A stretch of 64,000 bases of DNA from Leifsonia sp. EB41 (lineage in GTDB: Bacteria; Actinomycetota; Actinomycetes; Actinomycetales; Microbacteriaceae), in assembly GCF_041262565.1 (NCBI RefSeq), contig NZ_JBGCCJ010000001.1, positions 186,001-250,000 of the forward strand. The letters are read 5' to 3'. The first letter of the stretch is position 1, and each line of letters opens with the position of its first letter. Under the pieces are notes generated by a model. That model searched no databases. It had not been told where the DNA came from and saw only the letters and a list, made by a program, of their open reading frames with translations. The position numbers were made by a program, and so were the translations under genes. Shown here piece by piece: positions 1 to 64,000 of this stretch.

Positions 1-1581
<1,581 letters not shown>

Positions 1582-1585
1582 CGTC

Positions 1586-2212
1586 CTAGTGGGCCGCCAC
1601 GGCGGTCCCGGTGAGCTCGTGACGCGAGAAGGTGTCGACGAAGCACTCGTAGGCGCGGTCTCCCGACGCCCACTGGTTGGCGCTGTTCGGATAGCGCAGC
1701 TCCACCTGGACGTCCTCGTTCCACACCGCGACCCAGTTCCAGTCCAGGATGCCGGGGGCGGTGCAGAGGTCGCCGACCTGTGTGTTGAGCGCCTGCGCGC
1801 CGGGGAACGGCGCGCCGGCGGACTGGGGGAGGGCGCCCTGCGAGATCACCTGGGCGATGTGCGGCGACGCGCAGTCGATGACGGGGTAGGAGCTCTCCCA
1901 CGGCGAGGGGAAGACCTGGAGGCACGCGCCGGTGGCGATGCTGCCGACCGGCTGCTCCGGCACGGTCGCGACCGGCGGCGTGTGGGTCGGGCGCGGCGGC
2001 AGCCCGAGCGGCGTGGGAGCCGGATCGAGCGGGTGCGGGGTGCCGGACGGGGATGCCGTCAGGTCGGCCCGGGCGTGGCCGGCGGGGAGGCCGCCCGCGA
2101 AGGCGGCGACCGAGAGGAGGACGACAGCGGCGGCGGCGGTCGCGGCCACGAGGACGATCCAGCCGCGGCGCGACAGGCCGTCCGGGCTCGCGGGGGATCG
2201 GCGGTCTCTCAC
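1586..2212 (-). CDS. Membrane-anchored septum-formation-domain-like protein
   Basis: A 208-residue protein with a short cytoplasmic tail, one hydrophobic segment at about residues 18-38, a Pro/Thr-rich linker (~50-90) and an exported C-terminal domain. That domain has four cysteines in the contexts TGACLQ, VIDCASPH, GDLCTAP and YECFVD, which would allow two disulfides. The TGxCL...VxDCxxPH pattern resembles the Septum_form/DUF4190-associated domain of actinobacterial envelope proteins. The function is unknown. The start is GTG, with a TAGGAT box 6 nt upstream suggesting a leaderless transcript. It is convergent with the UvrA-like gene, with 4 bp between them. Confidence 0.75.
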   Translation of the reverse strand: MRDRRSPASPDGLSRRGWIVLVAATAAAAVVLLSVAAFAGGLPAGHARADLTASPSGTPHPLDPAPTPLGLPPRPTHTPPVATVPEQPVGSIATGACLQVFPSPWESSYPVIDCASPHIAQVISQGALPQSAGAPFPGAQALNTQVGDLCTAPGILDWNWVAVWNEDVQVELRYPNSANQWASGDRAYECFVDTFSRHELTGTAVAAH

Positions 2213-2218
2213 CGCCTC

Positions 2219-2224
2219 ATCCTA
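2219..2224 (-). promoter_or_regulatory. -10 box TAGGAT of leaderless promoter
   Basis: TAGGAT lies 6 nt upstream of the GTG at 2212, the spacing expected when transcription starts at or next to the start codon. Confidence 0.55.
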
Positions 2225-2296
2225 CGGTCGGCCGTCGAGATCGCGAGCAGTCATACGCGGGAGGCCCGGTCGGAGCGCGGTCGTGACGCGGCTGGG

Positions 2297-2302
2297 TAGC
2301 CT
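2297..2302 (+). promoter_or_regulatory. -10 box TAGCCT of leaderless promoter
   Basis: TAGCCT lies 6 nt upstream of the ATG at 2309. The GGAGG between them is too close to the start to act as a normal ribosome binding site, which favours leaderless initiation. Confidence 0.5.
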
Positions 2303-2308
2303 GGAGGG

Positions 2309-2821
2309 ATGGAAGTCGCCGAACCGATCACGTTGACCGTCGGCGGAGCCTCCCGCACGGACCTGCGCACGGCCCTGAGATCGCACGGTGTCCTGCTGAA
2401 CGCGCACGCCGAGACGCTGCTGGATCACGAGGCCTTCGACGCGCGGGATACGGTGGAGCTGACCATTGTCGAGCGCAGTGTGGGCGAGCTGGGCCTCGGC
2501 GACGGCGGGAACCTCCCGCAGGTCTTCGCAGCCGCGCGCGAGCAGGGACTGTGGTTGTGCCCGCCCGACACCGGCCCGTACCTCCGGCTGGCGATGCGGT
2601 CGCAGCCGAACGCGCCCGATTCGGTCCTGTCGGCGGGACGCTCGCCGGCCGGGTCGATCAAGGTGGCGGCCGCGCCGCTGAGCGAGGATGTCGAGTTCCC
2701 GAAGGGCTACTACCTGCGCGTGGTCGACGGGGTGCAGTGGCTGCGCGGCTACCGCTGCGACGACGAGTACCGGTTCTCCGCGGAAGACCGGTTCGCGTTC
2801 ACGCTTCCGCCGGCCTCCTGA
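2309..2821 (+). CDS. Conserved hypothetical protein (170 aa)
   Basis: I do not recognise a named domain. The protein is soluble, without a signal peptide or membrane segment. It has a mixed alpha/beta composition and a C-terminal stretch rich in aromatic residues (YYLRVVDGVQWLRGYRCDDE, from ~133). It is transcribed divergently from the septum-domain protein across 96 bp. Base composition and codon use match the neighbours. A role cannot be assigned from sequence alone. Confidence 0.7.
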   Translation: MEVAEPITLTVGGASRTDLRTALRSHGVLLNAHAETLLDHEAFDARDTVELTIVERSVGELGLGDGGNLPQVFAAAREQGLWLCPPDTGPYLRLAMRSQPNAPDSVLSAGRSPAGSIKVAAAPLSEDVEFPKGYYLRVVDGVQWLRGYRCDDEYRFSAEDRFAFTLPPAS

Positions 2822-2827
2822 CCGGCG

Positions 2828-3559
2828 TCACGACCGGTACTCGGGGTTCGGGAAGTCGAACCGGGTCCCCGCGTCCCACTCCTTGCGCTGGTTGCCGTAG
2901 TCGGGGAAGCCGCCGGCGTCCTTCAGCAGCCGGGCCAGGTGCAGGAGGTTCCAGGTGAGGAAGGTCGTGTTGCGGTTCGTGAAGTCGTTGTCGAACCCCA
3001 CGCGGCGGCCGTCGCCGGCGTCGTCGCCGTAGCTGGGGCCCGGTCCGGCCTCGCCGATCCAGCCGGCGTCCGCCTGCGGAGGGATCGAGTAGCCGATGTG
3101 TTGAAGGCTGTACAGCACGTTGGATGCGCAGTGCTTGATGCCGTCCTCGTTGCCGGTGATGAGGCAGCCGCCCGTCCGGCCGTAGTAGAGCCACTGGCCT
3201 TTCTCGTTCAGCTCGCCCGAGTGCGCGTAGAGCCGTTCGATGATCTTCTTGGTCTCGCTGCTGTTGTCGCCGAGCCAGATCGGGCCGGCGATCACGAGGA
3301 TGTCGGCGGCGAGCACCCGCGGGAAGAGGTCGGGCCAGGCGTCCACCTCCCAGCCGTACTCGCGCATGTCCGGGTAGACGCCCGTGGCGATCGGGTGGTC
3401 GACGGCGCGGAACTGATCGACCTGCACACCCTGGTCGGACATGATCGACGCGCTCACGTCGACCAGTGACTGGGTGTGGCTGCGGCCGGGGGAGCGGGTG
3501 AGGGTCGTGTTGATGAAGAGCGCTTTCAGATCGCTGTAGTCGATGTCCCGTGGGCTCAT
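2828..3559 (-). CDS. Flavodoxin-fold NAD(P)H-dependent oxidoreductase
   Basis: A 243-residue protein of the NADPH-dependent FMN reductase/flavodoxin family. The N-terminal strand ALFINTTLTRSPGRSHTQSL contains the Ser/Thr-rich phosphate-binding loop for FMN. ILVIAGPIWLGDNSSETKKI is the second FMN loop, and the GGCLITGNEDGIKH segment is typical of this group. It probably reduces quinones, nitro or azo compounds; the substrate is unknown. I prefer the ATG at 3559 over the GTG at 3568 because the family begins near this point. It is convergent with the hypothetical gene at 2309-2821, with a 6-bp gap. Confidence 0.85.
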   Translation of the reverse strand: MSPRDIDYSDLKALFINTTLTRSPGRSHTQSLVDVSASIMSDQGVQVDQFRAVDHPIATGVYPDMREYGWEVDAWPDLFPRVLAADILVIAGPIWLGDNSSETKKIIERLYAHSGELNEKGQWLYYGRTGGCLITGNEDGIKHCASNVLYSLQHIGYSIPPQADAGWIGEAGPGPSYGDDAGDGRRVGFDNDFTNRNTTFLTWNLLHLARLLKDAGGFPDYGNQRKEWDAGTRFDFPNPEYRS

Positions 3560-3642
3560 GGGTCTCACGGTAGAGAGCGGCCGCCGGGCTGTCCAGCGGT
3601 CCGATCAGGCGGTGGAGGAACTTTCTTCACGAATTGTGATCA

Positions 3643-3691
3643 TTTGCAGCAAACGCAGATGTGCATTCGTGTATTGTTGCACTGCCTGCAA
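3643..3691. promoter_or_regulatory. Two palindromes upstream of the MFS exporter (candidate TetR operators)
   Basis: TTTGC-A-GCAAA at 3643-3653 and TTGCA-N5-TGCAA at 3677-3691 are perfect inverted repeats with related half-sites. They sit 30-78 bp upstream of the exporter start, where a promoter is expected. The TetR gene directly downstream of the exporter is the obvious candidate ligand; this link is inferred. Confidence 0.5.
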
Positions 3692-3720
3692 AAACCGTAT
3701 CGCCTCCAAAGGAACCCGTC

Positions 3721-5805
3721 TTGTCTACAACCACCGCGCCCGTGAGGGTGCAGCCAGCGGCGCCCGCGCCGCGCGAATCGAAGCCGATCATGTCGCACCG
3801 GCAGATTCTCCTCGTCATCTACGGCCTCATGGCCGGAATGTTCCTGTCGTCGCTCGACCAGACGATCGTCGGTACCGCGATCCGCACGATCGGCGACGAC
3901 CTCCACGGACTCAACGACCAGGCGTGGGTCACCACGGCGTACCTGATCACGTCCACGATCGCAGTCCCGATCTACGGCAAGCTGTCCGACATCTTCGGCC
4001 GCCGCCCGCTGTACATCTTCGGAATCGTCGTGTTCCTGCTCGGCTCCCTGCTCTCGGCGTTCTCGACGTCGATGATGATGCTGGCCGCGTTCCGCGCGTT
4101 CCAGGGGATCGGCGCAGGCGCGCTGATGTCCCTCCCGCTGGCGATCATGGGCGACATCCTCGCTCCGCGTGAGCGTGCCAAGTACCAGGGCTACTTCCTG
4201 GCCGTCTTCGGCATCTCGTCGGTCATCGGCCCGCTCATCGGCGGCCTGTTCGCCGGCGCCAACCAGATCCTCTTCGTCACCGGATGGCGCTGGGTCTTCC
4301 TCATCAACGTCCCGATCGGTATCGTCGCGCTTCTCATGGTGCTGGCGTTCCTGCACTTGCCGAAGTTCCACAAGGCCGCGAAGCCCCGCATCGACTGGTG
4401 GGGTGCGACCGCGGTCATCGTGACGCTCGTCCCCGTGCTGCTGGTCGCAGAGCAGGGGCGTGACTGGGGCTGGAGCTCCGTCGCCTCCATCAGCTGCTAC
4501 GTGATCGCCGCGGTCGGCCTGATCTCCTTCATCCTCATCGAGCGTGCCATGAAGGACGACGCGATCATCCCGCTGCGCCTGTTCCGTTCGCGGGTGTTCT
4601 CGATGGCGACCGTGCTCGGAGTGCTTGTCGGCTTCGGGATGTTCGGTGCCATGCTGACCCTGCCGCTGTACCTGCAGATCGTCTTCGGGCTGAGCCCGAC
4701 GGCCTCCGGCTTCGCCACACTGCCGATGATGGCCGGCCTGATGATCGCCTCGATCGCGTCGGGCCAGATCATCGCCCGCACGGGCAAGTACCGGATCTTC
4801 CCCGTCACGGGAACGCTGTTCACGGCGGCCGGCTTCTTCGTGCTGACCTTCCTCACCATCGACAAGCCGCTCTGGTTCCTGATGATCGCGATGTTCCTCA
4901 TCGGGCTCGGACTCGGCCAGATGATGCAGACGCTCACCCTGGCCAGCCAGAACGCGGTCGCGCCGAACCAGATGGGCGTCGCCACCGGCGCGTCCACCTT
5001 CTTCCGCCAGATCGGTGGAACCCTCGGTGTCGCCGTGCTGCTCTCTGTGCTCTTCGCCGCCCTGCCGGGCAACATCGTCACGGCGACGGCCGACCAGAAG
5101 ACCCTGAGCTCGGCACTGGATGCCGCTCTGACGCCGGAGGTCGCGACCGCGCCGCACAACAAGGCGATCATGAAGCAGCTCTGGACGCCGATCGTCACCC
5201 CGATCGAGGCGAGCATCCAGGACGAGCTCGCCGCCGGCGTGACGAAGGCGAAGGCCGCTGCCGACGCCGCCGTGACCGACAAGGTCACCGCCGCTGTCGA
5301 CGCGCAGGTCGCCGCCGGGCACATCCCGGCCGAGGCCGCGGCGCCGATCATCGCCCAGCAGGTCGCGGCGGCCACGCCGCAGGCCGAGGCCGCAGCACTC
5401 GCCGCGGTCGCGAAGGCGGCGCACGCCACGGTCGTCGACGGGACGGTCGAAGTGAACTGGGCGAACGCGAGCCAGCGCGGCTTCTACGTCGACAAGCTCA
5501 CCCCGACGCTGGCCGACAAGCTGAAGTCGGGCGACTCCAAGGCGAACAGCTCGACCAGCAGCTCGACGAGCGACACCTCGTTCCTCGACGGCGCGGACCA
5601 GCGTCTGAGCAAGCCGTTCATGGTCGGGTTCAACGATTCCGTGGTCCTGGTCTACACGATCGGCCTCGGAGTGATCCTGCTCGCCTTCGTCCTCACCCTG
5701 TTCTTCAAGGTGCCGCCGCTGCGGAAGACTTCCGCGCTGCAGCAGCAGGCCGACGAGGGCGGCGCGACCGTGACCGGAAGCATCCGGGCGGTGCCGGCCA
5801 ACTGA
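3721..5805 (+). CDS. MFS drug exporter, DHA2 (14-TM) family
   Basis: A 694-residue proton-driven multidrug exporter of the DHA2 family. Visible features are the first-helix motif MFLSSLDQTIVGTAIRTI, the loop 2-3 motif KLSDIFGRRP and fourteen hydrophobic segments. Between the last two helices (about residues 448-633) lies a hydrophilic, Ala-rich insertion of roughly 185 residues, predicted to be outside the membrane. I chose TTG 3721 because AAAGGA precedes it at 7 nt; the frame also opens at GTG 3661, but that lies inside the candidate operator region. It is followed by a hairpin and then the tetR gene on the same strand. Confidence 0.9.
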   Translation: MSTTTAPVRVQPAAPAPRESKPIMSHRQILLVIYGLMAGMFLSSLDQTIVGTAIRTIGDDLHGLNDQAWVTTAYLITSTIAVPIYGKLSDIFGRRPLYIFGIVVFLLGSLLSAFSTSMMMLAAFRAFQGIGAGALMSLPLAIMGDILAPRERAKYQGYFLAVFGISSVIGPLIGGLFAGANQILFVTGWRWVFLINVPIGIVALLMVLAFLHLPKFHKAAKPRIDWWGATAVIVTLVPVLLVAEQGRDWGWSSVASISCYVIAAVGLISFILIERAMKDDAIIPLRLFRSRVFSMATVLGVLVGFGMFGAMLTLPLYLQIVFGLSPTASGFATLPMMAGLMIASIASGQIIARTGKYRIFPVTGTLFTAAGFFVLTFLTIDKPLWFLMIAMFLIGLGLGQMMQTLTLASQNAVAPNQMGVATGASTFFRQIGGTLGVAVLLSVLFAALPGNIVTATADQKTLSSALDAALTPEVATAPHNKAIMKQLWTPIVTPIEASIQDELAAGVTKAKAAADAAVTDKVTAAVDAQVAAGHIPAEAAAPIIAQQVAAATPQAEAAALAAVAKAAHATVVDGTVEVNWANASQRGFYVDKLTPTLADKLKSGDSKANSSTSSSTSDTSFLDGADQRLSKPFMVGFNDSVVLVYTIGLGVILLAFVLTLFFKVPPLRKTSALQQQADEGGATVTGSIRAVPAN

Positions 5806-5810
5806 TCGGG

Positions 5811-5844
5811 GGAGTGGGCGGTGTCCTGTGACGCCGCCCACTCC
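5811..5844 (+). terminator. Hairpin between MFS exporter and tetR
   Basis: A 15-bp stem (one G-U pair, from GGAGTGGGCGG) closes a 4-nt loop directly after the exporter stop. No T-tract follows. It may act as a partial terminator, reducing read-through into tetR, or as a 3'-end stabiliser. Confidence 0.55.
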
Positions 5845-5867
5845 GCTCGGTCGGAAGACATCAGATC

Positions 5868-6455
5868 GTGACCACAATCGACATCCACCCTGAGGCCGTC
5901 GGCCTCCGGGAGCGCAAGAAGCTCCAGACCCGCACTGCCATCCACGAAGCGGCCTTCCGCCTCATCGACTCGCAGGGGCTGGACGCGACGACGGTCGAGC
6001 AGATCTGCCACCAGGCGGACGTCTCGGGCCGGACCTTCTTCAACTACTTCCCCTCCAAGGCCGCAGCAGCCCTCGAATTCCAGGGCCCCGCCATCCACCC
6101 GGACGTGGAGCAGGCGTTCCTGGCTCACCCCGGCAGCCTGGTCATCGCCCTGTGCGAGGTGATCGGCAGCGGTTCGGAACACGGCCCTGACCTGGTCAGC
6201 ATCAAGCGGCTCCTGAGCCGACGCCCGGAGCTGCTGACGACCGCGACCCGCATGATGGTCGAGGTGCGGGAGATGTACGTCGACCTCGCCGCTCAGCGCG
6301 CACGAAGCAGGTCCGAGGCGGAACTCGCCGTCGTCCTGGTGATGGCCGCGCTCAGCAAGACCCTGCACGACGACAACGCGCCCGATGTGCCGATCGGTGA
6401 ACAGCTGAAGGCGACGGTGCGGCAGCTCCTCGCACTCGACTGCGACGAGGGGTGA
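5868..6455 (+). CDS. TetR/AcrR family transcriptional regulator
   Basis: A 195-residue repressor-type protein. The N-terminal helix-turn-helix (about residues 17-65) contains AIHEAAFRLIDSQGLDATTV and the recognition segment VSGRTFFNYFPSKAAA, characteristic of TetR. The C-terminal ligand domain is divergent. It starts at GTG with GGAAGA upstream. It lies 62 bp downstream of the exporter, and I infer that it represses the exporter by binding the palindromes at 3643-3691. Its 3' end overlaps the convergent MFS gene by 104 bp. Confidence 0.88.
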   Translation: MTTIDIHPEAVGLRERKKLQTRTAIHEAAFRLIDSQGLDATTVEQICHQADVSGRTFFNYFPSKAAAALEFQGPAIHPDVEQAFLAHPGSLVIALCEVIGSGSEHGPDLVSIKRLLSRRPELLTTATRMMVEVREMYVDLAAQRARSRSEAELAVVLVMAALSKTLHDDNAPDVPIGEQLKATVRQLLALDCDEG

Positions 6456-7692
6456 CGATCGCCGTCGACGCCGCGACAACGAAGACCGCGGCGCCGACGC
6501 CGATGGTCAGGCGGTAGCCGAGCAGCGTCGCCAGGAGCCCGGCGAGGAGGGCGCCCACGAAGAACACCACGCGGTTGACGGTCCGGATGGTCGAGTTCAT
6601 CCGCCCTTGGATGGCGTCCGGTGCGACGGACTGCCGGTATCCGGTGTCGTTCGGGTCCTCGATGCCCATCGAGAGGCAGTAGACGAACTGGGCCGCCGCG
6701 ACGAGCGCGATGCCGCCGCCGGCCGTGTCGACCGGCACGACGGCGACGGCGAGCCAGGGCACGACGACCAGTGCTCTGGCGAGAAAGATTGCCCGGCCGG
6801 CGCCGAGCCGGGCGCCGACCCGTGGCGCGATGAGCGCACCCAGGAACCCTCCGACGCCGCCGAATGCCAGGGCGAGCCCGTACGCCCAGGGCTGGAGCTG
6901 GAGCTCCCGGAGGACGAAGACCGCGAACACGGTCATCACGATGCTGTTGCCGAGGAACCAGGTGTGGATCGACAGGGCCAGCGGCCGCAGCGTCCGGTGG
7001 TGGTAGGTGTAGCGCATGCCCTCGGCGATCTCGTGACCGATGTGACGGCCGGCCACGCGTGGGCCGGGAGTGGGCTCGTCGACCCGGATCCGCGACTGGA
7101 GCACCGCCGAGACCGCCGTGAAGATGGCGTCGAAAGCGAAGAGGAGGGGCGCGCCGAGAACGTTCAGGAGCGCGCCGCCGAGCGCCGGCCCAGCGGTCCC
7201 GGCAACCGTTTCGCTCTGCCCGAGGCGCGCGTTGGCCATGACGAGGGATTCTCGGGGAACGATGCGGGGGAGCAGCGGCTGAGCGGCCGAGTCGGCGAAC
7301 AGCACCAGGACGCCGAGCACTAGCGTCACCGCTGCGACCGACCAGAAACTGAGGGTGTTCGTGACGATCAGAACGGGGATCGCGGCCAGGGCGGCCGCGC
7401 GGCCGATGCTCGTGATGACCAGTGTTCGCTGACGACGCCACCGATCCATGAGGGCGCCGATGATCAGGCCGAGGAACAGGTACGGGACGACGCTCAACGC
7501 GCTCAGGACGCTGATCTGCACGGTCGTCGCGTGCAGCACGGAGACGACCAGGACGTTGAACGCGACACCGGAGACCGCGCCACCGAGCGCCCGGATGCTG
7601 CTGGCGCTCCAGAACAGGGCGAACGCCGGCCTGCGGAGGATTTCGGGCGGGGGAGAGACGACACGGGCTGGAGTTGAGGCGTCGTCGTCCAC
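6352..7692 (-). CDS. MFS transporter (12-TM, EntS-like)
   Basis: A 446-residue major facilitator protein with about twelve hydrophobic segments, starting in ALFWSASSIRALGGAVSGVA. The loop motif GALMDRWRRQRTLV follows TM2, and ARLGQSETVAGTAGPALGG is typical of the EntS/enterobactin-exporter-like MFS group. The substrate is unknown. The last ~35 residues are basic and unstructured and are encoded opposite the 3' end of tetR. Without this tail the protein would still be complete, so the overlap may be tolerated rather than required. It starts at GTG with TAGGCT 6 nt upstream. Confidence 0.87.
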   Translation of the reverse strand: MDDDASTPARVVSPPPEILRRPAFALFWSASSIRALGGAVSGVAFNVLVVSVLHATTVQISVLSALSVVPYLFLGLIIGALMDRWRRQRTLVITSIGRAAALAAIPVLIVTNTLSFWSVAAVTLVLGVLVLFADSAAQPLLPRIVPRESLVMANARLGQSETVAGTAGPALGGALLNVLGAPLLFAFDAIFTAVSAVLQSRIRVDEPTPGPRVAGRHIGHEIAEGMRYTYHHRTLRPLALSIHTWFLGNSIVMTVFAVFVLRELQLQPWAYGLALAFGGVGGFLGALIAPRVGARLGAGRAIFLARALVVVPWLAVAVVPVDTAGGGIALVAAAQFVYCLSMGIEDPNDTGYRQSVAPDAIQGRMNSTIRTVNRVVFFVGALLAGLLATLLGYRLTIGVGAAVFVVAASTAIVTPRRSRVRGAAAPSPSAVHRSAHRARCRRAGSC

Positions 7693-7698
7693 TCCGCC

Positions 7699-7704
7699 AG
7701 CCTA
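7699..7704 (-). promoter_or_regulatory. -10 box TAGGCT of leaderless promoter
   Basis: TAGGCT lies 6 nt upstream of the GTG at 7692, with no ribosome binding site between them. Confidence 0.55.
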
Positions 7705-7848
7705 GCGAAGCGGCGACAGCGGGCCGCTGGACTGCGGCGGTCTGCACCATACGAGAACCCACACCTCGGCCTCCCGGCGTCCGTCGCGCCTGCGCAGTAC
7801 GCTCGCCCCATCGGTGGGAGGAACCCGCCGCGAGCCTGGAGCAGAGCG

Positions 7849-8355
7849 ATGTCGCAGCCGTCTTCCCCTACCGGAGCATCCACCTCCGCCACACCTGCCC
7901 CCGGGCGCCGCCGCCCGTTCCTCAGGCCCAGCCGGCTGCTCGCCAACGCCCCGCACGAGAAGTTGCATCCCGCGGTGCTCGCCGAGGCCGAACGCCGCGC
8001 GTCAAGCGTTCAGCTCCGGATCGCCGACGCGATCACCGCGTTCGCCGGGTCGATGATGTTCGTCTACCTGCACATCGTGCTCTTCGCGGTCTGGATGCTC
8101 GTGTTCGAGAAGAGCCCGTGGCCGACGCTGACACTCATCGTCTCGCTCGAGGCGATCTTCCTCTCGACATTCGTCATGATCGGGCAGAACCGTCAGGCCG
8201 CCTTCCAGCAGGCGAAAGCAGACCACGACTACATCGCCCAGCAGAAGCTGCTCGAGGAGAACACCGAGCTCACGCGCACGATCCATAAGCTGACGCAGGA
8301 GATTCACGCGCGGATGCCGGAGAGCGGTGCTCCCTCGGCCGGCGGGGCGCGATAA
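7849..8355 (+). CDS. DUF1003 family membrane protein
   Basis: A 168-residue protein with a Pro/Ser/Ala-rich N-terminus, an amphipathic segment with RIADAITAFAGSMMFVYLH, and two adjacent membrane helices (about residues 65-85 and 95-115). These are followed by IGQNRQAAFQQAKADHDY and a C-terminal coiled coil. This layout is that of DUF1003. The biochemical role is unknown. GGAG precedes the ATG at about 8 nt. The gene is divergent from the MFS gene across 156 bp. Confidence 0.85.
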   Translation: MSQPSSPTGASTSATPAPGRRRPFLRPSRLLANAPHEKLHPAVLAEAERRASSVQLRIADAITAFAGSMMFVYLHIVLFAVWMLVFEKSPWPTLTLIVSLEAIFLSTFVMIGQNRQAAFQQAKADHDYIAQQKLLEENTELTRTIHKLTQEIHARMPESGAPSAGGAR

Positions 8356-8439
8356 CCCTAACGGGGGCGGTGGGATATCCGGTTGCTGAATGTAGCCTGA
8401 GTGAACGCGGCTCGAAACGCAGTGAACGGGAGTAGTTCG

Positions 8440-8946
8440 ATGGCGGATCCTCAGACCGGCCGGACGCATCCGTTCGGGAGGCCGGTGCGGATTGTCGGCG
8501 GTTGGCGGGCTGGGTTCGTCGTCGTCTTCATTTGCGTGGTTATGGGGTATCTCTACTTGACCGAGTACGTTGTGGCCGCCTTCATCGATCCGGTAGCTGC
8601 AGACCTCGTGGCGCAGGCACTGATCCTCGGGTTCTGGACATGCGTCGTGCGCCTGTTTCGGGGCCGCGGCGAACCGGTCGGCCCTCCGCGCCCGTGGTGG
8701 CAGATGACACATCGAAGCCCGGCCTGCTGGTTCCTCGCTGTGTTGGCGGCGGCGGCGTTCGTGTGGAACGTGGTGTGGGTCACAACCGGGGGCGGCATCG
8801 TGCCCGGGGACCCGGCGGCGTGGGTTCTGCTGGTAGTCCTTCACTTGGTGACAAGCGCAGCGTTGGTCTCCCTGCTCATCAACTCCGCGATCCGTCTCGG
8901 CCGCGAGAGCGTCCCTCAGAACGCTGCTGACGAGCCGGTCAGATAG
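8440..8946 (+). CDS. Hypothetical four-helix membrane protein
   Basis: A 168-residue protein with about four hydrophobic segments (AGFVVVFICVVMGYLYL, DLVAQALILGFWTCVV, ACWFLAVLAAAAFVWNVVWV, WVLLVVLHLVTSAALVSLL). I recognise no domain. I use ATG 8440 because GGGAG lies 7-8 nt upstream; the frame is also open to GTG 8401. Its sequence is slightly less GC-rich than the surroundings, but not enough to argue for transfer. The function is unknown. Confidence 0.65.
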   Translation: MADPQTGRTHPFGRPVRIVGGWRAGFVVVFICVVMGYLYLTEYVVAAFIDPVAADLVAQALILGFWTCVVRLFRGRGEPVGPPRPWWQMTHRSPACWFLAVLAAAAFVWNVVWVTTGGGIVPGDPAAWVLLVVLHLVTSAALVSLLINSAIRLGRESVPQNAADEPVR

Positions 8947-9014
8947 TCCTGACCGCAGGTCGGGGTATCACTGATAATGCACATTATGTCAGCTCGAAGA
9001 CCTTTCGCCGGTTG

Positions 9015-9020
9015 TACGCT
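9015..9020 (+). promoter_or_regulatory. -10 box TACGCT of leaderless promoter
   Basis: TACGCT lies 6 nt upstream of the ATG at 9027, which also supports that start over the in-frame TTG at 9012. Confidence 0.5.
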
Positions 9021-9026
9021 TCCAGA

Positions 9027-9437
9027 ATGGTGGCCACAGACGACTTCCCCGGCGACGCCGAACTGACGCACATCCTGGTGGTGGCGGACGCCGATGCCTC
9101 CCGTGATTTCTACCGGGATGTCGTCGGCGCTGAGATCGTCCGCGAGTACGGCGGCACCAGTGTCGTCGCACGGCTGGCCGGCACCTGGCTCCTGCTGGTG
9201 ACCGGTGGCGGCCCGACTCCCGACAAGCCGGCCGTGACGTTCTCCCCGCCCGATGACCCGGACCGGGTCAGCCACGCGATGACGTTCCGTGTGCCGGACT
9301 GCGCTGCAGCCTACGAGGTGCTCACGGCGCGCGGCGCCACCTTCCTGACCCCGCCCATCGACCATGGGCCGGAGGTCCGCTGCTTCTTCCGCGATCCGGA
9401 CGGGCACCTGATCGAGCTCTCCGAATACCGGGGCTGA
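9027..9437 (+). CDS. VOC superfamily protein (glyoxalase/bleomycin-resistance-like)
   Basis: A 136-residue single-domain VOC protein with the paired beta-alpha-beta-beta-beta modules. HILVVADADASRDFYRDVVG carries the first metal-ligand histidine and the conserved FY. HAMTFRVPDCAAAYEVL starts the second module, and FFRDPDGHLIELSEY is the classic C-terminal motif with the metal-ligand Glu. It could be a dioxygenase, lyase or antibiotic-binding protein. Nothing nearby defines the substrate. Confidence 0.85.
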   Translation: MVATDDFPGDAELTHILVVADADASRDFYRDVVGAEIVREYGGTSVVARLAGTWLLLVTGGGPTPDKPAVTFSPPDDPDRVSHAMTFRVPDCAAAYEVLTARGATFLTPPIDHGPEVRCFFRDPDGHLIELSEYRG

Positions 9438-9529
9438 TTCGACACTCTCCAACTGCCCCCGCGAGCACACCCTGTCGTATACGGACTGCTCCGGATGCGA
9501 GCGGTTCCGTCGAGACGAAGGAGCCTGAC

Positions 9530-9808
9530 ATGAAGAGAATCGCCGCGGCCGTCGGCCTGGCCGTCCTGTTCACGCTCACAGCCTCCGCGCCGGCCCTCGC
9601 GAACAACCCTCCCGGCCCTCCCGGGCCTCCCAGCCAGTCGTGCCAGTCCGTGGAGCCCTTCACCCCGGGGCATGCCGCGAACAGCCCGGGCTCCCCCTTC
9701 AACGAGCCCGGCATCAACAGCGCCAACGGCGGCATCGGAGGTCAGCACTACTCCGCTCGGTCGCAGTACGACGTGGCCTGCTACCAGCAGTCCGTCCACC
9801 AGAGGTGA
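9530..9808 (+). CDS. Small secreted protein, Pro/Gly/Asn-rich
   Basis: A 92-residue protein with a clear Sec signal (MKR followed by a hydrophobic core; predicted cleavage after ALA, before Asn25). The mature part of about 68 residues begins with PPGPPGPPSQ repeats and ends in a conserved-looking segment with NSANGGIGGQHYSARSQYD. Two cysteines (SQSCQS and VACYQQ) could form a disulfide. Related small exported proteins occur in other actinobacteria; their function is unknown to me. GAAGGAG precedes the ATG at a good distance. Confidence 0.75.
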   Translation: MKRIAAAVGLAVLFTLTASAPALANNPPGPPGPPSQSCQSVEPFTPGHAANSPGSPFNEPGINSANGGIGGQHYSARSQYDVACYQQSVHQR

Positions 9809-9817
9809 CGCGAAGCC

Positions 9818-9848
9818 ATCGGGGACTCCGCGCCGCGGGGTTCCCGAT
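9818..9848. terminator. Hairpin between convergent genes
   Basis: ATCGGGGACTCCG pairs with its near-complement ending in TTCCCGAT (two G-U pairs). It sits between the convergent secreted-protein and reductase genes and could serve both strands. Confidence 0.55.
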
Positions 9849-9854
9849 CCCCCG

Positions 9855-10418
9855 CTAACGGACCACCTCGTACACGACCTTCTGCACCCCGTTCCCGTAT
9901 GTCTCCCCCTCCACCACGGTCAGCTTCTGGATGCCGTGCTCCGAGCTGCTGAACAACCGCTCCCCCTCGCCCAGGAGCACCGGGAAGACGAGCAGGTGGT
10001 ACCGGTCGACCAGTCCCGCGTCGGCGAGGGCGTGGCCGAGCGCCATGCTGCCGTGGACGATGATCGGGCCGCCCTCTGTCGCCTTCAGTGCGGCCACGTC
10101 GTCGAGCGAGCGCAGGATGGTCGCGGGCCAGCGCTCGTCGTCCTGCTCCAGCGTCGTGGAGACGACGTAGCGCGGCATCGCGTTGTAGCCGGCGAACTCC
10201 TCCATCGACGGCCAGACCGGGGCGAAGAGCTCGTAGCTCGTGCGGCCGAGCAGGACGGCGGTCGACTCCCCCTGCTCCCGGCCCTTCAGCTCGTAGGCGG
10301 CGGGGTCGAACTCGACGCTGTTGAAGGTCCAGCCGGAGTTGCGATAGCTCGCGTCGCCTCCCGGGGCCTCGGCGACGCCGTCGGCGGAGACGAAGGCGGA
10401 GATGATCAGGTCGCGCAT
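9855..10418 (-). CDS. RibD_C/dihydrofolate-reductase-fold oxidoreductase (module 1)
   Basis: A 187-residue single-domain protein of the bifunctional deaminase-reductase C-terminal (RibD_C, DHFR-like) family. MRDLIISAFVSADGVAEAP at the start and SMALGHALADAGLVDRYHLLVFPVLLGEGERLF near the end are family hallmarks; AVLLGRTSYELFAPVWP is the central motif. It is a probable NADPH-dependent reductase of unknown substrate. I chose ATG 10418 because GAGAGGA precedes it at about 8 nt. It lies downstream of the ArsR1-AHSA1 pair, separated by 102 bp that carry an ArsR-box-like site. Confidence 0.87.
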   Translation of the reverse strand: MRDLIISAFVSADGVAEAPGGDASYRNSGWTFNSVEFDPAAYELKGREQGESTAVLLGRTSYELFAPVWPSMEEFAGYNAMPRYVVSTTLEQDDERWPATILRSLDDVAALKATEGGPIIVHGSMALGHALADAGLVDRYHLLVFPVLLGEGERLFSSSEHGIQKLTVVEGETYGNGVQKVVYEVVR

Positions 10419-10486
10419 GGGTATCAGTCCTCTCGGTGCGGATGAACGGCAGGCTGTATTTCCTGCTGCATTCAACCTACCAGTTC

Positions 10487-10502
10487 TGAACCAGTTAGTT
10501 CA
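10487..10502. promoter_or_regulatory. Candidate second ArsR1 box upstream of the reductase gene
   Basis: TGAAC-N6-GTTCA is an inverted repeat containing GAACCA, the left half-site of the palindrome in front of arsR1. It lies about 70 bp upstream of the reductase start codon. Shared control by the ArsR encoded at 10964-11317 is inferred. Confidence 0.4.
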
Positions 10503-10520
10503 ATACCGAGAAGTGTGCGA

Positions 10521-10967
10521 TCAGCCTTCCGCGAGCTCCCCGAGGACGTCGAGGAAGGTCTGCCAGCCGGCGATCGTCCCCTGCCGCTGCTCGTCCGAGA
10601 AGCCGGGCGTCTGCTGGGTCATGCGCAGGCGCGTCCCCACCGCGGACGGTGTCAGCTCGACCGTCAGGACGGCCCGCTCGGGAACGGCGGGACGATCGGT
10701 GAGCGTCATCACCAGGCGCGACGGCGGGTCGACCTCCAGGAACTCCCCCGCCCAGTCGATGGTGGCGCCGTCCGGCAGGACCATCATCGCCGACCAGGCC
10801 CGGCCGACCTCTGCGCGGTAGTCGAGCCCGTCGAGGGGAACCTGCACCTCGCGACCGCCGAACCAGCGGGCGAACGACTCGGGCGTCGTCCAGGCGGCGA
10901 ACACCGCGGCAGGCGGCGCTGCGAACTCACGGTCGATCTCGATGCCGTCCTCGGTGATCCCGGTCAC
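10521..10967 (-). CDS. AHSA1/SRPBCC family protein (module 1)
   Basis: A 148-residue START-like domain protein. IEIDREFAAPPAAVFAAWTT and the following FARWFGG are the AHSA1 N-terminal motif, and GWQTFLDVLGELAE is the C-terminal helix that closes the hydrophobic cavity. It probably binds a small lipophilic ligand or acts as a ligand sensor or modifier; no catalytic residues are evident. The GTG at 10967 overlaps the arsR1 stop (GTGA), so the two are translationally coupled. Confidence 0.87.
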   Translation of the reverse strand: MTGITEDGIEIDREFAAPPAAVFAAWTTPESFARWFGGREVQVPLDGLDYRAEVGRAWSAMMVLPDGATIDWAGEFLEVDPPSRLVMTLTDRPAVPERAVLTVELTPSAVGTRLRMTQQTPGFSDEQRQGTIAGWQTFLDVLGELAEG

Positions 10968-11317
10968 TCGTCGTCCGTCCGTTCGGCAGCGTTCGTGGCG
11001 GCGAGGAGGTCGTCGAGCGCCTCGAAACCGGCCTCCCAGAACCGCTGGTAGTCCTCGATCCACGCCGAGGCGGCCAGCAGCGGGCGGGCGTCGAGCATGG
11101 CGGGACGGTACTGGGCCTCGCGGCCGCGTGTGACGAGGCCGGCGCCCTCCAAGACCCGGAGGTGCTTGGAGACGGCGGCGAAGCTCATCTCGAACGGCGC
11201 CGCGAGATCGCCGACGTTCGCCGAGCCCTCCGCGAGCCGTGCGAGGATCGCTCGCCGCGTCGGATCCGCCAGGGCCGCGAAGGTCCGGCTCAACGGATCA
11301 TCGATCGCCGTGGTCAT
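10964..11317 (-). CDS. ArsR family winged-helix regulator (module 1)
   Basis: A 117-residue ArsR/SmtB-type repressor. FAALADPTRRAILARLAEG starts the DNA-binding domain, and FEMSFAAVSKHLRVLEGAGLV is the recognition helix. No CxC metal site is present, so it is of the non-metal type that often pairs with AHSA1 proteins. I chose ATG 11317 because of the GGGGAGG upstream. A perfect palindrome lies 24 bp further upstream, so autoregulation is likely. Confidence 0.9.
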   Translation of the reverse strand: MTTAIDDPLSRTFAALADPTRRAILARLAEGSANVGDLAAPFEMSFAAVSKHLRVLEGAGLVTRGREAQYRPAMLDARPLLAASAWIEDYQRFWEAGFEALDDLLAATNAAERTDDE

Positions 11318-11340
11318 AGCCACCTCCCCATCGACGTACT

Positions 11341-11354
11341 GAACCAAATGGTTC
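11341..11354. promoter_or_regulatory. ArsR1 operator palindrome GAACCA-AA-TGGTTC
   Basis: A perfect 6+2+6 inverted repeat, with an outer GTA/TAC pair adding symmetry, lies 24-37 bp upstream of the arsR1 start. A related half-site recurs at 10487-10502. Confidence 0.6.
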
Positions 11355-11402
11355 CATACCACGCCAACGGTAGCACGCGGGGTGCTCCCCCGCCGGGAGG
11401 CG

Positions 11403-11663
11403 CTAGGCGCTCAGGATGCGGGCCTTCTGCGCCTCGAACTCCGCCTCGGTGAGCACTCCGGCGGCGCGCAGCTCCCCGAGCTGGGCGAGCTGATCGAGCA
11501 CTGACGACGCAGCGTCCGGGGTCGGCGCCTCGCTGGGGGCGGGCGGGTTCAGCCCGGCCGCCGCTGCGTCCTGGGCCGCCCAGCGCTGTTGCTGGCGTCG
11601 GTGGGTGCTTCCGATGACGCGGGTCGCGACGGAGGCGCGCGCGGCGGTGCGGAGGAGGCTCAT
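11403..11663 (-). CDS. SHOCT domain small protein
   Basis: An 86-residue protein with a basic N-terminus (SLLRTAARASVATRVIGSTH), a Pro/Ala linker and a C-terminal SHOCT domain (LDQLAQLGELRAAGVLTEAE). SHOCT modules are short alpha-helical protein-protein or oligomerisation domains often attached to membrane or stress proteins. Its ATG overlaps the stop of the upstream DUF6325 gene (ATGA), so the two are translationally coupled and probably work together. Confidence 0.85.
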   Translation of the reverse strand: MSLLRTAARASVATRVIGSTHRRQQQRWAAQDAAAAGLNPPAPSEAPTPDAASSVLDQLAQLGELRAAGVLTEAEFEAQKARILSA

Positions 11664-12085
11664 CGGTCCGTTCCTTTCCGTTCGAGGGCGTCGGCGAGGT
11701 CGATGATGTCGACTCCGCCGGCGAAAAGTTCGGCGCCGCCCGCTGCGATCCAGGCGTCCGCGGCGGGAGCCAGGGAGCGGTCCTCGTAGACCAGTGCGAT
11801 GGCGAAGGCGCCGGGCTCCAGCGCGTCAACGACCCGCTGGACATCCTCAGCGTCGAGGATGCCGGAGTAGGCGCCCGCGAAGCCGTCGAGGCTCGGGAGC
11901 TGGTCGAGCGGCTGCCGGACGGACGCGCCGGAGTCGTCCACGCGGATCAGCTCGAGGTCGAGGACCTCGATGATCCCGTCATCGACTCGGCGCAGCACAG
12001 CGGCGAGGCCTGCGCTGACAGAGGCCTCGGCGGGGAAGGCGAACACGAGATAGTCCACGGGTCCGGCGAAAGCGTCGTTGGCCAT
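11660..12085 (-). CDS. DUF6325 family protein
   Basis: A 141-residue protein of the DUF6325 type. GPVDYLVFAFPAE opens it, the DDGIIEVLDLELIRVDDSG segment follows, and ALEPGAFAIALVYEDRSLAP is the family core seen in many actinobacterial membrane-associated or stress genes. It has no transmembrane segment. It is coupled to the SHOCT gene by a 4-bp overlap, the usual partnership for this family. AAAGGA precedes the ATG. The function is unknown. The pair sits between the two ArsR/AHSA1/reductase modules. Confidence 0.75.
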   Translation of the reverse strand: MANDAFAGPVDYLVFAFPAEASVSAGLAAVLRRVDDGIIEVLDLELIRVDDSGASVRQPLDQLPSLDGFAGAYSGILDAEDVQRVVDALEPGAFAIALVYEDRSLAPAADAWIAAGGAELFAGGVDIIDLADALERKGTDR

Positions 12086-12247
12086 GACGGTCCTTTCGTT
12101 GAGAGGGCACAGCGAAGGCGACGCTAGCGGCGGATCGAACGTGCTCCCCCGCCATCGGCCCGGCTGCTGCGCGACCGCGGCCGAAGTTTCACCGGGGAGG
12201 CCATCCCCCGCCCGGCGTCGTGTCCTGCGCGCTCACCCGGGCAGCGC

Positions 12248-12649
12248 TCACGTCCTCCGGCCGCCGACCCCCGGCCGCGAGGTGATCTGCCGCATCCAGT
12301 CCGCGACCTGACTCTCGTCCAGGTCCGCGAGCGACGCCAGCTCCACGCCGCGAGTGGCCTTGCCCATCGCCACGGGCGTCACCGGCGGCACGGGCTCGAG
12401 GGTCGTCCCGTTCACGAACATCAGCTTCACGAGGTCGTCGAATGCGCCGCAGCAGAAGCACCAGCCGTCGCCGACGCCGTAGTACGACATCCCCCACTTG
12501 ATCGAGCGGGTGAGGCCGGGCAGCGTTCGCGCGGCCAGGTCGTCGACGGCCTGGGCGATCGCGCGCTGGGCGTCGGGGAGGCTCGCGATGTAAGCGAAGA
12601 CCGGCTTGTCGCCGACCGCCGCCTTGGCCGGGCTCGCGCGGCCGGTCAT
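12248..12649 (-). CDS. DUF1801 (YdhG/YjbR-fold) protein
   Basis: A 133-residue DUF1801 protein. VFAYIASLPDAQRAIAQAV is the first helix pair, IKWGMSYYGVGDGWCFCCGA the central beta-sheet core, and ELASLADLDESQVADWMRQI the C-terminal part. The family has the YdhG/frataxin-like fold; the role is unknown, and some members are linked to metal or small-molecule binding. It overlaps the upstream reductase stop by 4 bp (ATGA), so it is the last gene of module 2. Confidence 0.85.
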   Translation of the reverse strand: MTGRASPAKAAVGDKPVFAYIASLPDAQRAIAQAVDDLAARTLPGLTRSIKWGMSYYGVGDGWCFCCGAFDDLVKLMFVNGTTLEPVPPVTPVAMGKATRGVELASLADLDESQVADWMRQITSRPGVGGRRT

Positions 12650-13263
12650 CGCTCGTGAACCGTGTAGGTCAGGTGCGTCGCGCGCGGCGACGCCTCCGAA
12701 GCGGTCTGCTCCAGCCTGATCCGGGAGTCGTCCACGGACTCGAAGAGACGGATGCCCTTCCCGAACAGCACGGGTGAGAGGGCGATCGAGAACTCGTCCA
12801 CCAGGCCCGCATTCAGGAACTCCACGATTATCGCTCCGCCCCCGGCGATCCGGACGTCGCGCTCCCCCGCGGACTCGCGCGCCCGGTCCAGCGCTACCCG
12901 GAGGTCGTCGACGAAGTGGAAGGTGGTGCCGCCGAGGCGCTCCCAGGGGTCGCGGCGCTCGTGGGTGACCACGAACACGTCACTGTGGAACGGCGGGTCC
13001 TCCGGCCAGGAGTGCTCCCCGGCCTCGAACATCCGCTTCCCCATCACGCTGGCGCCGGTGCGCTCGAAGGTGCTGCGCGCGATGTCGTTGTCCAGTCCCT
13101 CCTCGCCGCCGGGGCCGAGCCCCAGGTTCTGCCGGAAGAAGAGGGTCGGGAACACCCAGTGCTGCAGCTCCATCCACTGCGTGCCCATCAACTCGTCCGG
13201 GGAGTCCGGAGCCATGAACCCGTCCAGCGACATCGAGACGCTGAAGAACACCTTCCCAGCCAT
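12646..13263 (-). CDS. RibD_C/dihydrofolate-reductase-fold oxidoreductase (module 2)
   Basis: A 205-residue member of the same family as the product of 9855-10418. KVFFSVSMSLDGFMAPDSPD opens the protein, RTGASVMGKRMFEAGE is the central motif, and AIIVEFLNAGLVDEFSIALS with PVLFGKGIRLF gives the C-terminal family pattern. AAGGAGG precedes the ATG. The start overlaps the AHSA1 stop by one base (TGATG). It is probably NADPH-dependent; the substrate is unknown. Confidence 0.88.
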   Translation of the reverse strand: MAGKVFFSVSMSLDGFMAPDSPDELMGTQWMELQHWVFPTLFFRQNLGLGPGGEEGLDNDIARSTFERTGASVMGKRMFEAGEHSWPEDPPFHSDVFVVTHERRDPWERLGGTTFHFVDDLRVALDRARESAGERDVRIAGGGAIIVEFLNAGLVDEFSIALSPVLFGKGIRLFESVDDSRIRLEQTASEASPRATHLTYTVHER

Positions 13264-13760
13264 CAGTCCTCCTTCTCATTGCTCATCGTGGTCTCGACAT
13301 AGCCGGCCAGTTTGGCCAGCGTCTGCCTGCCTCCCTCGGCGGCGTGCGAGCGCTCGAGCGCCTGGTCGCGCAACTCGGCCGTCGGGAAGACCGTCCGCAG
13401 CTCGATGCGCGTGGCGGCGCCCTCCGGCGTGAAGATCAGCGCGGACTCGAACAGGTCGGGGTCGTCGCGGCGCTCGCCGTGGAGCATCTCGATCCGCTCG
13501 GACGGGACGATGGCCGTCCAGGTGATCCACTCCGGATGGACCGTGCCGTCCGGCCCGCGCATCGTGAAGACCCACTCCCCGCCCACGCGGAAGTCGAACG
13601 ACCGGGTGGTCGTGCTGAAGCCCTCGGGACCCCACCACCGTGACAGGTGCCTCACCTCCGTGAACGCCTCGAACACCAGCTCGGGCGGCGCGTCGATCAC
13701 GCGGGTTACCACGATCTCGCGATCGGCGGTCGACGACTCCACTGCTTCCGGTTCCCCCAC
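13263..13760 (-). CDS. AHSA1/SRPBCC family protein (module 2)
   Basis: A 165-residue START-like protein. TRVIDAPPELVFEAFTEVRH with LSRWWGPEGF is the AHSA1 entry motif, and GGRQTLAKLAGYVET is the C-terminal cavity helix. It aligns in order and position with the module 1 protein but is more distant than a recent duplicate would be. The GTG start is 3 bp after the arsR2 stop. Likely ligand binding; the ligand is unknown. Confidence 0.88.
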   Translation of the reverse strand: MGEPEAVESSTADREIVVTRVIDAPPELVFEAFTEVRHLSRWWGPEGFSTTTRSFDFRVGGEWVFTMRGPDGTVHPEWITWTAIVPSERIEMLHGERRDDPDLFESALIFTPEGAATRIELRTVFPTAELRDQALERSHAAEGGRQTLAKLAGYVETTMSNEKED

Positions 13761-13763
13761 TGG

Positions 13764-14105
13764 CTACTCCCCTGCCCTCTCGGCCTTCAGCTCTTGCATG
13801 TACGCGTCGAGTCGGGCGAAGCTCTCGTTCCAGAAACGTTCGAAGCCGCCCGTCCACTCGTGGACCGTGCGGAGGCCGCCGGCGTCGAGGCCGTAGACCC
13901 GCTGCTTGCCGGCGCGGCGGTCTTGCACGAGCCCGACCTCTTTGAGCACCCGGAGGTGCTTGGATGCGCCGGGCTGCGGCATCCCGAGCGCGGCTGCCAC
14001 CTCGTTCACCGGCCGCTCGCCGGACCGCAGCAGCATCAGGATGTCACGACGGCGCGGCTCCGCGATCGCGTTGAAGACGTCCGAGGTCGTCGCTGCCCGT
14101 GCCAT
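13764..14105 (-). CDS. ArsR family winged-helix regulator (module 2)
   Basis: A 113-residue ArsR-type repressor with FNAIAEPRRRDILMLLRSGE, then GMPQPGASKHLRVLKEVGLV as recognition helix, and a C-terminal EWTGGFERFWNESF segment. No metal-binding cysteines are seen. I use ATG 14105: a TATGAT box lies 7 nt upstream, whereas the alternative ATG at 14117 would fall inside that box. A perfect 12-bp palindrome sits just upstream of the -10. It heads the arsR2-AHSA1-reductase-DUF1801 operon. Confidence 0.87.
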   Translation of the reverse strand: MARAATTSDVFNAIAEPRRRDILMLLRSGERPVNEVAAALGMPQPGASKHLRVLKEVGLVQDRRAGKQRVYGLDAGGLRTVHEWTGGFERFWNESFARLDAYMQELKAERAGE

Positions 14106-14112
14106 GCGATCG

Positions 14113-14131
14113 ATCATATACCCATATGGGT
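14113..14131 (-). promoter_or_regulatory. arsR2 promoter: TATGAT -10 box with ACCCATATGGGT operator
   Basis: The perfect palindrome at 14120-14131 abuts TATGAT (14113-14118), which is 7 nt from the ATG at 14105. A bound repressor would occupy the spacer and block RNA polymerase. This suggests leaderless, autoregulated transcription. Confidence 0.6.
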
Positions 14132-14281
14132 GCAGATGGACAGGTGAAGATCGTCGTTAAAGCTCCTTTCCGCTGAACGGAAGGATGTGCTCAGTCCCGC
14201 GGAACGACGAGGGCCGGCGGCTCGATCCGCCGCGTGACGTCGGTAGCTTTCGACGGTCATTTCACCGACGGGGAGGCATCG

Positions 14282-17200
14282 ATGAAGTTCTTCACACGCA
14301 GGCGTTCGAAAGCGCTTGCCGCGCTCGTGAGCCTGGTGATGGCGGTGGCCGGCGTCATCGTCTTCTCGCAGATGGCGGCGGCGGCGCCCACGGACCAGCA
14401 GTGCTCGTATGCGGACGCCGGCACCGGGACGTACGCGCGCACGCTGTGCTGGCTCGACCAGAGCGGATACGACCAGGCGGCGGCCGCCAGCCTCGGCGGC
14501 CAGCAGATGAAGGTCGCGCTGCCCGGCGGCTACACGCTCGGATACACGGCCTACGCGACCGGCCGTGCGGTGGTCCCCGCAGCCCTCCCGACGTACGTGG
14601 CCGCCTACCTCGGCCGCAGCGACGGCGCGTACCGCGGTGTGGCGGGTATGCCGGCGCTGTACCAGGCGGGCGCGACGGGCGCCAACTCGTCCGTCCTGAT
14701 GAGCGGCATCACGGTCACGGATGCCGACGGCAACCCCGTCAACGCGTTCTCGATCGTCATGGCGGACGCCGAGTCCACCGACCAGGGCGAGGCGCTGCAG
14801 TTCGCGTCCGATCAGCCGCTGCGTCAGATCGCGCCGCTGGGCAACGCGTGCGAAGCAGGGTTCACCGGGGTCGGCACGAACGCAGTGACGTGCTCCAGCA
14901 ACGAGAGCGTCTGGAGGACCGGCACCGCGATGCTGGCGGCCGACGCGCCGCATGCCGTCTCGATCGAGTTGGACTCGGGCCGGCGCCAGGGTGTCGCGTT
15001 CGGCATCCTGCTGTCGAAGGTCGTCCTGTCCAAGACCGTCGCCAGCCGGGTGAGCCCGTCCGACTCGTTCGGACTCGGCGTCACCGCCCCCGGCGGCATC
15101 CAGCTCGCCAGTGCCAACACGGGCACGGCGACCACCGCCACGACCGGCGAGGTCGAGACCATCGGCGCCGCCACCACCTCCCCGTTCACGCTCGCGGAGA
15201 CCGCGACCGGCACGACGCCGATCGGCGCCTACGCGCAATCCTGGGCGTGCACCAGGAACGGCTCGGCCGATCCCGCTCTGCCCTCGGGCGCCGCCGGCCC
15301 CTCCGCCTCGGTCACGCTCGCGATCGGCGACCTGGTCAACTGCACCATCACGAACACGGCGCTCGCCGGGAACCTCCTCCTTCAGAAGGAGGCCGGACCC
15401 GTCAACGACGTCAACGGGAACGGCGTCCGCGACGCGGGCGACACCATCCCCTACTCCTTCGCGGTGACGAACACCGGGCAGATGACCGTCGAGAACCTCG
15501 TGGTCAACGACCCCGCGGTCGGCGCGGTGACCTGCCCGACGACCACGCTCGCCCCGGGGGCCTCCACCCGCTGCACGGCGAACTCGGTGTACACCATCAC
15601 AGCCGCGGACGTCGCCTCCGGCGCCTTCACGAACACCGCGACGGCGCAGGGCAACCCGCTCGGCGGAACGACGGTGATCCGCTCCAACACCTCCGCGACC
15701 ACGACGACGCTCGAGGCGGCGAACGCCGCGCTGACGCTCAGCAAGACCGTCACCCCGTCGGCCGCGTCGACCGCCGGGACCGCGGTGACCTACGACTACA
15801 GCGTGACGAACACCGGCAACGTGGATGTGCACGCGCTCGCGATCGTGGAGAGCTCCTTCTCCGGCAGCGGGACCGGCCCGTCGCCGGTCTGCCCGGTGAC
15901 GTCGCTCGCCCCCGGAACCTCCACGGTCTGCACCGCGACTTACACACTGACCCAGGCGGACGTCGACAGCGGCTCGGTGACGAACACCGCGCACGCGACG
16001 GCGTCCGACCCCGAAAGCGGCACCGTCGACTCCCCCAGCTCGTCCGCGACGGTGACCTCGGCAGCCGCGCCCGCGATCACGCTCGAGAAGTCGGCGTCGC
16101 CGGACGACGCCGCGTCGTTCGTCGTCGGGCAGGTGCTGACCTACTCCTTCGTCGCCACCAACACCGGCAACGTGACGCTGACGAACGTCGGCATCGCCGA
16201 GCAGGGCTTCACCGGCACGGGAGGCGCGGTGAACCCGGTCTGCCCGGCGAGCGCCCCGATCCCGCCGGGCGGCCAGGCGACCTGCACGGCGACCTACACG
16301 CTGACGCAGGCCGACATCGACCAGGGCGACGTGACGAACACAGCGACCTCGCACGGCACGCCGCCGACCGGTCCCGCTGTGAGCTCGGCGCCGGACACGA
16401 TCAGCGCCCCGGGCAACCCGGCCCCGGCCATCACCGTCGATAAGACCGCCACGCCCGCGACGGTCGCGGCGCAGGGCGACGTCGTGAGCTACCAGTTCGC
16501 CGTCACCAACAGCGGGAACGTGACCCTGAAGGACGTCACGGTCGACGAGACGGCGTTCTCCGGCAGTGGCGCGACCCCCGCCGTGACCTGCCCCGCGGAG
16601 GCCGCCACGATGGTCCCCGGCGCACGGGTGGTCTGCACCGCCAGCTACACGCTGACCCAGACGGACGCCGACCAGTCCCAGCTCATCAACACCGCCACCG
16701 CGACCGGCACCCCGCCGGCGTCAGCGGGCGGACCCGTGACGAGCGCGCCCTCGACGGCGACCGTCGCGGTCGCCGAGAACCCGGCGCTCGCGCTGGTGAA
16801 GACGGCGAGCCCCCTGCACGCGACGGCTGCGGGTGACGCGATCACCTACTCGTTCGCGGTGACCAACACCGGCGACACGACGGTGAACGGCATCGGGATC
16901 GCCGAGGGCGCGTTCTCCGGCACCGGCACGGCTCCGTCGCCGACCTGTCCGGCCGGCGCGGCCTCCCTCGCGCCAGGCGCGACGGTGACCTGCACGGCGA
17001 CCTACACGGTCACCCAGGCGGACGCGAACGCCGGCGGCATCGACAACACCGCCGCCGCGACGGGCACGACAGGAAGCGGCGCCGCCGTGACGTCGGGCGA
17101 CTCGCAGACCGTGGTGCCGATCCTGGCGGACCCGGCAGTGACCCTCCAGAAGACCGCCACCGTGCGGAGCGTGACGGCCGCCGGCCAGACGATCACCTAC

Positions 17201-18991
17201 GAGTTCGTAGTCACCAACACCGGGAACGTGACGCTCCAGAGCCCCCAGGTCGTGGAGGCCGCGTTCAGCGGGTTCGCCGTGCTGAGCCCGGCGTGCCCGG
17301 CCGGGGTCACTTCCCTGGCGCCCGGCCAGTCGGTGACCTGCACGGCCGACTACGTCGTGACCCAGGCCGACATCGACAAGGGCGGGATCACCAACCGAGC
17401 CGTGGCGACGCTCCAGACGCCGGGCGGAGCCACCATCACCGCTCCCCCGTCGGAGGTCGACATCACCGCCGACCCTGCGCCGGCGTTGACGATGGAGAAG
17501 ACGGTCGACCCCACCGCGATCACCGCGGCGGGACAGCCGGTCACCTACTCCTACCTGGTGACGAACACGGGCAACGTGACGCTCACCGACATCGGCGTGG
17601 CCGAAGGCGAGTTCACCGGCAGCGGCGGCACGCCGGCGCCGAGCTGCCCGGCCGGCGCGGCCTCCGTCGCCCCGGGCGCGACCGTCACCTGCACGGCGGC
17701 GTACACGCCGACCCAGGCCGACGTCGACGCGGGCACCGTGACCAACACGGCGACCGCGAGCGCCACGCCGATCGGCGGAGGCGCAGCGGTGGACTCCGAG
17801 CCGTCGTCGACCACCTTCAGCGCCACCGCGTCGCCGGACATGACGATCACCAAGACGGCCGACCCGGCCACCATCACACGCGCCGGTCAGACCGTGACCT
17901 ACAGCTTCGTGGTGACGAACACCGGCAATGTGACCATGTCCTCGGTCGAGGTGATCGAAGGGACCTTCACCGGAACCGGCGTCGCCCCGGCCGTCCAGTG
18001 CCCGGCGTCGCCGATCGTCCTGGCCCCCGGTGACACGGTGACCTGCACGGCGACCTACATCGCGACCCAGGCGGACGTGGACGCAGGGACCGTCGACAAC
18101 ACGGCGACGGTGCAGGGCACGATCCCGTCGGCTCCCGATGTGCCGATGACGTTCGGGCCGGCGGGCAGCACCGTCGACGCACCGGCCGATCCGGCGCTGA
18201 CGATCGTCAAGTCGGGCACGCCGAGCGACGCCGCGTCCTTCACGACCGGGGCGGTGATCACCTACAGCTTCGTGGTGACCAACACCGGCAACGTGACGCT
18301 GGACGACATCCAGGTGGCCGACTCGGGCTTCACGGGCAGCGGCCCCGCCCCGGTGCCGGACTGCTCCGGTGAGCCGACCTCACTGGCGCCGGCCGCGCAG
18401 CTGACCTGCACGGCGACCTACACCGTCACGCAGGCGGACGCCGACGCCGGAGGCATCACCAACACGGCGACGGCGAGCGGCGTCCCGCCCGCGGGCGGCG
18501 AGCCCGTGGAGAGCGAGCCGTCCACGGTCACGCTGCCGCACGACAGCGCGCCCGCGCTCGACCTGGTGAAGAGCGCCACGGTGAACGCCTCGACGATCGA
18601 CTACCGCTTCACGGTGACCAACACCGGGAACGTGACGGTCACCGGCGTGTCCATCGCGGAGGGCGACTTCACCGGCACCGGTGGGTTCCCGGGCATCGGC
18701 TGCCCGGACGGGGCGGCCTCGCTGGCTCCCGGCGCGTCGATCCTCTGCACGGCGACGTACACGCTGACGGACGCCGACCGGAAGGCGGGAACCGTGGCCA
18801 ACACGGCGGTCGCGGACGGCCAGTCCGGCTCCGGACGGGTCTCCTCCCCTCCGTCGACGGCTCGGGCCGCGCTCGGCGGGCTCGCCTCGACGGGGCTGGA
18901 CATGGACACCCTCGTCTGGTTCGGCGCGGTCCTCCTGGCCCTCGGCGGAGGCGCCATCGGATTCCGGTTCCTGCGGCGACGCCGGGCCTGA
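14282..18991 (+). CDS. Large DUF11-repeat surface protein with LAxTG sorting signal
   Basis: A 1569-residue exported protein. A signal peptide (RRR charge cluster, then a hydrophobic core ending AAAA) is followed by a non-repeat N-terminal domain (to ~240) resembling CshA-type adhesin heads, a linker domain (~240-360), and ten DUF11/DUF7507-type repeats of about 115 residues. Each repeat carries a YSFxVTNTGNVT motif and a CxxTYT segment. The C-terminus is LASTG, a hydrophobic helix and RRRR, a class E-like sortase signal. I chose ATG 14282 because GGGGAGG lies 6 nt upstream. It is probably wall-anchored and adhesive or structural. No sortase gene is in view. Confidence 0.88.
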   Translation: MKFFTRRRSKALAALVSLVMAVAGVIVFSQMAAAAPTDQQCSYADAGTGTYARTLCWLDQSGYDQAAAASLGGQQMKVALPGGYTLGYTAYATGRAVVPAALPTYVAAYLGRSDGAYRGVAGMPALYQAGATGANSSVLMSGITVTDADGNPVNAFSIVMADAESTDQGEALQFASDQPLRQIAPLGNACEAGFTGVGTNAVTCSSNESVWRTGTAMLAADAPHAVSIELDSGRRQGVAFGILLSKVVLSKTVASRVSPSDSFGLGVTAPGGIQLASANTGTATTATTGEVETIGAATTSPFTLAETATGTTPIGAYAQSWACTRNGSADPALPSGAAGPSASVTLAIGDLVNCTITNTALAGNLLLQKEAGPVNDVNGNGVRDAGDTIPYSFAVTNTGQMTVENLVVNDPAVGAVTCPTTTLAPGASTRCTANSVYTITAADVASGAFTNTATAQGNPLGGTTVIRSNTSATTTTLEAANAALTLSKTVTPSAASTAGTAVTYDYSVTNTGNVDVHALAIVESSFSGSGTGPSPVCPVTSLAPGTSTVCTATYTLTQADVDSGSVTNTAHATASDPESGTVDSPSSSATVTSAAAPAITLEKSASPDDAASFVVGQVLTYSFVATNTGNVTLTNVGIAEQGFTGTGGAVNPVCPASAPIPPGGQATCTATYTLTQADIDQGDVTNTATSHGTPPTGPAVSSAPDTISAPGNPAPAITVDKTATPATVAAQGDVVSYQFAVTNSGNVTLKDVTVDETAFSGSGATPAVTCPAEAATMVPGARVVCTASYTLTQTDADQSQLINTATATGTPPASAGGPVTSAPSTATVAVAENPALALVKTASPLHATAAGDAITYSFAVTNTGDTTVNGIGIAEGAFSGTGTAPSPTCPAGAASLAPGATVTCTATYTVTQADANAGGIDNTAAATGTTGSGAAVTSGDSQTVVPILADPAVTLQKTATVRSVTAAGQTITYEFVVTNTGNVTLQSPQVVEAAFSGFAVLSPACPAGVTSLAPGQSVTCTADYVVTQADIDKGGITNRAVATLQTPGGATITAPPSEVDITADPAPALTMEKTVDPTAITAAGQPVTYSYLVTNTGNVTLTDIGVAEGEFTGSGGTPAPSCPAGAASVAPGATVTCTAAYTPTQADVDAGTVTNTATASATPIGGGAAVDSEPSSTTFSATASPDMTITKTADPATITRAGQTVTYSFVVTNTGNVTMSSVEVIEGTFTGTGVAPAVQCPASPIVLAPGDTVTCTATYIATQADVDAGTVDNTATVQGTIPSAPDVPMTFGPAGSTVDAPADPALTIVKSGTPSDAASFTTGAVITYSFVVTNTGNVTLDDIQVADSGFTGSGPAPVPDCSGEPTSLAPAAQLTCTATYTVTQADADAGGITNTATASGVPPAGGEPVESEPSTVTLPHDSAPALDLVKSATVNASTIDYRFTVTNTGNVTVTGVSIAEGDFTGTGGFPGIGCPDGAASLAPGASILCTATYTLTDADRKAGTVANTAVADGQSGSGRVSSPPSTARAALGGLASTGLDMDTLVWFGAVLLALGGGAIGFRFLRRRRA
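15373..18850 (+). repeat. Ten tandem DUF11-type protein repeats
   Basis: Ten imperfect coding repeats of about 340-365 bp each contain a GTGACSAACACCGG-type core, near 15465, 15804, 16158, 16504, 16861, 17214, 17560, 17911, 18277 and 18618. They diverge at third codon positions, so they are old rather than a recent expansion. Confidence 0.8.
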
Positions 18992-19003
18992 CCGGGAGGC
19001 GAA

Positions 19004-19037
19004 GAAGGCGGGGACGACTCAGGTCGTCCCCGCCTTC
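19004..19037. terminator. Bidirectional terminator hairpin
   Basis: GAAGGCGGGGACGAC forms a perfect 15-bp stem with 19023-19037 around a 4-nt loop, between the surface-protein gene and the convergent amidotransferase gene. Confidence 0.75.
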
Positions 19038-19062
19038 CGTCGTTCGCCGCCAGCCGTGGTTC

Positions 19063-19908
19063 TCAGGCGTCGGCGCGCGCCATGAACGGCTCGTGGTGGT
19101 AGCCGTCGTCGTTGAGGATCGCCACCGTGGACTCCCCCACCTCCACGAACGCGCCGGGGATGTCGTTGAGCGGCTCGGACACCACGACCTTCGCCCTGTC
19201 CCCGAACACCTCCAGGCGGGCGGCGTCCGGGTACATCTCGCGCAGCTCCGGGATGGCGACCGAGTGGTACAGGGTGCGGCTGCGGCCCGAGGTGGAGTGC
19301 CGGAACGCCCACAGCGTCCCGCCGTCGGAGATCGCGATCGTCCCCTGCATCGGGAACTGGACGCCGTTCGCCTCCCCCACCTCCTCGATGCGCTGGACGG
19401 TCTTCGTCATCGCGCCGATCGGGTCGTCCTGGAGGCCGAACGTGAGGGCCAGGTAGAACATGACCTCGGAGTCGGTGGTCCCGTGGATGAGCGGGTAGAG
19501 CGACGGGTCGACCGAGAAGGTCAGGTCGCGCTTCATCTGCGCGAAGCCCCCGAGGAAGCCGTTGTGCATGAACATCCAGTTCTCGTAGCGGAACGGATGG
19601 CAGTTCGTCTGCTGGATCGGCGGGCCGCCCGCCGCCCGCACGTGCCCGAAGAACAGCGGGCTCGCGATCGAGTTGGTGAGCTCACGCAGGTTCTCGTCGT
19701 TCCAGGCGGGCTCGGTGGAGTGGAACAGCGCGGGCGTGCTGCCCGCCTTCGAGCCTTCCGGGTACCACCCGAAGCCGAAGCCGTCGCCGTTCACCGTCTC
19801 GGCGCCGAGCGGCGAGTTCAGCGATTGCGCGACCAGCGAGTGTTGCGCGTCCAGGATCAGGACGGCGGGTTTCAGCGCCTCCCCGGAGTACGCGAGCCAA
19901 CGGCACAT
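19063..19908 (-). CDS. Class II glutamine amidotransferase (EgtC-like)
   Basis: A 281-residue N-terminal-nucleophile amidohydrolase. MCRWLAYSGE places the catalytic Cys at position 2, exposed after Met removal. DGFGFGWYPEG, FGHVRAAGGPPIQQTNCHPF and MFMHNGFLGGF are the glutamine-binding and active-site segments of the class II/EgtC group, and TTDSEVMFYLAL follows. I chose ATG 19908 because the nucleophile must be residue 2 and GGGAGGGAA lies upstream. Ergothioneine genes are not adjacent, so the exact amide substrate is unknown. Confidence 0.88.
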   Translation of the reverse strand: MCRWLAYSGEALKPAVLILDAQHSLVAQSLNSPLGAETVNGDGFGFGWYPEGSKAGSTPALFHSTEPAWNDENLRELTNSIASPLFFGHVRAAGGPPIQQTNCHPFRYENWMFMHNGFLGGFAQMKRDLTFSVDPSLYPLIHGTTDSEVMFYLALTFGLQDDPIGAMTKTVQRIEEVGEANGVQFPMQGTIAISDGGTLWAFRHSTSGRSRTLYHSVAIPELREMYPDAARLEVFGDRAKVVVSEPLNDIPGAFVEVGESTVAILNDDGYHHEPFMARADA

Positions 19909-20008
19909 GACGTCTTCCCTCCCGGATCGACCGGCTCGATCCGCGAGCACCATAACGCCGCGGACCCTCCCCCGGGAATGGGCGGTGGAGTGACTCCCAG
20001 GACCGCTC

Positions 20009-20431
20009 TCAGGCGGTCGGCGCAGCCCCGGCGATGTTCACCAGCCACTGCACGCCGAACCGGTCGACCAGCATCCCGAAGCTGTCGCCCCACGGCGCCT
20101 TGGAGAGCGGCTCGACGACGGTGCCGCCGTCGACCAGCTTCTCGTAGTAGCCGGAGAGCTGGGCCTCGTCGTCGCCGCTCAGCGACACCGAGATCTGCGA
20201 GCCCTCCTTGAGGTCCATGTGGGCGGGAACGTCGGCCGCCATGATCGTGAAGCCCGCGTCGGTGGTGAGCTGCGAGTGCATGATCAGGTTCGCGTCGTCC
20301 GGGTCCTGGCTCATCCCGAACTCGGAGAAGGTGCTCTGCTGAAGGGTGCCGCCGAAGACGGACTGGTAGAAGTCCATCGCGTCGCGGGCCTGCGTGCGGA
20401 AGTTGAGGTACGGGTTCAGGATCGACGGCAT
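20009..20431 (-). CDS. PhnB-like VOC protein
   Basis: A 140-residue VOC domain protein of the PhnB/3-demethylubiquinone-methyltransferase-like group. ILNPYLNFRTQARDAMDFYQ with SVFGGTL opens it, MHSQLTTDAGFTIMAADVP forms the middle strand set, and WGDSFGMLVDRFGVQWLVNI is the C-terminal motif. The usual metal ligands are only partly kept, so it may be non-catalytic. AAGGGAG precedes the ATG. Confidence 0.87.
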   Translation of the reverse strand: MPSILNPYLNFRTQARDAMDFYQSVFGGTLQQSTFSEFGMSQDPDDANLIMHSQLTTDAGFTIMAADVPAHMDLKEGSQISVSLSGDDEAQLSGYYEKLVDGGTVVEPLSKAPWGDSFGMLVDRFGVQWLVNIAGAAPTA

Positions 20432-20528
20432 CGTGGGATCTCCCTTCGTGCGCGCGCACGGTGCGCGGCTCAGGATTCAGGCTAGTCAGTGGGCCGCCCG
20501 GGCGGGAAGGCCGCAAGCGAGCGGCGCG

Positions 20529-21596
20529 TCAGGCGAGGTACGCGGCGACGAACAGCTCGCCGCGGATCGCGCCCAGGGCCGCCAGGACGCGCTCGACCAC
20601 CGCGTCCGTCACCCCGGACGCGACGACGTCGTTGGGGCCGAGCGGCGCGAGCGGCGAGCAGCGCACCCGCACGACCTCCCAGCCCGCGGCGCGCAGCAGG
20701 CGGTCCTTGCGGCGGTCGGAGGCCTCCCGCGGGCCGACGTGCTCCAGCCCGTGCCGGCCGATGGTGTCGTACTCGATGGCGACGCGCAGCTCCGGGACGA
20801 CGATGTCAGGCCACACCTCCAGCTGGTTGTAGAACGGCCGCGCGACCCGGACCGCGTTGAGGCTCAGGTCGACCGCGAGCCGGGCGGCCAGGCGGCGCTT
20901 CAGCTCGGGCTCGGCCGCCGACGCGGGGCGCGGAGCCAGCTCGCTGAGGAAGGCCTCCCCGACCGGCACCCGGTCCGCCCCGCGGCGCGCGTTCCGGCAG
21001 ACCGGGCAGCGGCGGCCGCCGAGGATGCGCTCGACCGTGGCCGAGTAGCTCGGATGCCCGTTCGAGCACTGCCACGAGTAGCGGGTGGCGGTGCCGTTCT
21101 CGTGCGAGAGCGCGACGCGCGAGCCAGGCGCCGCCAGCGCGATCAGCTCCTCCCGCGTCATCGACGTGCGGTCGAGCCTCCGGCAGAGGTAGCAGCGGTC
21201 GTCGTCCGGGTCGTTCTCGATGCGGCGCAGGTCGCGCGCGTGGCCGCAGACGTGCAGCCCGGCGTCGGGCTCCGGCGTCCGGACGCGGCGCGGGACGGCC
21301 TCCTCGCTGCACCACGGACACCAGGCCGACCGCCGCCGGGTGCCGCCCGGACGGGAGCGCTGCTCCTCCGGCGTGGCGATGAAACGGTGGCCGGCGTCGC
21401 ACTCCCACTGCACGTAGACATCGGCGGCGGGCGGGATCTGGCTGAGCACGATCCCGGCGTTGAGCTCCGGATGGAATTGGCGCACCACGGTCGGATAGCG
21501 CTGCCAGTCGGCGCGGTAGGTGCCCACGGCGTAGGGCACCGGGAGGCCCTTCGACCACTGCCGGCGTGCCCACCACTGCGCGACGTTCTCGGTCAC
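20529..21596 (-). CDS. Zinc-ribbon protein with C-terminal PD-(D/E)xK-like nuclease domain
   Basis: A 355-residue protein. The N-terminal two thirds hold three treble-clef/zinc-ribbon-like units: WECDAGH...WCPWCSEE, HVCGH...CYLCRRL and WQCSNGH...RCPVCRNA. The C-terminal third resembles DUF559/Vsr-type nucleases: WPDIVVPELRVAIEYDTIGRH, then DRRKDRLLRAAGWEVVRVRC, with candidate catalytic Asp and Glu in PDIVV...IEYD. I chose GTG 21596 for the AAGGA upstream; the open frame extends to 21635. It stands alone with no methylase or restriction partner. It is a probable DNA-binding endonuclease; the target is unknown. Confidence 0.75.
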   Translation of the reverse strand: MTENVAQWWARRQWSKGLPVPYAVGTYRADWQRYPTVVRQFHPELNAGIVLSQIPPAADVYVQWECDAGHRFIATPEEQRSRPGGTRRRSAWCPWCSEEAVPRRVRTPEPDAGLHVCGHARDLRRIENDPDDDRCYLCRRLDRTSMTREELIALAAPGSRVALSHENGTATRYSWQCSNGHPSYSATVERILGGRRCPVCRNARRGADRVPVGEAFLSELAPRPASAAEPELKRRLAARLAVDLSLNAVRVARPFYNQLEVWPDIVVPELRVAIEYDTIGRHGLEHVGPREASDRRKDRLLRAAGWEVVRVRCSPLAPLGPNDVVASGVTDAVVERVLAALGAIRGELFVAAYLA

Positions 21597-21664
21597 GTCA
21601 CCCCGTCCTTCACACGCCAACGATACGGCGGGCATCCGACAGCGGGGGTATCACGACGGTGACG

Positions 21665-22417
21665 TCACAGCACGAACGGCAGCAGGGCGTGGCGGTCGGA
21701 CGGGTAGTCGGGGAAGGTCTCCCGGTACCAGCGGTGGTTCGCCATCGCCCGCGGCGCGAGGTTGGCGACGGTGTAGAGCGCGAATGCGAGCCCCGCGAGC
21801 GACCAGGTGGCGACGGCCCAGCCGGTCCACTCCACCATCTCGCCGAGGTAGTTCGGGCTGGACACGAACCGGAAGCCGCCCCCGTACGGGATGCGGTACC
21901 CGGCGCCGGTCCTCCGCAGCCTCCGCAGGATCCGGTCGGAGCCGACGTTGAGCGCGTAGCCCGCCGCGAACAGCGCGACACCGATCCAGAACCGCGGATC
22001 GCCCAGCCACGACACCGGGTAGACGCCGTACTCGGAGATCCACCGCGCGTTCACCCACGCATTGAGCAGATTGAAAAGGATGGCCAGCAGCATCACGAGC
22101 ACCGGCATCCGCGAGCCCGAACGCATGAGCAGCGGGTAGACGAAGGCGCGCTGCACGTAGTGCGCCTGCCAGAGCAGCAGGAAAAGCAGGGGCACGAGGT
22201 CGGCGCGGTGCGAGCCGAGCAGGTAGAAGGCCAGGAAGGCGAGGCTCGCGGGCGCCTCCATCACGATCCAGCCGACGCGCGCCGGGACGGTCGGGCCCCA
22301 GCCCGGGCGACCATGGCGTCCGCCGTAGGGCGCGATGACGAAGAGCAGGGCGACGAAGGTCACGGCCGCGAGGATGAGCTCGGCGATGACGAACCAGCGA
22401 TAGGGGCCGGGCGGCAT
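21665..22417 (-). CDS. Full-length steroid 5-alpha-reductase-like membrane enzyme
   Basis: A 250-residue membrane protein with about six to seven hydrophobic segments and the C-terminal domain of the 3-oxo-5-alpha-steroid 4-dehydrogenase family. The key parts are YRIPYGGGFRFVSSPNYLGE, EWTGWAVATWSLAGLAFALY and HRWYRETFPDYPSDRHALLP, matching the NADPH-binding region of eukaryotic SRD5A enzymes over the whole length. It would reduce an enone C=C bond in a lipid or steroid; the physiological substrate is unknown. TAAGCT lies 7 nt before the ATG. Confidence 0.85.
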   Translation of the reverse strand: MPPGPYRWFVIAELILAAVTFVALLFVIAPYGGRHGRPGWGPTVPARVGWIVMEAPASLAFLAFYLLGSHRADLVPLLFLLLWQAHYVQRAFVYPLLMRSGSRMPVLVMLLAILFNLLNAWVNARWISEYGVYPVSWLGDPRFWIGVALFAAGYALNVGSDRILRRLRRTGAGYRIPYGGGFRFVSSPNYLGEMVEWTGWAVATWSLAGLAFALYTVANLAPRAMANHRWYRETFPDYPSDRHALLPFVL

Positions 22418-22424
22418 ACGTGGG

Positions 22425-22430
22425 AGCTTA
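22425..22430 (-). promoter_or_regulatory. -10 box TAAGCT of leaderless promoter
   Basis: TAAGCT lies 7 nt upstream of the ATG at 22417, just upstream of the tRNA-Val 3' end. Confidence 0.5.
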
Positions 22431-22436
22431 GAGGAG

Positions 22437-22509
22437 TGGGCCCTGCCGGGTTCGAACCGACGACATCCACGGTGTAAACGTGGCGCTCTACCAGCTGAGC
22501 TAAAGGCCC
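22437..22509 (-). tRNA. tRNA-Val (anticodon UAC)
   Basis: A complete 73-nt cloverleaf starts GGGCCTT and pairs with AGGGCCC plus discriminator A. The D-arm is AGCTCAGCTGGTAGAGC, the anticodon loop TTTACAC reads UAC, and GGTTCGAACC is the T-arm. CCA is not encoded. Confidence 0.93.
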
Positions 22510-22544
22510 TGGTCGCGTCCCAGCCTAGCGGGGAAGGCGCACCC

Positions 22545-23015
22545 TCACACGTGCGCCGGCAGCAGCTCCAGCGCGGCCTTGTACGCCTCGATCGACCGGG
22601 CCTCCCCCGGCGCCGTGATGAACGACGCCCGGATGATGCCGGTCTCGTCGATCAGGAACGTCGCACGGTTGGCGAAGCCCTTCTCCGGCAGGAAGACGCC
22701 GTACTCCTTGGCGATGTCCCCGTGCGGCCAGAAGTCGGCCAGCAGGCTGAAATCGTAGCCCTCCTGCTCGGCCCAGGCGCGCAGCGTGTACTTGGAGTCC
22801 ACGGAGATCGCCAGCAGCTCCACCCGGTGGTCCTGGAACATCGCCAGGTTGTCGCGCAGCGCGCACAGCTCACCCGTGCAGGTGCCCGAGAACGCCAGCG
22901 GGAAGAAGACGAGCGCGACGGCCTTGGAGCCGCGGAAGTCGCTGAGCCGGACCGAGCGGCCGTGCTGGTCGAGCAGTTCGAAGTCGGGAGCCTGGGTGTC
23001 GTTCTCCAGAGCCAT
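22545..23015 (-). CDS. ahpE: AhpE-type 1-Cys/2-Cys peroxiredoxin
   Basis: A 156-residue peroxiredoxin that reduces peroxides. The active-site segment FFPLAFSGTCTGELCALRDN has the PxxxxxTC arrangement, with peroxidatic Cys46 and a second Cys51 five residues later. Downstream are LLAISVDSKYTLRAWAEQEG and the C-terminal RATFLIDETGIIRASF. Length and motifs match the actinobacterial AhpE group. AAAGGA precedes the ATG at 23015; the open frame continues upstream into aceE antisense but has no domain there. It is divergent from aceE. Confidence 0.9.
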   Translation of the reverse strand: MALENDTQAPDFELLDQHGRSVRLSDFRGSKAVALVFFPLAFSGTCTGELCALRDNLAMFQDHRVELLAISVDSKYTLRAWAEQEGYDFSLLADFWPHGDIAKEYGVFLPEKGFANRATFLIDETGIIRASFITAPGEARSIEAYKAALELLPAHV

Positions 23016-23149
23016 GAGACGTGTCCTTTCACGCGCTCCGGGGACGATTCCACCCGGCCGGCGCACGAGGACACAGCATAGACCCGGACGCTCGGAGCGC
23101 CAACCCGTGGCGGCCTCGCAAGCGGTCACCGGTGGTCCCGAGTTGCGGC

Positions 23150-23192
23150 TAGGCTGAACGATGGTGCCCGCAGATTTGTCGTGACCCGACAA
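23150..23192 (+). promoter_or_regulatory. aceE promoter region: TAGGCT -10 box and TTGTCG-N5-CGACAA palindrome
   Basis: TAGGCT at 23150-23155 predicts a start near 23162 and a leader of about 80 nt. The perfect palindrome at 23176-23192 lies just downstream of that start, a repressor position. The regulator is unknown; the FasR-type protein encoded after aceE is one candidate. Confidence 0.45.
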
Positions 23193-23241
23193 GCGGATGC
23201 GCTCCTTCCACGATCCATCCGACACAAGAAAGAGGTCGAGG

Positions 23242-25968
<2,727 letters not shown>

Positions 25969-25976
25969 CGACGCCC

Positions 25977-27185
25977 GTGGCGACTGCGACGGAGAGGACC
26001 AAGGCCGAGACGCTTGCGTGGCTGCGCAAGATCTCGGGCGAGCTCGCGACGACGACGCTGAAGCGGCTGGAGGACACGCTCCCCTGGTACCGGGACATGC
26101 CCCCCGGCCGCCGCAGCGCCGTCGGCCTGGTCGCCCAGGCGGGCATCTCGTCGTTCATCTCGTGGTTCGACGACCCGCGCTCGACGCCGTGGATCGCGGC
26201 CGACGTCTTCGGGGCGGCTCCACGTGAGCTGCTCCGGAGCGTCAGCCTGCAGCAGACCCTCCAGCTCATCAAGATCACCGTGGAGGTGGTCGAGGAGCGC
26301 GTGAAGAGCGGCGGCAACGAGTCGCTGAAGGAGGCCATCCTCCTGTACTCGCGTGAGATCGCCTTCGCCGCGGCCGACGTGTACGCCCGCGCCGCCGAGG
26401 CCCGCGGCCTCTGGGACGCACGCCTGGAGGCGCTGGTGGTCGACAGCATCCTCACGGGCGAGTACGACGACGAGCTGCCCAGCCGGATCGCCGCGCTCGG
26501 CTGGCACGGCCACGGCGAGGTCAGCGTCCTGGTGGGCACCGCCCCCAAGATGCTCGACGTGGACCAGCTCCGCCGCACAGCCAGGCACATGTCCGCGGAC
26601 GTGCTGATCGGTGTGCAGGGCAGCCGGCTGGTGCTCGTCATCGGCCGCGCCGTCCCGGCCGACGCGGCGAACGAGGACGCCATCGGGGCCACGCCGGCGG
26701 TCAGCTTCCTGGAGATCGCGCAGCAGCTCGAACCGGGCTTCGGTGCGGGTCACCTGGTGCTCGGCCACGAGGTCGCCAGCCTGGTGGACGCCTCCAAGAG
26801 CGCCAAGGCCGCGCTGGCCGGCTTCGCCGTCGCCAAGGCGTGGCGTAACTGCCCGCGGCCGGTGCACGCCGACGATCTGCTCCCCGAGCGGGCGCTCGCG
26901 GGCGACGGTCTCGCGCGGGCCACGCTGATCAGCCGCATCTACCGGCCGCTGCAGGCGTACTCCACGGAGCTCTTGACGACGCTGTGGTGCTACCTGGACA
27001 ACGGCAGGTCGCTGGAGGCCACCGCGCGCGAGCTGTTCGTGCACCCCAACACGGTGCGTTACCGGCTGAAGCGCGTCTCCGAGGTGATCGGCTGGGACGC
27101 CACCGGGGCCAGGGAGGCGCTCATCCTCCAGGCTGCGCTCATCGTGGGCTCGATCAACGAGCCGGACGCGCCGCGGAAGCACTGA
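25977..27185 (+). CDS. fasR: PucR/CdaR-type regulator of fatty-acid synthesis (FasR-like)
   Basis: A 402-residue regulator. The N-terminal half is helical and without a named domain. The C-terminal helix-turn-helix (LLTTLWCYLDNGRSLEATAR and VHPNTVRYRLKRVSEVIGWD) is the PucR HTH_30 type. Its position between aceE and fabD is the same as for Streptomyces FasR and Mycobacterium Rv2242, both linked to fabD-operon control. The symbol rests on this synteny. The GTG start is 8 bp after aceE, so it is co-transcribed with it. Confidence 0.85.
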   Translation: MATATERTKAETLAWLRKISGELATTTLKRLEDTLPWYRDMPPGRRSAVGLVAQAGISSFISWFDDPRSTPWIAADVFGAAPRELLRSVSLQQTLQLIKITVEVVEERVKSGGNESLKEAILLYSREIAFAAADVYARAAEARGLWDARLEALVVDSILTGEYDDELPSRIAALGWHGHGEVSVLVGTAPKMLDVDQLRRTARHMSADVLIGVQGSRLVLVIGRAVPADAANEDAIGATPAVSFLEIAQQLEPGFGAGHLVLGHEVASLVDASKSAKAALAGFAVAKAWRNCPRPVHADDLLPERALAGDGLARATLISRIYRPLQAYSTELLTTLWCYLDNGRSLEATARELFVHPNTVRYRLKRVSEVIGWDATGAREALILQAALIVGSINEPDAPRKH

Positions 27186-27248
27186 TATCCGCCCGTTGTA
27201 GACATCCACAAAGCTTCGACGCATAGTTCATCCACATCCGACACATCC
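27184..27248 (+). promoter_or_regulatory. fabD upstream region with repeated (C/T)ATCC elements
   Basis: TATCC at 27186-27190 and CATCC at 27203, 27229, 27235 and 27244 give five direct elements in 65 bp. TTGT-N8-ACAA overlaps the first ones. The clustering suggests a multi-site regulator, plausibly the product of the preceding gene; no footprint is known. Confidence 0.35.
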
Positions 27249-27278
27249 GCGCGGCGGAAGATTGGCAGACTTGAACCC

Positions 27279-28199
27279 GTGATCGTCATCGCGTGCCCGG
27301 GGCAGGGTTCCCAGACCCCCGGCTTCCTCGACCCGTGGCTCACCGAACCGTCGTTCCGTGACCAGCTCACCCGCATCTCCGACGCGGTCGGCATCGACCT
27401 CGTCGCGCACGGCACGGTGAGCGACGCCGACACCATCCGCGACACCGCGGTGGCCCAGCCGCTGATCGTGTCCGCTGGGCTGCTGACGCTGTCGGCGCTC
27501 CTCGCCGACGGCCGCCGCGAGAAGGTCGGCGGCATCGCCGGGCACTCGGTCGGCGAGCTCACGGCCGCGGCCGGCGCCGGTGTGCTGTCCGAGACCGACG
27601 CGGTCGCGTTCGTGCGGGAGCGCGGCGCCGCGATGGCCCGCGCCGCTGCAGAGGTGCGCACGGGGATGAGCGCGGTGATCGGCGCCGACGAGGATGAGCT
27701 GCTCGCAAAGCTCGACGCGCTCGGCCTCTCCCCCGCCAACTACAACGGCGGCGGCCAGATCGTCGTCGCGGGCGACCTCGACGCACTCGCGAAGCTCGCC
27801 GAGGACCCGCCCGCCCGCGCCCGGGTCATCCCGCTGCAGGTCGCGGGCGCGTTCCACACGCGCTACATGGCCCCCGCGGTCCCCGCGCTGGAGGAGTTCG
27901 CCGCCGGCCTCGCCACGAACGACCCGACGCTGCGGCTCTGGACGAACAAGGACGGCTCCGAGGTCACCGACGGCGCCGAGTTCCTGCGCCTGCTCGTCGG
28001 CCAGGTCTCCTCGCCCGTGCGCTGGGACCTCGACATGGCGGCGTTCCAAGAGGCCGGCGTGACCGGCATCATCGAGGTCGCTCCCGCCGGCGCGCTCGTC
28101 GGGCTCGCCAAGCGCGGCCTGAAGGGCGTCCCCGCCGTCGCGGTGAAGACCCCCGACGACCTGCCCGCCGCGTTCGACCTCATCGACCAGGCCGCCTAG
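27279..28199 (+). CDS. fabD: Malonyl-CoA:ACP transacylase
   Basis: A 306-residue FabD that loads malonyl groups onto AcpP for type II fatty-acid synthesis. VIACPGQGSQTPGFLDPWL is the N-terminal motif, GHSVGELTAAAGAGVL holds the catalytic Ser90, and VAGAFHTRYMAPA contains the catalytic His. The GTG start follows 93 bp of potential regulatory sequence after fasR. It heads fabD-fabH-acpP-fabF. Confidence 0.96.
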   Translation: MIVIACPGQGSQTPGFLDPWLTEPSFRDQLTRISDAVGIDLVAHGTVSDADTIRDTAVAQPLIVSAGLLTLSALLADGRREKVGGIAGHSVGELTAAAGAGVLSETDAVAFVRERGAAMARAAAEVRTGMSAVIGADEDELLAKLDALGLSPANYNGGGQIVVAGDLDALAKLAEDPPARARVIPLQVAGAFHTRYMAPAVPALEEFAAGLATNDPTLRLWTNKDGSEVTDGAEFLRLLVGQVSSPVRWDLDMAAFQEAGVTGIIEVAPAGALVGLAKRGLKGVPAVAVKTPDDLPAAFDLIDQAA

Positions 28200-28213
28200 G
28201 AGGACCGCAGATC

Positions 28214-29218
28214 ATGACCCACCCCACCCTGCAGCAGTCCCACGGGCCGCAGTACACCCGCATCCTCTCCATCGGCGCCGCCCGCGGCGACCTGGTGGTG
28301 CCCAACGACGACCTGGTCGGGCCGATCGACTCGTCCGACGAGTGGATCCGGCAGCGCACCGGCATCATCACCCGCACCCGCGCCAGCCACGACGTGTTCG
28401 CCGTCGACCTCGCCACCGAGGCGTCGAAGGAGGCGATCGAGAAGTCCGGCGTCGACCCGAAGCTGATCGACGCGGTGATCGTCGCGACGATCTCCAATCC
28501 GCAGCAGACGCCCTCCGTGGCCGCCGTGCTCGCCGACCGCGTCGGCGCCAACCCGGCCGCGGCCTACGACATGAACGCGGCCTGTGCCGGCTACGCCTAC
28601 GCCGTCGCCCAGGCCGACGCGCTCATCCGCACCGGGCAGGCGCACTACGCGCTCGTCGTCGGCGCCGAGAAGCTCTCCGATGTGGTCGACCCGACCGACC
28701 GGACCATCTCGTTCCTGCTCGGTGACGGCGCGGGCGCCGTGGTCATCGGCCCGAGCGAGTACCCCGGCATCGCCAAGACGGTGTGGGGCTCGGACGGCTC
28801 CAAGGCCGGCGCGGTCGGGATGGACGGCACGCTCACCGCCTTCCGCGACGGCGAGACCCCGTGGCCGACCCTGCGCCAGGACGGCCAGACCGTCTTCCGC
28901 TGGGCCGTCTGGGAGATGGCGAAGGTCGCCAAGCAGGCCCTCGACGCCGCCGGCGTCACCCCGGACCAGCTCGCGGCGTTCATCCCGCATCAGGCGAACA
29001 TGCGCATCGTCGACGAGTTCGCCAAGCAGCTCAAGCTGCCGGAGACGGTCGCGATCGCGCGTGACATCGAGACGACGGGCAACACGTCGGCCGCCTCGAT
29101 CCCGCTCGCCACGCACCGGCTCCTGCAGGAGCACCCCGAACTGTCCGGCGGCCTCGCGTTGCAGATCGGCTTCGGCGCCGGTCTGGTATTCGGCGCGCAG
29201 GTCGTCGTGCTCCCCTAG
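28214..29218 (+). CDS. fabH: Beta-ketoacyl-ACP synthase III
   Basis: A 334-residue KAS III that starts chain building by condensing acyl-CoA with malonyl-ACP. The catalytic triad is visible: Cys124 in YDMNAACAGYAYA, His in FIPHQANMRI and Asn in TTGNTSAASIPLA. SSDEWIRQRTGIITR is the N-terminal hallmark. It is 14 bp downstream of fabD, with AGGAGGA before the ATG. In this lineage it probably prefers branched acyl-CoA primers; that is inferred. Confidence 0.96.
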   Translation: MTHPTLQQSHGPQYTRILSIGAARGDLVVPNDDLVGPIDSSDEWIRQRTGIITRTRASHDVFAVDLATEASKEAIEKSGVDPKLIDAVIVATISNPQQTPSVAAVLADRVGANPAAAYDMNAACAGYAYAVAQADALIRTGQAHYALVVGAEKLSDVVDPTDRTISFLLGDGAGAVVIGPSEYPGIAKTVWGSDGSKAGAVGMDGTLTAFRDGETPWPTLRQDGQTVFRWAVWEMAKVAKQALDAAGVTPDQLAAFIPHQANMRIVDEFAKQLKLPETVAIARDIETTGNTSAASIPLATHRLLQEHPELSGGLALQIGFGAGLVFGAQVVVLP

Positions 29219-29272
29219 GGCCTGCCCTAGACTGATCAACGGTCAAAACGACACCCCCTCAAGGAGAAAACA

Positions 29273-29524
29273 ATGGCATTGTCCACCGAAGAAGTTCTTG
29301 CCGGCCTGGCCGAGCTCATCAACGACGAGACCGGCATCGCGACCGACACGGTTGAGCTGGACAAGTCGTTCACCGACGACCTCGACATCGACTCGATCTC
29401 GATGATGACCATCGTGGTCAACGCCGAGGACAAGTTCGATGTGAAGATCCCGGACGAAGAGGTCAAGAACCTGAAGACCGTCGGTGACGCTGTCGAGTTC
29501 ATCGTCAAGGCGCAGGACGCCTAA
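29273..29524 (+). CDS. acpP: Acyl carrier protein
   Basis: An 83-residue acidic four-helix carrier. DDLDIDSISMMTIVVNAEDK contains the phosphopantetheine attachment Ser41; the residue after Ser is Ile where Leu is usual. It carries fatty-acid intermediates for FabD, FabH and FabF. AAGGAG precedes the ATG. A GC-rich hairpin follows the gene. Confidence 0.96.
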   Translation: MALSTEEVLAGLAELINDETGIATDTVELDKSFTDDLDIDSISMMTIVVNAEDKFDVKIPDEEVKNLKTVGDAVEFIVKAQDA

Positions 29525-29547
29525 GCACCGCACGAAGAAACTTCCTA

Positions 29548-29584
29548 CGCGCGGGCGGGCCTCCCCCGAGGTTCCGCCCGCGCG
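29548..29584 (+). terminator. GC-rich hairpin between acpP and fabF
   Basis: CGCGCGGGCGG pairs with 29574-29584, with an inner GCCTC/GAGG stem. It has no T-tract. It may partly terminate or stabilise the acpP transcript, raising AcpP relative to FabF. Confidence 0.5.
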
Positions 29585-29639
29585 GGGAGCAGCGCGCTGC
29601 GCGTTGCACCGTTGTTCCTAACTACACGGAGTTGCCGTT

Positions 29640-30875
29640 ATGACCAAGAAGATCGTCGTCACCGGCGTGGGCGCATCCTCCCCGCTCGGTGGCACCGCCC
29701 CCGAGAGCTGGGCCGGCCTGCTGGCCGGGAAGTCCGGCGCCCGCAGCCTCACCCACGACTGGGTGGCCGAGCTGGAGCTGCCCGTCACCTTCGCCGCTGA
29801 GGCGCTCGTGCGGCCCGACACCATCCTCGACCGGCCGACGGCCAAGCGCCTCGACCCGTCCAGCCAGTTCGCGCTGGTCTCGGCGATGGAGGCCTGGGCC
29901 GACGCCGGCTCCCCCGAGGTCGCCCCCGAGCGCCTCGGCGTCGACTACGCCACCGGCATCGGCGGCGTGTGGACCCTCCTCGACGCGTGGGACACCCTGC
30001 GCGAGCGCGGCCCCCGCCGCGTCCTGCCGATGACGGTTCCGATGCTGATGCCCAACGCCGCCTCCGCCGCGGTGTCCATGCACTTCGAGGCGCGCGCGTT
30101 CGCCCGCACCGTCGCCTCTGCCTGCGCGTCGAGCACCGAGTCGCTCGTGAACGCGTACGAGCACCTCCAGGCCGGACTCGCCGATGTCGTCATCGCCGGC
30201 GGCACCGAGTCCGCCATCCATCCGATCACCGTCGCCTCGTTCGCGTCGATGCAGGCGCTGTCGCGCCGCAACGACGACCCGGCGACCGCCTCCCGCCCGT
30301 ACAGCGTCGACCGCGACGGCTTCGTCATGGGCGAGGGCGCGGCCAGCCTGGTGCTGGAGACCGAGGAGCACGCGCTCGCCCGCGGCGCCCGCATCTACGC
30401 GGAGATCGTCGGCGGCGGCGTGACGGCCGACTCGTACCACATCACCGCGAACGACCCGGAGGGCCGCGGGGCCATCCGTGCACTGCGGCTCGCCCTCGAG
30501 AAGGCGGGCGCCTCGCCCGACGAGGTGACCCACATCAACGCGCACGCCACCAGCACCCCGGTCGGCGACCCGGCCGAGTACGTCGCGCTGCGCGAGGTGT
30601 TCGGCGAGCGGGTGCATGACATCCCGGTGTCGGCCACGAAGGCGTCGACCGGTCACCTGCTCGGCGGCACCGGCGCGCTGGAGGCCGTCTTCACGATCTT
30701 CGCGCTGCGCGACCGCGTCGCCCCGCCGACGATCAACATCACGGAGCAGGACCCGGCGATCCCGCTGAAGGTCTCCGGCGAGCCGCAGCCCCTCGGTGAC
30801 GGCCCGCAGCTCGCGATCAGCAACTCGTTCGGCTTCGGCGGCCACAACGCCGTCGTGGCGATCCGCTCGGTCTGA
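29640..30875 (+). CDS. fabF: Beta-ketoacyl-ACP synthase II
   Basis: A 411-residue KAS II elongation enzyme. KIVVTGVGASSPLGGTAPES is the N-terminus, the active-site Cys lies in TVASACASSTESLV, and the two His are in INAHATSTPVGD and KASTGHLLGGTGALE. FGFGGHNAVV ends the protein. It is separated from acpP by 115 bp, including the hairpin, and ends at a strong terminator. Confidence 0.96.
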   Translation: MTKKIVVTGVGASSPLGGTAPESWAGLLAGKSGARSLTHDWVAELELPVTFAAEALVRPDTILDRPTAKRLDPSSQFALVSAMEAWADAGSPEVAPERLGVDYATGIGGVWTLLDAWDTLRERGPRRVLPMTVPMLMPNAASAAVSMHFEARAFARTVASACASSTESLVNAYEHLQAGLADVVIAGGTESAIHPITVASFASMQALSRRNDDPATASRPYSVDRDGFVMGEGAASLVLETEEHALARGARIYAEIVGGGVTADSYHITANDPEGRGAIRALRLALEKAGASPDEVTHINAHATSTPVGDPAEYVALREVFGERVHDIPVSATKASTGHLLGGTGALEAVFTIFALRDRVAPPTINITEQDPAIPLKVSGEPQPLGDGPQLAISNSFGFGGHNAVVAIRSV

Positions 30876-30885
30876 GCACGAACGT

Positions 30886-30921
30886 GAAGAAGGCCCCGGT
30901 CGGATGACCGGGGCCTTCTTC
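30886..30921. terminator. Strong terminator after fabF
   Basis: A perfect 16-bp stem (GAAGAAGGCCCCGGTC and complement) with a 4-nt loop lies 11 bp after the fabF stop. The A- and T-rich stem ends would suit termination from both sides, including the convergent DUF3145 gene. Confidence 0.85.
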
Positions 30922-30969
30922 TGTTCACCGCGTGCGGGCGGCTGAGCCTGGCCCGTCGCGGGAGTCCTG

Positions 30970-31474
30970 CTAGCCGACCTTGTGCAGCCAGATCACCGAG
31001 GGTGTCGTCGTGGGCGCGTCGGAACGGCTCCAGCTCGTCATCCCACGCCTGGCCGAGCGCGAGCCGCAGCTCGCGGTGCAGTTCGAGCGAGTTGGAGCCG
31101 GCTACCTCCATCGCGTACCGGATGCGGTCCTCCGGCACCACGGTGTTGCCCGCAGTGTCGGTCTGGACGAAGAAGATGCCGAGATCGGGCGTGTGCATCC
31201 AGCGGCCGCCGTCGGTGCCGAGGCCGGCGTCCTCCGTCACCTCGAAGCGGAGGTGCTCCCAGCCGCGCAGGGCTGTCGCCAGGCGCGCTCCGGTGCCCTG
31301 GGGGCCGTCCCAGAAGAACTCGGTGCGCTGGGCGCCCTTCAGCACCGGCTGCGTCTCCCAGGTGAAGTTGACGGCGCGACCGAGAGCGCGTCCTGCCGCC
31401 CACTCGATGTGAGGGCAGAGCGCGCCGGGAGAGGAGTGCACGTAGAGCACTCCTCGAGCTGCGTGAGCCGTCAT
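30970..31474 (-). CDS. DUF3145 family protein with C-terminal frameshift
   Basis: An actinobacterial protein of unknown function that is usually the neighbour of fabF. GVLYVHSSPGALCPHIEWAA, WETQPVLKGAQRTEFFWDGP and WMHTPDLGIFFVQTD are family segments. The frame reads on past ELEPFRRAHDDT without a family end, but the neighbouring frame from 30999 gives SVIWLHKVG and a TAG at 30970, matching the expected C-terminus. A one-base insertion or two-base deletion near 31000 explains this. If real, the product gains an unrelated tail running opposite fabF as far as 30653. GAAGGAGG precedes the ATG. Confidence 0.8.
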
Positions 31475-31628
31475 GGTTTTCCTCCTTCGTCGGTACGTCT
31501 TCCCCTACGACCGCGAACGAGTGCCATGACTTCTATGAAGTTGACTACCGCGATTATGCCGGAGAACGCGCCCGAGTTACAAGATTGTGATTCGGCGATT
31601 CCTGCGTGCCACACGGCAGCGAGCGGAA

Positions 31629-31644
31629 TAGCATACCGGGTATG
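31629..31644 (+). promoter_or_regulatory. padR promoter: TAGCAT -10 box and CATACC-N-GGTATG operator
   Basis: TAGCAT (31629-31634) lies 7 nt upstream of the ATG at 31642. The perfect palindrome at 31632-31644 overlaps the -10, the start site and the start codon itself, as expected for autorepression of a leaderless gene. Confidence 0.6.
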
Positions 31645-32208
31645 TCGGTTCAGTATGGTTTCCTCGCGGTGCTGACCCAGGGCCCCGCTTACGGCTCCCA
31701 GCTCCAGAACGAGTTCCTCCTGCGCGCGGCCAACCGCCGCACGCTCAACGCCGGGCAGGTCTACTCCACGCTCGACCGGATGACCGAGCAGGGGCTGATC
31801 GAGTCGGCGGGTGAGACCGATGACGGTCTCCCGCTCTACCGGCTCACGGACACGGGAGCCGAGGAGGCCACGACGTGGCTGACCGCCGGCCCGCGGGACG
31901 TGCGTCCGGACTGGGACGAGATGCAGGACCAGGTGCTGGTCGCCGCATCGCTCGACGGCGCGGACGCGGCGGTGGTCGTCGCGGACTATCGGGCAGCATT
32001 CGCCGAGCGCATCCGGGAGCTGACGCACGACGCGGACTCGCGGGCGGTGCTCGCCGCCAACCGAGCCGCCGAGCTCGGCGCGCGCGCCGCGATCGAGTGG
32101 CTGGACGAGGTCGCCAAGGCCCTCGCCGCGCACCCCGGCGCGCTGGTGCAGCCGCGCTGCCCCGAGCGCCCCCGCCGCGGCCGCAAGCCCGCCGCGGCCC
32201 TCGACTGA
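31642..32208 (+). CDS. PadR family transcriptional regulator
   Basis: A 188-residue PadR-type winged-helix protein. QYGFLAVLTQGPAYGSQLQN opens the DNA-binding domain, and NAGQVYSTLDRMTEQGLIES is the recognition and wing segment. The helical C-terminal half (~100-175) would dimerise or bind ligand. I chose ATG 31642 over GTG 31606 because of the -10 box and palindrome right upstream. The usual target, an adjacent ABC exporter, is absent here, so the target is unknown. Confidence 0.88.
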   Translation: MSVQYGFLAVLTQGPAYGSQLQNEFLLRAANRRTLNAGQVYSTLDRMTEQGLIESAGETDDGLPLYRLTDTGAEEATTWLTAGPRDVRPDWDEMQDQVLVAASLDGADAAVVVADYRAAFAERIRELTHDADSRAVLAANRAAELGARAAIEWLDEVAKALAAHPGALVQPRCPERPRRGRKPAAALD

Positions 32209-32225
32209 CGCGTCTCCCTCACGCC

Positions 32226-32280
32226 GAAGGGCACGTAAACGCCCCTACAACGCGGTTTTAGGGGCGTTTACGTGCCCTTC
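32226..32280. terminator. 22-bp perfect inverted repeat (terminator or dispersed palindrome)
   Basis: Arms at 32226-32247 and 32259-32280 are perfect complements (core GGGCACGTAAACGCCCCTA) around an 11-nt loop. It lies between the convergent padR and DUF1684 genes. Its length and lower GC content than local coding DNA leave open that it is a dispersed repeat element. Confidence 0.6.
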
Positions 32281-32291
32281 GACCACTGGGG

Positions 32292-33134
32292 TCAGTGGAG
32301 GAGGGCGCCGTCCTTGTTCAGGACGTTCTTCTCGCCGGCCTCGATGGGGACCGCGAAGCGGTTCTGCGCAGGAGGCAGCGGGCAGTTGAAGTTGTAGCTG
32401 AACGCGCACGGCGGCAGAACGGCGAGGTTGAAGTCGAGCGTCACCGTGCCGTCCTCGTTCGGGACGACGAAGAGGAAGCGGCCGACCGAGTAGGTGCTGT
32501 CGCCGTTCGTGGTGTCCGAGAACACGAGCTGCAGCGCGCGACCCGCCTTGAACGCGGCGAGGTTGTAGTCGACGCCGTCCTTGCTGAAGGTGATCTCGCC
32601 CGGGATGACCATGTCCCTGGTCGCGCCGTCGTCCTTGAGGTGCTCGAAGCCGACCGTCTTGCCGCCCTCGATCGGCGAGAACGTCGCGGTGATGATCCAC
32701 TCGGGGCTGAACGGGAAGGCGTCGATCGAGCCGAAGTTCTGGATGTCCTCGGACTGCGCATCCCACACCCGCAGCGCGTACTCGCCCTGCTCGTTCGCGA
32801 TGACGAAGCCGGTGACGGTGTCGCTGAAGCGGACGGCGCCCGGGTTCGGGTCGTCCTTGCCGCGCACGATCGCGGAGCCGTCGACCAGCACCTCGTCCAC
32901 GAAGACGTTGTCCGTGGCGACCGCGGTGACCTTCAGGCCGGACTGGCCCGCCGGCAGCGGCGACCAGAGTCCGGGAACGCCCCAGACCGGCTGCTCGGAG
33001 TCAGGCTCACCGGTGATCCACTGCGTGTTCACGAGCGCCAGGTTGCCCTGCGGGGCCGTGACGGCCTGCTCGCGGCGGGAGTGGTAGCGCGCGAGGACGG
33101 CGTCGGGGTCGGCGAGGGCTGCGGTGTCGGTCAT
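32292..33134 (-). CDS. DUF1684 family protein
   Basis: A 280-residue cytosolic protein of the DUF1684 family. GNLALVNTQWITGEP opens the beta-rich domain, and the C-terminal VLPPCAFSYNFNCPLPPAQN motif, with two cysteines and the family NRFAVPIEAGEK, is diagnostic. The function is unknown; the family is widespread in actinobacteria. I prefer ATG 33134, which has AGAGG at 9 nt, over ATG 33143. Confidence 0.87.
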   Translation of the reverse strand: MTDTAALADPDAVLARYHSRREQAVTAPQGNLALVNTQWITGEPDSEQPVWGVPGLWSPLPAGQSGLKVTAVATDNVFVDEVLVDGSAIVRGKDDPNPGAVRFSDTVTGFVIANEQGEYALRVWDAQSEDIQNFGSIDAFPFSPEWIITATFSPIEGGKTVGFEHLKDDGATRDMVIPGEITFSKDGVDYNLAAFKAGRALQLVFSDTTNGDSTYSVGRFLFVVPNEDGTVTLDFNLAVLPPCAFSYNFNCPLPPAQNRFAVPIEAGEKNVLNKDGALLH

Positions 33135-33207
33135 GGTCTCCATCCTCTGTCAGGTCGGTGGGTGCAACCAAGCGCGACACTCCCCCATTCCCGCGCCAGG
33201 GACGGGT

Positions 33208-34881
33208 TCACTTGGCCTCGCCGTAGCTGTCGACCACAGCGGCGGTGACCGGGAAGTCGACAGGGAAGCCGCCGAAGAGCAGTCGCCCAGCGGCCTCCGC
33301 AGAGGCGCGGACCTCGGCGGCGACGGCCTCCGCCGACTCCGCCGGGGTGTGGACGATGACCTCGTCATGCAGGAAGTACACCAGGTGCGGGCCGGCGGCG
33401 AAGTCGGCGCCCACCGGGGTGAGCCGGGCGAGCCGGTTGCGCAGCTCGGCCATCCAGCACAGCGCCCACTCGGCGGCGCTGGCCTGGACGACGAAGTTGC
33501 GCGTGAAGCGGCCCCAGTCGCGCGCCTGGCTGCGCGCACGGCGTTCCTCGGCGGGCGTGGACTCGGCTCCGGAGGCTGCCGACTGCGCGGCCTGCCAGCT
33601 CCCACCGGGCCGCGGGGAGCTGCGCCCGAGCCGGGAGGTCACGATGTCGCCCCGCTCCCCGGTGCGCGCCGCCTCCTCGACGAGCCGCACGGCCCGCGGG
33701 TAGGCGCGCGCCAGTCGCGGCATGAGCCGGCCGCTGTCGCCCGTCGTCGCGCCGTACATCGCGCCGAGCATGGCCACCTTGGCTTGGGCGCGCTCCTCCA
33801 CCGCCCCGCTGGCCACGATGCCCGCGTAGAGGTCGCGGCCGCGCCCGGCCTCAGCCATCGCCGTGTCACCCGCGAGGCCGGTGAGGATGCGCGGCTCGAG
33901 CTGGGCGGCGTCGGCGACCACGAGCTTCCACCCCGGGTCGGCGACGACCGCGCCGCGGACCTCCTTGGGGAGCTGGAGGGCGCCGCCGCCGCGCGTGGCC
34001 CAGCGCCCGGTGACGACGCCGCCCGGGATGTAGTCGGGCCGGAACCGGCCGTCGCGCACCCAGGCGTCGAGCCAGCTCCAGCCGTTCGCCGCGTGCAGCC
34101 TGGCGAGCTTCTTGAACGTCAGCACCGCCGGGATCGCAGGGTGGTCGACCTCGCGCAGCTCCCACGACCGCGTCGAGGTCACCATCAGGCCCGCGCGCTG
34201 CAACGCTTTGAGCAGCTCTGGCGGGCTGTCGGGGTTGAGGTCGGGCGCCTCCAGCGCCGTGCGGATCTCCGCCGCCAGGGTCTCGAGCGCCTCTGGCCGC
34301 CCGTAGCGCGGGCGCGGGCCGAGGAGGGCGCGCAGCAACTCGTCGTGCCGCTCGACGCTGTACGGGAGGCCCGCGTGCTGCATCTCGGCCGCGATCAGCG
34401 CTCCTGCCGACTCGGCGGCGAGCAGGAGGCGGAGCCGGCCGAGCTCAGCGCTGCCCGCGACGGCCTCCTGCTGCGCGGCGTACTCCTGCTCAATGGAGGG
34501 CCGGGTCGTCTCGGACGGGTGGTCGAGCTCGAAGAGGGTCGCGGCTGCCGGCTCGGGCGCGTCCTCCAGCACGCGGGCGGCGTCCCACGGTCCGGGCGCG
34601 GCCGTCGCGAGTGCAGAACCCGCGGTGAGCGTGGAGGCCCGCAGGATCGCATGGCTGAGGCGCAGGTCCACGCAGCGCTCGACGCGGACGCCCGCCTGAA
34701 GCAGCCGCGGGTACCAGGCGCGGGTGTCGTCCCAGACCCAGCGCGGCCGCGACACGGCCTCCTCGCGCCGGACGAACTCCGGCAGGTCGGCCTCCGCGAG
34801 CTCGGTGCGCTCGGCGTCGTCGCTGTCCGGACGGATCGCCACGACCCGCCCGGGAGCGACGCGGTCGAGGAGGATCTGCAC
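33208..34881 (-). CDS. Family A DNA polymerase without 5'-nuclease domain
   Basis: A 557-residue protein of the actinobacterial bifunctional 3'-5' exonuclease/DNA polymerase group. The N-terminal part is a degenerate exonuclease-like region. The polymerase motifs are intact: motif A VVADAAQLEPRILTGLAGD, the O-helix ERAQAKVAMLGAMYGATTG with the R-x3-K spacing, and motif C YFLHDEVIVHTP. It lacks the FEN-type domain of PolA, so it is an accessory, repair-type polymerase; its cellular role is not established. The GTG start is at 34881. Confidence 0.88.
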   Translation of the reverse strand: MQILLDRVAPGRVVAIRPDSDDAERTELAEADLPEFVRREEAVSRPRWVWDDTRAWYPRLLQAGVRVERCVDLRLSHAILRASTLTAGSALATAAPGPWDAARVLEDAPEPAAATLFELDHPSETTRPSIEQEYAAQQEAVAGSAELGRLRLLLAAESAGALIAAEMQHAGLPYSVERHDELLRALLGPRPRYGRPEALETLAAEIRTALEAPDLNPDSPPELLKALQRAGLMVTSTRSWELREVDHPAIPAVLTFKKLARLHAANGWSWLDAWVRDGRFRPDYIPGGVVTGRWATRGGGALQLPKEVRGAVVADPGWKLVVADAAQLEPRILTGLAGDTAMAEAGRGRDLYAGIVASGAVEERAQAKVAMLGAMYGATTGDSGRLMPRLARAYPRAVRLVEEAARTGERGDIVTSRLGRSSPRPGGSWQAAQSAASGAESTPAEERRARSQARDWGRFTRNFVVQASAAEWALCWMAELRNRLARLTPVGADFAAGPHLVYFLHDEVIVHTPAESAEAVAAEVRASAEAAGRLLFGGFPVDFPVTAAVVDSYGEAK

Positions 34882-34917
34882 TCCTCAATTCTGCATGCGA
34901 CGGACGACACTTCCCGC

Positions 34918-34937
34918 TATAGTGAGAAAACGTCACT
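34918..34937 (+). promoter_or_regulatory. -10 box TATAGT with AGTGA-N7-TCACT inverted repeat
   Basis: TATAGT (34918-34923) is the best -10 match in this stretch. The inverted repeat at 34921-34937 covers the predicted start site, so an unknown repressor could bind here. It serves the gene at 34970. Confidence 0.45.
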
Positions 34938-34969
34938 TTAAGCGATGCCGACCCGAAAGGCGAGCGACG

Positions 34970-35305
34970 ATGACAGAGTACCTGCACGACTCCCAGGGAG
35001 TGTGGATCGCGTACCGACCCGATCCGCAGTCGCGCTGGCTGTTCAACTCCGAAGGCGACTGGATCGGCTGGTTCCCCTGGTCGGACGACATCGCGGTGAC
35101 CCCGGGTGGCTCCTACCTCGGAACCGTGCACGGCGACCGCCTGTTCATGGACGACGAGCACCCGTACCGCGGGAACCCGGGCTACCCGGGAGCGCCGGGC
35201 TACCCCGGTCAGGCACCGTACCCGGGCGCAGGGCCGTACGTCGGGCTGCCGGACGGCTGCGACGACGTCGCGCCTGCGCTGCTCTGGCCGCGCATCGCGT
35301 CCTGA
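34970..35305 (+). CDS. Hypothetical small protein, Trp-rich with Pro/Gly/Tyr tail
   Basis: A 111-residue protein of unknown function. The N-terminal ~60 residues are rich in Trp and Asp (WIAYRPDPQSRWLFNSEGDW, then WFPWSDD) and look like a small beta domain. The centre holds GYPGAPGYPGQAPYPGAGPY, a Pro/Gly/Tyr repeat stretch. No signal peptide or membrane helix is seen. AAAGG lies 10 nt upstream. It is divergent from the polymerase and convergent with a Nudix gene. Confidence 0.7.
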   Translation: MTEYLHDSQGVWIAYRPDPQSRWLFNSEGDWIGWFPWSDDIAVTPGGSYLGTVHGDRLFMDDEHPYRGNPGYPGAPGYPGQAPYPGAGPYVGLPDGCDDVAPALLWPRIAS

Positions 35306-35318
35306 GCGGCAGGAAGGC

Positions 35319-35777
35319 TCAGCCCGCCAGGGCCGCCAGTCGCGACCGCAGCTCCGGCCAGGCCGCGCCGAAGCCGGGATGCAGCGGCAGGTCCGCGACC
35401 TCCGGGACAGACACCCAGCGCAGTTCGATGCTCTCCACGTCGGCCATGTGCGCCTCGAACGCGCGCACGGCCTGTGCGACCACGGTCGTGTACGACCAGA
35501 AGCCGAGATCGAGCACGCTCTCGAACAGCACCTGAACCGCGTCCGCGGGCACGGCCGCCTCCTCCGCGGCCTCCCTCAGCGCGCCCTCCACGGCGGTCTC
35601 GCCCTCGTGCCTGGCGCCGCCCGGGAGGCCCCAGGTGCCGCCGAAGTGGCTCCAGTCGGCACGGTGCTGGAGCAGCACGCCGCGCCGCAGGTCGTGGACG
35701 AGCAGGCCAGCGGCGCCGAAGCGGCCCCAGAAGCGCTCGCCGTTCGGACCTTCCACCCATGCGTCGCCGGAGTTCAC
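35319..35777 (-). CDS. Nudix hydrolase
   Basis: A 152-residue Nudix protein that would cleave a nucleoside diphosphate linked to another group. The box is complete: LPGGARHEGETAVEGALREA followed by AEEAAV, fitting G-x5-E-x7-RE-x2-EE. WSHFGGTWGLPGG before it is common in MutT-like members. The substrate cannot be read from sequence. The GTG start has TAACGT 6 nt upstream. It is divergent from the ion-channel gene. Confidence 0.88.
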   Translation of the reverse strand: MNSGDAWVEGPNGERFWGRFGAAGLLVHDLRRGVLLQHRADWSHFGGTWGLPGGARHEGETAVEGALREAAEEAAVPADAVQVLFESVLDLGFWSYTTVVAQAVRAFEAHMADVESIELRWVSVPEVADLPLHPGFGAAWPELRSRLAALAG

Positions 35778-35783
35778 GTCTCC

Positions 35784-35789
35784 ACGTTA
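35784..35789 (-). promoter_or_regulatory. -10 box TAACGT of leaderless promoter
   Basis: TAACGT lies 6 nt upstream of the GTG at 35777. Confidence 0.5.
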
Positions 35790-35840
35790 GCCGCACGGCC
35801 GAAGCCGGTGACGTCGCGTGACGGTTCTCGCAGACGGTCC

Positions 35841-35846
35841 TACTGT
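35841..35846 (+). promoter_or_regulatory. -10 box TACTGT of leaderless promoter
   Basis: TACTGT lies 6 nt upstream of the ATG at 35853, back-to-back with the Nudix gene promoter. Confidence 0.55.
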
Positions 35847-35852
35847 GTGGAC

Positions 35853-36563
35853 ATGACACTCCAACGCTGGCGCCACCTCACCGAGTGGCCACTCACCGCG
35901 GCCGCCGCGGTGTTCCTCGCCGCCTACGCCTGGGAGGTCATCGGCGACCTCCACGGGGCGCAGCTCGTCGTCGCGGAGACGGTGATCTGGATCACCTGGG
36001 TCGTCTTCCTGCTCGACTACTTCGTGTGCCTCGCCCTCGCCCCGCAGCGCTGGCGCTGGTTCTACACGCACCTGTTCGATCTCGCCATCGTCGTGCTGCC
36101 GATGCTGCGCCCGCTGCGGCTGCTGCGGCTGGTGACGATCCTCGCCATCCTTCAGCGCAGCGCAGGCGCCGCGTTCAGGGGACGCGTGATCGTCTACGTC
36201 GCCGGTGCGGTCGCCCTCCTGGTGTTCACAGCCGCCCTGGCGGCGCTGGACGCCGAGCGCGGGAGTCCGCACGCGCACATCGAGACCTTCCCGCAGGCCA
36301 TCTGGTGGGCCTTCGAGACCATCTCGACGGTCGGCTACGGCGACTACGTCCCGGTCACCGAGGTGGGCAGGCTCGTCGCGGTCGGCCTGATGATCGGCGG
36401 CATCGCGACACTCGGCATCGTGACGGCGACGCTGGCCTCCTGGATCGTGGAGCGGGTCGCGCAGACCGAGATCGACATGCGGGCGGCCACCCGTGGGCAG
36501 ATCCGGGAGCTGTCGACCCAGCTGGCGGAGCTGAAGGCCCTGCTCGAGGAGAGGTCGGCCTGA
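35853..36563 (+). CDS. Six-helix potassium-channel-like ion transporter
   Basis: A 236-residue integral membrane protein of the voltage-gated-like K+ channel family. Hydrophobic segments S1-S3 occupy about residues 10-100. LRPLRLLRLVTILAILQR is a short S4-like segment with regularly spaced arginines. The pore helix WWAFETISTVGYGD carries the K+ selectivity filter TVGYGD (159-164). The last helix is followed by a cytoplasmic coiled coil (~205-236). Its stop overlaps the next Nudix gene by one base. Confidence 0.9.
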   Translation: MTLQRWRHLTEWPLTAAAAVFLAAYAWEVIGDLHGAQLVVAETVIWITWVVFLLDYFVCLALAPQRWRWFYTHLFDLAIVVLPMLRPLRLLRLVTILAILQRSAGAAFRGRVIVYVAGAVALLVFTAALAALDAERGSPHAHIETFPQAIWWAFETISTVGYGDYVPVTEVGRLVAVGLMIGGIATLGIVTATLASWIVERVAQTEIDMRAATRGQIRELSTQLAELKALLEERSA

Positions 36564-37039
36564 TGGCGGTGCGCAGTGCGGCGATCCTGCTGCATCGCCG
36601 TGGGACGGCCGGCCAGGAGGTGTGGATCGCGCACATGGGCGGCCCATTCTGGGCGCGGAAGGACGAGGGCGCCTGGACGCTGCCGAAGGGGCTGGTCGAG
36701 GAGGACGACGTCGACGAGCTCGCCGCGGCCCGGCGGGAGTTCGCCGAGGAGATGGGAACGCCCTCTCCCGACGCCGTATACGTCCCGCTCGGCGAGTTCC
36801 GTGCGTCGAGCAAGACCTTCGTCGTGTTCGCCGCCGAGGCCGATTTCGCGCTCGCGGAACTGGTCAGCAACGAGTTCGAGCTGGAGTGGCCGCCGCGCTC
36901 CGGCGTCGTCCGGACGTACCCGGAGGTGGACGACGCCGGCTGGTATCCGGTCGCGATCGCGCACGGGAAGCTCGCGAAAGGGCAGCGGCCCATTCTGGAC
37001 GCACTCGTGCGGCTCCTCGACGAATCCGGATCCGACTAG
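36563..37039 (+). CDS. Nudix hydrolase
   Basis: A 158-residue Nudix protein distinct from the one at 35319. AILLHRRGTAGQEVWIAHMG precedes GAWTLPKGLVEEDDVDELAA with RREFAEEMG, a complete Nudix box. The GGPFWARKDEGAWTLPKG context resembles bacterial MTH1/diadenosine-polyphosphate-type members. It starts within the channel stop (TGATG), so it is translationally coupled to the channel. Confidence 0.88.
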   Translation: MAVRSAAILLHRRGTAGQEVWIAHMGGPFWARKDEGAWTLPKGLVEEDDVDELAAARREFAEEMGTPSPDAVYVPLGEFRASSKTFVVFAAEADFALAELVSNEFELEWPPRSGVVRTYPEVDDAGWYPVAIAHGKLAKGQRPILDALVRLLDESGSD

Positions 37040-37104
37040 CGCGCACGGCACCCCCTCGGTCGTATCGTTGGCTGCACGTGCCGGACGGGACGAAGGAGGA
37101 GCAG

Positions 37105-37491
37105 GTGGCGAAGAAGAAGGCGGAGAAGGACGCCGAGAAGGCCCTGATCACCGCGAGGGCCGCTGTCGACGAGGCGCAGCGGCTGGTGAAGAAGCTCGAC
37201 AAGAAGACCCGCAAGGAGGCCGAGGACCTCGCAGCCGCGCTGGAACAGGCCGCGAAGGACGCGAAGAAGGCCTCGCTCCGGGCCCGCAAGACGGCGGAGC
37301 AGGCGGCCAAGGACGCCAAGGCGAAGGCGCAGGCGGCGCGCGAGCGTGCGCGCACGGCCGCATCGGCCCCGGCGGCGAGCACGGGCATCCCCACGTTCCG
37401 CGATCTGCGCGACCGGGCGAAGGCGCAGGGCATCCAAGGCTACTCGCGGATGAACAAGGCCCAGCTCCTGCACGCGCTCGGTGAGGGCTGA
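37105..37491 (+). CDS. Lys/Ala-rich coiled-coil protein with Rho-N/SAP-like C-terminus
   Basis: A 128-residue very basic protein. Residues 1-90 form a Lys/Ala/Glu-rich helix of coiled-coil character, like histone-type or nucleoid-associated tails. The C-terminal FRDLRDRAKAQGIQGYSRMN then KAQLLHALGE is a Rho N-terminal/SAP-like domain that binds nucleic acid. I chose GTG 37105 for AAGGAGG upstream; an in-frame GTG at 37078 is less likely. It is a possible DNA- or RNA-binding architectural protein. Confidence 0.75.
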   Translation: MAKKKAEKDAEKALITARAAVDEAQRLVKKLDKKTRKEAEDLAAALEQAAKDAKKASLRARKTAEQAAKDAKAKAQAARERARTAASAPAASTGIPTFRDLRDRAKAQGIQGYSRMNKAQLLHALGEG

Positions 37492-37519
37492 CGTTCACCG
37501 GCCGGTAACCGGCTGCTTC

Positions 37520-37525
37520 TACGGT
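37520..37525 (+). promoter_or_regulatory. -10 box TACGGT of leaderless promoter
   Basis: TACGGT lies 7 nt upstream of the GTG at 37533. A GCCGG-TAA-CCGGC palindrome sits just before it (about 37500-37512) and could be an operator. Confidence 0.5.
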
Positions 37526-37532
37526 TGCCGCC

Positions 37533-40500
37533 GTGACTGACACCACCGCCGAGCCCGCGATCCTCTCGGCGCTGGACCGCGCGCCGGAGCCGCGGACGCT
37601 CATCGACATCCTGCGGGAGTCCGCCGCCGCCAACCCGCAGGGTTCGGCGATCGAGGACGCCCGCGGCGCGCTGAGCTACCGCGAGCTGCTCGCCCGCGTG
37701 CTCGCCACGGCGGCGCGGCTGCGCGAGGCCGGGGTGCGCCGCGGCGACCGCGTCGGCGTGCGGATGACCTCGGGCAGCCGGGACCTCTACCTGGCGATCC
37801 TCGGCGTGCTCGCCGCGGGCGCCGCCTACGTGCCGGTGGACGCCGACGACCCGCAGGAGCGCGCCGACCTCGTCTTCGGCGAGGCGGAGGTGCGCGGGGT
37901 CATCACCGACGACGGCTACCTCGCCACGGCCGCCGCGGACGGTGCGGACGCCGTCGACGTGCCGGCCGGACCGCTCGCCGTGCAGGGCCAGGAGCCGCAC
38001 CCGAGCACCTCCAGCCTCCCTGTGGTCGACCCGCCCACGCCGGAGGACGACGCCTGGATCATCTTCACCTCCGGCTCGACCGGGACGCCGAAGGGCGTGG
38101 CGGTGCGGCACCGCTCGGCAGCGGCGTTCGTGGACGCCGAGTCGCGGCTGTTCCTGCGGGAGGAGCCGATCGGCCCGGGCGACCGCGTGCTCGCAGGGCT
38201 CTCGGTGGCGTTCGACGCCTCCTGCGAGGAGATGTGGCTGGCCTGGGGGCACGGCGCCTGCCTGGTGCCCGCCCCGCGGTCGCTGGTGCGCACGGGAATG
38301 GACCTCGGCCCGTGGCTGGCGGCGCGCCGCATCACCGTCGTCTCGACCGTGCCGACGCTCGCGGCGCTCTGGCCGACCGACGCGCTCGACACCGTGCGGC
38401 TGCTGATCTTCGGCGGCGAGGCCTGCCCTCCCGAGCTGGTCAACCGGCTCGCCGTGGAGGGCCGCGAGGTCTGGAACACCTACGGGCCGACCGAGGCGAC
38501 GGTCGTCGCCTGCGCGAGCCTGCTGACCGCGGGCGAGCCGGTGCGGATCGGCCTCCCGCTCGACGGCTGGGACCTCGCGGTCGTCGGCCCCGACGGCTCG
38601 CCGGTCGCGGTCGGCGAGTCCGGCGAACTGATCATCGGCGGCGTCGGCCTCGCCCGCTACCTCGACCCCGGGAAGGACGCCGAGAAGTACGCGCCGCTCC
38701 CCTCGCTCGGCTGGCAGCGCGCCTACCGCAGCGGCGACCTGGTGCGCTTCGACCCGGCCGGCCTGTTCTACCTCGGCCGCGCCGACGACCAGGTCAAGGT
38801 CGGCGGCCGCCGCATCGAGCTCGGCGAGGTGGAGGCCGCCCTCCAGCAGCTCCCCGGCGTGTCGGGGGCCGCCGCCGCTGTGCGCAGGAGCGCGGCGGGG
38901 AACGACGTGCTGGTGGGCTACCTCGCCGTCCCGGAGCGCGCGGCCTTCGACCGGCGTGCCGCGCTGGCAGAGCTGCGCGCCGAGCTCCCCGCCGCGCTCG
39001 TGCCGCTGCTGGCGGTGGTGGACGACCTCCCGGTGCGCACCTCCGGCAAGGTCGACCGCGCTGCACTGCCCTGGCCGCTGGAGGAGGCGGACGAGGACGC
39101 GCCGGACCTCGACCCGGTCTCCGAGCTGCTGGCCGCGGACTGGCGCAGCGTGCTCGGCCTGCCGGTGGGCGGCCTCGATGACAACTTCTTCGACCTCGGC
39201 GGCGGCTCGCTCGCGGCCGCACAGCTCGTCTCGCTGGTGCGCAGGCGGCATCCCGACATCACGGTCGCCGACATCTACGCGCACCCGCGCTTCGGCTCGC
39301 TCGCCTCCGCGCTCGCGGAGAGCTCGCCGTCGGCCTCCGCCGCCTCGACGCACGTCGTCCCGCGGACGCCGCGCCGGATGCAGGTGCTCCAGACCGTGCT
39401 CGGCGTTCCGCTGTTCATCCTGAACGGCATCCGCTGGCTGCTCTACCTGCTGACGGCGGCGGCCATCCTGCGGCCGTTCGGCGGGTTCGGGTTCCTGCCG
39501 GAGGTGAACCTGGTCTGGCTGATCCTCGGGCTGATCGTGTTCGTCACGCCGTGGGGCCGGATGGCGATCGCCGTGGTCGCAGCGCGGCTGCTGCTGCTCG
39601 GGGTCAGAGCCGGCGACTATCCGCGCGGCGGCGGCGTGCACCTGCGACTCTGGCTCGCCGAGCAGGTCGCCCACCAGATCGGCGCGGCCAGCCTCGCCGG
39701 AGCCCCCTGGATCAGCTACTACGCCAGGGCGCTCGGCGCGACGATCGACCGCGGCGTCGACCTGCACGCGCTGCCGCCGGTGACGGGCATGCTGCGGATC
39801 GGCGCCGGCGCCTCCATCGAGCCGGAGGTCGACCTCGCCGGATACTGGATCGACGGCGACCTCGTGCGCATCGGCGAGATCCGCATCGGCGCCGGGAGCT
39901 CGGTCGGCGCCCGCAGCTCGCTGATGCCCGGAGCGAAGATCGGCCGCGACGCGACCGTGGCGCCGGGCTCGGCCGTGTTCGGCCGGGTGCCTGCCGGTCA
40001 GAACTGGGCGGGTTCCCCCGCCGTCCGGGTGGGCAAGGCGCGCGACTGGTGGCCGGGCGAGCGGCCGCTGCGCCGCACCAGGTGGGTCGCCGCGTACGCC
40101 GCGGCCTCCCTCGTCGTCTCGCTGGTCCCGGTTGTCGCCTTGGCCGTCGGTGGTCTGGTCGTCGCCGCCTTCACCCGCGGGGCGACCAGCCTGGCGGCGG
40201 CCATCCCGGGCGCCGCGGCGGCGCTCGTCCCCGCCACGCTCGCCTCCGGCGTCGTGCTGGCTGGCGTGGTCGTGGTCCTGGTGCGCCTCCTCGGCCTCCG
40301 CCTGAGAGAGGGCGTCTACCCGGTGCGCAGCCGTGTCGGCTGGCAGGTGTGGTCGACGGAGCGGCTGCTCGACATGGCGCGGACGCTGCTCTTCCCGCTC
40401 TACGCCAGCCTGTTCACCCCGGTCTGGCTGCGGATGCTCGGCGCGCGCGTCGGGCGCGACGTGGAGGCCTCGACCGTGCTCCTGCTGCCGGCGATGACCA

Positions 40501-41492
40501 AGATCCGCGACGGCGCGTTCCTGGCCGACGACACGCTGGTGGCCTCCTACGAGCTCGGCGGCGGCTACGTGCGCGTCGCGGAGGCGGAGATCGGCGCCCG
40601 CGCCTTCCTCGGCAACTCGGGGATGGCCGGTGGCGGAAACCGGGTGCCGCGCGACGGTCTGGTCGCCGTGCTGTCCGTCGCCCCGCGCAAGGCCAAGGCG
40701 GGCTCGTCCTGGCTGGGCTCGCCGCCGGTGAAGCTCCGGCGGAGACCCCAGGACGCCGACCTCTCCCGCACCTTCGAGCCGAAGGCCTCACTGCGCGTCG
40801 CCCGCACCGCGTGGGAGCTGCTGCGCATCGTCCCGGTGTTCGTGACCTGCGCCATCGGCCTCGCCGTGCTGCTGACGCTCGCGGCGCTCTCCGAGGCCTG
40901 GGGCGTCGGCTGGGCCATCGTGCTCAGCGGCCCGGTGCTCCTGGTCGCCGGAGCGGGCAGCGCGGCCGTCAGCACCGCGGCGAAGTGGGCGCTGCTCGGG
41001 AGGCTGAAACCGGGCGAGCATCCGCTCTGGTCGTCGTTCATCTGGCGCAGCGAGGTGTCGGACACCTTCACCGAGATGGTCGCGGCGCCCTGGTTCGCCT
41101 GGGCCGCCGCCGGCACGCCCGCGCTGGTCTGGTGGCTGCGCAGCCTCGGCGCACGCATCGGGCACGGCGTCTGGATCGACAGCTACTGGCTCCCGGAGGC
41201 CGACCTGGTCGAGCTGGGCGACGCATCCACCGTCAACCGGGGCTGCGTCGTGCAGACGCACCTGTTCCATGATCGAATCATGAGCATGGACCAGGTGATC
41301 ATCGAGCGCGGCGGGACCCTCGGCCCGCACAGCGTCATCCTGCCCGCGGCCGCGATCGGCTCCAACGCCACGGTCGGACCGGCCTCCCTGGTGATGCGCG
41401 GCGAGACGGTGCCGGACCGCAGCAGGTGGAGCGGGAACCCGATCGGCCCATGGCGGGATGTCGTGGTACGCGAGTACCGTGCGGTGCGATGA
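37533..41492 (+). CDS. Pls/PosA-type NRPS-like protein (adenylation-carrier-membrane-hexapeptide domains)
   Basis: A 1319-residue protein with the architecture of the polylysine-synthetase-like Pls/PosA family. The adenylation domain (~20-530) has IIFTSGSTGTPKG (~176), NTYGPTEATVV, YRSGDLVRF, GGRRIELGEVE and the catalytic Lys in RTSGKVDR. A carrier domain follows (DDNFFDLGGGSL, pantetheine Ser near 558). After it come paired membrane helices alternating with three left-handed beta-helix hexapeptide domains (~715-830, ~970-1070, ~1210-1315). It probably activates one amino acid and polymerises or transfers it at the membrane; the product is unknown. Its stop overlaps the peptidase gene start (ATGA). 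Confidence 0.9.
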   Translation: MTDTTAEPAILSALDRAPEPRTLIDILRESAAANPQGSAIEDARGALSYRELLARVLATAARLREAGVRRGDRVGVRMTSGSRDLYLAILGVLAAGAAYVPVDADDPQERADLVFGEAEVRGVITDDGYLATAAADGADAVDVPAGPLAVQGQEPHPSTSSLPVVDPPTPEDDAWIIFTSGSTGTPKGVAVRHRSAAAFVDAESRLFLREEPIGPGDRVLAGLSVAFDASCEEMWLAWGHGACLVPAPRSLVRTGMDLGPWLAARRITVVSTVPTLAALWPTDALDTVRLLIFGGEACPPELVNRLAVEGREVWNTYGPTEATVVACASLLTAGEPVRIGLPLDGWDLAVVGPDGSPVAVGESGELIIGGVGLARYLDPGKDAEKYAPLPSLGWQRAYRSGDLVRFDPAGLFYLGRADDQVKVGGRRIELGEVEAALQQLPGVSGAAAAVRRSAAGNDVLVGYLAVPERAAFDRRAALAELRAELPAALVPLLAVVDDLPVRTSGKVDRAALPWPLEEADEDAPDLDPVSELLAADWRSVLGLPVGGLDDNFFDLGGGSLAAAQLVSLVRRRHPDITVADIYAHPRFGSLASALAESSPSASAASTHVVPRTPRRMQVLQTVLGVPLFILNGIRWLLYLLTAAAILRPFGGFGFLPEVNLVWLILGLIVFVTPWGRMAIAVVAARLLLLGVRAGDYPRGGGVHLRLWLAEQVAHQIGAASLAGAPWISYYARALGATIDRGVDLHALPPVTGMLRIGAGASIEPEVDLAGYWIDGDLVRIGEIRIGAGSSVGARSSLMPGAKIGRDATVAPGSAVFGRVPAGQNWAGSPAVRVGKARDWWPGERPLRRTRWVAAYAAASLVVSLVPVVALAVGGLVVAAFTRGATSLAAAIPGAAAALVPATLASGVVLAGVVVVLVRLLGLRLREGVYPVRSRVGWQVWSTERLLDMARTLLFPLYASLFTPVWLRMLGARVGRDVEASTVLLLPAMTKIRDGAFLADDTLVASYELGGGYVRVAEAEIGARAFLGNSGMAGGGNRVPRDGLVAVLSVAPRKAKAGSSWLGSPPVKLRRRPQDADLSRTFEPKASLRVARTAWELLRIVPVFVTCAIGLAVLLTLAALSEAWGVGWAIVLSGPVLLVAGAGSAAVSTAAKWALLGRLKPGEHPLWSSFIWRSEVSDTFTEMVAAPWFAWAAAGTPALVWWLRSLGARIGHGVWIDSYWLPEADLVELGDASTVNRGCVVQTHLFHDRIMSMDQVIIERGGTLGPHSVILPAAAIGSNATVGPASLVMRGETVPDRSRWSGNPIGPWRDVVVREYRAVR

Positions 41493-42823
41493 CCGAGGCC
41501 ACCTTCGACGCTGACGCCGCCGTCCCCGCCGCGTCCCACCTCTATCTCCCGCGCTCCGGCACCCACGACTTCTCTGTGCTCTCGTACGACCTGGAGCTGT
41601 CGTACAAGGTCGCCACGAACCGCCTCGACGGCACGGCAGTGATCCGCGGGCGCGCGAACGTGACTCTCCCGGCGGTCTCGCTCGACCTGGTCCACCTGCG
41701 CGCCAAGCGGGTCAAGCTGGACGGCGACAAGCGCACCCGGTTCACGCAATCCCCGACCCACCTGCGGGTGAAGCCGGCGAAGCCGATCCCGGCAGGGGCG
41801 GAGTTCACTGTCGAGATCGTCTACGACGGCTCCCCCGTTCCACGCCGGACCCGCTGGGGCACCCTCGGCTGGGAGGAGCTCACCGACGGCGTCATCGTCG
41901 CCTCGCAGCCCTCCGGAGCGCCGACCTGGTTCCCGTGCAACGACCGGCCGTCCGACAAGGCCGCGTACCGGATCACGATCACGACCGAACAGCCGTATAC
42001 CGTGCTCGCGACCGGCGAACTCGCCGGCCACAGCGTCAGCGGAGGCCGCGGCACCTGGACGTTCGAGCGCCCTGAGCCGACGGCGACCTACCTCGCCGCG
42101 GTGCAGATCGGCCGCTACGTGCTGGAGCCCCGGCGTACAGGCGGCGTGGAGTGGGTCATCGCCTATCCGCCCGCGCTCGCCGCCCGCGTGCTGGCCGACT
42201 TCGCGCCGGTCGGGCGGATGATCGAGTGCTTCCAGGAGCGCTTCGGCCCGTACCCGTTCCCGTCGTACACGGTCGTGGTGACCGAGGACCCGTTGGAGAT
42301 CCCGCTCGAGTCGCAGGGCATGGCCACGTTCGGCTCGTCGCACGTCGACGGCCGCGGCGGCTCGGAGCGCCTGATCGCGCACGAGCTCGCCCACCAGTGG
42401 TTCGGCAACAGCGTCGGCGTGGCCGGCTGGTCGGACATCTGGCTGAACGAGGGCTTCGCCTGCTACGCCGAGTGGATCTGGTCGGAGTACTCCGGGAGCC
42501 ACTCCGCGAACACGCTCGCGCGCACCCACCACGCCGTCCTCCGTGTGAAGCCGAAGGACCTGGTGCTCGCCGACCCGGGCGTCGACAGCATGTTCGACGA
42601 CCGGGTCTACAAGCGCGGCGCGTGCCTCCTCCATGCGCTGCGCCGGAGGCTCGGCGACGACACGTTCTTCGACCTGGTGCGCGGCTGGTCGGCCGCGCAC
42701 CAGTTCGGGACGGCGTCGACCGCGGACTTCGAGGCGTTCGCGGCCGGGTTCTCGGACGAGCCGCTCGACGAGTTCTTCGACGCGTGGCTGCGCGAGACGC
42801 GGTTGCCGTCGCTCAGCGACTGA
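41489..42823 (+). CDS. M1 family metallopeptidase (short form)
   Basis: A 444-residue zinc aminopeptidase-like protein. The zinc site is ERLIAHELAHQWFGN, with His298 and His302, and the third ligand Glu in DIWLNEGFACYAEW. The exopeptidase GAMEN motif is replaced by ESQGMATFGSS, as in many short bacterial M1 proteins. It lacks the large C-terminal helical domain of classic M1 enzymes. No signal peptide is seen. The 4-bp overlap with the NRPS-like gene implies coupled synthesis and a shared pathway, for example trimming or recycling the peptide product. Confidence 0.9.
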   Translation: MTEATFDADAAVPAASHLYLPRSGTHDFSVLSYDLELSYKVATNRLDGTAVIRGRANVTLPAVSLDLVHLRAKRVKLDGDKRTRFTQSPTHLRVKPAKPIPAGAEFTVEIVYDGSPVPRRTRWGTLGWEELTDGVIVASQPSGAPTWFPCNDRPSDKAAYRITITTEQPYTVLATGELAGHSVSGGRGTWTFERPEPTATYLAAVQIGRYVLEPRRTGGVEWVIAYPPALAARVLADFAPVGRMIECFQERFGPYPFPSYTVVVTEDPLEIPLESQGMATFGSSHVDGRGGSERLIAHELAHQWFGNSVGVAGWSDIWLNEGFACYAEWIWSEYSGSHSANTLARTHHAVLRVKPKDLVLADPGVDSMFDDRVYKRGACLLHALRRRLGDDTFFDLVRGWSAAHQFGTASTADFEAFAAGFSDEPLDEFFDAWLRETRLPSLSD

Positions 42824-42841
42824 TGCCGCAGCGTCTCGCGG

Positions 42842-43363
42842 TTACGGTCGGTCCTCCGGGCGGCGCTCCTCGCCGGTGATCCCGTCGATGCGGGGCGCGT
42901 CGTGCGCGGGCGCCGCGGTGGCCGGCGCCGGAGTGGCGGTCTCGGCGGCGGGCCGAGGCGGCGGGACGTCGTCGCGGCGGGTGTCGTCCACCGCGCCGTC
43001 GGCCACCACGCGGTTGCCGTGGCGGTCGGTCTCGACGTCCGGGTCGACATCGTCGGCGCGGCTCAGCTTGTCCTGCTGCTCGTCGCGCGCGGCCGCGGCG
43101 GCGCGCTCGCGCTCGTCGGCCTCCCGACGCAGCCGCTCCGCGTCGACCTCGGCCTGCTTGGCGTCAGCGGCGGCCCTGGCGGACTTCGCCTCGCGTTCGC
43201 GCGCGGCCAGTTCGTCACGGGAGGCGGCCTCCCGCAGCTCGGCCGCCCGCTGCCGGTCGGCCTCCACCTTGCGCCGGCGTGCCATCATGGAGACGACGAT
43301 CACGATCCCCACGACGATGACCACGATGACGACGATCAGCACGATCCATCCGATAGCGTTCAT
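42842..43363 (-). CDS. Single-helix membrane protein with charged coiled coil
   Basis: A 173-residue protein with an N-terminal membrane helix (AIGWIVLIVVIVVIVVGIVI), then a long Arg/Glu/Ala coiled coil (~35-105) and an acidic, Pro/Ala-rich tail. No enzymatic motif is visible. It is probably anchored with a cytoplasmic coiled coil. I chose ATG 43363 because the hydrophobic helix begins there. TACCGT lies 8 nt upstream, compatible with a leaderless start. The function is unknown. Confidence 0.7.
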   Translation of the reverse strand: MNAIGWIVLIVVIVVIVVGIVIVVSMMARRRKVEADRQRAAELREAASRDELAAREREAKSARAAADAKQAEVDAERLRREADERERAAAAARDEQQDKLSRADDVDPDVETDRHGNRVVADGAVDDTRRDDVPPPRPAAETATPAPATAAPAHDAPRIDGITGEERRPEDRP

Positions 43364-43435
43364 GCCGCGCCACGGTACGCGCGGCACGGGGTGCCGGAAG
43401 GGCCTTGCGCGCAGGGGCGGGAGGTGCAGGGGCGC

Positions 43436-44047
43436 CTAGCCGTCGCCCTCCGCCGAACGCAGCCCCGCGAGCAGCAGGCCCACCATCCGCTCCGCACGCC
43501 CGGAGGCCGCCCCATCCGGCCGGACGCCGTGGCAGAGGTCGGCGACCGCGCCGAGGAACTCCCCCGCGTCGACGTCCTGGGCGATGTCGCCGGACTCCCG
43601 CGCCGCGGCGAGCAGCCCCGCGAGCGTCGGCGTGAGGTGGGTCGAGAAGTAGGCCGCGAGTGGCTCGTAGGCCGGGTCTCCGGAGTGCAGGGCGCCCGCC
43701 AGCCCGCGCTTGGCGGCCACGAAGCGGGTGTAGCGCATGATCCAGCGGTCGAGGGCCTCCCCCGGCGGGTAGGCCGCCGCGAGCGGGGCGGCAGCCGCAA
43801 CACAGGCGTCCAGCTCGCGCCGGAACACGGCCGAGATCAGGTCGGAACGGAGCGGGAAGTGCCGGTAGAGCGTACCGACGCCGACACCGGCGCGGACGGC
43901 GATCACCCGCGCGGGCACGTCGACCCCGGCCTCCGCGAACAGGGCGGTGGCCGCCTCCACCAGCGCGTCGGCGTTCTGCCGGGCGTCGGCGCGGCGGGGC
44001 CGGGTCGCGGGCTCCACTGTGCTGAGGCTGCTCGTGTTCGCGGGCAT
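43436..44047 (-). CDS. TetR/AcrR family transcriptional regulator
   Basis: A 203-residue TetR protein. ALVEAATALFAEAGVDVPAR and GVGVGTLYRHFPLRSDLISA form the helix-turn-helix. The C-terminal domain with FVAAKRGLAGALHSGDPAYE matches the SbtR-type group. It is divergent from the aldo/keto reductase gene, with a perfect inverted repeat between them, so I infer repression of both genes. Confidence 0.9.
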   Translation of the reverse strand: MPANTSSLSTVEPATRPRRADARQNADALVEAATALFAEAGVDVPARVIAVRAGVGVGTLYRHFPLRSDLISAVFRRELDACVAAAAPLAAAYPPGEALDRWIMRYTRFVAAKRGLAGALHSGDPAYEPLAAYFSTHLTPTLAGLLAAARESGDIAQDVDAGEFLGAVADLCHGVRPDGAASGRAERMVGLLLAGLRSAEGDG

Positions 44048-44112
44048 GCGGTTGTCCCGGTGTCCTTCCTCTGGTGATTCGCCGGCGATCGGTGTACCGT
44101 CGAAGGAGTAAA

Positions 44113-44127
44113 CGGAACAGCGTTCCG
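44113..44127. promoter_or_regulatory. TetR operator CGGAAC-N3-GTTCCG
   Basis: A perfect 6+3+6 inverted repeat lies in the 181-bp divergent region between the tetR and aldo/keto reductase genes, a typical TetR site in form and place. Confidence 0.6.
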
Positions 44128-44228
44128 CTTAGAGATCCACCGATCCGGAATCAGGTTCCGATTGCTCGATCTTAGGCCTGCCGTCATCCCGGCGCCAGAC
44201 CACGAACCCACGACTCAGGAGAGAAGTC

Positions 44229-45254
44229 ATGCAGTACCGCACTCTCGGCCGCACCGGCATTAAAGTCACCCCGTACGCGCTCGGCGCGATGATGCTCGGC
44301 TCGCTGGGCAACCCCGACCGCGCGGAGGGCGTGCGCATCATCCACCGCGCGCTCGACGCCGGCATCAACTTCGTGGACACCGCCGACCGTTACGGCGACT
44401 CGGAGGAGGTCGTCGGCGAGGCCCTCAAGGGCCGCCGCGACGACGTCGTCTTGGCGACCAAGTTCTGGGGGCCGGTGGACGACGACATCAGCCACCGCGG
44501 CGCGTCCCGCCGCTGGATCATGCAGGCGGTCGAGCGCTCACTCCGGCGCCTGCAGACCGACCACATCGACCTGTACCAGCTTCACCGTCCGGACCCGGAC
44601 ACCGACATCGACGAGACGCTCTCCGCGCTCACCGACCTGGTCCGGCAGGGCAAGGTGCGCGCGATCGGCTCCTCCTCGATGCGCGGCTCCGAGATCGTGG
44701 AGGCGCAGTGGATGTCCGAGCGCCGCGGCTTCGAGCGGTTCCGCACCGAGCAGCCCAACTACTCCCTCCTCGACCGGGAGATCGAGCGCGAGATCCTGCC
44801 CGTCGCGCAGCGGTACGGCATGGGGACGCTCGTCTACAGCCCGCTCGCCGGCGGCACGCTCACCGGCCGCTACCGGGCCGGCGGCGAGAACGACAACTTC
44901 CGTTCCACCCGCACCGGGATGCGCCACTTCCGCGACGAGCGCAGGCTCGCCGCCGTCGAGGAGCTGATCGCGCTGGCCGACGAGGTCGGCGTCCCGCTCA
45001 CCCACCTGGCGATGGCCTTCGTGATCGCGCACCCCGGGGTCACCTCCGCGATCGCCGGCCCGCGCACGATGGAGCAGCTCGAGGACACCCTCGCCGGCGT
45101 GGACGTGTCGCTGTCCGACGAGGTCCTCGACCGCATCGACGCGATCGTCCCGCCCGGCGAGAGCATCGGGGCGATGGACATGGTGTACCGCGGGCCGGAG
45201 GTCGGCGACCCGGCGACGCGACGGCGTCCGGCGGCGCAGCGTTCGGCGGGCTGA
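44229..45254 (+). CDS. Aldo/keto reductase
   Basis: A 341-residue NADPH-dependent reductase with the (beta/alpha)8 fold. YRTLGRTGIKVTPYALGAMM is the family start, NFVDTADRYGDSEEVVGEAL holds the catalytic Asp and Tyr, VVLATKF the Lys, and DLYQLHRPDP the His-containing segment. VTSAIAGPRTMEQLEDTLAG closes the cofactor site. AGGAGAG precedes the ATG. Likely induced through the adjacent TetR. The substrate is unknown. Confidence 0.92.
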   Translation: MQYRTLGRTGIKVTPYALGAMMLGSLGNPDRAEGVRIIHRALDAGINFVDTADRYGDSEEVVGEALKGRRDDVVLATKFWGPVDDDISHRGASRRWIMQAVERSLRRLQTDHIDLYQLHRPDPDTDIDETLSALTDLVRQGKVRAIGSSSMRGSEIVEAQWMSERRGFERFRTEQPNYSLLDREIEREILPVAQRYGMGTLVYSPLAGGTLTGRYRAGGENDNFRSTRTGMRHFRDERRLAAVEELIALADEVGVPLTHLAMAFVIAHPGVTSAIAGPRTMEQLEDTLAGVDVSLSDEVLDRIDAIVPPGESIGAMDMVYRGPEVGDPATRRRPAAQRSAG

Positions 45255-45258
45255 GACG

Positions 45259-45786
45259 GTGCCGCCCCGCCTGATCCTGATCAACGGCGTCCCCGCGAGC
45301 GGCAAGACCACCCTCGCCCGCGCCTGGTGCGCGCGGCACGCGTCCGGCCTCCCGCTCGCCCTCGACATCGACGCTCTGCGCGCCATGCTGGGCGGCTGGC
45401 AGGACGACCTGCTCTCCGCAGGGCTCGCCGCCCGCGACCTGGCGATCGCAGCGATCGCGGTGCACCTCGGCAGCGGTCGCGACGTCGTGGTGCCGCAGTA
45501 CCTGCGGCGGGTCGAGTTCATCGAGCGGCTGGAGGCGACGGCGGAGGCGTGCGGGGCGGTGTTCGTGGAGACGGCGCTGCGGGTCGACGCGGGCGTCGCG
45601 GCTGAGCGGTTCGAACGGCGGGCGACGGAGCTGGGCTCCGCGGACATCTACTCGACGTTGCCCGGGGAGATGGGGGCCGTGGTGGCCGAGTTCGAGGGGT
45701 TTCTGGTGTCGCGGCCGGAGGCCGTGAGGATTCCGGCTGGGGAGGGGGCGCTGGCGGCGCTGGAGGCCGTTGTCGCAGGGCGCTGA
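45259..45786 (+). CDS. P-loop kinase-like ATPase (AAA_33/zeta-toxin-like fold)
   Basis: A 175-residue NTP-binding protein. LILINGVPASGKTTLARAWC is the Walker A motif, ALDIDALRAMLGGWQ is a Walker B/DxD-like region, and VVVPQYLRRVEFIERLEATA the lid region. The size fits small-molecule kinases such as chloramphenicol- or gluconate-kinase-like proteins. No antitoxin is adjacent, so a zeta-toxin role is unsupported. The GTG is 4 bp after the aldo/keto reductase stop, suggesting co-transcription. Confidence 0.82.
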   Translation: MPPRLILINGVPASGKTTLARAWCARHASGLPLALDIDALRAMLGGWQDDLLSAGLAARDLAIAAIAVHLGSGRDVVVPQYLRRVEFIERLEATAEACGAVFVETALRVDAGVAAERFERRATELGSADIYSTLPGEMGAVVAEFEGFLVSRPEAVRIPAGEGALAALEAVVAGR

Positions 45787-45891
45787 CGCGCCTGCGTTCA
45801 CAGGAAGACCCGCCCACATCTCCTGCGCATGGGCTTTCCACAGGACTTTCGACGCGTGTCGCGGCCGCGGCTCCTGCCGTGGCGCGTTTGG

Positions 45892-45965
45892 TAGGGCGGA
45901 CGGGACTTGAACCCGTGACCGAACGATTATGAGTCGCTTGCTCTAACCAGCTGAGCTACCGCCCC
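45892..45965 (-). tRNA. tRNA-Met (anticodon CAU, elongator type)
   Basis: A 74-nt cloverleaf begins GGGGCGG and pairs with CCGCCCT (one G-U). The D-arm is AGCTCAGCTGGTTAGAGC, the anticodon loop CTCATAA, and GGGTTCAAGTCCC the T-arm. The loop context fits elongator Met better than lysidine-modified Ile2. Confidence 0.9.
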
Positions 45966-45982
45966 GTGCGTCCTCCCCCGGG

Positions 45983-47236
45983 TCACTCCGAGGTGGGCAC
46001 GCTGGGGGCCGCCGCCGTCACCGGGTCGGCCACCGGCTCTCCACGATACAGGCTCTCGAAGGTGCTGATCGTGGTCTGGATGTCGTGCGTCGCCACGATC
46101 CGCAGCGACGCGTTCTTCAGGACGTCGAGCTCCTCCTGCGGGAGGGTGAGCACGTTCTCCAGCTTGTCCGCCAGGTCCTGCGCGTCGCCGGGGCGGAACA
46201 GGTGACCGTTCTCGCCGTCGTGCACCAGGTGCGGGAGCGCCATCGCGTCGGCCGCCACCACCGGGAGCGCGGAGGCCATCGCCTCCATCGTCGCGATGGA
46301 CTGCAGTTCGGCGATCGACGGCATCGCGAAGACCGTGGCGCGGGTGTACGCCTGGCGGAGTTCCTCGTCCGTTACGTAGCCGAGGAAGTTCACCCGGCCG
46401 GCGATGCCCAGGCTCTCGGCGAGGGACTGGAGGTTCTTGAACTGGTCGCCGCCGCCCACGATCTCCAGCTGGGCGTCCAGCGACTCCGGCAGCAGCTTGA
46501 TCGCGTTCAGCAGCACGTCGATCTGCTTCTCGCCGGTGATCCGGCCGACGAAGAGGATGCGGTTGCCGGTGCGCGGAGTGAAGTCGGGCGTGTAGTTGTG
46601 GGCGTCGATGCCGCAGGAGATGGCGTGGACGCCGCGGAGGCCGGTGGCCTTCTCCAGGAACTCGGCCGCACGGCGGGTCGGGGTCGTGATCGCCTCTGCG
46701 CGGTCGAAGCTCTTGCGCGCGTCCCGCCAGGCCATGGTCACGAAGGTGTGGTGCAGGAACTTGGGCAGCCGGGTGAACTCGATGATGTTCTCGGGCATCA
46801 CGTGGTTGGTCGCGATGATCCGGATGCCGCGCTTCTGGGCTTCGTAGGCGAGACCACGCCCGACGACGATGTGCGACTGGAAATGCACGACGTCGGGCTT
46901 CACCTCGTCGAGGACGCGCCGGGCGTTCGCCTTGCTCATCCATGGCAGCGCGAACCGCAGCCAGTCGTGCGGGTACCAGCGCCAGCTGCGCAGGCGGTGC
47001 GCGGTGAGCTTCTCGCCCTCGTGCTCCTCGATCCACGTTCCGTGGCGGCGGCCGGCGGCCGGCGCGACGACATGCATGTCGTGGCCGCGCTCGACCAGTC
47101 CGGCGGCGAGGCGCTCGGCGAAGCGGGCGGCGCCGTTCACGTCCGGCGGGAAGGTGTCGCAGCCCATGAGGATCGTCATCGGCCTGTGCTCGGCCGGGGC
47201 GGGCGGGAGGTCGTGCGTTCCGCTCGTATCAGGCAC
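45983..47236 (-). CDS. GT4 family glycosyltransferase
   Basis: A 417-residue GT-B glycosyltransferase. MGCDTFPPDVNGAARFAERL is the acceptor-side glycine-rich loop, FVGRITGEKQIDVLLNA is the donor-domain start, and the E-x7-E motif lies in SIAELQSIATMEAMASALPV. It probably transfers a hexose, as in PimB-, MgtA- or UgtP-like enzymes, to a lipid or envelope acceptor at the inner membrane face. The exact donor and acceptor are unknown. It starts at GTG. tRNA-Met follows it by 17 bp on the same strand. Confidence 0.9.
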   Translation of the reverse strand: MPDTSGTHDLPPAPAEHRPMTILMGCDTFPPDVNGAARFAERLAAGLVERGHDMHVVAPAAGRRHGTWIEEHEGEKLTAHRLRSWRWYPHDWLRFALPWMSKANARRVLDEVKPDVVHFQSHIVVGRGLAYEAQKRGIRIIATNHVMPENIIEFTRLPKFLHHTFVTMAWRDARKSFDRAEAITTPTRRAAEFLEKATGLRGVHAISCGIDAHNYTPDFTPRTGNRILFVGRITGEKQIDVLLNAIKLLPESLDAQLEIVGGGDQFKNLQSLAESLGIAGRVNFLGYVTDEELRQAYTRATVFAMPSIAELQSIATMEAMASALPVVAADAMALPHLVHDGENGHLFRPGDAQDLADKLENVLTLPQEELDVLKNASLRIVATHDIQTTISTFESLYRGEPVADPVTAAAPSVPTSE

Positions 47237-47325
47237 GTGGTGAGTCCCTCACGGTCTTCGGCCGGGGCGGTTCGCCCGGCGACGGTCTGAGCGCGCCGGA
47301 CGGGTCGGACCGGCGATTCATCGAT

Positions 47326-48291
47326 TCAGTCTAGGCCGGATTCCCGGACGGAGCTCGCAACCTTGTCGGTGAGTGGCGCCTCGCCGTTGGTCTGCGGGTG
47401 GTGCTTGGCGAGCTGGAACACGCCGTAGATCGCGACCGCTCCGGTGATCGCGAAGCCCAGCATCGCCCACCACGGCGCTCCGGCGGCCTCGTTCAGGACG
47501 ACGATGCCGATGGTCACGGCGACGAGCGGGTCGATCACGGTCAGACCGGCGATGACCAGGTCGGGAGGCCCGGACGAGTAGGCGTTCTGGACGAAGTACG
47601 CGCCGAGGATCGCGGCAGCGAGCAGCGCCAGGATGCACAGCACCAGCAGCCAGTCCCACTCCTGGTTGGAGATGCGGTCGATGACCACCTTGGCGAGCGT
47701 GGCGACGAAACCGTAGAGGACGCCCGCCCCGACGATGTACATGATCGCCTTGAACCGGTGCCGCAGGAACGCGAACAGCAGCCCGAACACGATGAGGACG
47801 ACGGCGAGGATGATCAGGATGACGACGAGCGCCTGCGTGGTCACCGGTTGGTCGCGCGCGAAGATCGCGGCGATGATCACGAACGCGCCGACGCCGCCGA
47901 CGCACAGCGAGATGGCGACGATCGACTGCCGGTTGAGCTTCACACCGCTCACCCGCGCGTTCAACACGCTCGTGATGACGAGCCCGACGACGCCGAGGGG
48001 CTGGACCAGGATGATCGGCGAGAGCTTCAGGCTGACGAGCTGGAACACGATCGCGAGCCCGAGCAGCAGCGTCCCGATCACCCAGGAGGGCCGCGCGAGC
48101 AGCAGCCCGAGCTGGCGGACGCTGAGGCCGCCCTTCGCATCCTGGGTCTGGGCCTCCACCTTGGCGACGCCGTGGTGCTGCAGCTGGGCGCCGATCGACA
48201 GGAACACCGCGCCGACCAGCGCGACCGGGATGCCCAGGAGCTGACTGGGCTGATAAGCCAGCTCGAGCGCGTCCATCAGTTCCGTAGCCAC
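47326..48291 (-). CDS. DMT superfamily (EamA/NIPA-like) transporter
   Basis: A 321-residue membrane protein with about nine to ten hydrophobic helices. LGIPVALVGAVFLSIGAQLQ and IILVQPLGVVGLVITSVLNA are the first-half motifs, and LVIAGLTVIDPLVAVTIGIV with VLNEAA the second-half motif, resembling the actinobacterial DMT/NIPA-like group. The substrate is unknown; Mg2+ or metabolite transport are both possible. The GTG start has TAGGGT 6 nt upstream. It is divergent from def. Confidence 0.87.
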   Translation of the reverse strand: MATELMDALELAYQPSQLLGIPVALVGAVFLSIGAQLQHHGVAKVEAQTQDAKGGLSVRQLGLLLARPSWVIGTLLLGLAIVFQLVSLKLSPIILVQPLGVVGLVITSVLNARVSGVKLNRQSIVAISLCVGGVGAFVIIAAIFARDQPVTTQALVVILIILAVVLIVFGLLFAFLRHRFKAIMYIVGAGVLYGFVATLAKVVIDRISNQEWDWLLVLCILALLAAAILGAYFVQNAYSSGPPDLVIAGLTVIDPLVAVTIGIVVLNEAAGAPWWAMLGFAITGAVAIYGVFQLAKHHPQTNGEAPLTDKVASSVRESGLD

Positions 48292-48297
48292 GCCACG

Positions 48298-48303
48298 ACC
48301 CTA
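48298..48303 (-). promoter_or_regulatory. -10 box TAGGGT of leaderless promoter
   Basis: TAGGGT lies 6 nt upstream of the GTG at 48291. Only 40 bp separate this start from the divergent def start. Confidence 0.55.
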
Positions 48304-48319
48304 CCCAACATGATCCCGA

Positions 48320-48325
48320 TAGTCT
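48320..48325 (+). promoter_or_regulatory. -10 box TAGTCT of leaderless promoter
   Basis: TAGTCT lies 6 nt upstream of the def ATG at 48332, with no ribosome binding site between them. Confidence 0.6.
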
Positions 48326-48331
48326 TGCCGA

Positions 48332-48898
48332 ATGGCCGTCCTTCCCATCCGGATCACCGGAGACTCCGTCCTGCACACCCGCGCGGCGGAGGTGACGGAG
48401 TTCGACGACGACCTCCGCACGCTCGTCGCCGACATGTTCGAGACGATGGACCAAGCCCCGGGCGTCGGCCTCGCCGGCCCGCAGGTCGGCGTGCCGCTGC
48501 GCCTGTTCGTCTACGGCTGGACGGACGACGACGACGTGCTGCACCGCGGCGTCGCGATCAACCCGGTGCTGTGGCTCAGCCCGCTGGCGGTCGGCGAGCC
48601 GGACGAGGACACCGAGTCGGAGGGCTGCCTGTCGTTCCCCGGCGAGCGCTTCCCGCTGCGACGCGCCGAGTACGTCATCCTGGAGGCCACCGACCTGGAC
48701 GGCGAGCGGTTCACCGTCCGCGCCGGCGGCTGGCTCGCGCGCATCTTCCAGCACGAGTACGACCACCTGGACGGTGTGCTCTACGTCGACCGGCTGGAGC
48801 ACCCGTACGGCAAGGCGGCGCTGAAGGCGCAGCGGAAGAACTCGTGGGGCGTGCCCGGGCTGAGCTGGCTGCCGGGGCGGGATCACCTGGAGGACTGA
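48332..48898 (+). CDS. def: Peptide deformylase
   Basis: A 188-residue metalloenzyme that removes the formyl group from new proteins. The three motifs are present: GVGLAGPQVG (~45-54, with Gly for the usual Ala in GLAAPQ), ESEGCLSFPGE (metal-ligand Cys) and FQHEYDHLDG (HExxH). The length is normal for the actinobacterial type. Being leaderless itself fits a housekeeping gene. Confidence 0.95.
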   Translation: MAVLPIRITGDSVLHTRAAEVTEFDDDLRTLVADMFETMDQAPGVGLAGPQVGVPLRLFVYGWTDDDDVLHRGVAINPVLWLSPLAVGEPDEDTESEGCLSFPGERFPLRRAEYVILEATDLDGERFTVRAGGWLARIFQHEYDHLDGVLYVDRLEHPYGKAALKAQRKNSWGVPGLSWLPGRDHLED

Positions 48899-48925
48899 CC
48901 TCCCCGACGCTGCGCTGGGACGGAA

Positions 48926-49801
48926 TCAGCGCAGCGGCACCCCGTGGACGCCGTTGTGGTGCCGCAGCGCCGGGAACACGACGGAGAGCGAGAACCCGAC
49001 GCCCGGCACGGTCTTGGCCTCCAGCACTCCCCCGAACAGCGCAGCGCGCTCGCGCAGCTCGTTGAGGTCGGGCCCCTCCACGTATGCCGTCATGGCCCGC
49101 AGATCGTCGTCGGCGCTGTAGGCGGTCGCCTGGTCGACGCCCGCGCGGTCGAGGCCGCGGCGGCGTGCGGCGGCGCGGATTCCGTCGTCGTCGACCATGA
49201 CGTGGAGGCCGTCCTGCGTCCACGCCATCGACACGGCGGCGGTGGTGCCCGGGCCGCCGTGGTCGAGCGCATTCCCGAGGCTGGTCTGCAGGATCCTGAA
49301 GACGACCAGCTCCGCGCCCTGGCGCAGCTCGTACGGCTCACCCGTCTCGGAGAACGTCACCTCCAAGCCCGCCTCGCGCATCACCCGGAACAGGTCGCGG
49401 GCGGAGTGGAGGCCGGGCGCGGGCAGCACGTCGCGACTGCCGTCCGCGACGGCGTTCTGCAGGCGGCGCAGGTCGGCGAGGGCGTCGCGCGCCGAGGTCT
49501 CCATCGCGGCGGCCGACCGGGAGGCGGCCTCCGGGTCTGCGCCGGCGGCGTAGCGCATCCCCTCGGCCTGGTTGACGAGCCGGGAGACGGCGGCGACCGC
49601 CACATCCCCGAGCTCGCCGATGATCCGGAACCGGCCGGACTGCTCGGCCAGCTCCAGCTCGCGGTCGATGCGGTCCCACTCGCGCTCCTCGCGCGCGTTC
49701 TGCGCGCGTCGCCGGAGGGTGCGCTCCTGGAGCCAGAGCACCGCGAACACGACGACGGCCGCCACTGCGGCGGCCGTGACGGCGAGGGAGAGGGGGGTCA
49801 T
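48926..49801 (-). CDS. Degenerate NarL-type sensor histidine kinase lacking the phospho-acceptor His
   Basis: A 291-residue protein with one N-terminal membrane helix (~6-24), a charged coiled coil (~25-55) and a HisKA_3-like segment RFRIIGELGDVAVAAVSRLV. The expected ELHD is ELGD, so Gly65 replaces the phosphorylated His. The ATPase domain is largely kept: LGNALDHGG (N box), MVDDDGIR and RERAALFGGVLEAKTVPGVG (G2). It may bind ATP and modulate the adjacent true kinase or response regulator without phosphotransfer. I chose ATG 49801 because the membrane helix starts there. It lies downstream of the SHOCT gene and a hairpin. Confidence 0.78.
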   Translation of the reverse strand: MTPLSLAVTAAAVAAVVVFAVLWLQERTLRRRAQNAREEREWDRIDRELELAEQSGRFRIIGELGDVAVAAVSRLVNQAEGMRYAAGADPEAASRSAAAMETSARDALADLRRLQNAVADGSRDVLPAPGLHSARDLFRVMREAGLEVTFSETGEPYELRQGAELVVFRILQTSLGNALDHGGPGTTAAVSMAWTQDGLHVMVDDDGIRAAARRRGLDRAGVDQATAYSADDDLRAMTAYVEGPDLNELRERAALFGGVLEAKTVPGVGFSLSVVFPALRHHNGVHGVPLR

Positions 49802-49820
49802 GCTGGTCCTTCCGGCCGGG

Positions 49821-49854
49821 TGCGCGGCCCGGACGATCATATCCGGGCCGCGCA
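49821..49854 (-). terminator. Hairpin between SHOCT gene and degenerate kinase gene
   Basis: TGCGCGGCCCGGA forms a perfect 13-bp stem with 49842-49854 around an 8-nt loop. It lies in the 72-bp gap and could attenuate read-through from the SHOCT gene. Confidence 0.6.
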
Positions 49855-49873
49855 ACGGGGAGGACCGGCTCGG

Positions 49874-50191
49874 TCAGGCGCTGTCGCCGCGGTTGGCGCG
49901 CAGCACCTCCAGGCGGGCGCGGTACTCCTTCTCGTCGATGTCGCCGTTGGCGTAGCGCTCGGCGAGGGTCTGCTCGGCAGCGCGGGTGGCGCCGTGCGGG
50001 CCGTTCGGGCCCCAGCCGTAGCCTCCGCGCGCGACGGCGGCGCGACGCCAGCGGCGGCCGAAGACGCCGAAGATGAGGAAGAAGATCCCGATCCAGAAGA
50101 GCGGGATCAGGAACCACCACCAGCCGAACCAGGGGCCGCCACCCCAGGCGACGACGGCGCAGGGGGCGGCGGCTGCGAGCGAACTGAACAT
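49874..50191 (-). CDS. Membrane-anchored SHOCT domain protein
   Basis: A 105-residue protein with an aromatic-rich membrane helix (WFGWWWFLIPLFWIGIFFLI) followed by a basic, Gly-rich linker and a C-terminal SHOCT domain (AEQTLAERYANGDIDEKEYR). Proteins of this form commonly sit beside NarL-type two-component systems in actinobacteria. It probably acts at the membrane in the same signalling or stress response. A TACTCC-type inverted repeat about 100 bp upstream suggests control by the adjacent response regulator. Confidence 0.82.
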   Translation of the reverse strand: MFSSLAAAAPCAVVAWGGGPWFGWWWFLIPLFWIGIFFLIFGVFGRRWRRAAVARGGYGWGPNGPHGATRAAEQTLAERYANGDIDEKEYRARLEVLRANRGDSA

Positions 50192-50291
50192 GGTGCATCC
50201 AATCGGTGAGCGGTCCGCGGCTTTCGCGGAACCACACTCAGCCTCGCGGTGCGGGCCTCGCGGCGAATCCGCCGGCGGGAGACACTTCCCC

Positions 50292-50307
50292 TACTCCTCC
50301 GGGAGCA
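50292..50307. promoter_or_regulatory. Candidate response-regulator box, copy 1
   Basis: TACTCCTCCGGGAGCA lies 101-116 bp upstream of the SHOCT gene start. It matches 14 of 16 bases of the palindrome at 52251-52266 in front of the kinase gene. Confidence 0.5.
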
Positions 50308-50328
50308 GCTCCCCCGCGAGCAGGGCGC

Positions 50329-51006
50329 TCACCGTTGGCCCGGCTGCACCAGCCCGGTCTCGTAGGCGACCACGACCAGGTGCACGCGGTCGCGCGCGGC
50401 CAGTTTGGTCATGATCCGCGAGACGTGCGTCTTCGCCGTCAGCGGGCTGAGGAACAGCCGCTCCCCGATCTCCGTGTTGGTCAGCCCGTGACCCACCAGT
50501 GCCAGCACCTCCCGCTCGCGCTCGGTCAGATCGCGCAACGCCTCTGCATCCGGCGCCGGCCGGAGCCCGCCCGCGACGCGCTCGATCAGCCGCCGCGTCG
50601 CGCCGGGCGACAGCAGCGCGTTACCCGCGGCCACGACGCGCACGGCGCGCAGCAGCTCCACGGGCTCGGTGTCCTTGACCAGGAACCCGCTCGCGCCGGC
50701 GAGAATGGCCTGCGCGACGTAGTCGTCCAGCTCGAACGTGGTCACCATCACGATCCGCGTGCCGGCGAGTGCGGGGTCGGCGGTGAGCTCCCCCGTCGCC
50801 CACAGGCCGTCGCCGTCCGGCATCCGGATGTCCATCAGGACGACATCGGGATGCGTCCGCCGCGCGAGGTCGACGGCCTCCCGCCCGGTCGCGGCCTCGC
50901 CGACCACGTCCAGGTCGTCCTCGGCCTCCAGCAGCGCACGGAAGCCCGCGCGGACGAGATGCTGATCGTCCGCCAGCAGCACCCTGATCCTGCCGTCCTC
51001 GGTCAT
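50329..51006 (-). CDS. NarL/FixJ family response regulator
   Basis: A 225-residue two-component response regulator. The receiver domain has the acidic pair DD at 13-14, phospho-acceptor Asp59 in VVLMDIRMPDG and Lys in GFLVKD. The LuxR-type helix-turn-helix (LTEREREVLALVGHGLTNTE, then LSPLTAKTHVSRIMTKL) is C-terminal. The start overlaps the kinase stop (ATGA). Likely targets are its own operon and the SHOCT gene, through the two similar boxes. Confidence 0.95.
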   Translation of the reverse strand: MTEDGRIRVLLADDQHLVRAGFRALLEAEDDLDVVGEAATGREAVDLARRTHPDVVLMDIRMPDGDGLWATGELTADPALAGTRIVMVTTFELDDYVAQAILAGASGFLVKDTEPVELLRAVRVVAAGNALLSPGATRRLIERVAGGLRPAPDAEALRDLTEREREVLALVGHGLTNTEIGERLFLSPLTAKTHVSRIMTKLAARDRVHLVVVAYETGLVQPGQR

Positions 51007-52193
51007 GCGTCCTCCGCCTTCCGCAGCGGGATGCGGGCCTCCACCGTCAGACCGCCGCCCTCCGTCGCGCGCGTCTCGAACCGGCCGCCGAGCAGCTCGG
51101 CGCGCTCGTGCATCCCGATCATGCCCTTGCCGTCGGTCTCGCCCTCGGGGAGCCCGCGGCCGTCGTCGGCGACCGTGAGGACGTATTCGCCGGCGTCCTC
51201 GCCGAGCCGGATGGCGACCGTGCGCGCCTGCGCGTGCCGGCCGATGTTGGTCAGGGACTCCTGAACGATCCGGTAGAGCGCGAGCTGGGATGCGGCGGAC
51301 GGCACCGAGGCCAGCGCGTCGTCGTAGCGCACGTCCAGCCCGGCACGCCGGTAGGTCTCGACCAGCACGGGGATGCGAGCCAGGTCCGGCTCCGGCGCCC
51401 GCGCCGCCGGGTACCCTTCGGCGCGCAGGAAGCCGAGCACGCCGCGCACCTCCTCCAGCGCCTGACTGCTCACCGACTTGATCGCCTCCAGACTCTCCCG
51501 CGCCTTGTCGGGCCGGCTCTCGAACAGGTGGAGGCCGACCCCGGCCTGCACGCTGATCTGCGACAGCGAGTGCGCGAGCACGTCGTGCAGCTCGCGCGCG
51601 ATCCGCAGCCGCTCGGCCTCCGCGGCGGACTCCCGGCGCGCGGCGACCTGGCGGGAGACCTCCCGGTAGCGCTCGCGCCGCCCGCGGATCGCCTCACCGA
51701 CACCCACCAGGAGGGTGAGCACGAGTGCGATGACGAGCGGCCGGATGACGGCCTCCGGCCTCCCCACCAGCAGGTACGCGCCGAGCGGCCCGACGACGGC
51801 GACGCCCGCCACCGTCCACCAGGCCCACACCCGCGCCGAGCGCACCACCGCGCCGACAACGGCGAACGCCAGCGGGACGGCCGCGAGCGGCGGTCCCATC
51901 GTGAGGGCGATGGCCGGGGTGCAGAGCACCGCTATCGCGACCAGCACCGGGCCCGGGTACGACCGGGCGAGCAGCAGCAGGAACGAAGCCGCGAACGCGA
52001 CGAGGACCGCCGCCAGCGTCAGCGGATCGGCGGCCGCCGTGTGCGCGGCGATGAGGACGCCAGGGAGCTGCAGCAGGACGGAGAGGACCACCGGGAACCA
52101 GATCGTCCCGCGCGGCCGCCGCCCCGGCCAGCCCCGGCCATCTGCCCAGCCCGGCCCATGCGGACGGGAGTCGGCGGACGGGTTCCAGGGCAT
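51003..52193 (-). CDS. NarL-type sensor histidine kinase
   Basis: A 396-residue membrane kinase with about five to six hydrophobic segments (~32-165) and a short cytoplasmic coiled coil. The HisKA_3 motif RLRIARELHDVLAHSLSQIS carries phospho-acceptor His203. The ATPase domain has SLTNIGRHAQA (N box), TVADDGRGLPEG and GMHERAELLGGRFETRATEG. It lacks a large extracytoplasmic sensor, so it probably senses within the membrane. It is translationally coupled to the response regulator. Confidence 0.94.
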   Translation of the reverse strand: MPWNPSADSRPHGPGWADGRGWPGRRPRGTIWFPVVLSVLLQLPGVLIAAHTAAADPLTLAAVLVAFAASFLLLLARSYPGPVLVAIAVLCTPAIALTMGPPLAAVPLAFAVVGAVVRSARVWAWWTVAGVAVVGPLGAYLLVGRPEAVIRPLVIALVLTLLVGVGEAIRGRRERYREVSRQVAARRESAAEAERLRIARELHDVLAHSLSQISVQAGVGLHLFESRPDKARESLEAIKSVSSQALEEVRGVLGFLRAEGYPAARAPEPDLARIPVLVETYRRAGLDVRYDDALASVPSAASQLALYRIVQESLTNIGRHAQARTVAIRLGEDAGEYVLTVADDGRGLPEGETDGKGMIGMHERAELLGGRFETRATEGGGLTVEARIPLRKAEDA

Positions 52194-52199
52194 CTCCTC

Positions 52200-52205
52200 A
52201 TGCTA
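52200..52205 (-). promoter_or_regulatory. -10 box TAGCAT of leaderless promoter for the two-component operon
   Basis: TAGCAT lies 6 nt upstream of the ATG at 52193. The TACTCC palindrome is about 46-61 bp further upstream, an activator position. Confidence 0.55.
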
Positions 52206-52250
52206 ACGAGCGCACGGGGGCGTGGCTTGGCCCGAGGGGAGTCTTCCGGC

Positions 52251-52266
52251 TACTCCCCCGGGAGTA
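52251..52266. promoter_or_regulatory. Candidate response-regulator box, copy 2
   Basis: TACTCCC-CC-GGGAGTA is a perfect 7+2+7 palindrome 58 bp upstream of the kinase start. A near copy occurs at 50292-50307, on the other side of the two-component operon. Confidence 0.6.
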
Positions 52267-52278
52267 CGCAGCGTGCGA

Positions 52279-52479
52279 TCACGGGTTGTGCTCAGCGTCG
52301 AAGACCTCGCCGTCGTCGTCGCCTTTCGGGAACAGCGGCCCGAAGGCAGGCCCGCCGAAGCTGGTCAGTCCGGCCTCGCGCTCCAGTGACGCGCGCCGTT
52401 CGTCCGCGTCATTCTCGTACTCCTCGACCGCGTCGTCCGGCTGCTCGGTGTCGCGCTCGTTCCGGTCCCTGTGTTTCAT
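52279..52479 (-). CDS. Small acidic hypothetical protein (66 aa)
   Basis: A 66-residue hydrophilic protein rich in Asp, Glu and Arg, with DDAVEEYENDADERRASLER and a Gly/Pro/Phe segment FGGPAFGPLFP. It has no membrane segment and no domain that I recognise. The call is supported by TACGAT 6 nt before the ATG and by codon use typical of the neighbours. The function is unknown. Confidence 0.6.
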   Translation of the reverse strand: MKHRDRNERDTEQPDDAVEEYENDADERRASLEREAGLTSFGGPAFGPLFPKGDDDGEVFDAEHNP

Positions 52480-52485
52480 GGCCGC

Positions 52486-52491
52486 ATCGTA
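52486..52491 (-). promoter_or_regulatory. -10 box TACGAT of leaderless promoter
   Basis: TACGAT lies 6 nt upstream of the ATG at 52479. Confidence 0.5.
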
Positions 52492-52546
52492 GCGATTCGC
52501 GGGTGCGTTGGGGCGTATTCCGTTCGGAGCATGTCATCCACAACGA

Positions 52547-52580
52547 CGAAGGCCCGGAGGTCTTCACCTCCGGGCCTTCG
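52547..52580 (-). terminator. Terminator after tRNA-Asn
   Basis: CGAAGGCCCGGAGGT forms a perfect 15-bp stem with 52566-52580 around CTTC, 13 bp beyond the tRNA 3' end. Confidence 0.8.
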
Positions 52581-52592
52581 CCTGTGTTTCCG

Positions 52593-52665
52593 CTCCCCGA
52601 CTTGGACTCGAACCAAGAACCTGCCGGTTAACAGCCGGCTGCTCTGCCAATTGAGCTATCGAGGA
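52593..52665 (-). tRNA. tRNA-Asn (anticodon GUU)
   Basis: A 73-nt cloverleaf begins TCCTCGA and pairs with TCGGGGA plus discriminator G. The D-arm is AGCTCAATTGGCAGAGC, the anticodon loop CTGTTAA reads GUU, and GGTTCGAGTCC is the T-arm region. Confidence 0.93.
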
Positions 52666-52743
52666 ATGCTTGATCAGCGAAGCTACTCTAGCAAGACTTC
52701 GAGCGTCGAGTGAAATCCGCCCCGCATCCCGCGCGCGTCGCCG

Positions 52744-53745
52744 TCAGTACCCCGCCTCCGGGTCCACGCGGCCCACGAAATCGCCGTCGCCGAGGAAGGC
52801 GCGCACGTTCGCACGGACCCGCTCGGCGAGCAGCGGAGCGACCATCTCGGAGGTGTCGGCCTGGTGGGGCGTGATCAGGCAGGCGTCCTCCGACCACAGC
52901 GGGTGGCCATCCGGGAGCGGCTCCGGGTCGGTGACGTCGATACCCGCCCCGGCGATCTCCCCGGCGCGGAGGGCGCGTAGCAGCGCCTCGCTGTCGACGA
53001 GGCCGCCGCGGGCGATGTTCACCAGGTACGCAGTGCTCTTCATGGCCGCGAACTCCGCGTCGCCGAACAGGTGCCGAGTACCGCCGGTGAGCGCGGCGGC
53101 GACGATCACCACGTCGGCGTCCGGGAGGACCTCCCGCAGCCGGTCGGAGCCGACGGTGCGCTCGGCGCCGGCCACCGCGTCCGGCGAGCGGCGCACGATG
53201 GTCACACGGGCGTCGAACGGCGCGAGCAGCACCATCAGCTCCAGCGCGATCCCGCCGGCACCGATGATCACGACGTTCCTGCCGTAGAGCGAACGGCCCT
53301 CCTCGACGGTCGACCAGGAGGTCGCCCGCACGCGCTTCGGGAGGACGCGCAGCAGCGCGAGGGTGAGCGCCAGCGCGTGCTCGGCCACGGGCTGCGCGTA
53401 CGCGCCCTTCGCGCTGGTCCAGATCAGGCCGGGGCGGTCCTCCGACTGGATGATGCCGGAGAAGGCGTCGACGCCCGCGAACGGGAGCTGCACCCAGCCG
53501 ATGCCGGGATGCGCCTCCAGGACCGGCGGGAAGGCGGCGGCGTCCTTGTTGGAGAGCCATACGACGCCGCGGGTGCGGTCCGAGAGCGGCTCGACGGTGC
53601 CGCCCGCGGCCTCCACTGCGGCGACGAACGACGGCTCGGCGGTCGGGAGCACGGCGATGGGCCCCGGCTCCGGACGCTCACCCGGCGCGAGCGGGACTCC
53701 GCCCGGGGCGAGGACGGCGCGGTGCTGCGGTGTGGATTCGGTCAC
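52744..53745 (-). CDS. D-isomer-specific 2-hydroxyacid dehydrogenase
   Basis: A 333-residue NAD(P)-dependent dehydrogenase. The Rossmann loop is NVVIIGAGGIALELMVLLAP, and YLVNIARGGLVDSEALLRAL and DVTDPEPLPDGHPLWSEDAC are the family signatures. ITPHQADTSE carries the catalytic His. It would interconvert a 2-keto acid and its D-hydroxy acid. AGGAGG precedes the GTG. It is the last gene of the ABC transporter operon (24-bp gap), suggesting it acts on an imported compound. Confidence 0.9.
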   Translation of the reverse strand: MTESTPQHRAVLAPGGVPLAPGERPEPGPIAVLPTAEPSFVAAVEAAGGTVEPLSDRTRGVVWLSNKDAAAFPPVLEAHPGIGWVQLPFAGVDAFSGIIQSEDRPGLIWTSAKGAYAQPVAEHALALTLALLRVLPKRVRATSWSTVEEGRSLYGRNVVIIGAGGIALELMVLLAPFDARVTIVRRSPDAVAGAERTVGSDRLREVLPDADVVIVAAALTGGTRHLFGDAEFAAMKSTAYLVNIARGGLVDSEALLRALRAGEIAGAGIDVTDPEPLPDGHPLWSEDACLITPHQADTSEMVAPLLAERVRANVRAFLGDGDFVGRVDPEAGY

Positions 53746-53769
53746 AATTCCTCCTGTCGGGACGATCGG

Positions 53770-54618
53770 CTACTTCGCCGCGATCTGCGGCCGGCGCTCC
53801 CGCCGGCGCTGCGGCGGCTTCAGCGCGTCCGCCAGCCCGCGCACGAACGGATGCGACGGGTCGGCCAGCACGTCCTCGATCGGCCCGTAGGCGATGGGAC
53901 GGCCGCCCTGCAGCACCAGCGAGTTGTCCGTCGCGCGGCGCAGCACGGCCAGGTCGTGGCTGACGATAACGGCCGTGAAGCCCTCGTGCGTCCGGAGCTG
54001 GGCCAGGAGGTCGATCACCGCGTCACGCACCGTCGCGTCGATGCCGGCGGTCGGCTCGTCCACGACCAGCACCTGCGGGCCGAGCACCAGCGCCTTGGCG
54101 AGAGCGACGCGCTGCCGCTGTCCGGCGCTGAGCTGGTAGGGGTACTTGGTGAGCACGCTGAGCGGGAGGTGGACGGTGTCCAGCATTAGCGCGGCCCGCT
54201 CCCCCGCCGCCCGGCGGTCGTAGTGCTCGTCGCGCTCGAATATCGGCAGCGAGACGTTGTCCTGAACCGACAGCGACGGCTCCAGCGTTGCCGCGGCCTC
54301 CTGCGGCAGGTAGCCGACGTGGAAGGTCACCTCGGCCAGGTCCCGCTTGCGCGCGTGCCGCAGCGAGTGCCCGAGCACGGTCGCGTCGCCGCCGCTGATC
54401 CGCGGGCCGGGCTCGCCGGAGCGGAGGGGAAGCCCCCGCCCGGCGAGCACCGCGGCCAGCGTGCTCTTGCCCGAACCCGTCTCGCCCAGGACCCCCAGCG
54501 ACTGTCCGGCCTCCAGACGGAAGCTCACCCCGCGGAGTGCGACGCACGAAGGGCTGACGCCCCTGGCGGGATATTCGACGGACAGGTCGCTGACGAGGAT
54601 GGCAGGTTCGGAACTCAC
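53770..54618 (-). CDS. ABC transporter ATP-binding protein (third ATPase of the Opp/Dpp-like operon)
   Basis: A 282-residue nucleotide-binding protein. Walker A is GETGSGKST (~44), the signature is YQLSAGQRQRV with Ala in place of the usual first Gly of LSGGQ, Walker B is VLVVDEPTAGID and the switch His is in VIVSHDLAV. The C-terminal segment HPFVRGLADALKPP is typical of Opp/Dpp ATPases. It lies 10 bp after the fused ATPase gene, so the operon encodes three ATPase domains although two suffice for one transporter. Confidence 0.88.
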   Translation of the reverse strand: MSSEPAILVSDLSVEYPARGVSPSCVALRGVSFRLEAGQSLGVLGETGSGKSTLAAVLAGRGLPLRSGEPGPRISGGDATVLGHSLRHARKRDLAEVTFHVGYLPQEAAATLEPSLSVQDNVSLPIFERDEHYDRRAAGERAALMLDTVHLPLSVLTKYPYQLSAGQRQRVALAKALVLGPQVLVVDEPTAGIDATVRDAVIDLLAQLRTHEGFTAVIVSHDLAVLRRATDNSLVLQGGRPIAYGPIEDVLADPSHPFVRGLADALKPPQRRRERRPQIAAK

Positions 54619-54628
54619 ATATTCGACC

Positions 54629-56317
54629 CTAGGCGCTGTCGGCTTGGAGTGCGCGCAGCGCCTCCCGCCGGTCGGCCTGTTCCACCGGGTCCGGCACCGG
54701 CAGGGAGGCCAGCAGCCGCTGCGTGTACGGCTCGCGCGGGTTGCCGAGCACCTCGGCGCCCGTGCCCTCCTCCACCAGCTTGCCGCGGTGCAGCACCGCG
54801 ATCCGGTCGGCCAGGAGGTCGACGACCGCGAGGTCGTGGCTGATGAACAGCGCCGCGAAGCCGAACTCGCGCTGGAGGTCGGCGAACAACTCCAGCACCC
54901 GCGCCTGCACCGAGACGTCGAGGGCCGAAGTCGGCTCGTCGGCGATCAGCAAGGTCGGCTCCAGGGCGAGGGCGCGCGCGAGGCTCGCCCGCTGCCGCTG
55001 GCCGCCGGAGAGCTCGTGCGGGAACCGGTCGCCGTAGCTGCGCGGCAGCTGCACGGCCTCCAGCAGCTCGTCCACCCGGGCACGCGCGGCAGCGGGCGAG
55101 GACGCCCTGCCGTGCACGACGAGCGGCTCCGCCACGCAGTCCGCGATCGTCAGCAGCGGGTTGAAGCTCGACGCCGGGTCCTGGAACACGAAGCCGATGT
55201 CGCTGCGCACCTTGCGGAACTGCCGCTCCTTCACGCCGTTCATCTCGATCCCGAGCACCTCCAGCGAGCCGTCGGTGACCTTGCCGAGACCGGCGATCGC
55301 GCGGCCGATCGTCGTCTTGCCGGAACCGGACTCGCCCACCAGGCCGAGCACCTCGCCGGGGCGGATGTCGAAGCTCACACCGTCGACCGCCACGAACCCG
55401 GGGCGGCCGAGCCGGCCGGGGTACTGGATGCGCAGATCGCGCGCCGCGACCACCGGAGCCGCCTGCGGACGCTCTGCGCGGGCGATCGCCCGGTCCTGCG
55501 TTGCGACGGCGCCTTGGCCGATGTGCGGCACGGAGGCCAGGAGCTTCCGCGTGTACTCGTCCTTGGGCGACGCGAACAGTGTGCGCGCGTCGGCCTCCTC
55601 GACGACCTTGCCCTGGTACATGACCGCGACCCGGTCGGCCAGGTCGGCGACCACGCCCATGTTGTGCGTGATCAGCACGATGGCCGCACCGAACTCGTCG
55701 CGGCAGCGCCGCAGCAGGTCGAGGATCTCCGCCTGCACGGTCACGTCGAGCGCGGTGGTCGGCTCGTCGGCGACGATCAGGCCCGGGTTCAGCACGAGCG
55801 CCATCGCGATCACGATGCGCTGCTTCTGGCCGCCGGAGAACTGGTGCGGGTAGTACTTGACCCGCTTCTCCGGCTCGGGGATGCCGACCAGGCGGAGGAC
55901 GTCGACCGCCTGCTTCTGCGCTTCCTTCTTGGACAGCTTGCCGTGGGCGCGCAGGCCCTCGGCGATCTGCCAGCCCACCTGGAAGACGGGGTTCAGTGCG
56001 GTGGACGGCTCCTGGAAGACCATGGCTACGTCGGTGCCGCGCACCTCCCTGAGCTCCTTCTTGTTCAGCGAGATGACGTCCGCCTCGCTGGTGCCGTCCT
56101 TGCTGCGCAGCACCACGGCGCCCGAGGCGGTCGCGGTCTCCGGCAGCAGGCCGAGGATGGTCTTGGCGGTGACGGTCTTGCCCGAACCGGACTCCCCCAC
56201 GATCGCCAGCACTTCGCCGGGCGACACGCGCAGGGTGACATCGTCGACGGCCTTGACGGCGCCGGCGTCGGTGGAGAAGGTCACCGACAGGTTGTCGATG
56301 GTGACGACGTCGCTCAT
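54629..56317 (-). CDS. Fused two-domain Opp/Dpp-type ABC ATPase
   Basis: A 562-residue protein combining DppD- and DppF-like ATPases. Domain 1 has GESGSGKTVTAKT (~39), SGGQKQRIVIA and VADEPTTALDVT. Domain 2 has GESGSGKTTIGRA (~335), LSGGQRQRASLA and IADEPTSALDVS. The C-terminal PREPYTQRLLASLPVPDP is typical of the DppF family. It energises the two permeases encoded next to it. Its start overlaps the stop of the DppC gene (ATGA). Confidence 0.94.
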   Translation of the reverse strand: MSDVVTIDNLSVTFSTDAGAVKAVDDVTLRVSPGEVLAIVGESGSGKTVTAKTILGLLPETATASGAVVLRSKDGTSEADVISLNKKELREVRGTDVAMVFQEPSTALNPVFQVGWQIAEGLRAHGKLSKKEAQKQAVDVLRLVGIPEPEKRVKYYPHQFSGGQKQRIVIAMALVLNPGLIVADEPTTALDVTVQAEILDLLRRCRDEFGAAIVLITHNMGVVADLADRVAVMYQGKVVEEADARTLFASPKDEYTRKLLASVPHIGQGAVATQDRAIARAERPQAAPVVAARDLRIQYPGRLGRPGFVAVDGVSFDIRPGEVLGLVGESGSGKTTIGRAIAGLGKVTDGSLEVLGIEMNGVKERQFRKVRSDIGFVFQDPASSFNPLLTIADCVAEPLVVHGRASSPAAARARVDELLEAVQLPRSYGDRFPHELSGGQRQRASLARALALEPTLLIADEPTSALDVSVQARVLELFADLQREFGFAALFISHDLAVVDLLADRIAVLHRGKLVEEGTGAEVLGNPREPYTQRLLASLPVPDPVEQADRREALRALQADSA

Positions 56318-57369
56318 GGCTTGACCTCGATTCCGTGCTCGTCGAACGACTCTCCGCCTTCAAGACCGTCGATTCCGCCGGGGCCCGCCTCCAGCGGACC
56401 GCCGGGGACGACGGAGGTCTCGGCCACCTGGCCGGACGCCACAGCGGCGCGGCGGCGGCCGCGCAGGCGCGGGTCGGCGAGGTCGTTCAGGCTCTCGCCG
56501 ACGAGCGTGATGCCGAGCACCACGAGCACGATCGCGAGACCGGGGTAGATGGACGTCCACCAGATGCCGCTCGTGACATCCGACAGCGCCTTGTTGAGGT
56601 CGTAGCCCCACTCCGCAGCCGCGGTCGGCTCGATGCCGAAGCCCAGGAAGCCCAGAGCGGCGAGCGTCAGGATGGCGTCCGACGAGTTCAGCGTGAAGAT
56701 CAGCGGCAGCGTGCGGGTGGAGTTGCGCAGCACGTGGCGGAACATGATCCGCCCGTTGCTCGCGCCGACGACCTTGGCCGACTCGACGTAGGCCTCCGCC
56801 TTGATCCGGACGACCTCCGAGCGGATGACCCGGAAGTACTGCGGGATGTAGACCACGGTGATCGAGATCGCCGCCGCGAGGATGCCGCCCCAGAGGCTGG
56901 ACTGGCCGCCCGAGATGACGATCGCCATCACGATCGCCAGCAGCAGCGACGGGAACGCGTAGATCGCGTCGGCGATCACCACGAGCACTCGGTCGACCCA
57001 GCCGCCGAAGTAGCCGGAGACCAGGCCGAGGATGACCCCGGCGAAGATCGACAGGACGACGGCGACGACGATCACCAGGATCGCGGTCTGCGCTCCCCAG
57101 ATCACGCGCGAGTAGACGTCGTAGCCGCCCACCGTCGTGCCCCAGATGTGCGCGGGGCTCGGCGGCTGCTGCGAGCCGAACTGCCCGTGCGCGTCCTTGA
57201 GCTGCGAGAAGCCGTACGGTGCGATGACGGGCGCGAAGATCGCGACCAGGATGAACAGGCCGGTGAGCACGAGTCCCGTGATCAGCATGCCGCGCTGCAG
57301 TCCGACGGACTGGCGCAGCTGGTGCACGACGGGGAGCCGGCTCCAGATGGTGCCCTTGCGCGAGGCCAT
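56314..57369 (-). CDS. Opp/Dpp-type ABC permease (DppC-like)
   Basis: A 351-residue inner-membrane permease. It has an N-terminal OppC_N-type segment, about six helices and the EAA loop SAKVVGASNGRIMFRHVLRN. ALGFLGFGIEPTAAAEWGYD is the DppC hallmark. The C-terminal tail (~315-351) is hydrophilic and longer than usual. It pairs with the DppB-like protein, whose gene ends 1 bp upstream. Confidence 0.93.
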   Translation of the reverse strand: MASRKGTIWSRLPVVHQLRQSVGLQRGMLITGLVLTGLFILVAIFAPVIAPYGFSQLKDAHGQFGSQQPPSPAHIWGTTVGGYDVYSRVIWGAQTAILVIVVAVVLSIFAGVILGLVSGYFGGWVDRVLVVIADAIYAFPSLLLAIVMAIVISGGQSSLWGGILAAAISITVVYIPQYFRVIRSEVVRIKAEAYVESAKVVGASNGRIMFRHVLRNSTRTLPLIFTLNSSDAILTLAALGFLGFGIEPTAAAEWGYDLNKALSDVTSGIWWTSIYPGLAIVLVVLGITLVGESLNDLADPRLRGRRRAAVASGQVAETSVVPGGPLEAGPGGIDGLEGGESFDEHGIEVKP

Positions 57370-57370
57370 G

Positions 57371-58465
57371 TCAGTACCTCACTCTCGGGTCGATGAACGC
57401 CGCGATGATGTCGACGATGAAGTTCGTGACCGCGACGATGACGGCGAGCAGGACGACCATGCCCTGCACCGCGACGAAGTCGCGCGCCTGAAGGTAGTGG
57501 GAGAGCTGGAAGCCCAGACCCTTCCACTCGAAGGTGGTCTCGGTCAGGATCGCGCCGCCGAGCAGCAGAGCGATCTGGAGGCCCATGACCGTGACGATCG
57601 GGATGAGCGCAGGGCGGTACGCGTGCTTGCGCACCAGCCGGCTCTCGCTGACGCCGCGCGAGCGGGCCGCGTCCACATAGTCGGTGGAGAGCGTGCCGAT
57701 CACATTCGTGCGCACCAGCCGGAGGAAGATTCCCGCGGTCAGCAGGCCGAGCGTCACGGCGGGCAGGACGGCGTGCAGGAGGACGTCGCCGACCACCGCC
57801 GGGTCACCGGTCATGAACGCGTCGATCAGGTAGATGCCCGTCTTGTTCGGCAGGGTCTGCATCTCGATCTCGGAACTGGTCGAGGCGCGCCCCGCGACGG
57901 GGAGCACGTTCAGCCAGATCGAGAAGATGAGCTTGAGCACCATGCCGACGAAGAACACCGGCGTCGCGTAGCAGAGGATCGCGAAGATGCGCAGCGACGC
58001 GTCGCCCCACTTGTCGCGGAAGTAGGCCGCGAGCAGGCCGAGCGGGATGCCGACGATGAACGCGACGATGAGGGCGTAGAACGCCAGCTCGAGGGTCGCC
58101 GCGCCGTACGTGATCAGCACCTGGGTCACGGGCTGGTGGTCGGTGAAGGTAGTGCCGAAGTCGCCGCGGAGGATCTGTCCGAGGTACTCGAAGTACTGCA
58201 CGAGGAGCGGCCGGTCGTAGCCGGCCTCGTGGATGCGCTGCTGAAGCTGCGCGGGAGGGAGCTTGCCGCCGAGTGCCGCCGTGATGGGGTCACCGGTGGA
58301 CCGCATCAGGAAGAAGACGACGGTGACGAGGATGAAGATCGTCGGGATGATGAGAAGCGCGCGGATGACGATGTAGCGGCCCAGGCCGCCTCCCGTCTGT
58401 CGACGCGCCTTGATACGTTCTGGCCCGGCAGTGGGGGCTGCCGGGGTACTGACGGTCGCTGTCAT
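57371..58465 (-). CDS. Opp/Dpp-type ABC permease (DppB-like)
   Basis: A 364-residue permease with about six helices. RYIVIRALLIIPTIFILVTV is the first helix. The EAA loop YVDAARSRGVSESRLVRKHA and the C-terminal DFVAVQGMVVLLAVIVAVTN-FIVDIIAAFIDPRVRY are DppB-type. A large extracytoplasmic segment contains SSEIEMQTLPNKTGIYLIDA. I chose ATG 58465; the TTG three codons upstream is less likely. Confidence 0.93.
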   Translation of the reverse strand: MTATVSTPAAPTAGPERIKARRQTGGGLGRYIVIRALLIIPTIFILVTVVFFLMRSTGDPITAALGGKLPPAQLQQRIHEAGYDRPLLVQYFEYLGQILRGDFGTTFTDHQPVTQVLITYGAATLELAFYALIVAFIVGIPLGLLAAYFRDKWGDASLRIFAILCYATPVFFVGMVLKLIFSIWLNVLPVAGRASTSSEIEMQTLPNKTGIYLIDAFMTGDPAVVGDVLLHAVLPAVTLGLLTAGIFLRLVRTNVIGTLSTDYVDAARSRGVSESRLVRKHAYRPALIPIVTVMGLQIALLLGGAILTETTFEWKGLGFQLSHYLQARDFVAVQGMVVLLAVIVAVTNFIVDIIAAFIDPRVRY

Positions 58466-58547
58466 GGAAGCCAATCGTGGGTGGTTCGTGGGTGAGGGCG
58501 GCTCGCGTCAGACGCGAGCCGCCCCCGGTTCGGCCCTGTGGCGCGGC

Positions 58548-60179
58548 CTAGCCCTTCGAGAGGGCGGCGTAGCGGAACTTGAACGACGGGTCGAGCGTCT
58601 TGTCGGTGCCGTTCACGTTCTTGCCGACGACCGCCACCTGCGAACCCTGGAGCAGGGGCAGGGTGGACAGGTCGGCGCCCACCTTCGCCTGGATCTCCTC
58701 GATCAGCTTGGTGCGGGCGGCCTTGTCGGTGGTGCCGAGCTGCTGGGTGATCAGCGACTGCACCTCGGGGTTGTCGTAGTGGTTCGCGAGGAAGTTGTCC
58801 TTGCTGAAGAACGGCGACAGGTAGTTGTCCGCGTCGGAGTAGTCCGGGAACCAGCCGAGCTGGTAGGCCGGGTAAAGGTCCTTTACACGGTCCTTGGAGT
58901 ACTGGACCCACTCGGTCGACTGCAGGTTGACCTTGAACAGGCCGCCGTTCTCGAGCTGCTCCTTCACGAGCGCGTACTCGTCACCGGAGGACGGGCCGTA
59001 GTGGTCCGGGTTGTACTGCAGGTTGAGCGCGACCGGGGTGGTCACGCCGGCGGCCTGCAGCGCAGCCTTCGCCTTGTCGAGGCTCGGCCCGCCGTTGCCG
59101 TCGCCGTAGAGGTCCTTCAGCACCGTGGTGGCGCCGGTCAGGCCCTGCGGGACGTACGAGTACGCCGGGGTGTAGGTGTCCTTGTAGACCTGCTTGGCGA
59201 TGGTGGCGCGGTCGACGAGGTCGGCAGCGGCCTGGCGCACGGCGAGGGCCTTCTTGGCGTCGGCCTGCGGCGTGGTGGCGCCGTAGGGCTGCGTGTTGAA
59301 GTTCCAGACGATGTAGCGGAGCTCACCACCCGGTCCCTTGACGACCTTGACGTTCTTGTCCGTGCCGAGGCTCTGGATGTCCGTCGCCGACAGGCTGCGG
59401 TACGCGACGTCGATCGCGCCCTTCTGGATGTCGAGCTTCATGTTCGACGACTCGGCGTAGTACTTGACGTTGATCTTGTCCGTCGCCGGCTTGCCGAGCA
59501 GACCCTGGTAGTTCGGGTTCGCCTTGTACGCGATCAGGTTGTTGAAGTCGTAGCTCGTGATGTCGTACTGACCGGCGAACGCGTGACCCTTGACGATGGT
59601 GTTGTCCGGGGTGACCTTGTCGGCCGAGAAGACCTGGTGGTCGACGATCGGGCCGGCGGGGCTGGAGAGCACCTGCGGGAAGGTCTGGTCGTTCGGGACC
59701 TTGAGCTTGAAGACCGCGGTCGTCTTGTCCGGCGTGCTGACGCTGTCGAGGTTGCCGAGCAGCGACGCGGGACCGTTGGGGTCGTTGATCTTGAGCTGGC
59801 GGTCGAAGGTGAACTTGACGTCCTCGGAGGTCAGCGGGTGACCGTTCGCGAACTTCAGGTTCGGCTTCAGCTTGACTGTGTACTCCGTCGGCGACGTGAA
59901 CGTCGCGCTCGTGGCGATGTCCGGCTTGACGTCCGGGCTGCCGTACGGGGAGTTCAGCAGGAACGGGTACACCTGGTTCATCACGGCAAAGGAGCCGTTG
60001 TCGTACGAGCCGGCCGGGTCGATCGACGTGATCTTGTCGGTCGTGCCGATGGTCAGCGTGCCGCCGCTGCCACCAGAGCCGTTATTGGCCCCGGAGCAGC
60101 CCGCGAGCACCAGCGCCGCGGCCGCGAATGCGGCCGACACGGCGAGCAGGCGCCGTCCGCCGATTGTTACGGATCTCAT
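58548..60179 (-). CDS. ABC transporter substrate-binding lipoprotein (family 5)
   Basis: A 543-residue extracellular solute-binding protein. The lipoprotein signal ends LAGC with lipidated Cys28, followed by a Gly/Ser/Asn linker. VKPDIATSATFTSPTEYTVK and LKFANGHPLTSEDVKFTFDR are SBP_bac_5 motifs. The usual ligands are peptides or nickel-like chelates; the true substrate is unknown. GGAAGAGG precedes the ATG. It is the first gene of the operon. Confidence 0.94.
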   Translation of the reverse strand: MRSVTIGGRRLLAVSAAFAAAALVLAGCSGANNGSGGSGGTLTIGTTDKITSIDPAGSYDNGSFAVMNQVYPFLLNSPYGSPDVKPDIATSATFTSPTEYTVKLKPNLKFANGHPLTSEDVKFTFDRQLKINDPNGPASLLGNLDSVSTPDKTTAVFKLKVPNDQTFPQVLSSPAGPIVDHQVFSADKVTPDNTIVKGHAFAGQYDITSYDFNNLIAYKANPNYQGLLGKPATDKINVKYYAESSNMKLDIQKGAIDVAYRSLSATDIQSLGTDKNVKVVKGPGGELRYIVWNFNTQPYGATTPQADAKKALAVRQAAADLVDRATIAKQVYKDTYTPAYSYVPQGLTGATTVLKDLYGDGNGGPSLDKAKAALQAAGVTTPVALNLQYNPDHYGPSSGDEYALVKEQLENGGLFKVNLQSTEWVQYSKDRVKDLYPAYQLGWFPDYSDADNYLSPFFSKDNFLANHYDNPEVQSLITQQLGTTDKAARTKLIEEIQAKVGADLSTLPLLQGSQVAVVGKNVNGTDKTLDPSFKFRYAALSKG

Positions 60180-60403
60180 ATCCGATTACCTCTTCCTTGG
60201 TGGGGTCACCGATCGGCGGAGCGCACACGCGTGCCACATCGCCGAATCGTGTAGCCACAGTCCTAGCACGAATGCCGCGCCCGATGCGCATGTTGCCGCG
60301 GATCGCGGCGCAATCTTTACATCGGCGCAACAATTCCGCGCGCATTTGCGCACAGTGCTATGGATTCCGTCGTCGGGACGTGACGATGATCTATTGTGCC
60401 GCG

Positions 60404-62251
60404 CTACTCGCCGCGCAGCCGCATCCGCTCGTGATCGATCGACGCCAGCGCCACCTGGAGCGAGCGCCGCAGCTCGGCGTTCTGCGGGTCGGTGCGCGCC
60501 AGGCGGGAGGTCAGCTCGGCCTTCTCGCGCAGCAGATCGCGGTCGATCAGGCCGTCCAGGATGGAGCGTGCGTAGCGGCCGACATCGGTCCCGGTCTGCG
60601 GCAGGGCGCCGACGGCGAGGGCGTTCACGGTCGGCGCGTAAACCTGCGGCACCTCGGCGAGGATGCGGTCCACCCAGCCGGGGTCGGCGATGGACGGGAG
60701 CTGGATCGCGATGGCGTCGCGGACGACCGCGTGGGTCGGGTTCACGAACGGAACCTGCACGACGCGGGCGGCACGCTCGGCGCCGACCTCCGCGGGGAAC
60801 TGGAGCAGCACCATGAGGCTCTCGCGCTCGGTGCGCTGGGTGAGGTCCGTGAGGTCCGCCTCCCTGACCGGCGCGGGAGCGTCCGGCGGTACGGGAGCGG
60901 TGACCGGGCCGGCGTCGGGGCGCCTTCCCCGCGCACGAACCACCTTCCAGACATCGCGCTGCTCGGCGCCCGTCAGTTTCGCGAACAGCCGCACATAGCC
61001 GTCCCTAGACGCGTCGTCGCGGATGCTCGCGAGGACCGGCGCTCCTGCGCGAACGGCGTTCGCCCTCCCCTCGATCGTCTCCAGGTCGTGCTCGGAAGCG
61101 ATGCGACGAAGCATGAACTCGAAGAGCGGGCGCTTCTGCTCCACCATCGCTACGACGGCCGAGTCGCCTCCCTTGAGCCGGAGATCACAGGGGTCGAGCC
61201 CATCCGGTGCGATCGCGACGTACGTCTGTGCGACGAAGTTCTGCTCTTCGGCGAAGGCCTTCGCGGCCGCGTTGAGACCGGCCGAGTCTCCGTCGAACGT
61301 GAAGACCACCGAACGCTGCGTGCTGTCGTAGTCCTTGTCGCCCAGGACCCTCCGCAGGACCCGGATGTGCTCGCTTCCGAAGGCCGTTCCACAGGTGGCG
61401 ATCGCGGTCGTCACCCCGGAGAGATGACACGCCATGACGTCGGTGTATCCCTCCACGATCGTCGCCGTCCCGTTGCGGGAGATGTCCCGCTTGGCGAGGT
61501 CGAGGCCGTAGAGCACCTGCGCCTTCTTGTAGACCGCGGTCTCCGGCGTGTTCAGGTATTTCGGGCCGTTGTCGTCCTCCAGCAGGCGGCGGGCGCCGAA
61601 GCCGATCGTCTGCCCGGTCACGTCGCGGATCGGCCACACCAGCCGGCCGCGGAACCGGTCGTAGACGCCGCGGTCGCGCTGCGACACGAGGCCGGCGGCC
61701 AGCAGCTCGTCCGGGCTGAAGCCCTTGCCGCGCAGGTGCGTGGTCAGCTCGTCCCAGCTCTTCGGGGCGAAGCCGACGCCGAAGTGCGCGGCGGCCGCGG
61801 CGTCGAAGCCGCGCTCGCCCAGGAAGCGGCGGCCGGGGTCCGCGTCAGGAGCCGCCAGCCGCTCGCGGAAGAACTCCTCCGCGGCGTTGTTCGCGGCCAG
61901 CAGTCTGGCACGGTTGCCGCTCGACTCGCTCGGGCCTCCCCCGCCCTCCTCGTAGTGGAGCTGGTAGCCGATCCGGCCCGCCAACCGCTCGACGGCCTCC
62001 GTGAAGGAGACGTGGTCGAGCTTCACCAGGAACGCGTAGACGTCGCCGCCCTCGCCGCAGCCGAAGCAGTGGTAGCGGCCGACGCCCGGCCGGACGTTGA
62101 AGCTCGGGCTCTTCTCGTCGTGGAACGGGCAGAGGCCCTTGAGCGAGCCGACGCCGCCCGGCTTCAGGCTCACATAGTCGCCGATGATGTCGGCGATGTT
62201 GGTACGGGCCTTGACCTCTTCGATGTCGCTCTGTCGTATCCGGCCCGCCAT
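60404..62251 (-). CDS. dnaG: DNA primase
   Basis: A 615-residue primase that makes RNA primers for DNA replication. The CHC2 zinc finger is LCPFHDEKSPSFNV with HCFGCGEGGD (~40-70). RFRGRLVWPIRDVTGQTIGF and YLNTPETAVYKKAQVLYGLD are core motifs, and the TOPRIM acidic residues lie in TIVEGYTDVMACH and FTFDGDSAGLNAA. The C-terminal DnaB-binding part is divergent, as usual in actinobacteria. TAGACT lies 6 nt upstream of the ATG, so the transcript is probably leaderless. Confidence 0.96.
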   Translation of the reverse strand: MAGRIRQSDIEEVKARTNIADIIGDYVSLKPGGVGSLKGLCPFHDEKSPSFNVRPGVGRYHCFGCGEGGDVYAFLVKLDHVSFTEAVERLAGRIGYQLHYEEGGGGPSESSGNRARLLAANNAAEEFFRERLAAPDADPGRRFLGERGFDAAAAAHFGVGFAPKSWDELTTHLRGKGFSPDELLAAGLVSQRDRGVYDRFRGRLVWPIRDVTGQTIGFGARRLLEDDNGPKYLNTPETAVYKKAQVLYGLDLAKRDISRNGTATIVEGYTDVMACHLSGVTTAIATCGTAFGSEHIRVLRRVLGDKDYDSTQRSVVFTFDGDSAGLNAAAKAFAEEQNFVAQTYVAIAPDGLDPCDLRLKGGDSAVVAMVEQKRPLFEFMLRRIASEHDLETIEGRANAVRAGAPVLASIRDDASRDGYVRLFAKLTGAEQRDVWKVVRARGRRPDAGPVTAPVPPDAPAPVREADLTDLTQRTERESLMVLLQFPAEVGAERAARVVQVPFVNPTHAVVRDAIAIQLPSIADPGWVDRILAEVPQVYAPTVNALAVGALPQTGTDVGRYARSILDGLIDRDLLREKAELTSRLARTDPQNAELRRSLQVALASIDHERMRLRGE

Positions 62252-62257
62252 AGGACG

Positions 62258-62263
62258 AGTCTA
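62258..62263 (-). promoter_or_regulatory. -10 box TAGACT of leaderless dnaG promoter
   Basis: TAGACT lies 6 nt upstream of the dnaG ATG. It is in the 28-bp gap after the DUF4282 gene, so dnaG has its own promoter. Confidence 0.6.
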
Positions 62264-62279
62264 GTGAGCGGGGCCGACC

Positions 62280-63320
62280 TCAGTCGCGCGGCGGGCGCCT
62301 GCGCCGGGTGTTCTGGGCGATCTCGATGATCGCGCAGAAGACCTCGATGGTCACCCGGAGCAGCAGCACGCTCAGGATGGCGGCCACGAGCGTCACCAGG
62401 ACGCCCAGCAGAAACACGAATGCGCCCCCTCCCGGAGACCGGGTCGCGATCGCGATGCCGAGGCTGTTGGCGAAGCCCACCACGATCCCGAGGCCGATCA
62501 GGACGAGCCCGACGACATAGACCGGGCCGGCGAGCTTGCGCGTCACGTAGCTGGTGAAAGTGAAGTCGAACAGCGACGAGAAGAACCGCGAGTCGTCGAG
62601 GCGGTCGGCGAGGTCGTTCATGGTCCGACCGGGCCGCGGGGCGTGCGGGCCGGCTGCGGGAGGCGGCGGGGCGTCCTCGCCGACGGGGGCCCCGTTCGCG
62701 TGCGCGGCACCGCTCGTGTGCGCAGCGGCCGGAGCGGCGGCCTCAGCCGTGGTCTCCGCGGAGGCGGCCGCCGTGGTGTCTTCGGAGACCGCCCCGACCG
62801 GCACCGGCTCGGCGGCGGGAGACGCCGGCAGCAGCTCGGTCTCGGCCTCGGCCGACTCCTCGCTCGCCGTCGCGGGATTCAGGATCTCCGTCTCGGCGGT
62901 CGGGACCCGGTAGAAGTCGTCCGCGGTCGGGAGGACCGCGGTCGCAGCCTCCTCCTCGTGCGGCTCGGCGGTGTCCGCCGCGACGACGGGCTCGGCCGGT
63001 GAGGTCGAAGTGTCGGGCGCCGACGCCGCCTTGCTGCGCGACGCGGCCGGGCGACGGCGCGGCTTCGCGGGCGTCGTGGCCTCCACCGTGTCCTCCGTGG
63101 CGGCCTTGCCCAGCATGGCGTCGAGGATCTCCGGGGCCTCGCCGTTCGGCGAGATGGACTCCGTCTTCGGGATGCGCTTGCGCGGCGAAGGTGCGCGCTT
63201 CGCAGCCGCGGGCCGGGTAGCGGGCGCCGGCTGATCGGGGGCGGGCGCGTGCTCCGCCGCCGCGCCGGGCTCGGCCTCTGTGGGCCGGTCGCCGCCCGTG
63301 GGGGGCTGTGGGCTGCTCAT
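62280..63320 (-). CDS. DUF4282 membrane protein with long disordered N-terminus
   Basis: A 346-residue protein. Residues 1-220 are Ala/Pro/Glu-rich and low-complexity, with repeated AEP/EET clusters, and are probably disordered. Residues ~225-340 form a DUF4282 domain, opening with SRFFSSLFDFTFTSYVTRKL and followed by two membrane helices. The function is unknown. GGAGGAGAG precedes the ATG. Its place between dgt and dnaG is compatible with a replication- or division-linked locus, but no link is shown. Confidence 0.82.
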   Translation of the reverse strand: MSSPQPPTGGDRPTEAEPGAAAEHAPAPDQPAPATRPAAAKRAPSPRKRIPKTESISPNGEAPEILDAMLGKAATEDTVEATTPAKPRRRPAASRSKAASAPDTSTSPAEPVVAADTAEPHEEEAATAVLPTADDFYRVPTAETEILNPATASEESAEAETELLPASPAAEPVPVGAVSEDTTAAASAETTAEAAAPAAAHTSGAAHANGAPVGEDAPPPPAAGPHAPRPGRTMNDLADRLDDSRFFSSLFDFTFTSYVTRKLAGPVYVVGLVLIGLGIVVGFANSLGIAIATRSPGGGAFVFLLGVLVTLVAAILSVLLLRVTIEVFCAIIEIAQNTRRRRPPRD

Positions 63321-63397
63321 GCGTCTCTCCTCCGTCGCCGTCCCTCAAGCATTCTGCACCTGGGCTGTCTATTCAAGCCCAGGCCCGGCGCGCCGGA

Positions 63398-64000
63398 TCA
63401 GTGCTGCACGAGACGCTCGAACCAGCTCAGCGCCGACTGGTCGGTCAGGCTCGCGACCTGGTCGACCACCACGCGCTTGCGCTCCGCGTCGCTGCCGGCG
63501 AGTCGCCAGTCCTCCTGGAATCCCGGGTCCAGCTCCTTCGGCCCGCGCGAGAAGAGCACATCGGCCAGCGCCATCAGCACCTGCCGCTGCTGCGCGTAGA
63601 TCGGCTGACGCGTGTTGCGCGACATCACGAACGTGGCGACGATCCCCTTCAGCACGGCGATCTCCGCCCGGATGGCGTCGGGCACAACCACATCCGCACC
63701 GAACCGGCGAAGCTCCACCCGGCCCGCGCGGTGCTTTGTCTCGTGGACGGCGGCATGCGCGAACCGGCCGATGAGCTGGCTGGTGAGGTTCTTCAGGTGC
63801 GCCTGCGCGCGCCTGCTGCCGTCCCACCGGTCGAGCCAGATGTCCAGGGTGTCGAGACGGTCGAACGCCGCGATCAGCTCGTCATGGCTGAACTCGCCGC
63901 CCACCCACTCGTACATCGAGCTGACCAGATCGTCGTGGTCGACCCGGCTGCCGAGCGCCGCCACGTCGATGTAGCCGTTGACGACGGCGTCCTCGAAGTC
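63398..64000 (-). CDS. dgt: Deoxyguanosinetriphosphate triphosphohydrolase-like protein, 5' end outside the window
   Basis: The C-terminal 200 residues of a dGTPase-type HD phosphohydrolase, which cleaves dNTPs to nucleosides and triphosphate. DFEDAVVNGYIDVAALGSRV at the window edge and SSMYEWVGGEFSHDELIAAF with FDRLDTLDIWLDRWDG are typical of the actinobacterial protein. The HD metal motif lies beyond the edge. The frame continues through 64000. An in-frame GTG at 63964 is an internal codon, not the start. The dgt-dnaG order is common in actinobacteria. Confidence 0.9.
   Translation of the reverse strand, partial: DFEDAVVNGYIDVAALGSRVDHDDLVSSMYEWVGGEFSHDELIAAFDRLDTLDIWLDRWDGSRRAQAHLKNLTSQLIGRFAHAAVHETKHRAGRVELRRFGADVVVPDAIRAEIAVLKGIVATFVMSRNTRQPIYAQQRQVLMALADVLFSRGPKELDPGFQEDWRLAGSDAERKRVVVDQVASLTDQSALSWFERLVQH

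Follow-up and report, generated by a model that had tools for sequence, protein, structure and literature searches.

Reading the minus strand of a 64,000-nucleotide stretch of the Leifsonia sp. EB41 genome (hereafter the window; positions 186,001-250,000 of a 4.16-Mb single-contig genome), we met a DUF3145 gene whose frame slips within its last codons, and asked whether this frameshift belongs to the living strain or to its published sequence. The gene begins with an ATG at 31474, with GAAGGAGG ahead of it, and, if left uncorrected, remains open for 273 codons to 30653. Its protein is a clear DUF3145 member, matching PF11343 over residues 9-158 with an E-value of 9.8e-64 and a score of 214.1 bits against a curated cut-off of 25. 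Of the 156 profile positions the match covers 1-149, and an intact relative's protein covers them all (1-156); the complete family C-terminus is absent from the window's open frame, and the remainder lies in the next one.

An earlier note on this DNA had placed a frameshift in the last codons of the gene, and we traced it to a single base. At 31000-31002 the minus strand carries three consecutive C (plus-strand GGG), one of which is surplus and changes the frame; we compared this run with the corresponding loci of all 27 other genomes of the genus, and one relative (L013) has two C in an otherwise identical stretch. The surplus C is the sole difference that has to be undone to regain the family ending. 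As the note had described, the neighbouring frame reads SVIWLHKVG and then stops, at a TAG occupying 30972-30970, and the family form of the gene thus extends from 31474 to 30970 with one extra base inside. These nine residues match the commonest ending of the family exactly (it is identical in 18 of 110 loci), so the restored ending is not a product of chance. In an alignment of 37 proteins, drawn from one set of 80 DUF3145 loci, V160, H164 and the C-terminal G167 do not vary, and W162 and L163 hardly vary. What the shifted frame encodes instead (30653-30999, minus strand) is an unrelated tail, some 115 residues long, that passes through the terminator region and lies opposite the end of fabF, again as had been described.

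A comparison with close relatives, which the note had put forward as a check, gave a uniform answer: among 110 DUF3145 loci read to the stop codon, only that of the window's genome is shifted, and all 109 others (102 distinct records, as seven records occur in both locus sets) finish in the family frame, 160-168 residues from the start of the match, and none carries the long tail. All 27 other genomes of the genus that were examined are among those in frame. Each of the 28 genus genomes, the window's included, has one DUF3145 match, and a search of the window's genome for a second, intact copy returned this one match only. The six nearest genus members are 96-98% identical over 158 residues, and among named strains the closest genes are those of Leifsonia sp. 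Leaf336 (97%) and L. shinshuensis DP-L11 (96%). Downstream of the slip the window's gene shows no residue change in the family frame. Its family-frame stop is TAG, while all 27 other genus genomes use TGA. That the stop has been kept in place despite this change, and that the residues past the slip are unaltered, suggests from sequence comparison that until very recently the family frame was the one in use. For the same reasons the shift, judged in this way, must be either very recent or not real. The kept stop and the unaltered residues fit a sequence error and a very young mutation alike, and do not discriminate between the two.

The surroundings of the gene are those of its family. The adjacent fabF gene (29640-30875, plus strand; a beta-ketoacyl synthase with PF00109 and PF02801) faces DUF3145 convergently in 105 of the 110 loci, the window's genome included; in the remaining five, a fabF match was not found in the flanking DNA examined. 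Nearly all of the 110 loci come from Microbacteriaceae, so the pairing that the note had called conserved in actinobacteria is seen here mainly within this family. Between the two genes lies a perfect 16-bp hairpin (36 bases, 30886-30921), probably a shared terminator, which sits within the uncorrected DUF3145 frame. A stem of at least 12 bp occurs at this site in 27 of 30 loci (the window's included) compared with 1 of 150 shuffled 320-base stretches, and the hairpin's strength corresponds to a z of -6.27. A scan of 30600-31700 for terminators with a T-run found none, although the hairpin is strong. The three loci without a strong hairpin after DUF3145 are L018 and L025, from genomes of 2.7 and 2.6 Mb, and L030; L025 is likewise one in whose flanks no fabF match was found. 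On the other side, a gene for a PadR-type regulator (PF03551, 31606-32208) stands head to head with DUF3145 and is followed by a DUF1684 gene (PF07920, 32292-33143).

Searches for a function of the protein gave little. An NCBIfam search with the DUF3145 protein assigned no family. A structure predicted for the intact Leaf336 protein is of moderate confidence (mean pLDDT 79.5), with the last strand (residues 160-163) in blocks averaging 62-65, and comparison of this model with the PDB returned no match at E <= 0.001 (best 0.0082), so the structure pointed to no function. Sequence matches in the PDB were weak (best E 0.029), and we took them as chance. The passages naming DUF3145 that we read in the literature do not treat its function. 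We take Rv2239c to be a DUF3145 protein.

As one surplus base may arise in a strain or in its assembly, we surveyed the same genome (G000) and its relatives for similar breaks. A first survey flagged 27 of 172 genes in G000, 30 of 206 in G024, 25 of 211 in G020 and 21 of 207 in G027, and was noisy because many ORFs were spurious or began too far upstream. With two other genomes required to be in frame, 23, 20, 7 and 9 stretches remained, respectively, and adding a bias at codon position 3 left 4, 2, 2 and 1. Three of the four stretches in G000 were then dropped, as two recur at the same place in G020 and one, 18 bases long, lies close to the start of an ORF. Over the first 400 kb, DUF3145 was thus the sole clear break confined to the window's genome (160 genes with a clear coding pattern, 192 kb); among the relatives, two stretches were left in G024 and one weak one in G027, and G020 had none peculiar to itself.

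We then widened the survey to 800 kb, pairwise and with G024 only, comparing 389 of 524 G024 ORFs with G000 (459 kb) and, in reverse, 397 of 523. This extension gave four more clear single-base breaks in the window's genome, and three of the seven G000 rows were discarded for being located at ORF starts. The reverse direction yielded eight rows (seven genes), of which one was a one-base loss in G024 and one a gene fusion in G000; the other five genes were set aside as ORF-start or messy stretches. The pairwise survey failed to list DUF3145 itself, and therefore overlooks certain short shifts at the ends of genes. In all, about 800 kb of the window's genome compared with relatives contained five single-base frame breaks besides DUF3145. 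The G024 gene that is broken through the loss of one base is 639 nt long (on G024:C1, aligned to about 91.6-92.2 kb of G000:C1), and such breaks are accordingly not confined to the window's genome.

Four of these breaks are one-base gains that leave a gene in two pieces meeting in different frames. They lie outside the window, at 435513-436305, 535927-537223, 549013-551260 and 801517-804337 of G000:C1, and NCBIfam names the genes sufC, aroC, a RelA/SpoT family member (rel) and FtsK; of the four, only the FtsK match scores below its best model's curated cut-off. A short G/C run has grown by one base in sufC, aroC and rel, as in DUF3145, but not in ftsK; four of the six breaks are thus of this kind. 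All 27 other genus genomes have an unbroken sufC and an unbroken rel. For aroC and ftsK this holds in 26 of 27: aroC is in two pieces near the gene start in G005, and ftsK in two pieces near the gene end in G026. One in-frame TGA was also seen within the aroC piece of G008 and one within the ftsK piece of G011. In the remaining case, the loss of one base merges an EIIA-man/HPr gene (dhaM-like, PTS-type) and an M17 aminopeptidase gene into one (G000:C1 680432-682693, also outside the window); none of the 27 other genus genomes covers the fused query in one piece.

We consider it very probable that the DUF3145 frameshift is a one-base insertion error, of sequencing or assembly, in the genome consensus. 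Recent mutation, programmed shifting and sequencing error had all been left open in the earlier note; we favour the last, given five other single-base breaks, four of them in core genes. For DUF3145 and the other breaks alike, we infer error from two observations, that the surplus base is unique to this genome and that core genes are broken. The similar one-base slips in sufC, aroC, rel and ftsK, together with the fusion, are what favour a consensus error. The genes sufC, ftsK and aroC are generally required for growth, presumably in this strain too, and a strain in which all three are broken is therefore implausible. The argument depends on the identity of the broken genes more than on their number: the counts for these 800 kb, six breaks in the window's genome and a single confirmed one in G024, do not by themselves differ significantly (one-sided p 0.06). 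Other observations also speak against an error. The run comprises just three C. Within the first 400 kb, one clear break stands against zero to two stretches in the relatives, which is no excess and implies that the error rate is not extreme. Relatives are also broken in places (one gene in G024, aroC in G005, ftsK in G026). Nevertheless, occasional one-base assembly errors would account for all six breaks together, and the living strain would most likely make an ordinary 167-residue DUF3145 protein ending in SVIWLHKVG.

Alternatively, the insertion may be real, a very recent single-base event in the sequenced strain. The surplus base is, after all, present in the sequence as given, and relatives, too, show occasional breaks. 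The residues lost would be nearly or fully invariant ones, and the consequences for the product can be pictured. Since the hairpin precedes the shifted-frame stop, a message ending at the hairpin would carry no stop codon, and its product would be tagged by tmRNA and degraded; the genome does have a tmRNA gene (one match above the cut-off). With read-through of the hairpin, the protein would instead bear the unrelated tail. We regard a real insertion as improbable, however, as the gene is intact in all 27 other genus genomes, and joint loss of sufC, aroC, rel and ftsK through similar one-base breaks would be unlikely in a living strain. The fuller scenario, in which a strain-specific insertion yields a stopless message before the hairpin and tmRNA tagging removes the product once it is made, would hold only if the insertion is real, and we think it quite unlikely. 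We likewise consider it unlikely, and unproved, that the living strain lacks these terminal residues.

Programmed +1 ribosomal frameshifting, in which one base is skipped at ACC-CTC and translation finishes in the family frame, would yield a product with the normal ending, but we rejected this proposal as hardly credible, since no other DUF3145 locus read is shifted, the codons at the site are ordinary, and an Rfam search of 29000-33000 returned zero family matches.

A consensus error in DUF3145 thus remains our preferred reading, and it bears on how this assembly should be used. Because core genes carry similar one-base breaks, its apparent frameshifts and fused genes are suspect until checked against the reads, and DUF3145 here is best annotated as an ordinary gene that probably contains a sequence error.

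These conclusions can be set beside three known systems. The +1 frameshift site of prfB has a stop codon at the site. The DUF3145 locus resembles it in that skipping one base would bring translation back into the family frame, but differs in having no stop codon there and in not being conserved among relatives. The likeness to the DUF3145 family (PF11343) of Microbacteriaceae extends to sequence, start, length, convergent fabF and hairpin; the one difference is the surplus base, which hides the last nine residues here and in none of the 109 other loci. Finally, the locus and the other breaks resemble residual single-base consensus errors of assemblies in being isolated gains or losses of one base, within a single assembly, in genes that are otherwise conserved.
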